In this document: positions 1 through 36,145 of the stretch, in pieces
Numbering within the stretch: position 1 is the first letter of the stretch
Layout of the letters: the number at the start of each line of letters is the position of its first letter
IMG/VR virus record: IMGVR_UViG_3300030099_007339
Span: 1-36,145 of that record
Reading direction: 5' to 3' (one strand)
DNA length: 36,145 bases
Source: a virus
Made by a program: the position numbers and the translations under genes
Notes under the pieces: model-generated
The model's database searches: none
Told to the model about the DNA's origin: nothing
The model's input: the letters and a program-made list of their open reading frames with translations, nothing else

Positions 1-192
1 AAATTTTATACTCTTTTATCTACCCTAGACTTTCCTAAGAAGCCGCGTTGGCTTTTGCTTGACGATATCCGTTTCCCTAGCGAAATGGTCTCTTGGCGGA
101 TGATTGATTCACCCAAAGTCGATCTTACGTCGTTTGGTCATTTCAGCGGAACTGGTTTGGTCAACATCTCTGAAGGTTTTAAGTTTGGCTAA
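1..192 (+). CDS. C-terminal end of a class I SAM-dependent methyltransferase-like protein (partial)
   Basis: An open frame enters from the left edge and stops at TAA 190-192, leaving 63 residues. The visible part contains RWLLLDDIRFPSEMVSW followed by PKVDLTSFGHFSGTGL. This beta-strand, acidic loop, then 'LTSFGH-SGTGL' ending resembles the C-terminus of class I SAM-dependent methyltransferases that sit in bacterial glycan and secondary-metabolite clusters (family knowledge from memory). The SAM-binding N-terminus lies outside the window, so activity cannot be judged. The stop overlaps the next start (TAATG), so the two genes are probably co-translated. If correct, it adds to the glycan-modifying genes between 3.9 and 10.3 kb. 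Confidence 0.5.
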   Translation, partial: KFYTLLSTLDFPKKPRWLLLDDIRFPSEMVSWRMIDSPKVDLTSFGHFSGTGLVNISEGFKFG

Positions 193-470
193 TGCCTTTT
201 TACTCAGCTTTCACTGCAAGTGGTTATCTAATTAATAACCTTCAAGAGCTTCTAGAGCAGAAGAGTCTTTCCTCTTTTGCTCTTAGCAAGCTTGCTTCTT
301 TGTCTCCGACAACTACACGCAAAATTTGCAGTGATGCTCAGTACATCCCTTCTCCAGAAGTTCTAGAAAAGATATGCCTTAGTCTTGAAGTATCTCCCGG
401 CGACGTTTTAGGAATAAAGAGTACAATGGAATTATCTGTTGCAGTAGGTTCTGGTGTTCTCTCAGGCTGA
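192..470 (+). CDS. Small XRE/Cro-CI-type helix-turn-helix protein
   Basis: A 92-residue protein. Residues 17-75 follow the Cro/CI plan: a first helix (NLQELLEQKSLS), the HTH pair (SFALSKLASLSPTTTRKIC), then a distal segment (PSPEVLEKICLSLEVSPGDVLGI) typical of XRE domains. It probably binds DNA as a small repressor or activator. There is no separate dimerisation or protease-sensitive domain, so it is not a full CI-type repressor. It starts inside the preceding stop (TAATG) and its last 17 nt overlap the next gene, so it is transcribed with virion-type genes. An XRE protein inside a structural module is unusual; it may tune late expression. The fold is fairly secure, the target unknown. Confidence 0.7.
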   Translation: MPFYSAFTASGYLINNLQELLEQKSLSSFALSKLASLSPTTTRKICSDAQYIPSPEVLEKICLSLEVSPGDVLGIKSTMELSVAVGSGVLSG

Positions 471-957
471 TTATGCTTTAGCTGCTCGTCTGCTCGGCCT
501 GCCAATGCCGGTAACTCCCGCAGAACAAGCAGCCGCTGCTCCCATGACTGCTCGAGTTCTGCGTGACTTCATGCAAATGAGGCCACCGAGTGCAAATGGC
601 GAGACTGACGGAATCTATACGGGAGCAACGAGATCGTTGAACTCTTATCCCGATGTTGAGTATCCGATGGTTAAGGCTAAGTTAGCCTCCCGGTTACGCA
701 CGGAAGTTGAAGAGCCCTCTGATGATCAGTATTTGATCGAGCTTTTGCAACAGCTTGTGGGTAATCCTGAGCTGGTTCAAGAGATGCTGATGCTGCTCGA
801 TGCTCTAGATGAAGCTGAGCAAAGCCATATGGATGAGCTGTCTTCTCAGCGTCCGCCTGATTTCGACATGCCCAACGAGGGCACTAACTATTCGATGCTG
901 AATGCTCCTGCATCGAACTCTATTCCTCCTTCTGTCCAGTTCCAACAACTGAGCTGA
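454..957 (+). CDS. Acidic hypothetical phage protein
   Basis: A 167-residue protein starting at GTG 454, inside the end of the HTH gene (17-nt overlap). The N-terminus (SQADYALAARLLGLP, then an Ala-rich stretch) is helical. The middle (residues about 95-130: LIELLQQLVGNPELVQEMLMLLDALDEAEQ) is a strongly acidic amphipathic helix pair. The C-terminal 35 residues look disordered. No enzymatic motif or membrane segment is seen. Its place in a coupled run with the next four genes suggests a virion or assembly protein. I do not recognise the family. Confidence 0.6.
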   Translation: MFSQADYALAARLLGLPMPVTPAEQAAAAPMTARVLRDFMQMRPPSANGETDGIYTGATRSLNSYPDVEYPMVKAKLASRLRTEVEEPSDDQYLIELLQQLVGNPELVQEMLMLLDALDEAEQSHMDELSSQRPPDFDMPNEGTNYSMLNAPASNSIPPSVQFQQLS

Positions 958-1190
958 TGAACGCACGCGAACACCAGCTGAAAGAACGCGATGTTAAAAG
1001 GGATGCACCGGAGCAAAACCCGGTGGATTTTATGCATCGTTATTTAGCTTCTAACTTTCCTCAGACAGCTGCGATGCCTTCTAAAGAGCAGAAAGAATCT
1101 CAGCTTCCGATGAATAACACAGAAGATATCCTAAAATCAATGAAGAAGCCTCTTAGTGGCACTTCTTTCGATAATCCTGCAGGAGGTTAA
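957..1190 (+). CDS. Small charged hypothetical protein
   Basis: A 77-residue protein whose ATG overlaps the preceding TGA by one base (TGATG). It is very hydrophilic, with a basic/acidic N-terminus (NAREHQLKERDVKRDAPEQ) and a Ser/Lys-rich tail, and is probably largely unstructured. It has no Cys pairs, membrane segment or known motif. The strong ribosome binding site for the next gene sits in its last codons. A small assembly accessory is possible, but there is no sequence evidence for a function. Confidence 0.55.
   Translation: MNAREHQLKERDVKRDAPEQNPVDFMHRYLASNFPQTAAMPSKEQKESQLPMNNTEDILKSMKKPLSGTSFDNPAGG
1181..1187 (+). promoter_or_regulatory. Strong Shine-Dalgarno site
   Basis: AGGAGGT lies 5 nt before ATG 1193 and overlaps the stop of the upstream gene. 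It is one of the few consensus ribosome sites in the window, and it sets the start of the 1193-1771 gene. Confidence 0.75.
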
Positions 1191-1192
1191 AA

Positions 1193-1771
1193 ATGCCCGT
1201 TTCTTTAATTCCTGGAGCTGTTGGAGCTGCCACTAAGGTCACTGCTCCGATGGTTACAGCCCCTATTGCTGCAAAAACAGCAGGAGCTGTTGGACCGACA
1301 TTAGGTGCAGTCGAGAGTTCAGTCATTGGAAGCTCTTTAGCTGCTTTTGCGCCTGAACTTCTGAAAACTCTTTTTGGACAAGGCGGCGCACTTCGATCGC
1401 CTGCTTCAGCGCAAACAACTGGAACAGCGGGTAAGTTTACAATTACCGCACAAGACGTCTTAGCTCTCGAGCAGTTTGTAGATCGAATCAATTTCAGACG
1501 TCCATTCGGCCCGAAGCTTGATGCAAACGAAATCCTAAACGACACTGCTAAACGACTGAACGAACAGCTGAATCAGGCAACACGACGGGAGATGGAACTC
1601 GCGCGTGTTAAAGGAGAACTCGCTGCTCTGCCTAATTTGATGACTTCAATCGGTCAAATCGGCACTGCTCAAAGTCAACTAGCTCAAGCAGGTTTGAGTA
1701 AAGTATTAGAAAGTGCTTTACCTGCCTCTTACCTGGGCAATCTTGGTGCTTCTTACCAAATTACTAAGTAA
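1193..1771 (+). CDS. Putative virion protein, Ala/Gly-rich N-terminus and helical C-terminus
   Basis: A 192-residue protein. Residues 1-60 are Ala, Gly, Val and Pro rich (VGAATKVTAPMVTAPIAAK) with weakly hydrophobic stretches. Residues 85-150 form a long charged helix (DVLALEQFVDRINF, then NDTAKRLNEQLNQATRREMELARVK) with coiled-coil character. A strong SD precedes the ATG. It lies two nucleotides upstream of the next gene in a run of similar proteins. Combined hydrophobic and coiled-coil regions fit an internal virion or DNA-ejection protein of a podovirus; this is inference from composition and position only. Confidence 0.6.
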   Translation: MPVSLIPGAVGAATKVTAPMVTAPIAAKTAGAVGPTLGAVESSVIGSSLAAFAPELLKTLFGQGGALRSPASAQTTGTAGKFTITAQDVLALEQFVDRINFRRPFGPKLDANEILNDTAKRLNEQLNQATRREMELARVKGELAALPNLMTSIGQIGTAQSQLAQAGLSKVLESALPASYLGNLGASYQITK

Positions 1772-1773
1772 TC

Positions 1774-2418
1774 ATGACTGGAGATCTCTCGAAATTTGCC
1801 CCGTCTCTTAGCCAAAGATACGGTATCGACCTGAACGTGGCTCAGGGAGGTCTCCCCACGATTGGTAAAACCGAGAAAGTGGGCGGCATCGAAGTCGACA
1901 AGCTACCTGAAGCACTTAAAAATCTGATTAAAGCACGAGACCAGATCGCGGCTGACGAACAGGAAAGGAAAGACAATCCTCTTATCCCTCAGACTGGTTT
2001 CACTCGTACGAGTGGTAAAACAAAGACAGAAGTAGCCAAGCTCGACGACTTCAAACCTGAGCGAAATCAGACGCCTTCTACATCTGTTATCGATACTGCA
2101 GATAAGATTAGTCAACGTACTTATGACCTTAACCTTGAAATTCTCAGGCAAAACCCTGAACTTCTGAGAACGATTCTTGCGGCTCGCCAAGACGAGGCAA
2201 GAGTCGTTGGAGAAGAAAAACGGAAAAGTTCTGTGATTCAAGAATGGGGTGCGATTACTCGTGCTGAAATCGCAAGAGATCAAGCTTTAGCTCAGTCTCT
2301 GCTTGCTACAAACGTCCTGGCACATACACCTAACATGGGTGTAATCCAGGCCCTTAATCAAACAGCTCCTTCTGTCGTGGGGGCGTACAAAATGGGCTCC
2401 CCTGTACTAGGTAAGTAA
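1774..2418 (+). CDS. Putative virion protein, mostly helical and hydrophilic
   Basis: A 214-residue protein. The N-terminus (DLSKFAPSLSQRYGIDLN) leads into a lysine-rich, probably flexible region to about residue 100. A long helix follows (residues 105-175, including LNLEILRQNPELLRTILAARQDEARV). The C-terminus is mildly hydrophobic. No catalytic motif is visible. It is separated by two nucleotides from each neighbour, and the layout of three successive Ala/Gln-rich helical proteins recalls the internal core proteins of T7-like phages. I cannot assign it to a family. Confidence 0.6.
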   Translation: MTGDLSKFAPSLSQRYGIDLNVAQGGLPTIGKTEKVGGIEVDKLPEALKNLIKARDQIAADEQERKDNPLIPQTGFTRTSGKTKTEVAKLDDFKPERNQTPSTSVIDTADKISQRTYDLNLEILRQNPELLRTILAARQDEARVVGEEKRKSSVIQEWGAITRAEIARDQALAQSLLATNVLAHTPNMGVIQALNQTAPSVVGAYKMGSPVLGK

Positions 2419-2420
2419 TC

Positions 2421-3194
2421 ATGGCAATAGGAGCAGTCTTAGGAACAATCGGTACAGGCTTAAGCATCGCTAAAGGTGTTAAAGATCTATTTGGCGGCGG
2501 TAGTAGTAGTAGCGGCGGTGGGTCTGCGGGTGCGCCTATAGACTACTACGCCAAGTACGGTGCAATGGCTGCTGCAGCCAACAGCCCGATTACTTTGGCT
2601 GGCATGCGCTATGGCACGACCCTTCAGGGTTTAGCTGGAGCACAAGGTCTTTTAGGCTCAACATTGTCTACAGGATCTGCCACTGCGCTTCGTGACGCCG
2701 CTGAGCGTGGTCAAATCGCCACTCAGGCACAGGCTGGCGAGGCCATGAGCATGATTGGCAAAGGGCTTGATCTGCAGAAAAACCTTGGCGATGCTCGTTT
2801 GAGCGTTGCACTGCTTGACCCTCAGTTCATGTCTCAAGCGGCCACCGCTGCTCGTCAAGGCGATAACAGCTTGGCACTGAGCTTAGGTCAGACAAATCAA
2901 GGAATCAGAGCTCTACAAGAATCAGCCAAAACAAATATCGCCCAACAGTATGCACAAGATCTGGGTGCAATGGCCCGGACTCGAGCTACTGGCGCGGCCA
3001 ATCTTGCATTAGGAGCTCAGCGAATCGCTGGTGATCTGGCAAAATACGACGCTTCAATCGTAGGCGGATTGACTCTCAACAAGGCTAAAACTGAGAGTGA
3101 CATCGCTCGAATCCGCGCAAACGTTGGCGCTACAAAGGACCTGCGTCAAAATGCTATGAACATAGCCATGACTGGTCAACGGTTCTTCGGATGA
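2421..3194 (+). CDS. Putative internal virion / DNA-ejection protein
   Basis: A 257-residue protein. The N-terminus carries a glycine-rich hydrophobic segment (AIGAVLGTIGTGLSIAKGV), then a Gly/Ser linker (residues 24-37), then an almost wholly helical Ala/Gln-rich body to the end. This plan (small hydrophobic head, flexible linker, long helices) is typical of podovirus internal core or DNA-transfer proteins that enter the envelope at ejection (family knowledge); the assignment rests on composition, not on a diagnostic motif. Its stop overlaps the next start (ATGA at 3191-3194), so the genes are coupled. Confidence 0.55.
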   Translation: MAIGAVLGTIGTGLSIAKGVKDLFGGGSSSSGGGSAGAPIDYYAKYGAMAAAANSPITLAGMRYGTTLQGLAGAQGLLGSTLSTGSATALRDAAERGQIATQAQAGEAMSMIGKGLDLQKNLGDARLSVALLDPQFMSQAATAARQGDNSLALSLGQTNQGIRALQESAKTNIAQQYAQDLGAMARTRATGAANLALGAQRIAGDLAKYDASIVGGLTLNKAKTESDIARIRANVGATKDLRQNAMNIAMTGQRFFG

Positions 3195-3721
3195 TTCAAA
3201 CTCAAGCTGCGGAAACAGATACGGTTGGAACTTGGTTAGGAACGCTAGGTAAGACTGAAAAAGACGCTTTCTTGCACTACGTCAAGAACAGCACAAGCGA
3301 CATTGAAAGTTATTTATATGCTCGTTTTCTGCGCCCTGGCTACACAGGCTCAATCGCAGATCTTGCAGCGTGGCTTCAAGAAAAATATCCCAAGCAAGAT
3401 TTACGTAAAGTCTTGTTGATTGAGATCGACAGTCTCAAGATGGATATTGATAACGTAAGACAGATGACGCTTACTGGGATGCTTGATCATGCCACAGCGG
3501 CAACGAAAATCAGCGTTCTACAAAAAGAACTCAGATCGCACATCCAAGCAGTCAGACAGCTCACTGATGGTCTCGATCGCCGTGGGCTTCTACTTGCTGG
3601 TGCGGATCGTTGTCTACGTGAGCTCATGAACAGTTTCGAAGATTCGCCAACCATGGCTTCTCTTTTGGACGAAGCTTCCCTTGTTGTCTGGTCAACCATC
3701 GAACGAGAAGAAAAGTCGTGA
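3191..3721 (+). CDS. Helical phage protein, possible small terminase subunit
   Basis: A 176-residue protein starting at the ATGA overlap. The N-terminal half has small helices (TEKDAFLHYVKNSTSDIESYL; ADLAAWLQEKYPKQDLRKVL). Residues 78-150 form a continuous charged helix with coiled-coil spacing. Small terminases often have an N-terminal DNA-binding helical domain plus a central oligomerisation helix, and they usually lie just upstream of terL. Here terL is the next rightward gene but one, beyond an inverted sugar-gene pair. The assignment is a hypothesis; another head-assembly protein is equally possible. Confidence 0.55.
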   Translation: MIQTQAAETDTVGTWLGTLGKTEKDAFLHYVKNSTSDIESYLYARFLRPGYTGSIADLAAWLQEKYPKQDLRKVLLIEIDSLKMDIDNVRQMTLTGMLDHATAATKISVLQKELRSHIQAVRQLTDGLDRRGLLLAGADRCLRELMNSFEDSPTMASLLDEASLVVWSTIEREEKS

Positions 3722-3954
3722 CAGACGATCATGTGTCCTTGACGCATCGCGAAAGACTTATCCAGTACATCGAGGACACTGAATACGACCGTGAGGTACT
3801 ACCTCATTACGGTTTGATCCCTGATTGGTATATTCGGTATAACGAACTCAGGGATCTTATCTGTGCTTTTTTAAACAGTCTCGAGAAGAGCCAGTACGTT
3901 GACGAGGGAGCACTTGAAAATACCCATGAAGGAGTCGTTGACGCCGAGAGCTAA
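3718..3954 (+). CDS. Small hypothetical protein at the end of the rightward operon
   Basis: A 78-residue acidic protein starting at GTG 3718, overlapping the preceding TGA by 4 nt. It is helical (THRERLIQYIEDTEYDREVL; NELRDLICAFLNSLEKS) and aromatic-rich. Its last 84 nt are antisense to the end of the convergent GH130-like gene. No domain recognised. The coupling supports it being real, although the final 28 residues may simply be what the opposite gene allows. Confidence 0.5.
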   Translation: MTDDHVSLTHRERLIQYIEDTEYDREVLPHYGLIPDWYIRYNELRDLICAFLNSLEKSQYVDEGALENTHEGVVDAES

Positions 3955-4962
3955 CTCGATTGTGTCGTCTTCTTCGATGTATTCCCCACCGAAAGGAAGG
4001 ATACAAGCAGGCTGAGTAGATATGGGGCGACCTGTGCAGTCTGTCCACCAAATGAGTTTGTCGTTAGTGGAGCCACTAAAAAGAGCTTCTGTGCATTGTC
4101 TGGTAATTTTTGTAAGACCTTTATCAAGTGTGTAAGCGCCACAGTGATAAAGCAAAAAATTACGCTGTGCTACTGCATCGAAGCACATGTATTTCCAATG
4201 GAAAAACACAAGCCACTCGTCGCCAATGTCAATTGGAGCTGTCGAGTTAAAAGTAGGAGACTCACCTACTACTTTTTTCAGACTGCTTGAGTCAATCGTT
4301 ATATCAGACTGACCCGGAGTCTTGATTACAAGAGGCAGTGTGGAATACAGCAGACGCAGGTGACCCTGATCTGAAAAGAAGCACCAGTTTTTCTCTGGCT
4401 TACCAGCAGTTAAATTTTCGCCTGCAGGAGGATAAACACAGTCAACTACCTCTCCGTATTCGTCAAGACGTCCGACACAAATTTTGGGTTGGTTTACCAG
4501 TGTGTGAGAGGATTTATTCCATTTAGATGCGTAAGAACTCGTGACAAACTGCATGTACAGATCATCGTCAGGCGCTTTAAATAATCGCGAGTCTTCGTAA
4601 CTAAGACGATGTGGATTACTGCGGATTTTACGGGCACCTAATACCGTGTCATAAGACGAAAGTTCACCCACATAAATTTCTGTAGGTGTGTTGTTGTAGT
4701 AGTAATAGCTTTGGTCAGGGTGAAATATGAAAGGCTCTGGTTGGCTACGGAATGTAATAAGCCTATGACCTTCTTTAATAGTTAGACACGGGCTGAAGTT
4801 TGCGATTGCCCCTTCAGGAAGACCCCAGCGAATTCTTGTAAATTCGCCTCCAATATCTTCTGCTTGCTGATAAACAGTGGGGTAGCCATTTTCAGGACGG
4901 ATGTTGACGGGGAGCTCTAAATAACTCAGAGCAGTTTCGTGACGAACATGTTGGATTGTCAT
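3871..4962 (-). CDS. GH130/GH43-like five-bladed beta-propeller carbohydrate enzyme
   Basis: A 363-residue minus-strand protein. Features recalling the GH130 phosphorylase/hydrolase and GT108 mannosyltransferase clan are an early substrate strand (NFSPCLTIKEGHRLITFRS, about 55-73), a YEDSRLF motif at 122-128 matching the 'EDPR' blade, KNWCFF near 191-196, GDEWLVFFH at 247-255, YHCGAYTLD at 272-280, and a closing IELALGVNDSFMGIF matching the family's final 'YGAADT-IG' blade. It probably acts on mannose- or similar hexose-containing glycans, as phosphorylase, hydrolase or transferase. It lies directly downstream of a GT4 glycosyltransferase (4-nt ATGA overlap), so the two form an operon. Its 3' end runs 84 nt into the convergent gene. 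The fold is moderately secure; the reaction is unknown. Confidence 0.6.
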   Translation of the reverse strand: MTIQHVRHETALSYLELPVNIRPENGYPTVYQQAEDIGGEFTRIRWGLPEGAIANFSPCLTIKEGHRLITFRSQPEPFIFHPDQSYYYYNNTPTEIYVGELSSYDTVLGARKIRSNPHRLSYEDSRLFKAPDDDLYMQFVTSSYASKWNKSSHTLVNQPKICVGRLDEYGEVVDCVYPPAGENLTAGKPEKNWCFFSDQGHLRLLYSTLPLVIKTPGQSDITIDSSSLKKVVGESPTFNSTAPIDIGDEWLVFFHWKYMCFDAVAQRNFLLYHCGAYTLDKGLTKITRQCTEALFSGSTNDKLIWWTDCTGRPISTQPACILPFGGEYIEEDDTIELALGVNDSFMGIFKCSLVNVLALLETV

Positions 4963-6128
4963 TCTTCAATCACCTCAATGGCTTTAATAAACCCTTCCGC
5001 AACTTTATCCCAGCGGAAAGAGGGGTTTTGCGTTACCTGAAAACACTTGTTTGCTACTTTTTCACGGTACTCTTCGCTCTCGTAAAGTTTGTTCAGAAGC
5101 TTGGCAGCGTGTTTGTAGTCAACAAGTCCTCGCTCAACACCTAGATCTTTGTCAGTAATCCAAGCTGCTACGTCGATTAATTCAGCACTATCTTTCCAAA
5201 TATCAGCAGAAGAAGTGTGGTTAGGAACTAGTTGGGCCTTTCGTGTTTGGGCATGCTCAAAAGGAACTAATCCCCACCCTTCACCGTCAGCAGTGTTAAT
5301 GCCCACATCAACAGCGTTGTAAATAAAATTTAGATGCTCATCTGGGGGAGCGTGCATGTAATTCATATTCGGAGTAAGCGCAATTTTTGCTGTAGGGTCC
5401 AGTCCTCGACGCTTCATTTCAGTTTCAAACAATTCTTTAATTGACCAACCAAGATCTTTCGCCCCCATATTCAAATACAAAAGCACATCCTCTTTGCCCA
5501 CAGCGAACTCGCAGAACGCTTTGATTGTTTGGTCAATTCGTTTGCGGGGCTGATTTCGATTGCCGTTAAAAACAATAAATTTATCTCTAGGCAGACTTAA
5601 ACGATCTCTTGCCTCATTTTTATCGATTTCAAAAAACTTACCAGTATCCAAACCGTGCGGAATTACGCCAAAACGTTCAGGTTTGATCCCATGCGCCATA
5701 ATGCGCTGAGCTTGTTCAATCGTGAAAGTAATAGCAAAGTCAAAATCAGGAATGTACCTGACCATCGAAAGCGGATACCATTCCGAATCAATAGGAAAGT
5801 AAGCAATGAATTTAAATTTGAGTCTGTCTTTCAAAAGATGAATTCTTTCCCAAACTTGATTTACGATCCAAATATCATTCAAACAAATGACATAATCAGG
5901 TTTTTCGACTTCGACGACTGCCTGTATTCGACCAATTCCAAAACGATCTGCAGGGTTAGCCGCACTGGCAGGGTAAATTTTAAAAGGGTACGTATGAGGG
6001 TCTCCAGTATAGTTTATGCCAAATACAACTACTTCATGCTTTTCATGCAGATGTTCGAGAACGCTATGGGTTACACGACTAAAACCAGTATTTGAAACAG
6101 CATCCCCGTACCAAAGAATCTTTGCCAT
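4959..6128 (-). CDS. GT4-family glycosyltransferase (GT-B fold)
   Basis: A 389-residue protein of normal length for GT4. The N-terminal Rossmann-like domain begins KILWYGDAVSNTGFSRV. The linker carries GVIPHGLDTGKFF at about 154-166, the usual boundary of the two GT-B domains. The donor domain has FIVFNGNRNQPRKRID at about 184-199 and the E-x7-E nucleotide-sugar motif as EGWGLVPFE (E283 and E291). All expected elements are present, so it is probably active and cytoplasmic. Donor and acceptor are not predictable. It is first in a two-gene leftward operon with the GH130-like gene, divergent from terL. Likely roles are host surface glycan remodelling or virion glycosylation (inference). Confidence 0.85.
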   Translation of the reverse strand: MAKILWYGDAVSNTGFSRVTHSVLEHLHEKHEVVVFGINYTGDPHTYPFKIYPASAANPADRFGIGRIQAVVEVEKPDYVICLNDIWIVNQVWERIHLLKDRLKFKFIAYFPIDSEWYPLSMVRYIPDFDFAITFTIEQAQRIMAHGIKPERFGVIPHGLDTGKFFEIDKNEARDRLSLPRDKFIVFNGNRNQPRKRIDQTIKAFCEFAVGKEDVLLYLNMGAKDLGWSIKELFETEMKRRGLDPTAKIALTPNMNYMHAPPDEHLNFIYNAVDVGINTADGEGWGLVPFEHAQTRKAQLVPNHTSSADIWKDSAELIDVAAWITDKDLGVERGLVDYKHAAKLLNKLYESEEYREKVANKCFQVTQNPSFRWDKVAEGFIKAIEVIEE

Positions 6129-6172
6129 ACCGGTTTAGAATTACAGTATCAGTATACAAACACTATTAGATA
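6129..6172. promoter_or_regulatory. Divergent promoter region between GT4 and terL
   Basis: Only 44 nt separate two divergent starts. The palindromic GTATAC at 6152-6157 gives a -10-like TATACA rightward (6153-6158) and TATACT leftward (6151-6156). No convincing -35 is seen on either side. A shared promoter is plausible but weakly supported. Confidence 0.3.
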
Positions 6173-7693
6173 ATGCCTAGCAGAGAAACATTTGCATATC
6201 GCCGGAATCTCAAGCTCCGCGCACAAAAAGCTGTAGAAACAGAAGACTCTGCTATTGATAATGTTTTTTCTAGAGCACAGGATGATTTTCTAACGTTCTG
6301 TACACTTCTAGACAAGCCACCAGCACGACATATGCTGGAGTGGCATCGTGAGCTTATAACTGGTGAGAGTAATAAATATCTTCTTGATATTGCTGGACCA
6401 AATTTAGATATTCTCAGCCCCCGTGGATCAGCCAAAAGCACAGTCTTGAATTTGTTTACGGCCTGGGTTATTGGCCGACACACTCAAGCTGGTAGACCTC
6501 TTCAAATTATCTACTGCTCATACAACATCGCCACGGCTATACCCAAAAGTCGAATTATTAAACAAATTATCGATGCTTCGACATTCAAAAAAATATTTCC
6601 AAGGGTAAAACTCAAAGCAGGTATGCAGAGTGACATTGGTTGGTCGGTCGATTTCGACTATGCGGGGATCGACAGGATTGGCGACGAAGAATTTACTCTT
6701 CGTGCTGCTGGCCTACGCGGATCGATTACTTCAAAACGCGCTCACCTCGTGATCGTGGATGACCCGATCAAATCAAGCTCTGATATTAAAAACCCTGCAG
6801 TTCGAGAGGAGATGAATAACAACTGGTCTTCAGTTATCGCACCGATTGTTTTTGAAGGCGGTCGATCTATCTGTTTGGGCACCCGATTTCATCCTCTGGA
6901 CATTCATAAAACGATGTTTGTGCCTCAAAAAGGGTGGAAGCAGGTCGCACAGGAAGCTCTCACTTACGACAAAGAAGGGGAACCTATTAGCTACTGGCCT
7001 GAACAGTGGTCTGTCGAATATTTACAAGGACAAAAAGAATTAGACCCGGTTGCATTTGCTTACCAGTACCAGCAACAGCCAGTCATGACTTCAGATCTGG
7101 TTTTATCACCAGATTTAATCGTCAAAGGGACAGTTGAAACAGAGTTTGACTCATTGGCTGTAGGTATCGACCTTTCAGCTAGTAAAAACGAGACCTCAGA
7201 TTACACCGCGTTTGTTTTAGGCGGTCGTTTAAAAGATAAGTACTACGTCATCGACGCTCATCAGGTCAGATCTATCGGGAACTTGGAGAAAATCGACTTA
7301 CTTTGCGACATGTTGGTCGAGTGGGGCATTCTTGAGCTACAAAACGACGTTTACTTCCCCACATACTCCACAGTGACTCTGGTTGTTGAAGCCGTGGCCT
7401 ACCAAGCTTCCCTCGCTGCCGATTTGAAGAGGGTGCTTTTACAAGAAAGAGGGTTGTCAAACCTTCATGTACACGAAGTCAAAGGTTTTAGAGGAGATAA
7501 AGTGGCTCGTTTCCGAGGCACGCTCGGTCTTTTAGAAAACAAAAAAGTTATTTTTAACAAGTACAGGAAGTTTGATGCGCTTGTGGACCAGCTCATTAAC
7601 GTAGGAGCGACCTCGCACGATGATTTACTCGACGCTTACACCTGGCTCATGACGTTCCTCCAACGACGCGGTAACTTTTCTATTGAGTACTAA
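6173..7693 (+). CDS. terL: Terminase large subunit (packaging ATPase and nuclease)
   Basis: A 506-residue protein that drives DNA packaging through the portal and cuts concatemers. The N-terminal ATPase has a Walker A motif SPRGSAKST (82-90) and a Walker B HLVIVDDPI (191-199, with the acidic pair). The C-terminal RNase H-like nuclease shows GIDLSASKN (Asp 333), VVEAVAYQ (Glu 406) and HDDLLDAYTW (Asp 484/487), the expected acidic triad. Its length fits phage TerL. Start is ATG 6173; the stop overlaps the next ATG (TAATG). The gene is complete and looks functional. It is the most secure anchor for calling the window a tailed phage. Confidence 0.93.
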   Translation: MPSRETFAYRRNLKLRAQKAVETEDSAIDNVFSRAQDDFLTFCTLLDKPPARHMLEWHRELITGESNKYLLDIAGPNLDILSPRGSAKSTVLNLFTAWVIGRHTQAGRPLQIIYCSYNIATAIPKSRIIKQIIDASTFKKIFPRVKLKAGMQSDIGWSVDFDYAGIDRIGDEEFTLRAAGLRGSITSKRAHLVIVDDPIKSSSDIKNPAVREEMNNNWSSVIAPIVFEGGRSICLGTRFHPLDIHKTMFVPQKGWKQVAQEALTYDKEGEPISYWPEQWSVEYLQGQKELDPVAFAYQYQQQPVMTSDLVLSPDLIVKGTVETEFDSLAVGIDLSASKNETSDYTAFVLGGRLKDKYYVIDAHQVRSIGNLEKIDLLCDMLVEWGILELQNDVYFPTYSTVTLVVEAVAYQASLAADLKRVLLQERGLSNLHVHEVKGFRGDKVARFRGTLGLLENKKVIFNKYRKFDALVDQLINVGATSHDDLLDAYTWLMTFLQRRGNFSIEY

Positions 7694-8565
7694 TGCAATC
7701 AATTTACATAACACTCACCGCACACAGCCCGCTTTCAAGAATCGAGGCTACCCTTAAAGTTCTAAAGGGATACGAAACTCTAGAACTCGACAAGGAAGTT
7801 GAGATCGTCATCGATCACAACAGTCGTCATGATTTAGATGAATTTTCAATGATTATTGCCTCCCACACCAAGCTTGGGAGAGTAGCTTTTGCAGTCGCCG
7901 CTCCAGAATTTGAAGGTTATAACCTTTGCTGGGCGCACAAACCATCACTGATAAAACGTATTAAAGATAAAATGCATGATTTTTATATGTATTCAGAGAA
8001 TGATATGCTCTTTACTAAAAAACATTTTGATTACTGGTTTAAATACAAAGACTATTTACGCTCAAAAAATTTAGAGCCAGGTTTCTGTCGTGTAGAAAAG
8101 ATTAAGGAAAGATTAATTCCTTTTGATAATTATCGAAGATGGAATTTATTAGGAGATACAGAAAATGTTTGGGGCGACATTCCGTATAGATCTGGTTTAT
8201 TTCTTACACCTTATGAAACTGAACTTGTTGGGTTTACTTCACTTGGAAACCCTTACAACGGCATGATGATTTTAGATCAACACGATGCTGATATTTACGT
8301 TGAGTCTGACAGCAGTGACCCGCTCAAAAGCTACGCCAAAACAGGTAAAAGAAACTGGCCGATTGCTGATCGATCTTCAATGGGTCTCGCTTTTGAGAAT
8401 GTTCCTGAGGGCCACGAACACCGCCGGGTTGTTCCCTTGGCGATGGATGGCGACAGTTTAAGCATTCCTGACTTTGCGCTTATCGAACATTTAGATAAGA
8501 AGTACTCGTCAGCTCTTTATTCTGATACAACTATGATTGACACGAAGAATATGTTCACTTACTGA
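7693..8565 (+). CDS. Putative GT-A-type glycosyltransferase
   Basis: A 290-residue protein coupled to terL by TAATG. It begins with a beta strand and loop (SIYITLTAHSPLSRIEATLK), continues with VEIVIDHNSRHDLDEF, and has YMYSENDMLFTKKHFDYW at about 97-114, placed like the DxD-type donor/metal site of GT-A enzymes. The layout matches small GT-A or GT2-like transferases, but the metal motif is END, not a clean DxD. It lies among other sugar enzymes (GT4, GH130-like, GT17-like). Fold moderately likely; sugar unknown. Confidence 0.5.
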   Translation: MQSIYITLTAHSPLSRIEATLKVLKGYETLELDKEVEIVIDHNSRHDLDEFSMIIASHTKLGRVAFAVAAPEFEGYNLCWAHKPSLIKRIKDKMHDFYMYSENDMLFTKKHFDYWFKYKDYLRSKNLEPGFCRVEKIKERLIPFDNYRRWNLLGDTENVWGDIPYRSGLFLTPYETELVGFTSLGNPYNGMMILDQHDADIYVESDSSDPLKSYAKTGKRNWPIADRSSMGLAFENVPEGHEHRRVVPLAMDGDSLSIPDFALIEHLDKKYSSALYSDTTMIDTKNMFTY

Positions 8566-8574
8566 GACAAACAC

Positions 8575-8892
8575 ATGCAAGGCGACCTAGCTAGTTCTTT
8601 GTCGGATGACACCATCGTTTTTGGAGGTGGTGATTACCCTGATTTTGAGATGTCGTGGCCGCCTATGCGCCCTGTGAAATCCAATGTAAACCATCCCTCA
8701 CATTACAATCAGGGTGATATAGAATGCATCGATGCAATGCTTGCGTCAGCAGGTAAAGAGGCCGTGCAGAGTTTTTGTCGCCTTTCGATTATGAAATACC
8801 TTTGGCGCTTCGAGCACAAAAACGGGTTAGAGGATCTGGAGAAAGCAAAGTGGTATATGGAAAAGCTTATCGAGCTGAGTAAGTTAGACTGA
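8575..8892 (+). CDS. DUF3310-domain protein
   Basis: A 105-residue protein. Residues 38-102 match DUF3310: NHPSHYNQGDIECIDAM, then a helix with FCRLSIMKYLWRFEHKNG and LEDLEKAKWYMEKLI. The domain is widespread in phages, usually as a short nucleotide-kinase-adjacent or T7 early-type protein; its biochemical role is unproven. The first 37 residues are an acidic, Gly/Pro-rich tail. It starts 9 nt after the previous stop with no clear SD. DUF3310 genes usually lie in metabolism modules, so its place between terL and portal is a little unusual. Confidence 0.8.
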   Translation: MQGDLASSLSDDTIVFGGGDYPDFEMSWPPMRPVKSNVNHPSHYNQGDIECIDAMLASAGKEAVQSFCRLSIMKYLWRFEHKNGLEDLEKAKWYMEKLIELSKLD

Positions 8893-8908
8893 CAAAAAGA
8901 TTTAAAGA

Positions 8909-9193
8909 ATGGACATCCGCGCTTTCGGCACTATTTACGGACAAGAGTCCAAACTTCCGTATGCCAGCGGATTTCATTGGGCTCCTTCGGATGGAGAAAA
9001 AAATTTTCCTACGTGCCGTGGTCTTTACGTAGAAGCCAAGAGCACACCTGGGACTGACAACGTTTACATCGCGTTGAACGATGCTCCAGGGCAGTTGATT
9101 CAGATTGAAAATCTTCAAGGCAATGAAGAACTTCCCTTTGGTGCAATTACACTAAGTGGAGGATCTGTACAGGGCGTTATCGCTCTTTATTAA
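8909..9193 (+). CDS. Small beta-rich protein, possibly spike-base/head-fibre type
   Basis: A 94-residue protein predicted as mostly beta strand. The pattern CRGLYVEAKS, VYIALND, LIQIENLQGNEELPFGAITL, and the ending VQGVIALY resembles a small phage family (spike-base proteins of the RCAP_rcc01079 type, from memory) whose members share a 'CR-IYV ... V-G-LP-----...-IVALY' plan. If correct it is a virion protein at the base of a spike or fibre. The stop overlaps the next ATG (TAATG). Confidence 0.5.
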   Translation: MDIRAFGTIYGQESKLPYASGFHWAPSDGEKNFPTCRGLYVEAKSTPGTDNVYIALNDAPGQLIQIENLQGNEELPFGAITLSGGSVQGVIALY

Positions 9194-9495
9194 TGAATAG
9201 CTTCACAGGATTTGCGGACTTTTTCTCCGATCGTTACGATCGCTCCGTAGATGCGGCTGGTCTTCAGCGTGCCCGTGAAGATCAAGCGTCTAACCGTTTT
9301 CGTGGACAAGTACAAGCTGACTTAGAACAAGAAGCAGGTGGACCGGTGCCTCCGACAATGCCTGATGACGGTAGTAATCCACAGTTTGACTCGAGCATGG
9401 ATCAAGAAGTCGACGAAAATGTAGAACGTACAAAGAACTACCTGCTTGATGTATCTAAAAAACGCTTAAGTCGGGTAGCAGGGATGGAAGATTGA
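9193..9495 (+). CDS. Hypothetical acidic phage protein
   Basis: A 100-residue protein coupled to the preceding gene. The N-terminus is aromatic (NSFTGFADFFSDRYDRSVD), the middle is Gln/Arg/Glu-rich, residues 50-70 are Pro/Asp-rich and probably disordered, and the end (NVERTKNYLLDVSKKRLSRV) is a basic helix. No known domain. A head-assembly role is guessed only from position upstream of portal. Confidence 0.55.
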   Translation: MNSFTGFADFFSDRYDRSVDAAGLQRAREDQASNRFRGQVQADLEQEAGGPVPPTMPDDGSNPQFDSSMDQEVDENVERTKNYLLDVSKKRLSRVAGMED

Positions 9496-9526
9496 GGTAG
9501 CATATTGCTACTCGTTTCAGTATGTC

Positions 9527-10339
9527 GTGTTAATCGATTGCTTTCCATATTTCAACGAGAAAGAGCTTCTAGAACTTAGGATCGAGACACTCTACGATCA
9601 TGTAGATGGTTTTTTGATTACCGATGCGAATCATACGCACAGGGGCGAACCTAAAGAATTTACTTGCGTTGATACTCTTAGAGAGCTCGGTATTCCCGAA
9701 GAAAAAGTCCAGGTTCTTCACGTCGAGCTTCCCACATTCGAAGAAGCAGCCGACCCTTGGGTCCGAGAAAGAGGGCAAAGAGATGCCTTGAGTGTCGGAT
9801 TGTTTCAACTGCCAGAAGATACTTTCTTTATATGTTCCGATTGCGATGAGATTGCAAATCCTGAAAAGCTAGAAGAAGTAAAGCAGGCTGTGCTTGATTA
9901 TCCAGGTGAGATTGTGCGCCTCAGCATGTCAATGCACTACGGTAGAGCTGATAAACAACTCCAGTCTCCCACAGGAGAAAAGTTTGATTGGCGTTGCGGC
10001 ACCGCAAGCACAGTCAAACAACTCAAAGATTTTGGCACTTTATCTTCTCTTCGTGCATCTGCCAACAATCACTACGTCGGTAATCGCGACGCAGGTTGGC
10101 ACCTGAGCTGGATGGGGGACGCTGATAAACGAAGGACAAAACTTCGTTCAATTGCTGAATACTACATTTGGGATAAGCCAAAGGTACAGAAGCTGTGTGA
10201 CGAATTTGAGCCAGAAGAAGGCAACACCGACATGCTTGGTCGTGAAGATCATCTACTGACTTCATATCCAGTAGATAAACTTCCAGAAGCAGCCCTTAGA
10301 ATAGAGAGAGTTAAAAATTATCTGCTGCCCAATGGCTGA
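9527..10339 (+). CDS. GT17-like glycosyltransferase
   Basis: A 270-residue protein beginning at GTG 9527; the nearby ATG at 9522 runs into a stop at once. The sequence LIDCFPYFNEKELLELRIETL, DGFLITDANHTHRGEPK, and FFICSDCDEIANPEKLE (about 100-116) is the recognisable GT17 pattern (relatives of MGAT3-type N-acetylglucosaminyltransferases); bacterial and viral members are common. SDCDEI holds the D-x-D metal/donor site, and WHLSWMGD at about 192-199 matches the family's C-terminal acceptor segment. It probably adds a sugar to a surface glycan or virion protein. Its 3' end overlaps the next small gene by 8 nt. Confidence 0.75.
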   Translation: MLIDCFPYFNEKELLELRIETLYDHVDGFLITDANHTHRGEPKEFTCVDTLRELGIPEEKVQVLHVELPTFEEAADPWVRERGQRDALSVGLFQLPEDTFFICSDCDEIANPEKLEEVKQAVLDYPGEIVRLSMSMHYGRADKQLQSPTGEKFDWRCGTASTVKQLKDFGTLSSLRASANNHYVGNRDAGWHLSWMGDADKRRTKLRSIAEYYIWDKPKVQKLCDEFEPEEGNTDMLGREDHLLTSYPVDKLPEAALRIERVKNYLLPNG

Positions 10340-10478
10340 ACATAAAATGCCTGCGGAGGTCTTAGCTAAGTTCAAAGCCGACCGCGAAGAAAAAAAGGCT
10401 CCTAGCGGTGACGAGGTTAAGATGGAAAAACGAAAGCGTGCAAAAGAAAAAGCACGTTCTCACAAGGAAAAGAAGTAA
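10332..10478 (+). CDS. Small lysine-rich basic protein (48 aa)
   Basis: ATG 10332 to TAA 10478, overlapping the end of the GT17-like gene by 8 nt. The protein starts MAEHKMPAEVLAKF and ends with a dense basic helix (MEKRKRAKEKARSHKEKK), about 40% Lys/Arg. Small basic proteins of this sort in head modules may be DNA-binding or packaged with DNA, but no family is recognised. The full open frame, tight coupling and placement just before portal support it being translated. Confidence 0.6.
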   Translation: MAEHKMPAEVLAKFKADREEKKAPSGDEVKMEKRKRAKEKARSHKEKK

Positions 10479-10489
10479 TCCATTTCTAA

Positions 10490-12715
10490 ATGACAGCCTC
10501 TACTGAAGTCCGAAATAAGTTTGAGGAGATCTTAGAGGCTGCACGCACTCAAGGTCGCCAAAATCAAGCTGCGACAATGGTGGTGCTTAGCCATCTGCAG
10601 CAGATGACTCTTTTGATGATCAAAAAAGGGTTGTCTTTTTACTGCGACCAAGATACGTACAAGAGTAGGACTAGCTTTTTACACGATGTAATCGAGCTAA
10701 ACCGACTCGATATTCGTTTTCCTGCGATCATTAGAAATTTTTTGATCGACGGTTGTGGACTCTTTTACTTTCGTCCAGATCAAAAACTCAAATATCAAAT
10801 TTATTTTTTCAACAAAAATCAGTATCGGGTTTTTCACGATTTAAATGGTCAGATTGAAGAAGTCGTCATTATTTACGATTACAAAGTTAAAAACGCCACT
10901 CTCGGGTTACCTTCAGATACATACGGGCAGAACAAAAGATATGTTCGATTATCGATCACTGCCGAAACAATTACAGAGATTGAATCGGACTCCGAGCTCA
11001 GCTTCGACGTTGAGCCGGGTGCAGGTATTTCAGGTCAAAAGGTAAGACCTAATTCATTAGGCTTTGTCCCGGCTGTCGAGTGTCTAAACAAACCAAACGC
11101 CAGTGGAACTGACGGAGAAGGAGACTTTGATCCGTTTATGGAGCAGATCGTGCTTCATAACGAAATGATCACCAACATCTCTAAAAATATTGAATTTTTT
11201 GGCAACCCAACGCTTATTTCCAGCCGACCCCGTTCTGACCTTGTCGAAGCGGGTGATGCAGGAAGCACATTTCGTCCAACGATCAGCTCTCAGAGTGGTT
11301 TCGCTGGACGAGACACTCCTTCAACTCGTGTAAGTGAGCCATTTGGTTCATCCATGGGTGGCGGGCTGCGTGTTCCACGCATTATTGCCAACGTTGAACC
11401 TTCTGATCGTGTCGGCTACATGACGCCTGACCCGATAAGTGGGGACATGAATCGGTATGTTCTGCTTTTGAGAGAAGAAATTCGCACAGCCTTGGGCGGT
11501 GTGGATGAAATCTCAATTTCAGCCGGAGCAACCGCAACCGAAATCAAAGGTTTGATGGGCCGTGCTCAGGCTACGGCTCTAAGGAAGAATAAAAGCTTCC
11601 TGACCTATGGTTTTTGTCGTCTCTTGGAGATGATGATTTATCATCAAGAGATGATTTTCCGTGAGTCGTTTATTGCGGCTAGCGGAATGAAAGAGCCAAA
11701 CCTTCCTAAAGAACAAACTGAAGAATCAGTCGAAAGATATCAGAAGGCACTCCGCCGGTTTGATATGAAACTCGACGAAGAGATTAAAAAAGCACTAGAA
11801 AAAAATAAAGTTCCTCGCGGCGTCGTTGGTCTTCCGGAAGACGGCGACCGCAGTGTTTCATATCGTTTTATGGGCGATGTGTATGAGGACACGGCTTTTG
11901 ATTTACAGCAAAAATCAATCGTCGTCCGAAACATGCAAGAGGTTGGTGTTAACAGTGTGGAGGCAATTAAATACCTCTTCCCTGATAAAACTGAAGCAGA
12001 ACGTGCCGAAATGTTGAAAGGCTTTCCATTCCGAATGGTTGGTCAAACACAGTCGGCAATGCAGCAATTCCTGGTATTATTAAATCAGATGTTGCAGTCT
12101 CCGCATCCTCTTGCGCCTGATCAACCTTTAGCGGCTGATCCTAGACTGAATATCACACCGCTCCTTTACAGGACGTTTGATCACCTTGCGGAAGAACTAA
12201 CTTACTCGGGTAGCTATGAGCCAGCAGATCCAAGCTTCGACCCCGAGCCCGGTCTCCCCGGCGGCAGCCCCGGCGGTATCCAGCGACCAGGGCTCGACAA
12301 CCGCCTACCCGCAGTGGGTGGCACAAACAGCTACCCCGGCGGTAGCTTCGGTTCCTACAGCCCAACCGCCACAGCAGGTGGCACCGGCTTCGGACCCTTC
12401 TATCAGCAACCTGTCCAGCCAGTCAACGTCGCAATCCTCCCCGAACAACCCGTGGGAAGCAGCGATGGGGTCCCTGGAGCGGGTTCTGGGCCAATTACCA
12501 ACCCCCAGCCAGGCACCACAGTCTCAGTCGACCCAGCTTCAGCAGCAGGTTACAACACCACTGAGTCAGCCTTCACAGGTCCAGCCATGGGCTTACCAGG
12601 AACAGCAGGCTCCGCAGACCTCCGTTATCAGCGCCTCACCGACCCAAACTTCCTCGCAGGCTTCTACGGACAGCAGCAAGGGTCAACTAAGCGCCGCAAG
12701 TCAAGAGGTAATTAA
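10490..12715 (+). CDS. Portal protein with a long Gly/Pro-rich C-terminal tail
   Basis: A 741-residue protein. Residues 1-570 fit a phage portal (the dodecameric ring at the packaging vertex): an N-terminal helical clip/wing region, a beta-rich segment around 110-200 (YQIYFFNKNQYRVF), LHNEMITNISKNIEFF near 222-237, and the long ATEIKGLMGRAQATALRKNKS helix typical of portal stems. It precedes the scaffold and follows terL. The last about 165 residues are low-complexity, rich in Gly, Pro, Thr and Ser, ending in a basic KRRKSRGN tail. That part is encoded by DNA read in another frame for the scaffold. The tail is longer than most portals need and could be overprinted or disordered. Family assigned from context and stem features. 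Confidence 0.85.
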   Translation: MTASTEVRNKFEEILEAARTQGRQNQAATMVVLSHLQQMTLLMIKKGLSFYCDQDTYKSRTSFLHDVIELNRLDIRFPAIIRNFLIDGCGLFYFRPDQKLKYQIYFFNKNQYRVFHDLNGQIEEVVIIYDYKVKNATLGLPSDTYGQNKRYVRLSITAETITEIESDSELSFDVEPGAGISGQKVRPNSLGFVPAVECLNKPNASGTDGEGDFDPFMEQIVLHNEMITNISKNIEFFGNPTLISSRPRSDLVEAGDAGSTFRPTISSQSGFAGRDTPSTRVSEPFGSSMGGGLRVPRIIANVEPSDRVGYMTPDPISGDMNRYVLLLREEIRTALGGVDEISISAGATATEIKGLMGRAQATALRKNKSFLTYGFCRLLEMMIYHQEMIFRESFIAASGMKEPNLPKEQTEESVERYQKALRRFDMKLDEEIKKALEKNKVPRGVVGLPEDGDRSVSYRFMGDVYEDTAFDLQQKSIVVRNMQEVGVNSVEAIKYLFPDKTEAERAEMLKGFPFRMVGQTQSAMQQFLVLLNQMLQSPHPLAPDQPLAADPRLNITPLLYRTFDHLAEELTYSGSYEPADPSFDPEPGLPGGSPGGIQRPGLDNRLPAVGGTNSYPGGSFGSYSPTATAGGTGFGPFYQQPVQPVNVAILPEQPVGSSDGVPGAGSGPITNPQPGTTVSVDPASAAGYNTTESAFTGPAMGLPGTAGSADLRYQRLTDPNFLAGFYGQQQGSTKRRKSRGN

Positions 12716-13133
12716 GCAGTTTGGCGTTGAGGCTCCTGGAATCCTCAACTCTTACGCTTGTGCCCTCGAGGACATGCTGATTCAGCAAGCTCAGAAGACT
12801 GACCAGATCACTGAGCGTGCAGGTGGTATGGAGCAGATTCTGACCAATCCTGATTACCTGGCTGATTACACCGATCGCTTCTTCACCGAAGTGATTCCTG
12901 TCGACATCGACGGCGATGTTCAGACTCAGGCTCCTCAGCAGTATCAGCAGAACTACGACATGCCTGCTCCTCCGGCGACTACTGCCGGTCAGCAGCAAGC
13001 AGTTCAGCCTCAGCAGCAGTGGGATGCTTTCGGTGATGCAATGAACCGTTCTCCTGAGAACGCTTGGCGTCATCTGGCTCAAATGAGTCCCGATGCTCTT
13101 CGCTCAAAGCTTCTGTTCATGGAAGCTTCCTGA
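12216..13133 (+). CDS. Capsid assembly scaffolding protein, overlapping the portal gene
   Basis: A 305-residue protein read in the +1 frame relative to portal; its first 500 nt lie inside the portal gene. Residues 1-165 are Gln/Pro/Ser/Thr-rich and unstructured. Residues 166-225 are helical (SQEVIKQFGVEAPGILNSY; EDMLIQQAQKTDQITERAGG), followed by a Gln-rich linker and a C-terminal helix (DALRSKLLFMEAS), the usual coat-binding end of phage scaffolds. Position between portal and capsid supports the role. No good SD precedes ATG 12216. ATG 12465 (residue 84), with a weak GGGAAG upstream, is an alternative start that still leaves a 251-nt overlap. Confidence 0.7.
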   Translation: MSQQIQASTPSPVSPAAAPAVSSDQGSTTAYPQWVAQTATPAVASVPTAQPPQQVAPASDPSISNLSSQSTSQSSPNNPWEAAMGSLERVLGQLPTPSQAPQSQSTQLQQQVTTPLSQPSQVQPWAYQEQQAPQTSVISASPTQTSSQASTDSSKGQLSAASQEVIKQFGVEAPGILNSYACALEDMLIQQAQKTDQITERAGGMEQILTNPDYLADYTDRFFTEVIPVDIDGDVQTQAPQQYQQNYDMPAPPATTAGQQQAVQPQQQWDAFGDAMNRSPENAWRHLAQMSPDALRSKLLFMEAS

Positions 13134-13186
13134 TATAGTTCGACGCCCCTTACTCCCACGGTGGGTGGGGGTTTGGTCTCTTCAGT

Positions 13187-13211
13187 AACCCCTCTCACGA
13201 GGGGTTTTTTT
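13187..13211 (+). terminator. Rho-independent terminator after scaffold
   Basis: AACCCCTC at 13187-13194 pairs perfectly with GAGGGGTT at 13199-13206 around a TCAC loop, followed by a run of T to 13211. A second G-rich inverted stretch (CCCAC/GTGGG, about 13155-13166) lies just upstream. It should end or attenuate transcription from the portal-scaffold operon. Confidence 0.85.
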
Positions 13212-13240
13212 CTGCTAATTTTTAGAAAAAGGGTGTAATT

Positions 13241-13375
13241 ATGAAAGCTTTAGACGCAAGCGGGCGTAAAGAAGGTAAGGCTAAGGTCAAAAAGCCTCGT
13301 ATTGGTGCTACACCAGGTCCTTCTAAGCCTGTTGCTGCACAAAATCAAGAGTTTGATGAAAGTGTTCAGCTCTGA
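13241..13375 (+). CDS. Small basic hypothetical protein (44 aa)
   Basis: ATG 13241 to TGA 13375, preceded by AGGG at moderate distance. The sequence MKALDASGRKEGKAKVKKPR, then a Pro/Gly stretch and an acidic end, is basic and probably unfolded alone. It lies just behind a terminator and its 3' end overlaps the convergent holin-like gene by 10 nt. It resembles the other small Lys-rich proteins at 10332 and 31091 in size and composition, not in alignable sequence. No function assigned. Confidence 0.5.
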   Translation: MKALDASGRKEGKAKVKKPRIGATPGPSKPVAAQNQEFDESVQL

Positions 13376-13692
13376 GAGTCTTTTTCTTCCCCTTTTTTGG
13401 TCAAAATTTTGTTAATTGCGACAGCTTCAGCCGCATTAAGGAGTTTTATACCTGCATAACCCCCTATAAAAGCCACGGCAACTGATTCTGACTTTGAAAG
13501 CTGCATTCTGTGAGCAACTGCGGGGGCAACAAACGTGGCTAGAAGCCACCCAACCGTCATAGCTCTCAAAAAGTGCCTCAAAAAGTACTTTTTGTCTCGT
13601 GGATGCACAAGAGATTCAGTCACAGTCCCCGCAATCGAACTTCCAGCAAGTTCCGCATCCACTACCAACATAGAGACTAATTTTTCGATCAT
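13366..13692 (-). CDS. Two-helix membrane protein, holin-like
   Basis: A minus-strand protein of 108 residues from ATG 13692 (a TTG at 13722 would add 10). The basic stretch HPRDKKYFLRHFLR precedes a first membrane helix (AMTVGWLLATFVAPAVA), then a short loop (HRMQLSKSES) and a second helix (VAVAFIGGYAGIKLLNAAEAVAI), ending in a lysine-rich tail. Two close hydrophobic helices plus a charged C-terminus fit small phage holins, which open the inner membrane at lysis. No endolysin is adjacent; the lysozyme-like gene is 11 kb away. Other small membrane proteins are possible. It stands alone, opposite to its neighbours. Confidence 0.5.
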   Translation of the reverse strand: MIEKLVSMLVVDAELAGSSIAGTVTESLVHPRDKKYFLRHFLRAMTVGWLLATFVAPAVAHRMQLSKSESVAVAFIGGYAGIKLLNAAEAVAINKILTKKGEEKDSQS

Positions 13693-13714
13693 TAGTCTCT
13701 TAAAAGACGGCTGC

Positions 13715-13748
13715 TTAATCAAATCTAATCCGGATTAAAGTAGATTAA
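13715..13748. promoter_or_regulatory. 34-bp dyad, candidate operator between divergent genes
   Basis: A perfect 12-bp palindrome TAATCCGGATTA (13726-13737) is flanked symmetrically, 5 nt away on each side, by TTAATC (13715-13720) and GATTAA (13743-13748). All four half-sites carry AATC/GATT. It sits between the divergent holin-like gene and the 13761 gene. It looks like a binding site for a dimeric regulator, perhaps one of the phage HTH proteins. Confidence 0.5.
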
Positions 13749-13760
13749 AAGGCTTAGAAA

Positions 13761-14588
13761 ATGACTTTTGCCGCTCTTACTAACTGGCAATACGATAAAT
13801 CTCTATATCACCGTATTCAGTCTGGCCCACAGCACACAGGATCGAATCTGAACTTAATTGATACGTATCTGCTTACCTCAAGCGGGTATGTATGGAAAGA
13901 GGGTGAACAACAGACGTTTGTTGCCCTTAGCGATCAAGGCATAAGCTTTGGCACTGTCACACCAGGGCCACCAAACTCTTCGGGGTTCTTCACAGATGCT
14001 TGGAGAGCCGTTCCTGCCGCTGTCTCTGGATATTGGACTAATTACACGAACGTATACCCACATTCTTCCGGAGCATTAGACGTTTATAACGGTTTTAGGC
14101 GTCAAGGTCTTTTTCAAACTGCGAATAGCACGGTTCAAACCGCTTTTGGACCAGAACCTGGCCTCAAAGACATCGGTCCATACATTTCTTACGGAAACAA
14201 CCCACCGGATAACCAGTTTTACAGCCCATTCGAAACTCCTGAAGGTAATACGTCTACTCAGGGCATAACCGGTGGTCCTGTTTCTTATCCGCTATCTCAG
14301 TTCCCACTTCTGACTAATCCCACTCAAGGTACAACCGGATCCAGAGCAGATTGGGTGTACAACACGCCTGTTTACTGTCAGACGTGGACAGAAGCAGTCA
14401 GATCTCAGGTGCCCCCCGGCGAAACAGCAGACGGCACCAACACAATCGTCAGAAGCACTTATCGAGGAAGATCTTCTCGTTATGTGCCTAATTACGGCGG
14501 CATTTACGGCGTGCTTGGTGAAGGTATTAGAGGCATGATCCGCACCTTTAGTTCTACAGTGAACAGCTCAAACCAAAAAGGTATTTAA
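13761..14588 (+). CDS. Putative structural protein
   Basis: A 275-residue protein rich in Tyr, Gly, Pro, Asn and Thr, without long helices, signal or membrane segments; it should be largely beta or loop. Examples are TNWQYDKSLYHRIQSGPQH and the C-terminal RSTYRGRSSRYVPNYGG. It lies between scaffold and major capsid, where podoviruses may encode head or tail-tube proteins. I do not recognise a family. The candidate 34-bp operator lies just before its ATG. Confidence 0.55.
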   Translation: MTFAALTNWQYDKSLYHRIQSGPQHTGSNLNLIDTYLLTSSGYVWKEGEQQTFVALSDQGISFGTVTPGPPNSSGFFTDAWRAVPAAVSGYWTNYTNVYPHSSGALDVYNGFRRQGLFQTANSTVQTAFGPEPGLKDIGPYISYGNNPPDNQFYSPFETPEGNTSTQGITGGPVSYPLSQFPLLTNPTQGTTGSRADWVYNTPVYCQTWTEAVRSQVPPGETADGTNTIVRSTYRGRSSRYVPNYGGIYGVLGEGIRGMIRTFSSTVNSSNQKGI

Positions 14589-14670
14589 CGCTAAAAACAA
14601 GACATCAGCTATGTAGTTATAACTAACTAAGGGCTAAGATAATTTTGTAGTTTCTTGCGGACACTTATCG
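14589..14670 (+). promoter_or_regulatory. Leader region of the major capsid gene
   Basis: An 82-nt gap before the capsid gene, AT-rich, with a -10-like GATAAT at 14638-14643 but only a poor -35 upstream. No Shine-Dalgarno sequence is visible before ATG 14671. It probably carries a promoter or processing site for the highly expressed capsid pair, but the evidence is weak. Confidence 0.25.
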
Positions 14671-14684
14671 ATGTTTATCGATAA
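14665..14684 (+). promoter_or_regulatory. Hairpin covering the capsid start codon
   Basis: TTATCGAT (14665-14672) and ATCGATAA (14677-14684) are perfect inverted 8-bp arms around GTTT. The ATG at 14671-14673 spans the end of the left arm and the first loop base. In mRNA this could limit initiation or, if refolded, control it. Confidence 0.45.
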
Positions 14685-15786
14685 TGATTTCCCCAAGATT
14701 CTTGGTGCGGAGCTTTACCGTCCCCATCCTGCCTATATCGTCGAAATGGCCGCCGAACCGGTGGTCGTGCATGACTTTTCTAAGCAGCCTGGTCAGACTG
14801 TTCAGCTCGACCGTTACCGCTTCTTCGGTAACCCCGGCTCCAAAGAATCTCGGGAACGTACTGCTGAGCAGACCATTGGTACTGCTAACAGCCGGAATAT
14901 TGTCAAAGACAAGGTCTTGGTGACCTTAAAAGAGTATACGGGACCTGCAGATCCTGCTGATCCGACTCAACCTTCCACCTTCAAAATTGCTCGGGAAACT
15001 CTTATCACGGCGCAGCGTCTGCTCCTTGATACGGGTAACCTGACTACCTTCCACCAGTCAATCGGCAGCCTGACCCTGCTAGACGACTATAGAAGGTGGC
15101 GCGATCGGGTGTTTATTAACGAACTCCTGAAAGCTGTCTCCAAAGGTCAGTCTTCTGATTCCCAGGGCGGTTACTACTTCCCCGGCGATCTTGCGACTGG
15201 CGCTCTTACTTACAACAACGCCGAGCAAGCCAAGTTCGACGTTAAGGATGACCTCCTCCGTGTGGTCAAGTCCCTGCGTAAGCGCAACACTCCGACCTAC
15301 CAGGACGGTTTCTACCGCTGCGTTTGTGACCCCACTTTCCTGATGCATCTGCGTCAGAACAGTGACTTCCGTGAGGTGGCCCGCTACCCCGGCAATGGTC
15401 AAATTAACCCGCTCATGTCGGCTATGCAGCCGAACGCGAGCATCTACATGGGTCAAGGGTTCGGCCAAGCTACTTTCGTGGCTGGCGAGCCTATTATGCC
15501 GACTGGCTTCGTCTTCGAGGGCGTGCGATTCTTCGAATCCACCAACATGCCTTCCCAGACGCAAAACGCCACCATCGGTGGTGCTGCAGCTGACTATAAC
15601 GCTGCAATCGGCATGTTCTTTGGTCCTCAATCTGTTGGTGTGGGCATCGGCGGTAACAACGCCCAGGTGCTTCTCAACAACAATGACGACTTCAGCCGTT
15701 TCATCATGATGATCTGGAGCCTCTACGCAGGCTTCGAGCTTCTGAACGCTGATTTCGCCACCATTGCCTACTCTTTCGACGCTTGA
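14671..15786 (+). CDS. Major capsid protein (probable HK97-like fold)
   Basis: A 371-residue protein, the right size and place (after scaffold, followed by a decoration-like protein and a strong terminator) for the major capsid. It has an N-terminal extension (DFPKILGAELYRPHP), a basic strand with KARETL-like helix (KIARETLITAQRLLLDTGN), an E-loop/spine-helix-like middle (DDLLRVVKSLRKRNTP), YRCVCDPTFLMHLR, and a C-terminal beta section (RFIMMIWSLYAGFELLN). Codon use looks biased towards C-ending codons, unlike its neighbours and as expected for high expression. No homologue family can be named by eye; the assignment rests mainly on synteny. Confidence 0.75.
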   Translation: MFIDNDFPKILGAELYRPHPAYIVEMAAEPVVVHDFSKQPGQTVQLDRYRFFGNPGSKESRERTAEQTIGTANSRNIVKDKVLVTLKEYTGPADPADPTQPSTFKIARETLITAQRLLLDTGNLTTFHQSIGSLTLLDDYRRWRDRVFINELLKAVSKGQSSDSQGGYYFPGDLATGALTYNNAEQAKFDVKDDLLRVVKSLRKRNTPTYQDGFYRCVCDPTFLMHLRQNSDFREVARYPGNGQINPLMSAMQPNASIYMGQGFGQATFVAGEPIMPTGFVFEGVRFFESTNMPSQTQNATIGGAAADYNAAIGMFFGPQSVGVGIGGNNAQVLLNNNDDFSRFIMMIWSLYAGFELLNADFATIAYSFDA

Positions 15787-15792
15787 GGAGGT
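15786..15792 (+). promoter_or_regulatory. Strong Shine-Dalgarno site for the decoration-like gene
   Basis: AGGAGGT ends 8 nt before ATG 15801 and overlaps the capsid stop. Translation of the second protein should be high, in contrast to the capsid gene itself, which has no obvious SD. Confidence 0.7.
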
Positions 15793-15800
15793 AATTAACT

Positions 15801-16679
15801 ATGGCGATCAACTCTAATCAGCTTCACGTTGCCAAGATCTATCCTGGTAACTACACGAACGTTCTTCGTTTCTGGCACGAGACGAAGACCATCCAGTATA
15901 AAAACGCCAATGGCGTTGATACCAACCTGACTGGACAGCCCGTCGGCGGTCCTGTTGGTGTTGTGTTCCAACCTGGCTGGATTGCACAACAGGCTGTTGG
16001 TTATGTCGACCTGAGCTACCAAGCTCTCGGCACCAACAATCAGCTGTCTTACTACACCAAGCCTTATGGCTCTGGTCAGAACTCAGCTGAACAGCCTTTC
16101 CTGAACGCTAATGTCATCGTACCGTCTCCCGACTTCCACAAGGATGTCCGGGCAGACATTACCGACGGCATCGCAGTCCCTGCTACTGCCTACGTTTATC
16201 GCGCTTCCCTGCGCCTGAGCGGCGGCGACATTGTTAGCAGCGGCGTTGCAGGTGGTGATTCCACCCCTGAGCTGACCCTCGTTCCCGCTGTGGGCGAAGG
16301 TCTGAAGGATGACGGCACTGTCGTCTCCGGTCAGTTCGGTGCAACCATCACCGGTTCCAACAGTGCTATCGCTAACGGCAGCACTGCTTCCACCAACATC
16401 TTCGATTCCAGCAGCTGGGCTGCACTTGGATCCGAGACCACCTGGAAGCTCTTTACCACGACTGACCTGGGCGGTGCTGCCGCTTCTGGTCTGGCACAAG
16501 GCTCTGGTGTCTATGACCCCCGTGCCGGTGTCAACAGTCTTGCTGGTGACGACAAGGCTCTCGCAATTTGCGAAGTCTGCTGGATCATCCCCGATGAGCC
16601 GCCCGAGCGTCAGGACGTTGCCCTGCAGCCCGACGGACTTACCGAGTCTCAGGTCTACACCTCTACTTCTCCTTCCTGA
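15801..16679 (+). CDS. Probable head decoration or second major virion protein
   Basis: A 292-residue protein, beta-rich and abundant in Gly, Ser, Thr and Val, with few helices. It starts after a consensus SD and ends just before a strong terminator, so it shares high expression with the capsid gene. The N-terminus (QLHVAKIYPGNYTNVLRFW) and central VYRASLRLSGGDIVSS, ELTLVPAVGEGL suggest a jelly-roll or Ig-like fold. C-ending codons dominate as in the capsid gene. A cement or tail-tube protein is equally possible from sequence alone. Confidence 0.6.
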   Translation: MAINSNQLHVAKIYPGNYTNVLRFWHETKTIQYKNANGVDTNLTGQPVGGPVGVVFQPGWIAQQAVGYVDLSYQALGTNNQLSYYTKPYGSGQNSAEQPFLNANVIVPSPDFHKDVRADITDGIAVPATAYVYRASLRLSGGDIVSSGVAGGDSTPELTLVPAVGEGLKDDGTVVSGQFGATITGSNSAIANGSTASTNIFDSSSWAALGSETTWKLFTTTDLGGAAASGLAQGSGVYDPRAGVNSLAGDDKALAICEVCWIIPDEPPERQDVALQPDGLTESQVYTSTSPS

Positions 16680-16701
16680 TAAAGTTTCAGCAAGGTTGCA
16701 G

Positions 16702-16731
16702 GACCTCTCCTTCGGGAGGGGTCTTTTTTTT
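16702..16731 (+). terminator. Strong Rho-independent terminator after the capsid operon
   Basis: GACCTCTCC (16702-16710), the stable TTCG tetraloop, and GGAGGGGTC (16715-16723) with one G-T wobble are followed by eight T. This is the clearest terminator in the window and marks the end of the capsid transcription unit. Confidence 0.92.
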
Positions 16732-16803
16732 GTTTTTATTCAACAACCGTGCGTTGCAAAAGATATAAGCAATCTAAAATATTTATGACATTTAAATAGC
16801 ACT

Positions 16804-17094
16804 ATGCCTGATCTGTCCGATAAGTCGATCAAGAGCAAACAGTGTGAAAAGTGCGGCGCTACTTGGATAAACGGACAACTTTATTGGTCTACAGGCAAAG
16901 CAGCAAAAGAGATAGATTTGGCTGGTTTAGTTTGTAACACAGTCAACTCTCCTCAATGCCTTAATCCTTGCAAGGGTAAAACCGGTGGAGACACCTGGGC
17001 TAAGAGACGGGAAGAGCTGGACAAACTGATGTTCCGTATGGACAAGGAACACGACATTCAATGGGACGCAGGAGTTAGCGGAGACGAAAACTAG
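16804..17094 (+). CDS. Zinc-ribbon-like small protein
   Basis: A 96-residue protein. CEKCGATW at 14-21 is a C-x2-C knuckle; further Cys occur at about 44, 52 and 56 (LVCNTV, QCLNPCKG), so a four-Cys zinc site is possible. The C-terminal third (GGDTWAKRREELDKLMFRMDKE) is a charged helix. Such small ribbons often bind nucleic acid or act as protein adaptors. No SD is seen. Its 3' end overlaps the convergent gene by 4 nt. Family not identified. Confidence 0.6.
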   Translation: MPDLSDKSIKSKQCEKCGATWINGQLYWSTGKAAKEIDLAGLVCNTVNSPQCLNPCKGKTGGDTWAKRREELDKLMFRMDKEHDIQWDAGVSGDEN

Positions 17095-17543
17095 AAGCGG
17101 GGCATTACCAAAGTTCCAAGACCAGTAGGCATTTCACTTTGGTCGGTAAATCCACCTGGGTGACCAGCCTTCTTCAAGATTTCTTCTGTGGACTCGTGCC
17201 GCCCTCCATAGGCAGCTAGACGCAGGTAGTGTTCGACGTTGTAGAGCGGTGCTTTAGAGATCGCGTCATTAACAGCTTTTGGTCCTTTAGGAGCTCCAAA
17301 ATCTTCTCCAACAACACCAGCTAGTTCCATGAACGCTGGGATAGCATCAACGCCGCCTGTGAGCAAAGAGGCTGCTGCACCTCCTCCACTGACAAACAGT
17401 GCATTTTTCATTTTTTGAATTGGGTCTGGCTCACTCGGGTTGTAGAGTTCAACGCCAATATTCAAAGCGTCCCCGACAAAAGGCAGTTTGCTAAGAGCTC
17501 TTTTAAAGACACTGCCACCAGCCATACGAATGGGCTGATCCAT
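17091..17543 (-). CDS. Hypothetical protein with Gly/Ala hydrophobic core
   Basis: A 150-residue minus-strand protein. A basic N-terminus (SVFKRALSKLPFVGDALNIG) precedes a Gly/Ala-rich hydrophobic segment (residues about 49-80: LFVSGGGAAASLLTGGVDA), which could insert into membranes or pack as a small-residue helix. The C-terminus is hydrophilic, ending LGTLVMPRF. Similar 'LPFVGD' openings are seen in phage internal or minor virion proteins, but no family is sure. It stands alone on its strand between two rightward units. Confidence 0.5.
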   Translation of the reverse strand: MDQPIRMAGGSVFKRALSKLPFVGDALNIGVELYNPSEPDPIQKMKNALFVSGGGAAASLLTGGVDAIPAFMELAGVVGEDFGAPKGPKAVNDAISKAPLYNVEHYLRLAAYGGRHESTEEILKKAGHPGGFTDQSEMPTGLGTLVMPRF

Positions 17544-17597
17544 ATTCTTAATTAGATAATCACTATTTTAACTTATTCTGGTTTAAGCTACTGCTCG

Positions 17598-17603
17598 TAT
17601 AGT
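17598..17603 (+). promoter_or_regulatory. -10-like element at the HhH gene start
   Basis: TATAGT at 17598-17603 ends 7 nt before ATG 17611. If used, transcription would begin at or next to that ATG, making a leaderless mRNA. The -35 is poor (TTCTGG-like, about 16 nt upstream). Confidence 0.3.
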
Positions 17604-17610
17604 GACTGCC

Positions 17611-18063
17611 ATGTCTACCAAAATTTACGGCCCTAGCGGAATCAAAGTTACCGTCTTATCGATTCACGACGAGGGCGAGTACATGATGGTGCAATCTGAC
17701 ACCAGCGGTAAAGTTTTTTACGCTCACAAAGATCAGATTGAAGAGCTTGTGTCTGTCGAAGCTTCTTCTGACGAAGGTTCTACACGAAACCGAAGGAACC
17801 GAAGAAAAGTCACATCCAACAAAAAGGAGCCGATCGTCGTCAAACCTCAAGTCCCGACTGATAACCGCGTCAACTTAAATACCTTGACTGCTGAGGGACT
17901 TACTCAAGTTCTTCCAGGCGTGGGCATCAAGACTGCAAAAGAAATTATTGAACTGAAGATGGGTTTGCCAGGAGAACGATTTAGCAAACTCGATCAACTC
18001 AAAGCGGTAAAAAGGATCGACTGGGACGAAGTTTTTTCGACCGGAGAAGTTTACGTAGAATAA
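17611..18063 (+). CDS. Helix-hairpin-helix (ComEA-like) DNA-binding protein
   Basis: A 150-residue protein from ATG 17611 (an in-frame GTG at 17602 would add three residues). The first 45 residues are a beta-rich module (GIKVTVLSIHDEGEYMMVQS). A basic linker follows (TRNRRNRRKVTSNKKEP). The C-terminal domain has RVNLNTLTAEGLTQVLPGVGIKTAKEII, the ComEA-type HhH plan with the PGVGIKTA hairpin, which binds DNA backbone non-specifically. A role in DNA handling at the virion vertex or in replication is possible. Start choice is uncertain because no SD exists for either codon. Confidence 0.75.
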   Translation: MSTKIYGPSGIKVTVLSIHDEGEYMMVQSDTSGKVFYAHKDQIEELVSVEASSDEGSTRNRRNRRKVTSNKKEPIVVKPQVPTDNRVNLNTLTAEGLTQVLPGVGIKTAKEIIELKMGLPGERFSKLDQLKAVKRIDWDEVFSTGEVYVE

Positions 18064-18083
18064 AGCTATATGTCTGTTAGATC

Positions 18084-18704
18084 GTGGCTCAATTAACGCA
18101 AAGTGAACTCGAGCAGATTCAAAGTTATCTAGCTCAACAGGGTGTCACATTCAACGCCACGTCTACGGACGCTTCAAAGCGCGAAGTAATTTATGCGGCG
18201 ATCAACCAGATTACCCGCAACCCTGCACAGGTTTTTGGGTACAAGCTTGATGACTATAACTTCAGCCGTGTTGCTTATCACCTTGCTTATAACATTGCTA
18301 CTGTTCCCGCTGGAGATTATGCGCGGTTAGTCGAGGCGTGTAACAGCATTCCTAGCGAGTTCTACAACGACAAGATCGTTCAGCAGATTGAGCGATGTGA
18401 AGAAGCTGAAAGGTTTACTGAGTTAGCAGACGGGCGAGCTACAAGCCGACAAGAGACGATTCTGGGAGACGTGAGTCGTTCTATTAACATCCAGGATAAA
18501 AGAGAGACTGCAAGGATCTGGAGAGAAAACTATATGTATGAGTGCGATCGATTAGCTCACATGCTATACGTCGCAAACTACAGAGACCCCGTGGCAGCCC
18601 GCTATCGCTTTGAACGATCAGGCGGAGAATTCATCCAGGCAATACCTGGACCTCCTGATGTATCACGATCTGATCGTTTATATTTCCAAGCAAATTGGCG
18701 CTAA
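18084..18704 (+). CDS. Hypothetical helical protein, possible head-tail connector
   Basis: A 206-residue protein from GTG 18084. It is helical throughout (QLTQSELEQIQSYLAQQG; YNFSRVAYHLAYNIA; RLVEACNSIPSEFYNDKI). The central part has repeated Arg and Glu (RQETILGDVSRSINIQDKRE), and the C-terminus is aromatic (DRLYFQANWR). Size and placement after capsid genes would fit an adaptor or connector, but no signature is seen. The next gene starts 30 nt later. Confidence 0.5.
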   Translation: MAQLTQSELEQIQSYLAQQGVTFNATSTDASKREVIYAAINQITRNPAQVFGYKLDDYNFSRVAYHLAYNIATVPAGDYARLVEACNSIPSEFYNDKIVQQIERCEEAERFTELADGRATSRQETILGDVSRSINIQDKRETARIWRENYMYECDRLAHMLYVANYRDPVAARYRFERSGGEFIQAIPGPPDVSRSDRLYFQANWR

Positions 18705-18733
18705 ACTAAATCTATCTAACGATAGAAGTAGTT

Positions 18734-20251
18734 GTGTCTCAGGCTCGCGCAATCTCAGAATTACTCGGCATGGGCGCAGAAAACGCCCGAGTTGTATTAG
18801 AAGCTTTCACTAACGCTTTTGGCAAGCAAGGGACACGTCAACTTCTCGAGTCTGCGGCACCTCCTCGAAGTCCGATCCAAGATGCAATGCGTCAGGAAGG
18901 CGCTCTGCGTATGGGCGTCAGGGAATTACCCGAAATTCCTGGGCAAGCACCTAAGCCTGAGTTTGGCCCTGGAACCACTACACGTCCTCAGCCTGTAGAA
19001 GTGCCCATGGGTGGCACTCGCCCTGTAGGTGCTACTCCGGAGTACACAATCCGACGTGGTGATCCTACCTCAATGCAAGATGTTCCCCCGGCTCCGCGAG
19101 CTGCAGAACGTTTTGAAGTAGAAGGTCAGCTCCGTATCCCCTTTACTCAGCCAGGTAAAGGTGGTCGGATGTACAGCCCTATGGGGAGTTCTGAAACTCC
19201 CGAAGCAGTTACTGGCGCAATGCAATCGCGCTTAGGAGATGTGCTGGATGCCGCTGACTTCCCTCGTTTCCGAGGTGCTGAAGGTCAACGTGCAATGGAT
19301 CTTGAGCCAGGCGTGACTCGGGAAATGATGAACCGAATGGCCCCTGGTCTTTCGCGTGCTCCTGCGGTTCCGCAAGCAATGCGATCTGCTGGTGTGAACC
19401 AGGTGGATCTCAGCAACCCCTTGGTGCGAGCTGCCATTTTCTCAACAGGCATTGGAGCTATGGCTCCTTTGATGATGCAGGGTGGCGATGGAGTCCCCAC
19501 TCCCATGGACAGTGGCGCTGATTTACCTGAGTCAATTGAACAAGGCGCAGCTACTGGCGCTGTGGAAGCGACCGGAGAAACTGATCCCATTCAATTGGAA
19601 GTAGACCGGTTTGTTCAAGAACAACCCATGGGTGCAGAAGCTGCAGCTGTTGATGAGCAAATCAGCCGAGCAACCACTGCCTTGCAACAAACCCCTGGTG
19701 GGGTAGGTGCTAAAGCTCGCGCCATGGCTCCGCGTGATCCCTCTACTTACAAGAACATCGCTGATTATTACGCCGACCGCAAACAATTTGTCGACGCAAT
19801 GGCAGGCGGTGAATTTAAGGAGAAGCTTGAAGGAGCTGTTGCTAAAGAGACTCCTTCAATGTCAGAAGCAGACATTGCTGCTTTTGTCGCTTCAAACCCC
19901 ACGCTTGCTTATGAACTGATGATGCGTGGTCAGGGCCAGCGCCCCAATCCCATGATGAGTGAGCAGACCGGTGAATCCATCACCACTCAAACTGTCGGAA
20001 GCTCACTTGGCGACGACAACCTTGCAAATGCTGTAGGCCAGGCTGGAGCAGCAGCAGCTAACATTGCCACAGCGCAGATGGCTGGAACTTTAGAAGGAGC
20101 AGCTCAAGCTCAGAAAAACAATGAGATCATTGACGCATCTCGACCTATTCTTCGTCCCGAACTACAGCGGACTGAAGAGTTTGTTGAAGAGCAAGTGATG
20201 GCACCGCGCATCGCCGGTTCTAGACGTTTCTTCCGGCAAATGGGTAGGTGA
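18734..20251 (+). CDS. Large Pro/Gly/Met-rich putative virion protein
   Basis: A 505-residue protein from GTG 18734. The N-terminal 45 residues form a helical domain (SQARAISELLGMGAENARVV). Residues 45-230 are Pro/Gly/Arg/Met-rich and disordered in look. A hydrophobic segment at about 235-253 (AAIFSTGIGAMAPLMMQ) may cross or touch a membrane. The C-terminal half is Ala/Gln/Glu-rich helix, ending RRFFRQMGR. This mix of disordered, membrane-active and helical parts fits an ejected internal virion protein (inference). Multiple ATG-GG motifs and a C-rich third position give it a distinct look. Confidence 0.55.
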   Translation: MSQARAISELLGMGAENARVVLEAFTNAFGKQGTRQLLESAAPPRSPIQDAMRQEGALRMGVRELPEIPGQAPKPEFGPGTTTRPQPVEVPMGGTRPVGATPEYTIRRGDPTSMQDVPPAPRAAERFEVEGQLRIPFTQPGKGGRMYSPMGSSETPEAVTGAMQSRLGDVLDAADFPRFRGAEGQRAMDLEPGVTREMMNRMAPGLSRAPAVPQAMRSAGVNQVDLSNPLVRAAIFSTGIGAMAPLMMQGGDGVPTPMDSGADLPESIEQGAATGAVEATGETDPIQLEVDRFVQEQPMGAEAAAVDEQISRATTALQQTPGGVGAKARAMAPRDPSTYKNIADYYADRKQFVDAMAGGEFKEKLEGAVAKETPSMSEADIAAFVASNPTLAYELMMRGQGQRPNPMMSEQTGESITTQTVGSSLGDDNLANAVGQAGAAAANIATAQMAGTLEGAAQAQKNNEIIDASRPILRPELQRTEEFVEEQVMAPRIAGSRRFFRQMGR

Positions 20252-20295
20252 TTAGAGTAGTCTTGAATTAAACTGTAAACAACTAGGAGACAAAA

Positions 20296-20850
20296 GTGGC
20301 ATCGACCTCGACTAACAAACAACCAATGATGGTCGATCGCCCTTTTCTAAGGGGCGCGAAGATCACCAGTGCAACCACCACTGTTGATCCTGTTAATACT
20401 CAATTTGCAAACTTAATTCAATTAGTTCGTGTCGGCGACGTGCCGTCTGAAGACGCTGCGATCGTCGAAGATATTTTTGTAGTCTCTAACGAGGGATATC
20501 CCGATGACGGTGGCGTACGAGCTGCTGCTTTTGGTCTTTACGTTTATGCACCTAACCAGGCAGCCCCTTCAACAGCAGCTTCGATTCTCCTGAATAAGTT
20601 CACAGTCGGATTATCAGGCAGCACGGAAGGTCTGATTCAACGGGTTGAACTTCCTAAAACGATCGCTCCCACTCCTCAGACTGGTGACACTGGGTTAATT
20701 CGACCCATTGAACTTGGTGCTGCTGAAGCTCTGTACCTTGAGAAAGGTTATGTTTTGGGTATTGGATATCTAGGTGACTCAGCTGTGGCGGTCTCAGGTG
20801 GCCTAAGTCCTTCTGGTGTTTCTTTCTGGGCGCAAGGTGGCTTCTATTGA
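20296..20850 (+). CDS. Putative structural (tail or head) protein
   Basis: A 184-residue protein from GTG 20296, preceded by AGGAGA at 20285-20290. It is beta-rich: IQLVRVGDVPSEDAAIVEDIFVV, then RAAAFGLYVYAP, SILLNKFTVGLSG, and a C-terminal YVLGIGYLGDSAVAVSGG. Such compact beta proteins near tail genes are often tail adaptor or fibre-base proteins. It is followed after 3 nt by the large tail-like protein. No family identified. Confidence 0.55.
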   Translation: MASTSTNKQPMMVDRPFLRGAKITSATTTVDPVNTQFANLIQLVRVGDVPSEDAAIVEDIFVVSNEGYPDDGGVRAAAFGLYVYAPNQAAPSTAASILLNKFTVGLSGSTEGLIQRVELPKTIAPTPQTGDTGLIRPIELGAAEALYLEKGYVLGIGYLGDSAVAVSGGLSPSGVSFWAQGGFY

Positions 20851-20853
20851 TTC

Positions 20854-22425
20854 GTGAGCAAACGACGCAAAGGCTCTGATTTTTTCGGGTGGGACAACTT
20901 CGCACCCAAAAGTTCTAGTTTTGCATTTAACAAAGTAAAAGGAGAGAATACGGAACGGTCTTTAAACAGACCGATGCCTTGGCATGAAAAATTTAGACCT
21001 GAGGTTAACCTCAAGGATTTCAGCGTTCTCTACGACTACAACTACGCATCCATGTGGACGCGATGGCGTAGGGGGTACGAGCTCTATATGTATACCAACC
21101 AGGCTTTGGTTGGTCTGAACTACACGTTCAGATATGCAATGAACGGTCAGGCAGGTTCTGGAGGCACTGAGATTCCTGGCTTGATGTACATGTACCCGTC
21201 CACAGAACAGGACATGGGTATGAGGATGGTGGTCATCAGGCCACGAGACAGCATTAACCTTCTTGACCTTGGCCTTGCAGTCAAAAGTGTTTTTAATTAC
21301 GACATCCTTAACAAAGTTATAGGAGTTGAGTTAACTAGTAACTTTGGACCTCCAGTCTCAGACATGACTGGAGAACTAGTATCTAATCGGTTTCAAGCAG
21401 ACGGCACACCTAAAACGACCTACGGAAATTACACGGTGGTTGCTGTGGGGACTAAAGCCGCTGGTCCTCAAGTACCAACAGGTGCAGCAGATCTTGATAC
21501 GCTCTTTCTTTCAGTCGCTGCAGATCAAAGTTTTACCACGATCGAAGACAAGTCATTTTCTAGTCCAGCTTTTGACAACCCGGCTGTTGGTGAGTTTCTT
21601 TCAACTGCCATGCGGTTTGGGTGTAACTGTCCTGACTACTTGAATAGAGAAGACTTCAATCTTTATAAATACGCGCAGAAAAAAACATATCCATATACCG
21701 GTGTTCAAGATTTAAAACCTGGAACTTATGACGCGGGTACAAATACTTTTGACGGCGAACGCCCTGTTGAGACCCGTGACTTTCCTGGTTTTGCTAGGGA
21801 CTTTGGTTTTATTTATACCAAGAGTTTGTTTCTTGGTCCTGCAGACGGCACGGACTCAAAAACATCTTCTTACTCTGATCCAAACTTACTTTTCTTCCAG
21901 CCCAAGTTTTGCAAACACATTTATGCCTCGTGGTGGGACATGCAGAACCGGTTTGATAATTACAAATATTTGGATGCATTTTTACAGCAACCAACAGACG
22001 AACCGATGGACGGAAGGTATAGAGAATATTTTGAAATCACTCTCGACAAGCAAACTAAAAAATTACAGACAGCGAGAAGTCTGAACTGGTGGGAGGCATA
22101 TTCTCCTGCTCGAGACACTGTGCCAGATCACGTCCTTTATTCGGACATGAACCCGACGATGGTCAAGGTGTTGAATTTTGACACTCTGGCATCTGGCGTA
22201 TCCGTGCCCTTAGTCCCAAGTGGATTCGTCATGTTTGACATTGACGAATTTAATCCGCTCCAGCCTGTGCCACCTGAAAACAGACCAATCATTGATGGTG
22301 GTCAGTATTTAAACGGATCTCCTAGTGGTGTCAGTGGCACGATTATTTATGATGGGGGGACTTATCTAAACGGTAACCCAATTCCTCCGCTGTTTAGCCC
22401 GATCATCAATGGGGGTACATACTAA
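20854..22425 (+). CDS. Large tail-type virion protein with SWIM-like CxC...CxH pattern
   Basis: A 523-residue protein from GTG 20854. The first 40 residues are basic and open (SKRRKGSDFFGWDNFAPK). Residues 50-250 are aromatic and beta-rich. CNC (C257, C259) and CKHIYA (C353, H355) reproduce the CxC...CxH ligand set of SWIM zinc fingers, though separated by about 93 residues, more than usual. The C-terminus repeats an IIDGGQYLNG-like unit three times. Size and place between tail-like and fibre genes suggest a tail tube, nozzle or hub protein (inference). Confidence 0.55.
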   Translation: MSKRRKGSDFFGWDNFAPKSSSFAFNKVKGENTERSLNRPMPWHEKFRPEVNLKDFSVLYDYNYASMWTRWRRGYELYMYTNQALVGLNYTFRYAMNGQAGSGGTEIPGLMYMYPSTEQDMGMRMVVIRPRDSINLLDLGLAVKSVFNYDILNKVIGVELTSNFGPPVSDMTGELVSNRFQADGTPKTTYGNYTVVAVGTKAAGPQVPTGAADLDTLFLSVAADQSFTTIEDKSFSSPAFDNPAVGEFLSTAMRFGCNCPDYLNREDFNLYKYAQKKTYPYTGVQDLKPGTYDAGTNTFDGERPVETRDFPGFARDFGFIYTKSLFLGPADGTDSKTSSYSDPNLLFFQPKFCKHIYASWWDMQNRFDNYKYLDAFLQQPTDEPMDGRYREYFEITLDKQTKKLQTARSLNWWEAYSPARDTVPDHVLYSDMNPTMVKVLNFDTLASGVSVPLVPSGFVMFDIDEFNPLQPVPPENRPIIDGGQYLNGSPSGVSGTIIYDGGTYLNGNPIPPLFSPIINGGTY

Positions 22426-23037
22426 ATGACAACCACACCGGTAACTCTTCTTTCAAAAAGATCGGGTAATACCTCCGACCGCCCTCTGGATACGACTGTC
22501 CAGGCAGGCGAGCTAGCAATCAATTTTGCTGCTGCAGAGAATGGGCTTTATTTCAAAGACTCTGTTGGAGATATTCGAAAAGTCACAGGTGTTCACTACG
22601 GCACCAATGCACCTAACAGTTCTCCTGCAGGAGCAACAGGCAATTCTGTAGGAGAGCTGTGGCTCGAAGACGGCACTAATAATTTTCTTCGAATTTGGGA
22701 CGGATCTTCATTTATCAAGATTGGTGCTGCGTTTGCTGATGTAGCTGGCACAGCAACTGTTTCAATTGCTTCTGGCGCGATCGTTGCCAACAGCGCCCTT
22801 GTGGCTTCGGGAGCGTTTGGCGCTGTAAGTGCTTCCGGTGCTTTGGGAACTCCAATTGCTTCGGGTGCTCTGCTTGCTTCTGGCGCTTTGGGAACTCCAA
22901 TTGCTTCGGGTCTGGAAGTGCTTACCATAAGCGGTGCCTTTCCTACTGTTCCCGCTTCTGGAGTTTTTGGATACCGCGTAGATCCACCGAGCGGTTTGTA
23001 CCTTTCATTCGGAGGGGGCTGGGTGCCTGTTTCTTAA
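22426..23037 (+). CDS. Short tail-fibre-like protein with tandem repeats
   Basis: A 203-residue protein directly abutting the previous stop. The N-terminus (LLSKRSGNTSDRPLDTTVQ, AGELAINFAAAENGLYFKD) is a common marine-phage fibre opening in which a small beta domain presents the product. Residues 100-165 are repeated ASGA/SGALGTPIASG units. The C-terminus (GLYLSFGGGWVPVS) is beta-rich. It is probably a trimeric fibre or adsorption appendage. A 27-bp perfect repeat underlies the middle of the protein. Confidence 0.65.
   Translation: MTTTPVTLLSKRSGNTSDRPLDTTVQAGELAINFAAAENGLYFKDSVGDIRKVTGVHYGTNAPNSSPAGATGNSVGELWLEDGTNNFLRIWDGSSFIKIGAAFADVAGTATVSIASGAIVANSALVASGAFGAVSASGALGTPIASGALLASGALGTPIASGLEVLTISGAFPTVPASGVFGYRVDPPSGLYLSFGGGWVPVS
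22840..22911 (+). repeat. 27-bp perfect direct repeat (45-bp period) in fibre gene
   Basis: Copies at 22840-22866 and 22885-22911 start GCTTTGGGAACTCCAATTGC and are identical. The 45-bp period equals 15 codons, so copy-number change would keep the frame. Confidence 0.85.
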
Positions 23038-23216
23038 TGAACCATCCCCACAACGACGACGAAGATCCAACAGCAAACGACTGTAACTACAACTTTCCCC
23101 AGGTTGTATTTGCCTTCTGTCTTGGTGTGACGGTTATGTTTGTTCTTGCTGTGGACGAGATCGACAGATTTAAAGGATGCCCAAATTATTGGCCGACTAC
23201 CTCAGAGTCGCCTTAA
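23037..23216 (+). CDS. Small single-span membrane protein (59 aa)
   Basis: ATG 23037 overlaps the fibre stop (TAATG) and the frame ends at TAA 23216. The N-terminal 20 residues are acidic and hydrophilic (HPHNDDEDPTANDCNYN). A single membrane helix follows (FPQVVFAFCLGVTVMFVLAV) and the C-terminus is short with one Cys. It could be a small holin, spanin-like or membrane accessory protein; no motif decides. Its end overlaps the convergent gene at 23197-23216. Confidence 0.5.
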   Translation: MNHPHNDDEDPTANDCNYNFPQVVFAFCLGVTVMFVLAVDEIDRFKGCPNYWPTTSESP

Positions 23217-23730
23217 TCTTTCCAGCTGCTTCAAAGAGATTACCAACGACTTCCGCAACACACATCTCGATGTCCGGAGCACCTACTTCACGCGCTGTGT
23301 CGTAAATATCTTTTGCCTTGAATCCACAATCCTCAAGATTCTTGACATAGGTAATCAGACTATCGCGAGACTCGTAGCTCTTCACGTTTTTGAAGTTTTT
23401 GTAGGCACCCATCAAGCCTTTTGCACACATAGGTAACAGGTAGTCCATGCTTCGAACTTTTTCTGCCACGCGGTTGAAGTCACAGGCGTGACGTTTGTAC
23501 TGATTTTCAAGGTACTCACTCATACCAAGTGAGTTAGGGCTTTCAAGATTTAAGGAAAGCAGATTCGCTTGAATGTTTAGGTGATAAAGATAAGAGGCCA
23601 GTTCGACCATCCCAAAAATGAGATTGTCGACGCTGACCTCTTTAGTAACGATAATCTCTTCCTTAACTACTTCTCCTGTCGGAGCCAAGGCTGCGCCAGT
23701 GAGGACTTGTTGAATATCGGAAGAGTTCAT
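23197..23730 (-). CDS. Hypothetical helical protein
   Basis: A 177-residue minus-strand protein. It is helical and moderately charged (VDNLIFGMVELASYLYHLN; YKRHACDFNRVAEKVRSM; SLITYVKNLEDCGFKAKDIYD), with five Cys spread through the chain. No signal, membrane segment or known domain is seen. It lies 5 nt downstream of the HTH gene on the same strand, so they probably form a two-gene operon. A regulatory or host-takeover role is conceivable but unsupported. Confidence 0.55.
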   Translation of the reverse strand: MNSSDIQQVLTGAALAPTGEVVKEEIIVTKEVSVDNLIFGMVELASYLYHLNIQANLLSLNLESPNSLGMSEYLENQYKRHACDFNRVAEKVRSMDYLLPMCAKGLMGAYKNFKNVKSYESRDSLITYVKNLEDCGFKAKDIYDTAREVGAPDIEMCVAEVVGNLFEAAGKIKATLR

Positions 23731-23735
23731 TTATC

Positions 23736-24020
23736 TCAAAACGGGCAAGTACCCGTGCTACATGTGCTTTCTTCTACTTTAGCTTCTTGAGTTTCAACAG
23801 ATTCGGTTTGAGCTTGGCTTTTCAAAAATTCTTGGAGTGCGTCCTTGTCGACTCGGAAGAGTGATTTAGCGCCGTTTGGTTGAAGGTTGACGTAGGTGTG
23901 CTTAGGCCAGCCGCCAGGCTGACGTGATTCGGTTAAAGAGATGCGTTTACGAACAAAACCAGCAGAGCAGTTCAGAAGCTCGGCAGTCTGTGCAATTGTG
24001 AGAAGGTTCTGAGACGCCAT
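23736..24020 (-). CDS. Excisionase/MerR-type HTH DNA-binding protein
   Basis: A 94-residue protein from ATG 24020 (a GTG at 24164 would add 48 residues that do not look like a domain). LLTIAQTAELLNCSAGFVRKR at 6-26 is an HTH_17/MerR-like helix-turn-helix as in excisionases, followed by a wing region (GGWPKHTYVNLQPNGAKSLF) and the helix VDKDALQEFLKSQ. The tail is acidic and ends CSTGTCPF. It probably binds DNA and regulates transcription; with no integrase visible, excision is not supported. It is first of a two-gene leftward unit. Confidence 0.65.
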   Translation of the reverse strand: MASQNLLTIAQTAELLNCSAGFVRKRISLTESRQPGGWPKHTYVNLQPNGAKSLFRVDKDALQEFLKSQAQTESVETQEAKVEESTCSTGTCPF

Positions 24021-24102
24021 GCGAATAGAAGTGTTTGTTGACAGCAACAGCAAAAGATTAGCAGGAATATCTGAGTGTGCAGCAGGAAAATCGTTTGTAA
24101 TT

Positions 24103-24130
24103 TTGTCTTTATGTTTGTGACCGTTATGAT
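24103..24130 (+). promoter_or_regulatory. Sigma70-like promoter upstream of the 24158 gene
   Basis: TTGTCT (24103-24108), a 16-nt spacer, and TATGAT (24125-24130) match the bacterial -35/-10 consensus at 4 and 5 of 6 positions. It lies 27 nt before the ATG and could also serve the NblA-like and lysozyme-like genes. Confidence 0.45.
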
Positions 24131-24157
24131 ATATCAAGAAGTTGTTGACGGTATCCA

Positions 24158-24409
24158 ATGGCACGAGTGCGCGTCGCTGGTGAGGTCTTTTCTGGCTACA
24201 ACAAGCCGAAACGAGACGTGCAGAGCGGTAAGGAGTTCTCTGTGGCGGCTAAGGAGGGCGACAAGGTCAAACTCGTAAGGTTTGGAGACCCGAACATGGA
24301 GAACAAGAGCGACAACCCTGAGCGACGAAAGAATTTTCGTGCTCGCCACAATTGTGATGAAAAGAAGTCAAAACTGACACCGGGATACTGGTCATGCAAG
24401 AACTGGTGA
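24158..24409 (+). CDS. Small basic protein, DUF5754-like
   Basis: An 83-residue basic protein. It starts RVRVAGEVFSGYNKPKRD and has EGDKVKLVRFGDPNMENK, then RRKNFRARHNCDEKKSKLTP and ends YWSCKNW. This plan (GYNKPK, GDK-K-RFG, RFRARH, YWSC) resembles a small family I associate with cyanophages and algal viruses (DUF5754-type, from memory). The Cys/His at the end (HNCDE, WSCKNW) could bind metal. Function unknown. It is preceded by the best sigma70-like promoter in the window and followed by the NblA-like gene. Confidence 0.65.
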   Translation: MARVRVAGEVFSGYNKPKRDVQSGKEFSVAAKEGDKVKLVRFGDPNMENKSDNPERRKNFRARHNCDEKKSKLTPGYWSCKNW

Positions 24410-24463
24410 GCACCTAGTTATACAGTGTGTTCGTTAGTTTTAACTTAGACTGAGCAAAGCAGC

Positions 24464-24700
24464 ATGCTAGTGATGAATGACTCTGAGTACATCAGTGTTG
24501 GTCTCACTCTCGAAGACGAATTCACTCTCACACGCATCAAAAACGACGCTCACGAACTCAAAGGAAGAGAAAGAGATCAGTACTTATGGAACAGAATCGT
24601 CAGACTTGTGTGCCGGGAGAGGGCTTTTAAGTACGTTGTTGACGAACTTGGAGTCGTTGTAGATCCTAATATAGGAGTGTTCGAAGAAGTAGAAGAGTGA
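24464..24700 (+). CDS. nblA: NblA-like phycobilisome degradation adaptor
   Basis: A 78-residue protein (75 from ATG 24473). LTLEDEFTLTRI at 14-25 matches the NblA signature of a short 'L-x-x-E-x-x-F' helix, and ELKGRERDQYLWNRIVRLVCRERAFKYVV (31-59, read as two pieces) matches its second long helix, spacing included. NblA dimers bridge phycobiliproteins to the ClpC protease and cause antenna breakdown. Phage copies are known in Microcystis phage Ma-LMM01 and reported in marine cyanophages. It would free amino acids or limit photodamage during infection. It has an extra 15-residue acidic tail. The following lysozyme-like gene overlaps its stop (GTGA). Family call is by eye and moderately sure. 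Confidence 0.6.
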   Translation: MLVMNDSEYISVGLTLEDEFTLTRIKNDAHELKGRERDQYLWNRIVRLVCRERAFKYVVDELGVVVDPNIGVFEEVEE

Positions 24701-25521
24701 AAATATCTTCTTTACTTGCTTCTCTTTTACTTGTATTTCCTGCAGCAGCCATGGCTAACACTCTTCCGGTAGAAAAAATCAGAGACCTTGCTGTTCAGGC
24801 AGGTTTTTCTCCGAAGGATGCAGGCACAATGGCTGCCATCTGTAAGTCAGAGTCAGGGGGATTTGCTGGTGCTCATAACAGCAAATATCCTGATGACTCA
24901 TACGGGCTGTGTCAAATCAACATGCTCGATGAGCCAGGTTACATGCTTGGTGCAGAAAGAAGAGAAAAATTCGGGATCGGATCTAATGAAGCTTTGAAAG
25001 ATCCTCTGACCAACCTTAAAGCCGCTAAACAAGTTTTTGACAGCCAAGGTTTTGGAGCGTGGTCAGACTATAAAAACGAAAAGTACCTTAAACACTTACC
25101 AGCTCCTCAAATGCCTGAAACTGAGTACGACGCCACAAGCTCAAACGGAAGCTCGAATCTCGACGAAGCAAAGTCTGGGAGTGAGGAACAAAAAGCACGA
25201 GAAGCTTTGGCGGAAGCTTCAAAAATTTTGCAGAGTGCTATGTCCGGTTCGCAAGCCGCTCAAGCACCCTCACCTGAAGGAGAGACTCCGGTTGACAAAA
25301 CTCCCAAAGAAGAAAAACCGGTAGTCGAACAAAGTGATAAAGCAGAAAGCGACGAGCAGAATAAAAAAGACGCTGAAATCTTGAAAGCTCTGTTCGCTGC
25401 TCAAATGAAACAGCAGCAAGCAGCTTCTGATGCAGCCCTGCTTCAATCTTTTATGGATCGGACAAAATCCGCTGTGGGCAATGCCATGAGCAATTATCAG
25501 ATGGGTAGATCAGTTCTCTGA
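24697..25521 (+). CDS. Secreted lysozyme/transglycosylase-like protein
   Basis: A 274-residue protein from GTG 24697. Residues 1-20 are a signal peptide with an AMA cleavage site. Residues 25-130 form a lysozyme-like/SLT domain: ICKSESGGF holds the probable catalytic Glu52, YGLCQINM (69-76) is the classic 'YGxxQIN' substrate segment, and QVFDSQGFGAWSDY (112-125) is the closing helix. The remaining 145 residues are charged and disordered with a C-terminal Gln-rich helix. It cleaves peptidoglycan, either as endolysin exported by Sec or as a virion-associated entry enzyme. Its start overlaps the NblA-like stop, so the two are probably co-translated. Confidence 0.8.
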   Translation: MKISSLLASLLLVFPAAAMANTLPVEKIRDLAVQAGFSPKDAGTMAAICKSESGGFAGAHNSKYPDDSYGLCQINMLDEPGYMLGAERREKFGIGSNEALKDPLTNLKAAKQVFDSQGFGAWSDYKNEKYLKHLPAPQMPETEYDATSSNGSSNLDEAKSGSEEQKAREALAEASKILQSAMSGSQAAQAPSPEGETPVDKTPKEEKPVVEQSDKAESDEQNKKDAEILKALFAAQMKQQQAASDAALLQSFMDRTKSAVGNAMSNYQMGRSVL

Positions 25522-25563
25522 GAAGGTATACTGTAAAAAGATGTTGAACTTGTCGTCAGAAGA

Positions 25564-26448
25564 ATGACGTTTTCCTACACGCAGAATATTCCTTATAACG
25601 TCGACGTTTTTCCGTCCTACACAAGTAGCACACTGCCTGGTTTTGGTGGCAACGGAAGTAATCCATATTTTCCGTCGGACGGAGGTTTTTCGTATTCTGA
25701 CGTCCCTAATTACAATCCTTTTGAAGATTCGGATGTAGATCCTCCTAGTTTTGGTGATCTACCTAATATGTTTGATCAAGACGATAACGATAATCCGCTC
25801 CAGAATATTTTAGATTTTGTTAACAGCGATGAAGTAAAAGGTATTGCCAAAAATATTCGTGATTTATTTTATTCAGGTGATGGTGTCCGTTATCCTGGTT
25901 TTGATAACGCTTTATCAGAAGAAACAGTTCAACGTATCAATTTTGACACGGAAGCAAGGCTTAGCGATCTTCGCGGCGTCTTAAACGACATTGCTTATTT
26001 AACAGGTAAGAGCACACCTGAGTTTGTAAGTGAGACGGAGCGTCGCTTCACGGGCACTTTTGACCCCATGGCTTTACGCGGTCATACGTATCTGACCAAA
26101 GAACCGGAAAAATTTGGTGAAAAGATTAGTCAGTCTTCTCAACAAGCTAAAAAAAATATTGATGATTATTTAGAGCAGTACAGCAACCTGAATCGTGAGA
26201 CGTTTATGTCTCAAGCGACCAACCCCACGACTGTTTCTATCGATCCTTCTATTTACGACGAGCAGATCAATAAGTATATGGATCAGGCGAACATGAGCAA
26301 AATGTATGACTACGGTGATCCTCAGTCACAAGAATTTATCTCCGGTGCTGGGTCGCCAGACAGTAAATATGACCGCAAACGTATGGCAGGTTTTTACGCA
26401 TCAGATCCTGGTGTGCAACAGTTGATGAGTTACTCCTCTTACTCATGA
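25564..26448 (+). CDS. Hypothetical acidic, Tyr/Asp/Ser-rich protein
   Basis: A 294-residue protein. The first 85 residues are Tyr, Pro, Gly and Asp-rich and disordered (YTQNIPYNVDVFPSYTSS; DVPNYNPFEDSDVDPP). Residues 85-160 are helical (NILDFVNSDEVKGIAKNI; EARLSDLRGVLNDIAYL). The rest is charged helix and loop. A -10-like TATACT lies at 25527-25532. No domain recognised. It is followed by an overlapping (ATGA) small basic gene. A virion or late accessory protein is a guess. Confidence 0.55.
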   Translation: MTFSYTQNIPYNVDVFPSYTSSTLPGFGGNGSNPYFPSDGGFSYSDVPNYNPFEDSDVDPPSFGDLPNMFDQDDNDNPLQNILDFVNSDEVKGIAKNIRDLFYSGDGVRYPGFDNALSEETVQRINFDTEARLSDLRGVLNDIAYLTGKSTPEFVSETERRFTGTFDPMALRGHTYLTKEPEKFGEKISQSSQQAKKNIDDYLEQYSNLNRETFMSQATNPTTVSIDPSIYDEQINKYMDQANMSKMYDYGDPQSQEFISGAGSPDSKYDRKRMAGFYASDPGVQQLMSYSSYS

Positions 26449-26756
26449 GTCTCGGAAGATCTCCGGTAGAGAAAAAAGCAGATAGCTATGTCTATCGGAG
26501 GTCTACTCACGTCGATAAAAATCCTGCGTTTCGTTTAGCAGGGAAAATATTCAAAGAAAAAGACTATCGAGATGAAAAGGTCAGAAGTGAAAGATCTTCT
26601 CTTATGAAGAGTCGGCCCACTGGTTATGGTTTTGGAAATAAGGACGAGTATGGTCCTGACAATGATTACAGTTCTATAGAGTCACTCAGACGTATACACG
26701 ACCGAGATCACTATATTGTTGGCGGAAATCATGGATTCGCTCCTCCCAGTGTTTGA
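26445..26756 (+). CDS. Hypothetical basic protein, 3' end antisense to the methylase gene
   Basis: A 103-residue protein starting at the ATGA overlap. It is Arg/Lys/Ser/Tyr-rich (LGRSPVEKKADSYVYRRS; AGKIFKEKDYRDEKVRSERS), without hydrophobic core, so probably partly disordered. Its last 71 nt overlap the convergent Dam-like gene. No family recognised. Confidence 0.5.
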   Translation: MSLGRSPVEKKADSYVYRRSTHVDKNPAFRLAGKIFKEKDYRDEKVRSERSSLMKSRPTGYGFGNKDEYGPDNDYSSIESLRRIHDRDHYIVGGNHGFAPPSV

Positions 26757-27264
26757 TTGAGGGGAGATAAAAAACAAAACCAAATACTCTAGAGCTAGGC
26801 ACTGACTCAAATTCGTCAGTGTCTTTTATTAGTTTTGGGTGTTCTTTGAGCACACAAAGAGGTAAATCTATATTCATCTTCTGCGTTGAAATAAGAGCAA
26901 CCTCAGTGGAAGTAAGAAAGACTATGCCTTCATCAAACTCTTGCTTCATCCATTTTTTATAAGCTGTCTCGAGCCAGATTCTCTGATTTGATTTTTTAAA
27001 GTATGTGGCTTTATCAAACAACCTGGTAGATCTAGGTTGTTCGTTTTTCAAAGCTATGTCTCGAGGAGGGTATAGATAAATGTTTTTACCTTTCCAATCT
27101 TGTTTAAGTCCGTTGTCTTTCCAGTTGAAATGCCTTGTGGCCTGAACAATCGTATTCGCTCTTTCATTCGAGGCCGGGTCTAAAAAAATCTCACCCCCTA
27201 AAAATGCTGAAGTTACAGCGATTAAATCAGGAGGTGAGATGTAATCGAATGAGGCAAGTACCAC
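26686..27264 (-). CDS. Phage Dam-family adenine methyltransferase-like protein with altered catalytic motif
   Basis: A 192-residue minus-strand protein from GTG 27264. DYISPPDLIAVTSAFLG, IFLDPASNERANTIVQAT (about 26-43) and DNGLKQDWKGK follow phage N6-adenine methyltransferases (PF05869-type). The catalytic motif expected as NPPY reads IYLYPPRD (62-69): the Asn and the final Tyr are both replaced. The C-terminal half (EGIVFLTSTEVALIS; GFVFYLPS) keeps the methylase beta-strand order. It may have lost catalysis and kept DNA or SAM binding, or use a variant site. It is last in a seven-gene leftward operon and overlaps the convergent gene by 71 nt. Confidence 0.65.
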   Translation of the reverse strand: MVLASFDYISPPDLIAVTSAFLGGEIFLDPASNERANTIVQATRHFNWKDNGLKQDWKGKNIYLYPPRDIALKNEQPRSTRLFDKATYFKKSNQRIWLETAYKKWMKQEFDEGIVFLTSTEVALISTQKMNIDLPLCVLKEHPKLIKDTDEFESVPSSRVFGFVFYLPSIKHWEERIHDFRQQYSDLGRVYV

Positions 27265-27266
27265 TA

Positions 27267-27527
27267 CTACTCTTCTACAAGCTTAAGTCTCATGCTTGAG
27301 TGTGTACTTTCGGTTTTAGTCCCTTCCCAAAAAACAGAGAAATAAAAGTGACTGGCACCAGCTCGGTTCTTTTTGACAGTGACGTTTTTAATCGTCCCTA
27401 CACCTCTGTTTTCTCTTTTGAAATTAGCCGCAGAAGCAAATGATTCGATAATCAGTGAAGGCTTGTTTACTTCGATTACTCGATCGCCTTCCTGAAATTT
27501 GGGCTTGGCTTGTCTTTTCTTTGTCAT
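27267..27527 (-). CDS. Small basic SH3/KOW-like protein
   Basis: An 86-residue protein. After a basic start (TKKRQAKPKFQEGDRV) come short strands (IEVNKPSLIIESFASA; GVGTIKNVTVKKNRAG; FYFSVFWEGTK) and RLKLVEE. The 'FQEGDRV ... GxGTIxxV ... YxVxWEG' pattern is that of small SH3-barrel or KOW-type modules, which often bind nucleic acid or protein. It sits between two overlapping minus-strand genes (1-nt and 2-nt spacing). Function not known. Confidence 0.6.
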   Translation of the reverse strand: MTKKRQAKPKFQEGDRVIEVNKPSLIIESFASAANFKRENRGVGTIKNVTVKKNRAGASHFYFSVFWEGTKTESTHSSMRLKLVEE

Positions 27528-27940
27528 TAGAAAATTAGTCCGTTGGTAGCAGAATCGATTTGTTCGTTTGCGTGCTCAGGATCGAGACGCATAAGTTCGA
27601 GGGAGTCTTCTTGAAAGAACGCGACTAAAGCTAAGCCGCAGTTGTCTTCTTTCTCAATGAACTTAAGAACTTTTAAAAACATCTCTGAAAGACTGTTATC
27701 CATTGCCTCCTGAGCTATCGCGAGGTCAGATTCAACATCACTCTCAGTGACATATTTGCTTGTATTCGGATCTTCCGGATTAAAAACAAGAAGACCTTTG
27801 CCGCGATATTTTCTGTTTTCTTCATAGAGAGTGATCATGTCACTCACAATGCTTCTGAAAACACCTGCGCTTAACTTCCGCTCGGCCTCATCACCTTGCG
27901 AAATCATCTGCCGCAAACGGCGCACTGCATCCTTAGTCAT
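27527..27940 (-). CDS. Hypothetical helical protein of the leftward operon
   Basis: A 137-residue protein from ATG 27940, which overlaps the stop of the upstream HTH gene by 8 nt; a TTG at 28021 would extend into that gene and is less likely. It is helical and acidic (TKDAVRRLRQMISQGDEAE; FRSIVSDMITLYEENRKY; AIAQEAMDNSLSEMFLKV). No catalytic motif or membrane segment. The next gene starts inside its stop. Possibly a protein-protein regulator; not recognised. Confidence 0.6.
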   Translation of the reverse strand: MTKDAVRRLRQMISQGDEAERKLSAGVFRSIVSDMITLYEENRKYRGKGLLVFNPEDPNTSKYVTESDVESDLAIAQEAMDNSLSEMFLKVLKFIEKEDNCGLALVAFFQEDSLELMRLDPEHANEQIDSATNGLIF

Positions 27941-28259
27941 ATTTAAAGTTGCTCCAAGCGGCTTTGAGAATTTCATAAGGATCATACAGAAACTTAGAGC
28001 TATTGTTTTCGGCAGGATCAAGCTTGCAGTAGTGTTTTCCCTCTATCAAACCTGATTTACCTTCAGATTTGACTCCCTGGAGAATCAGTTTGTCGATTGA
28101 GATCGTGGGAACACCTAGTCTTTGAGCAATAGTTTTTCTTGTGACAAAGGCACTTGTTGTCTGTGTTTTTGTGTTTGCAATGAGCTGAAGCGAAACATCA
28201 ATACTGCTTAGAACGTCAGAAATTGATTTGATTTCTTTTTTTAAAGATTCGGAAAACAT
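27933..28259 (-). CDS. HTH DNA-binding protein with structured mRNA leader
   Basis: A 108-residue protein. The first 30 residues are a helix (FSESLKKEIKSISDVLSSID). Residues 37-65 hold a helix-turn-helix: AFVTRKTIAQRLGVPTISID, then a wing-like loop (EGKSGLIEGKHYCKLDPAE) and a C-terminal helix (DPYEILKAAWSNF). It resembles excisionase or small winged-HTH regulators. It is separated from the upstream gene by a 129-nt leader with nested inverted repeats, suggesting post-transcriptional or operator control. The next gene overlaps its stop. Confidence 0.6.
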   Translation of the reverse strand: MFSESLKKEIKSISDVLSSIDVSLQLIANTKTQTTSAFVTRKTIAQRLGVPTISIDKLILQGVKSEGKSGLIEGKHYCKLDPAENNSSKFLYDPYEILKAAWSNFKYD

Positions 28260-28264
28260 GACAG

Positions 28265-28353
28265 TGGAAGGTTCCCCTCGATCACCTGACGTCAGGCAAT
28301 CAGGGCGACTTGCGTGAGGGCGGAAAACGGTAAAACGCTACCTCAACCTTCCA
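28265..28353 (-). promoter_or_regulatory. Nested inverted-repeat leader upstream of the HTH gene
   Basis: Nine-base arms TGGAAGGTT (28265-28273) and AACCTTCCA (28345-28353) enclose a perfect 12-bp palindrome CCTGACGTCAGG (28285-28296). On the minus strand the outer stem ends 5 nt before ATG 28259, and a GAGGGG stretch lies just inside it. It could be an operator, an attenuator or an RNA switch. Confidence 0.45.
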
Positions 28354-28388
28354 TGATCGCTAAGCCGTTTCTTACAAAACGATCGCAG

Positions 28389-28850
28389 TTAGTCTAGGAG
28401 CGCCTGGGCTTGCTGGTGGAAGTCGGGCGAGTCCTCAACGAGTAACTCGATCAGCTTATCGAGCTTTGAAGGCGCGTCAAGGGCTTGAGTGCTATTCAAG
28501 ATCAACCAATATTTATGTGCGTTGAGTAAGTAGTATTGTGACTGTTTAGCTTTAAGAGCTTGACATTTCCACTTTTCAAAGTCATAGGATGATTTGTAGC
28601 GACTGCTGCCCATAGCGCATTCGCTCTGACGGATGTCTACCTGAAGGTCGATGTCGATGATGGTGTACTCGATTGCTGAGATCTTTGCCTCACAATCCTT
28701 AACGTCGGTCGGCGGTTCGTTGTCGCTATAAATCCAGGGAGGAAGGTTGGGAATAATATATTTATCTGCCCAGAGAGATGGTTTAGGCTGCCTTGTCTCC
28801 AAAGAAGAAGGAGACGAGTATGTCCTCGATGTACTGGTTGAAATCGCCAT
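28389..28850 (-). CDS. Hypothetical protein, C-terminal helical
   Basis: A 153-residue protein from ATG 28850 (a TTG at 28877 is an alternative). The start lies inside the wHTH gene (68-nt overlap). The first 45 residues are Ser/Thr/Pro-rich; a helical body follows (DVKDCEAKISAIEYTIIDI; YDFEKWKCQALKAKQSQYY; LDKLIELLVEDSPDFHQQ) with three Cys. No domain recognised. The overlap suggests strict co-translation with the regulator upstream. Confidence 0.55.
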   Translation of the reverse strand: MAISTSTSRTYSSPSSLETRQPKPSLWADKYIIPNLPPWIYSDNEPPTDVKDCEAKISAIEYTIIDIDLQVDIRQSECAMGSSRYKSSYDFEKWKCQALKAKQSQYYLLNAHKYWLILNSTQALDAPSKLDKLIELLVEDSPDFHQQAQALLD

Positions 28851-29199
28851 TGATGCAATAAAGCGTGTGGTGTTCAAATTGGGTCCTGATAACTAAATCG
28901 AGCTTTCTAAGTTTTTTAAGCTGCTCTCTTGTAGTTGCCTGAGACTGACCCAGAGCTTCAGACAGTTGATTTACGTCTGTCGGTTGAAGAGACTGTAACT
29001 CAAAAATTAAGAAGCGCAGCTTTTGGACCTGGTTATATCTTTTCTTATTCTTTGAATCGATCTCTCTGACAGCTCGATAGAGAGCCTCTCGTGCAAAAGC
29101 TGCTTGATCAAGTTGGTCGACACCTTTCGACCCACTAGTTCCGAAATAAGAACCGTGGCTTGAGGAGTCAGAGAAGTGTGGCGCTCTACGGTCAGACAT
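28783..29199 (-). CDS. Winged-helix (ArsR/MarR-like) regulator
   Basis: A 138-residue protein from ATG 29199 (GTG at 29220 is an alternative). Residues 1-60 are loosely structured and lie over the HNH gene. Residues 60-125 form a winged helix: VQKLRFLIFELQSLQPTDVN, QLSEALGQSQATTREQLKKL (recognition helix), RKLDLVIRTQFEHHTLYCI (wing). This is the ArsR-like plan. There is no clear Cys metal site. A transcription regulator is likely. Its 5' part is read from DNA that also encodes the C-terminus of the HNH protein. Confidence 0.65.
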   Translation of the reverse strand: MSDRRAPHFSDSSSHGSYFGTSGSKGVDQLDQAAFAREALYRAVREIDSKNKKRYNQVQKLRFLIFELQSLQPTDVNQLSEALGQSQATTREQLKKLRKLDLVIRTQFEHHTLYCINGDFNQYIEDILVSFFFGDKAA

Positions 29200-29699
29200 A
29201 GGTGATAAGGATTGATACACAATGGATTAGAGCAACTGGAACGCACATAGTGCCCCGGTTGCACCTTTTTTCTCCAGAATTGTTCGTACACGAACCTTCG
29301 TGTACGTGAGTAACGTTCAGCGCATGGTTCCTTGAAAAAGCCGCCGTCGGCTGGAAACTCTAAACAACTTGATGAGTCGAGTGTGAGTCTGTGCTGGTTG
29401 ATCCAAGCAATAAATCTTTGTGATTTACTGCTGGCTTTCTGTAGCTCCTCTCGACAAACCTCACAGGCGTGTACACCGTCACAAGGCAACACAACTCGTT
29501 CCGAGTCCACTTTTTTTAGGTAGATCGGCTCAGAACGACCACACTTACAAATCCAGGTGACGCTGTCTTCGAAGTGAGAGAGTCCCCAGTGCCCCTGTGT
29601 GGATACCGCTGAGGGCTGTCCTAAAGGAGGTCCAGGGTCAGTCGGTTGAAGCAGCCCTAGTAGGGCAGCACATCTTTCGTCTCGAGTTTCCATAGACAT
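29007..29699 (-). CDS. HNH endonuclease-like protein with C-terminal HTH
   Basis: A 230-residue protein, first gene of the leftward operon. A putative Cys cluster lies at 51-82 (CKCG, C73, CEVC). RRFVYEQFWRKKVQPGHYV leads into SCSNPLCINPYHL (C156, C161, N163, H166), the zinc-HNH motif of phage HNH nucleases. Residues 172-225 form helices (PQATVLISELVGRKVSTNLI; SERSIQRIRKDITRS) that look like an HTH. It could be a homing-type or packaging-associated nuclease, or a DNA-binding regulator derived from one. The start is ATG 29699 or 29693. A -10-like TATAGT lies 21 nt upstream. Confidence 0.65.
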   Translation of the reverse strand: MSMETRDERCAALLGLLQPTDPGPPLGQPSAVSTQGHWGLSHFEDSVTWICKCGRSEPIYLKKVDSERVVLPCDGVHACEVCREELQKASSKSQRFIAWINQHRLTLDSSSCLEFPADGGFFKEPCAERYSRTRRFVYEQFWRKKVQPGHYVRSSCSNPLCINPYHLCLTVERHTSLTPQATVLISELVGRKVSTNLIKQLLHERLSIELSERSIQRIRKDITRSKSCAS

Positions 29700-29885
29700 G
29701 TCGATGTTGATATGGGCGTACTATAGCTCATACAACGCACAAAAGGATAGTACCGCCAGTTTTTTTAAATATTAGACCTTTCTCTTGATAGTGGTTTTTC
29801 CATACGGTTCGACGTTGAGACACGGTCTTTATCTAAGGTTTGTCAGCGACGTTCAGCCATTTTTCCCTTGTAACCCTAATAAAAG

Positions 29886-29905
29886 TATTTATACGTTTAT
29901 AAATA
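29886..29905. repeat. 20-bp AT-rich inverted repeat, candidate operator
   Basis: TATTTATA and TATAAATA are perfect 8-bp arms around CGTT. The position in the divergent region suggests a regulator site, though any AT-rich tract can form such repeats. Confidence 0.4.
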
Positions 29906-29985
29906 AACGATCTTGACGACACCTTGTATGGATTACCACTGTCACAAGGTTTGATTAGGCAAGCATTATTCCAGACGTTTCGTGG

Positions 29986-30013
29986 TTAGCAGAATTAATT
30001 ACAATCGTATACA
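29986..30013 (+). promoter_or_regulatory. Rightward promoter
   Basis: TTAGCA (29986-29991), 16-nt spacer, TATACA (30008-30013), each 4 of 6 to the bacterial consensus. Predicted start near 30020, upstream of GTG 30037. Confidence 0.4.
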
Positions 30014-30036
30014 ATTTGAGTAACTACCCCAGTACC

Positions 30037-30198
30037 GTGCAATCGCCTCCAGCTTTAGATAATTCCTTAGATAGCTGGCAAGCATTAAGGCAACGTGCTG
30101 ATCTGTTAGGTATCCCAGCCTGGAAGCTCGCAGAAGATATGGCTTATCACGAAAATAACGGTGCGTTGAGAATATCGAGCAAGAAGAATAAAGAGTAA
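30037..30198 (+). CDS. Small hypothetical protein (53 aa)
   Basis: GTG 30037 to TAA 30198 (a TTG at 30016 lies only two bases past the -10 element, so the GTG is favoured). The protein has a hydrophilic N-terminus and a helical middle: LDSWQALRQRADLLGIPAWK, then LAEDMAYHENNG and a basic tail. It looks like a folded small domain. It is the first rightward gene after the control region. Family not recognised; early regulator or accessory protein possible. Confidence 0.45.
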   Translation: MQSPPALDNSLDSWQALRQRADLLGIPAWKLAEDMAYHENNGALRISSKKNKE

Positions 30199-30235
30199 AA
30201 TTAAATTTCAAGCACTTAACAGATAGACTGGTACG

Positions 30236-30242
30236 AGGAGGT
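30236..30242 (+). promoter_or_regulatory. Shine-Dalgarno site for the 30254 gene
   Basis: AGGAGGT ends 11 nt before ATG 30254, slightly long but a full consensus. Confidence 0.65.
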
Positions 30243-30253
30243 GGACTATTTAA

Positions 30254-31066
30254 ATGCCTGAACGCAATAGCCCTGCTTGTCCACTTCACGGCGATTTACC
30301 CAGGGCACGACATCCGCACAACTTCTTCGGAATTGTGACGGTCATCGATCAAATTATCGACACCATTAGCGGCGTGGGAACTACCAGTTATACCAAATGC
30401 CCTTACGGCTACGCCCCTAACTTCGAAGGCGTAGTAAGGGCTCTTGAAGATTTAAATGCTACAACCAGCGGAATTAGTGGGGGAGGCAGCTCACCTGTAA
30501 TTACATCGGGTGTTGCAACTGGTTCTGGTTTATATGCTTCCATCAGTGGAGATTTAATTCTCTTTAACTTAGATTCTCGAGCTGAAGGCTCGGTTTCGCT
30601 TAATTACGATTCAAACACCGCTGTCTACAGCGGTACTGCATCTTCTTCTCCAGGGGGCGGAGCAAGCGTTACCGTTTCTGGCGCACCTGGAACAGGGTAC
30701 TCAGCAGGAGACCTTTGGTTCGATACAAACGAGGGCCGTCTGTTTGTTTATGCGTCAGGTAATGACGTTGAGTCTCCTGACTGGTATCAAACCAATGCTG
30801 AAGGTATCGCTCTCATGAGTGATCTTCCTCCGTCAGGTACTGGTGAAAATGCTCCAGCACGTCACGGAAGCATTTGGTTCAATCAACTTGCAGGCTCACT
30901 TTTCGTCTACGACGCTCAGACGAGCGGCTGGTATGAAACCGGTCCTCAGCGGAGTGTTGCCTATGGCTCTGCTCCCCCAAGTCCTCCCGTTGCCGGTGCA
31001 GGTTGGTACGACACAATCGACTCTGCACTCAAAGTTTGGAATGGCACTTCCTGGATTAGCACTTAA
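30254..31066 (+). CDS. Tail-fibre or adhesin protein
   Basis: A 270-residue protein. The first 65 residues are a distinct domain (SPACPLHGDLPRARHPHN; FFGIVTVIDQIIDTISGVG) with three Cys. A Gly/Ser-rich linker follows, then repeated beta modules each with a small 'aromatic strand - WFDT/WYD - FVY/KVWNGTSW' pattern: AGDLWFDTNEGRLFVYASG (about 155-173), GSIWFNQLAGSLFVYDAQT, and GWYDTIDSALKVWNGTSW at the end. Such modules occur in fibre and peptidoglycan-facing phage proteins and are likely surface-exposed. Receptor binding is inferred. Confidence 0.65.
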   Translation: MPERNSPACPLHGDLPRARHPHNFFGIVTVIDQIIDTISGVGTTSYTKCPYGYAPNFEGVVRALEDLNATTSGISGGGSSPVITSGVATGSGLYASISGDLILFNLDSRAEGSVSLNYDSNTAVYSGTASSSPGGGASVTVSGAPGTGYSAGDLWFDTNEGRLFVYASGNDVESPDWYQTNAEGIALMSDLPPSGTGENAPARHGSIWFNQLAGSLFVYDAQTSGWYETGPQRSVAYGSAPPSPPVAGAGWYDTIDSALKVWNGTSWIST

Positions 31067-31090
31067 TATCAGGACGCTTTTTCAAAAACC

Positions 31091-31210
31091 ATGGCTGCCA
31101 AAAACGGAAACTACATCCCGTCGAAGCCCAAGACTACACGTCAGGGGCAAGGTACGAACTCACGTCCAGAGCGCTGTGGTAAGAAAAAATTGCGGGGTCA
31201 AGGACGCTAA
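31091..31210 (+). CDS. Small highly basic protein (39 aa)
   Basis: ATG 31091 to TAA 31210. Begins MAAKNGNYIPSKPKTTRQGQ and ends with a basic GKKKLRGQGR. Nearly half the residues are Lys, Arg, Gly or Gln, with one Cys. Short proteins with this 'KPKTTRQGQG ... RGQG' look are familiar in cyanophages. Likely nucleic-acid binding or a virion accessory; no experimental role known to me. Encoded just downstream of a fibre gene and easily missed because of its length. Confidence 0.55.
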   Translation: MAAKNGNYIPSKPKTTRQGQGTNSRPERCGKKKLRGQGR

Positions 31211-31234
31211 AGTGATGTTAAACAGTAAATAAAA

Positions 31235-31723
31235 ATGGCAATCGTCAGTCTTGTTGCAGGTGAGACTCTTACTGCTGGTCAGGCGGTATACATAAACTCA
31301 TCTGGTCTTGCACTACGAGCACAGGCTGACGGTGCCGATATTCAGTTAGCTTCTGTTGCAGGTGTTGCTCAAGATACTGTTACTGAAGGACAGAGCTTTC
31401 GATGTAACGTCGATTCTGTAGCAACAATTCCTGGCGCTGCTTTCACACCAGGTACAGCTTTATTTCTTGATCCGTTTGTTGATGGTCAAATAGCTGAATA
31501 CGATGCATTCGCTTCAGGTGTTGCAGCAACTACTGCTGATGGTCTTTACTTAGTGAGGGTAGGCACAGCTCTAACGACAGATCGATTAGCTGTTGAATTA
31601 AAAAGACCAATCTTTATTAACAATACGACGTCGATTATTCTCGCAGAGACTGCATCTGGTTTGGCGGTAGATGCTATCCTGGATGAAGATGGCTTTAGAA
31701 TTGACCTAGAAGGTGCGCTCTAA
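31235..31723 (+). CDS. Beta-rich capsid/fibre-associated protein
   Basis: A 162-residue protein with strands VSLVAGETLTAGQAVYINSS, LASVAGVAQDTVTEGQSF, GTALFLDPFVDGQIAEY and GLYLVRVGTALTTDRLAVEL. 'AGETLTAGQAV-I' with the following 'GVA-DTV--GQ' recalls small beta-barrel phage decoration proteins (DUF2190-like). The C-terminal 30 residues are acidic. It lies in the fibre cluster with the next two genes. Decoration or fibre-base function is inferred. Confidence 0.6.
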   Translation: MAIVSLVAGETLTAGQAVYINSSGLALRAQADGADIQLASVAGVAQDTVTEGQSFRCNVDSVATIPGAAFTPGTALFLDPFVDGQIAEYDAFASGVAATTADGLYLVRVGTALTTDRLAVELKRPIFINNTTSIILAETASGLAVDAILDEDGFRIDLEGAL

Positions 31724-31725
31724 TT

Positions 31726-32499
31726 ATGCCTAGCCAGAAGATATCCCAATTTCCAGCTCAAACGACCGTAGCGTCGGGAGATATTCTGGCGTTAGTGACT
31801 GTTTCAGGCAGCACTTTTGATAACAAACGGATCGGAATTGACGTATTAGATAATAGATATCACGCAACCGCTTCTGGTGGAGCTGCCCTTGAGATTGCTG
31901 TCGAAGCTCTTGCCTCCGGCAATGCTGCTCTAACTGATTCAGCTGAAGCTCTCGCTTCTGGTAACGCTGGTATTTCACTTGCTCTCAATGAGCAAGGCGC
32001 ACTTGCTTCAGGTAATGCTGCTTTAGTCGACGCTGCCGCAGCTCTTGCATCTGGTAATGCTGCAATCGTCGATGCATCGACTGCTCTTGCCTCAGGTAAC
32101 GCAGCCTTAACCGATGTTTCAGGCAAATACGACAAGACTGGTGGTCCGATTACCGGCACCGTAACTATTAGAGATCAGTCTCTTGGTGAAGTTGCTAACC
32201 AAGGTGTTCGTAACGGTACGATTACTTTAGATTTTGGTTCAGCGAACAACTTTGAGTTTGTTCTCGACGGTACTTCTACGCTTGGTGCTCCTACAAATGC
32301 CAGCGGCGGTCAGTGTGGCGCTATCACAATTCGTCAAGACAGCACCGGTTCGAGAACTATGGCTTACAACGCTGTCTTTAATTTTGCTGGTGGGACAGCA
32401 CCGACCTTGACTACTACAGCCAGCGGGGTTGATGTAATTTCGTTTTATGTTTCGTCACCCTCTGAGATTCAAAGCGTCGCTGTTTTAAATCTGTCATGA
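31726..32499 (+). CDS. Fibre protein with 14-residue ALASGNA repeats
   Basis: A 257-residue protein. The N-terminus (SQKISQFPAQTTVASGDILA) is a common phage fibre cap that binds the virion. Residues 61-126 contain five ALASGNA units, mostly 14 residues apart, a period consistent with two heptads of a trimeric coiled coil. Residues 140-257 form a beta domain (GTVTIRDQSLGEVANQG; FEFVLDGTSTLGAPTNASGG; ISFYVSSPSEIQSVAVLN) typical of small phage tail-fibre heads. The stop overlaps the start of the giant adhesin gene (ATGA). Probably part of the receptor-binding apparatus. Confidence 0.7.
   Translation: MPSQKISQFPAQTTVASGDILALVTVSGSTFDNKRIGIDVLDNRYHATASGGAALEIAVEALASGNAALTDSAEALASGNAGISLALNEQGALASGNAALVDAAAALASGNAAIVDASTALASGNAALTDVSGKYDKTGGPITGTVTIRDQSLGEVANQGVRNGTITLDFGSANNFEFVLDGTSTLGAPTNASGGQCGAITIRQDSTGSRTMAYNAVFNFAGGTAPTLTTTASGVDVISFYVSSPSEIQSVAVLNLS
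31906..32103 (+). repeat. Five ALASGNA-encoding repeats
   Basis: Units start at 31906, 31948, 31999, 32041 and 32083: spacing 42, 51, 42 and 42 nt. Codons differ between copies, so the repeat is selected at protein level rather than freshly duplicated. Confidence 0.8.
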
Positions 32500-35400
32500 T
32501 TCCAGGTCAGGCTCAACAATTTTTCGAAGCAGCCGCTGGAACGGGTGCTGCTGCGGCTGCTGAGTACGTCATCCCCAAGTCGCTGAGGTTCAACGACAGC
32601 GATAGCGCCTATTTAAGTAAAACTCCCGCGTCTGCTGGTAACCGCCGCACTTGGACTTGGGCGGCGTGGGTAAAAAGAAGCAAACTTGGCGCAGAGCAAG
32701 AGTTATTTGGAGCGCAATCTGCAGGTAACAATTATTTTTTAATTCGTTTTGACTCAAACGATAAAATTGATGTTTTTGATAGAGATTCTTCTGGTGCTGT
32801 AGGGCGTTTAATAACAACTCAAGTTTTTAGAGACCTTTCAGCGTGGCTGCATATATGTTACGTTTTCGATTCCACTAACAGTACCGCGGGTGACAGGCGA
32901 ATTTTATATATCAACGGAAGTAGAGTTACTGACTTTGGAACCGAAGGATCAGTTTCACAAAACCATCAAACAAGAGTAAATGATACCATTCAGCATGGTG
33001 TTGGGGCTGTTTTTAATAGCTATCTAAGTGCTTATTTAGCCGATGTCCAGTTTGTTGATGGTCAGGCGCTTGCGCCGACTGATTTTGGTGAAACGCGCAG
33101 CAGCGACGGCGTTTGGGTGCCTAAGGAGTACACCGGCCCTTACGGTCCAAACAAGGTTTCAGAGGCTACTGGGGCTCTGCCTATCCTGAACACCACTGGC
33201 GATTTTGGAGGCACTGCTGCTTCTGGAACGCGAACTGATGACAACAGCAGCTCCATAGAAGTAGCTATTGCCATGAATGGGTCGGACGATGGGACTACAT
33301 TCACTGATCAAAGTGCATCAATCCGTGGCAGCGGATCAGCTCTTACTGTTACTGCAAGCGGAAGTGCGGTAACAAGCGTTGACCAATCTTATTTTTATGG
33401 ATCTAGCGGGTACTTTCCTGGCACGGCAAATAGTGACTGTTTAACTGTCGCTGCAGGTCCGTCTATTTCCAGCAGCGATGATTTTACGATTGAATACTGG
33501 TACTACCAAACCGGCCAGCCAACAACCGTAGGGTCTGTAATTCGTCAGTCTGGCAGTGGCGCGTCCGACCTTGGGATTATTCATTGGGGCGGAAACTACG
33601 CTTATTACCCCACGAATACAAGCACAGGAGTTGCCACTGTTAACAACGAATGGACTCATGTCGCTTTTACTAGAGAAAACGGGACTGTGCGTTTGTTTGT
33701 CAATGGCGTATTGCGTTGGAGCATTACAGGCAATACAAGCACAATCTTGAACTCTAGTAATTCAATTTCTATTGGGTCTTCTGGGGCTTCTTACGGGCTT
33801 GCTGAACACTTTAGAGGTTACTTGGCAGATGTTCGTATTTACGGAGGCGTTGCTAAGTACACCTCAAGCTTTGCGCCTCCAAAAAGCACTGGCAACGGCT
33901 TCCACCTGAATTTCAGCGATAGTTCAACGAACGAGGCGCTGGGTTTTGATTCCGCACCAACAATTCCTGACCTTGATCCCAAGAAAGGGATGGATGTTAT
34001 TACCTACACGGGCACTGGAGCGGTTCAAAACATTGGCGGTTTGAACTTTGAGCCTGGGCTCGTTTGGGTCAAGTTGCGTAATGCCAGTGGTTATTCTCAC
34101 AAGTTGGTTGATTCTGTTCGCGGTGCGACAAAAAGCCTTGTCAGTAATAACACTAATGCTGAGCTAACAGAAGCAAACGGAGTACAAAGCTTTAACCCTG
34201 ATGGTTTTACTCTTGGCTCTCAGGAGGCATACAACAAAAATGGCAATACTTTTGTGGCTTGGACATGGCGAGCTGGCGGGCCTGCTGTTGCTAACACTGA
34301 TGGATCGATCACTTCACAAGTCTCTGCCAATACTGATTATGGCTTCTCCATTGTTACCTACACCGGCACAGGTTCTGCGGCGACTGTCGGCCACGGATTG
34401 AATACTGAGCCAGATTTTTATGTGGTGAAGCGTAGAAACGCGGCTGATGATTGGGAGACTTACCACAGTGGGCTTGGGGCTACTTACTATGGCAAACTAA
34501 ACACGTCTGATGCTTGGACCACCTCTGGAGGTACAGCAAGATGGAATGACACAGAACCTACAAGTTCTGTCTTTTCGGTTGGCACTACTGACAATGTAAA
34601 CGGAAGCTCTGACACTTATGTGGCATATTGCTGGAGCGAGGTATCGGGCTATTCCAAATTCTCCAGCTATAGCGGCACTGGCAGTGCTGTAAAAGTCACC
34701 ACTGGATTTAAGCCTCGTTGGGTTCTCGTCAGGTCTACAAGTAATAGCCGCGAATGGTTGATTTGGGATTCAGAGCGAGGTCTCAGCAGTGGTGCTTTAC
34801 GACCTAACAGCGACGGCACTGCATATAGTGATTCAACCTATAACGGCATAACTTTTGATTCTGATGGTTTTACCATCATGACCGGCGACTCAACGCCAAA
34901 CATGAGTGCGTCTGGTGAGACATATATATATGCAGCATTTGCGGATCGGCCAGGAAATAACTGGGACGTCAATAACATCGTCACCAATGAAGGTCTGACC
35001 ACCAGCAAAACGCAGTTCGATGTGGTGACCTACACCGGCAACGGTGGAACGCAACAGATTGGTGGGGCTAGCTATAGCTCTACCGGCGATCAATCTATTA
35101 CAAGTATTGGCCAAATTTTCAACGGCTCTACCAGTAATGGAGGCTACTTTCCAGGCACTGGCACAAACAAAACCCTCACCACAACCCCGTTTACTATTAA
35201 CACACAACTAAGGATTCGTAACAACTTCCGTAGCGATGGAACGTATGCAATATGTCTAAACGGCAGCTGTATTAACGTTCCAGGAAGTGGCACTGATTCA
35301 ACTGCATTTAGATGGTCCACGGTTGACCTGTCATCGTTCACGCTGCCCTTAGATGTTACAAACCTTGGCTACAGTTTGAGCCAAAACAGTGGCAACACAA

Positions 35401-36145
35401 TCATGGCTATTGAGGTGGATTCAACCATCTTGATAGACGGCACCGGCCCAGGTCTCAAGTTCCAGCCGGATTTTGTGTGGTTGAAGGGTCGTAGCTACAG
35501 CATTTCGCACTTGTTATATGACTCAGTAAGAGGCTTTGGCGCAGATAAAGAGTTGATTCCGAACGGTCCAAATGCGGAAGGAAGTGCTAGTGCTGACTCA
35601 ACTTACGGTTATATAAGCACAGTTGATTCGTCTGGCTTTACGATTGAAGGCGGCAGTGATGCAGATAACGGATACACAAATAAAACCAACGCTACCTACG
35701 TTGCCTGGTGCTGGAAGGCAGGTGGCACGGCAGTTTCTAACACTGACGGCAGCATCACTTCATCGGTGTCTGCAAACGCTCAGTATGGCTTCAGCATCGT
35801 GTCCTACACAGGAACAGGCTCTGGTACGCAAAGCGTGGGCCACGGATTGTCCAGTGTTCCAGCTCTAGTAATAACTAAGTCTCGTGGCGCAACTGGCTCT
35901 TGGCGCGTATTTGCAGATATTGGTGGAACATACAAGATTGGCAATTTAAACAATACCGATGCCTTTGTAAATGCCTCGGTTTCAGCACCTACTTCGTCAG
36001 TCTTCAATGTTGATGGCAATTCAAACGCCAGCACAACGCACGTGGCCTACTGCTTCGCAGATGTCCCCGGCTACCAGCGGATTGGTTCGTACACCGGCAA
36101 TGGCAGCAGCACAGGCCCTGTAGTCGTGACCGGCTTTAAGCCCAG
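32496..36145 (+). CDS. Giant LamG-domain adhesin/tail protein (partial, runs off the window)
   Basis: ATG 32496 overlaps the preceding TGA (ATGA), and the frame stays open for 1,216 codons to the window end, so it is truncated. Domain order: a LamG/concanavalin-like fold (about 25-190: RFNDSDSAYLSKTPASAG, TWTWAAWVKRS, AWLHICYVFDSTNST), a second LamG (about 320-465: DDFTIEYWYYQTG; EWTHVAFTRENGTVRLFVNG), then repeated modules with VITYTGTGAVQNIGG, TFVAWTWRAGG and DYGFSIVTYTGTGSAATVGH, repeated near the right edge. Such proteins build phage tail spikes or fibres that bind surface glycans. A roughly 130-residue insertion splits the module around 35,055-35,450. No signal peptide. Confidence 0.8.
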   Translation, partial: MIPGQAQQFFEAAAGTGAAAAAEYVIPKSLRFNDSDSAYLSKTPASAGNRRTWTWAAWVKRSKLGAEQELFGAQSAGNNYFLIRFDSNDKIDVFDRDSSGAVGRLITTQVFRDLSAWLHICYVFDSTNSTAGDRRILYINGSRVTDFGTEGSVSQNHQTRVNDTIQHGVGAVFNSYLSAYLADVQFVDGQALAPTDFGETRSSDGVWVPKEYTGPYGPNKVSEATGALPILNTTGDFGGTAASGTRTDDNSSSIEVAIAMNGSDDGTTFTDQSASIRGSGSALTVTASGSAVTSVDQSYFYGSSGYFPGTANSDCLTVAAGPSISSSDDFTIEYWYYQTGQPTTVGSVIRQSGSGASDLGIIHWGGNYAYYPTNTSTGVATVNNEWTHVAFTRENGTVRLFVNGVLRWSITGNTSTILNSSNSISIGSSGASYGLAEHFRGYLADVRIYGGVAKYTSSFAPPKSTGNGFHLNFSDSSTNEALGFDSAPTIPDLDPKKGMDVITYTGTGAVQNIGGLNFEPGLVWVKLRNASGYSHKLVDSVRGATKSLVSNNTNAELTEANGVQSFNPDGFTLGSQEAYNKNGNTFVAWTWRAGGPAVANTDGSITSQVSANTDYGFSIVTYTGTGSAATVGHGLNTEPDFYVVKRRNAADDWETYHSGLGATYYGKLNTSDAWTTSGGTARWNDTEPTSSVFSVGTTDNVNGSSDTYVAYCWSEVSGYSKFSSYSGTGSAVKVTTGFKPRWVLVRSTSNSREWLIWDSERGLSSGALRPNSDGTAYSDSTYNGITFDSDGFTIMTGDSTPNMSASGETYIYAAFADRPGNNWDVNNIVTNEGLTTSKTQFDVVTYTGNGGTQQIGGASYSSTGDQSITSIGQIFNGSTSNGGYFPGTGTNKTLTTTPFTINTQLRIRNNFRSDGTYAICLNGSCINVPGSGTDSTAFRWSTVDLSSFTLPLDVTNLGYSLSQNSGNTIMAIEVDSTILIDGTGPGLKFQPDFVWLKGRSYSISHLLYDSVRGFGADKELIPNGPNAEGSASADSTYGYISTVDSSGFTIEGGSDADNGYTNKTNATYVAWCWKAGGTAVSNTDGSITSSVSANAQYGFSIVSYTGTGSGTQSVGHGLSSVPALVITKSRGATGSWRVFADIGGTYKIGNLNNTDAFVNASVSAPTSSVFNVDGNSNASTTHVAYCFADVPGYQRIGSYTGNGSSTGPVVVTGFKP

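Follow-up and report, generated by a model that had tools for sequence, protein, structure and literature searches.

A highly diverged, phage-specific NblA-like gene in a cyanophage lineage related to S-EIV1

Within a 36,145-nucleotide viral sequence (positions 1 to 36,145 of IMG/VR record IMGVR_UViG_3300030099_007339, hereafter the window), we identified a small gene, P0001, whose product is, on balance, best read from its sequence as a highly diverged, phage-specific NblA-type adaptor for Clp proteolysis, a second and specialised one that would be used during infection. NblA is the host protein that feeds the cyanobacterial light-harvesting antenna to the cell's Clp protease. P0001 is a real and conserved gene with remote homology to NblA; an NblA counterpart occupies its position in the cultured Synechococcus phage S-EIV1, and a second NblA gene is found in most of its long relatives.

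A conserved gene in an S-EIV1-like cyanophage lineage

The P0001 open reading frame (ORF) lies at 24464-24700 on the plus strand of the window and comprises 78 codons (translation MLVMNDSEYISVGLTLEDEFTLTRIKNDAHELKGRERDQYLWNRIVRLVCRERAFKYVVDELGVVVDPNIGVFEEVEE), and the LTLEDEF motif, second helix and AFKYVV segment that a sequence-only reading of this DNA had described are all present. Since relatives begin (MNxSE...) at the codon matching the ATG at 24476, a product of 74 amino acids is more likely than one of 78; members of the protein family range from 74 to 78. The ORF is a real phage gene under strong selection and not a chance reading frame. A single-sequence scan of IMG/VR with P0001 returned 35 relatives and a scan with the family profile returned 127, of which 80 were retained as loci. 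When 38 diverse members were aligned, 13 columns were invariant and a further 13 nearly so, and pN/pS against the window was 0.05-0.21 among the 20 matches listed, indicative of purifying selection. A profile scan of 84,980 bacterial and archaeal genomes confirmed no cellular homologue of the P0001 type.

The gene sits at the same place in the 80 related virus contigs, between two markers that also occur in S-EIV1. To its left, an 83-amino-acid neighbour (24158-24409, plus strand) that matches phrog_7595 strongly and phrog_220, a minor head/DNA pilot family, weakly is present in 79 of the 80 relatives; this pilot-like gene is among the best conserved of the region. To its right, a Dam-like methyltransferase gene on the opposite strand (26686-27264, minus strand) is found downstream in 72 of 80. 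The immediate downstream neighbour is more variable. In the window it is a lysozyme-like gene of the secreted type (SLT_3; 24697-25521, plus strand) whose GTG start overlaps the P0001 stop in the tetranucleotide GTGA at 24697-24700, an arrangement that had earlier been taken as translational coupling. While this overlap is real, it is not a family trait: an SLT_3 lysozyme adjoins the P0001 gene in only 17 of the 80 relatives, and only 11 have a downstream ORF of 80 amino acids or more whose start overlaps the P0001-type gene, so the coupling is confined to a subset of the family.

The window belongs to the S-EIV1-like cyanophage lineage, with which its capsid, portal and terminase genes are shared and identically ordered. 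Identity to the 79-kb phage S-EIV1 is 69.5% for the major capsid protein, 43% for the portal and 46-52% for the large terminase subunit (TerL), and colinearity between the two extends beyond these genes to others. P0001 is a conserved gene of this lineage of approximately 80-kb cyanophages related to S-EIV1, and it lies in their structural/lysis region. The long relatives tested contain no integrase, and their DNA polymerase is unsplit. In the marine lineage of Flores-Uribe 2019, parent lineage of the NblA of Nadel et al., an integrase is reportedly present and the DNA polymerase split, and identity of the present phages with that lineage is unsupported.

Several other features of the window were recorded. 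An excisionase/HTH_17-like gene (23736-24164, minus strand) is kept in 78 of 80 relatives, although the long ones yielded no integrase. Glycosyltransferase-like genes of the GT4/GT1-like and GT17 types (3871-6128, minus strand, and 9527-10339, plus strand) adjoin the terminase and portal genes, and are possibly for surface glycans or for modification of DNA or the virion. Two repetitive, ASG-rich tail-type proteins, with the repeats SGALGTPIASG and ALASGNAAL, are encoded at 22426-23037 and 31726-32499 (plus strand).

Profile evidence for remote homology to NblA

Single-sequence searches with P0001 against Pfam, PHROGs, the PDB and, by tblastn, phages returned nothing useful, and P0001 alone did not match the NblA family PF04485 even at an E value of 10; profiles of the family did find matches. 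PF04485 was the family matched by most members (24 of 38, best E 5e-4), yet none reached its curated Pfam cut-off of 25 bits, with P0001-type matches in six-frame records scoring 12.9-20.9 bits. Searches of NCBIfam and PHROGs with the 38 members gave weak, scattered matches only. The weak Pfam match of P0001 itself was to Imm51 (PF15595; E 0.047, 14 bits; best E of any family member 0.0093), whose cut-off of 29.8 bits was reached by neither P0001 nor its family.

Comparison of the P0001 family with NblA by hhalign gave a full-length match of 47 ungapped columns (P 1.3e-4), and scored 23.9, the highest of 300 column-shuffled controls reaching 18.0. A match to a different set of NblA sequences was of similar significance (P 7.3e-5). 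In a direct HMM search with the family profile over 10,517 unique ORFs from all the DNA used in this analysis, a set that is not a random draw and whose NblAs are partly redundant, the best 17 non-self matches were all cyanobacterial NblA, the 128 NblAs had a median rank of 66, and the divergent NblAs L205, L218 and L222 fell within the best 25. A broader profile (A2) had as its best PDB match the Anabaena NblA structure 1OJH, end to end and ungapped (E 0.44), and the two best matches of profile A1 in 292 cyanobacterial genomes were NblA genes annotated independently by PF04485.

The signal is fragile in six-frame genome searches: there A2 did not place NblA on top and failed to recover NblA genes detected by A1, although the direct HMM search succeeded, which suggests that the first-look filter caused the miss. 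A search with the NblA profile placed P0001-type ORFs at ranks 29-186, mixed with decoys. A tblastn search of phages with Anabaena NblA returned nothing; this negative is uninformative, since Pfam detects NblA in the freshwater phages Ma-LMM01 and PaV-LD. These two phage-borne relatives closely resemble host NblA, with PF04485 scores of 52 and 45 bits, respectively, and the P0001 type scores far lower, at about 13-17 bits. Collectively, the profile data support the P0001 family as a very distant relative of NblA outside formal membership of PF04485. The proposal that P0001 is NblA-like thus holds as remote homology, given the profile ranking, the hhalign P of about 1e-4, the 1OJH match and the S-EIV1 counterpart, but not as a routine NblA, given the sub-threshold Pfam scores and the loss of a basic residue.

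An NblA counterpart at the same position in S-EIV1

A search of S-EIV1 with PF04485 finds one NblA match only, AHV82245.1, a protein annotated as hypothetical and encoded at S-EIV1 73902-74222 (L036:28903-29223). Its gene lies on the same strand and in the same pilot-to-Dam interval as P0001 in the window, and it has 31 relatives in IMG/VR. The AHV82245.1 family aligns with NblA in the same register as does P0001 (hhalign probability 95.6, P 1e-8), and the single best PDB match of AHV82245.1 is 1OJH. Both proteins have the NblA core and an acidic tail, and AHV82245.1, like most of the P0001 family, is without the basic residue found at NblA position K53; it differs from P0001 in being much closer to NblA and in having its own C-terminal region. 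As direct comparison relates the two families weakly (hhalign P 0.09), P0001 and AHV82245.1 may be diverged orthologues, or one NblA may have been replaced by another. The photosynthesis genes of the S-EIV1 group have been listed as hli and ptoX only (PMC5332604), and the portions of the literature consulted contained no report of NblA in this group.

Conserved and altered positions relative to NblA

AlphaFold2, run with 38 sequences, predicts with moderate confidence (mean pLDDT 70) that the P0001 monomer is a helix-loop-helix as in NblA. The predicted helices comprise residues 16-29 (24509-24550, plus strand; pLDDT 65-90 in this part) and 34-62 (24563-24649, plus strand) and are joined by a short loop. 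Foldseek searches of the PDB and BFVD with this model, a two-helix monomer at pLDDT 70 and hence a poor query, returned neither NblA nor anything significant (E of at least 3.7), a result that weighs neither for nor against the NblA fold.

Residues 13-60 (24500-24643, plus strand) align without gaps to NblA 6-53. At the N-terminal end, LTLEDEF (24503-24523, plus strand) is aligned with LSLEQQF of NblA (L7-F13); the L, T, L and E are kept at 98-100% in the P0001 family, and the F position is also kept. Within the second helix, CRERAFK (residues 50-56; 24611-24631, plus strand) is aligned with VREATYQ of NblA (43-49), and C50, R51, E52 and R53, together with W42, form an invariant pattern that is absent from NblA. 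D60 (24641-24643, plus strand) is aligned with NblA K53. Among 77 unique cyanobacterial sequences, 99% have K or R here; in the P0001 family the basic residue gives way to an acidic or polar one, D or E in approximately 70%, so cargo binding may differ. NblA reportedly has two binding motifs, one for ClpC close to the N terminus and one for phycobiliproteins close to the C terminus (PMC4103541). By position on this map, the P0001 family would have preserved the docking end and altered the cargo end.

Beyond the aligned core, the family carries a C-terminal extension of the pattern VD-x-N-x-x-[VI]-F (VDPN/TNxxVF) followed by an acidic tail, represented in the window by GVVVDPNIGVF and its tail (24650-24697, plus strand) and kept across the family. 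The earlier description of this acidic extension as unusual is apt against NblA; within the family all members have it. A C-terminal part resembling the VDPNI..F extension, VDPSI...F, also occurs, together with LKMEQQFKLRQIED, in an ORF of podovirus S-CBP1 (12072-12125; L287), which has one weak PF04485 match.

Compared with cyanobacterial NblA (PF04485; 1OJH), the P0001 family therefore shares a size of about 60-80 amino acids, the L-[ST]-L-E-x-x-F start, about 47 ungapped residues, the R-E and aromatic positions of helix 2 and, by prediction, the helix-loop-helix. It differs in falling below the Pfam cut-off, in its invariant TLTR, W and CRERA, in the loss of the basic residue at 53, in its extension and acidic tail, and in being found in phages only (none confirmed in the 84,980 genomes).

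These differences bear on what we consider the main rival to an antenna adaptor of the NblA type, namely that P0001 is an NblA-derived adaptor that keeps ClpC docking but whose second helix recruits something other than phycobilisomes, either a protein of the phage or one that serves defence, repair or regulation in the host, with the antenna left to the second NblA described below. The kept N-terminal motif, the acidic residues at the K53 position and the invariant W42, C50, R51, E52 and R53 are all consistent with such a change of cargo, as are the clear NblA in the same genomes and the location of P0001 among structural and lysis genes. Nevertheless, we regard it as unlikely: the S-EIV1 NblA at the same place also lacks the basic residue, whose part in antenna binding is presumed, and no particular candidate cargo can be named.

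A second NblA gene in long relatives

A second, clearer NblA-like ORF was detected with PF04485 and a second-type profile in 15 of 18 long relatives (L266-L274, L276, L290-L294; G304:53901), including the closest relative, which is 90% identical. The three long relatives without it are records of 52-70 kb that may be incomplete. The second gene lies far from the P0001-type gene, on the same strand and roughly 28-32 kb away in most records compared. Close reading of two loci showed it standing alone in a replication region, with the adjoining genes on the opposite strand. None was found in the window, which stops before the expected place. Six of the second-type ORFs are above the Pfam cut-off, and the family matches NblA with an hhalign probability of 97.5 (P 8e-12). 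The second NblA of this phage group thus resembles P0001 in having an NblA core and a short C-terminal extension, and differs from it in its stronger NblA match and its place in the replication region.

Since most long relatives carry both genes, P0001 and the second NblA probably divide the work. A rival reading is that P0001 is an inactive or modulating partner that pairs with NblA, either the second phage copy or that of the host, as a heterodimer and thereby tunes or blocks antenna degradation. The co-occurrence in 15 of 18 long relatives fits this idea, and there is precedent in the essential NblA1/NblA2 heterodimer of Synechocystis (title of Baier 2014, as cited in PMC7966870). We nonetheless judge it somewhat less probable than a change of cargo; the two genes are far apart and belong to different modules, and S-EIV1 has only one NblA match.

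Discussion

That P0001 is an unrelated two-helix phage protein with a structural, lysis-control or DNA-binding role, whose likeness to NblA arose by convergence, seems improbable: the weak single-sequence scores, rival weak Pfam matches such as Imm51, the want of a Foldseek match and the adjoining structural genes would all suit it, but it leaves unexplained both the specific, register-preserving match to NblA in several independent tests and the NblA that S-EIV1 has at this locus.

We therefore favour, if modestly, a diverged NblA-type adaptor, and infer its action from that of NblA. P0001 would be a helix-loop-helix protein, expected to dimerise, whose N-terminal LTLE motif would dock host ClpC and whose second helix would present cargo, most likely phycobilisome proteins, that the host Clp protease would then degrade during infection. 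Its relation to the second NblA would be either that of partners, as for Synechocystis NblA1 and NblA2, or one in which the two differ in cargo or in the time of infection at which they act.

NblA is already known from cyanophages. According to PMC9602691, distant NblA homologues occur in marine and estuarine cyanophages, including the marine NblA of Nadel et al. (2019) and that of S-SCSM1, and a viral NblA from a marine metagenome caused Synechococcus elongatus PCC 7942 to lose phycobilins. The P0001 type lies below the reach of single-sequence annotation with Pfam and PHROGs. What is new here is the second NblA in most long relatives, together with the apparent presence of an unannotated NblA in the same interval of the cultured phage S-EIV1.

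A bolder reading, which we hold to be doubtful, is that this widespread cyanophage lineage encodes a pair of NblA-type adaptors, of which one serves the antenna and the other, P0001, is retargeted to different cargo with its ClpC docking kept; if true, the virus would use its own dedicated adaptor to reprogram Clp proteolysis in the host. If both NblA-type genes work, phages of the S-EIV1-like lineage would dismantle the antenna as a regular step of infection, and the pair poses the concrete question of whether cargo is divided among several Clp adaptors in phages.
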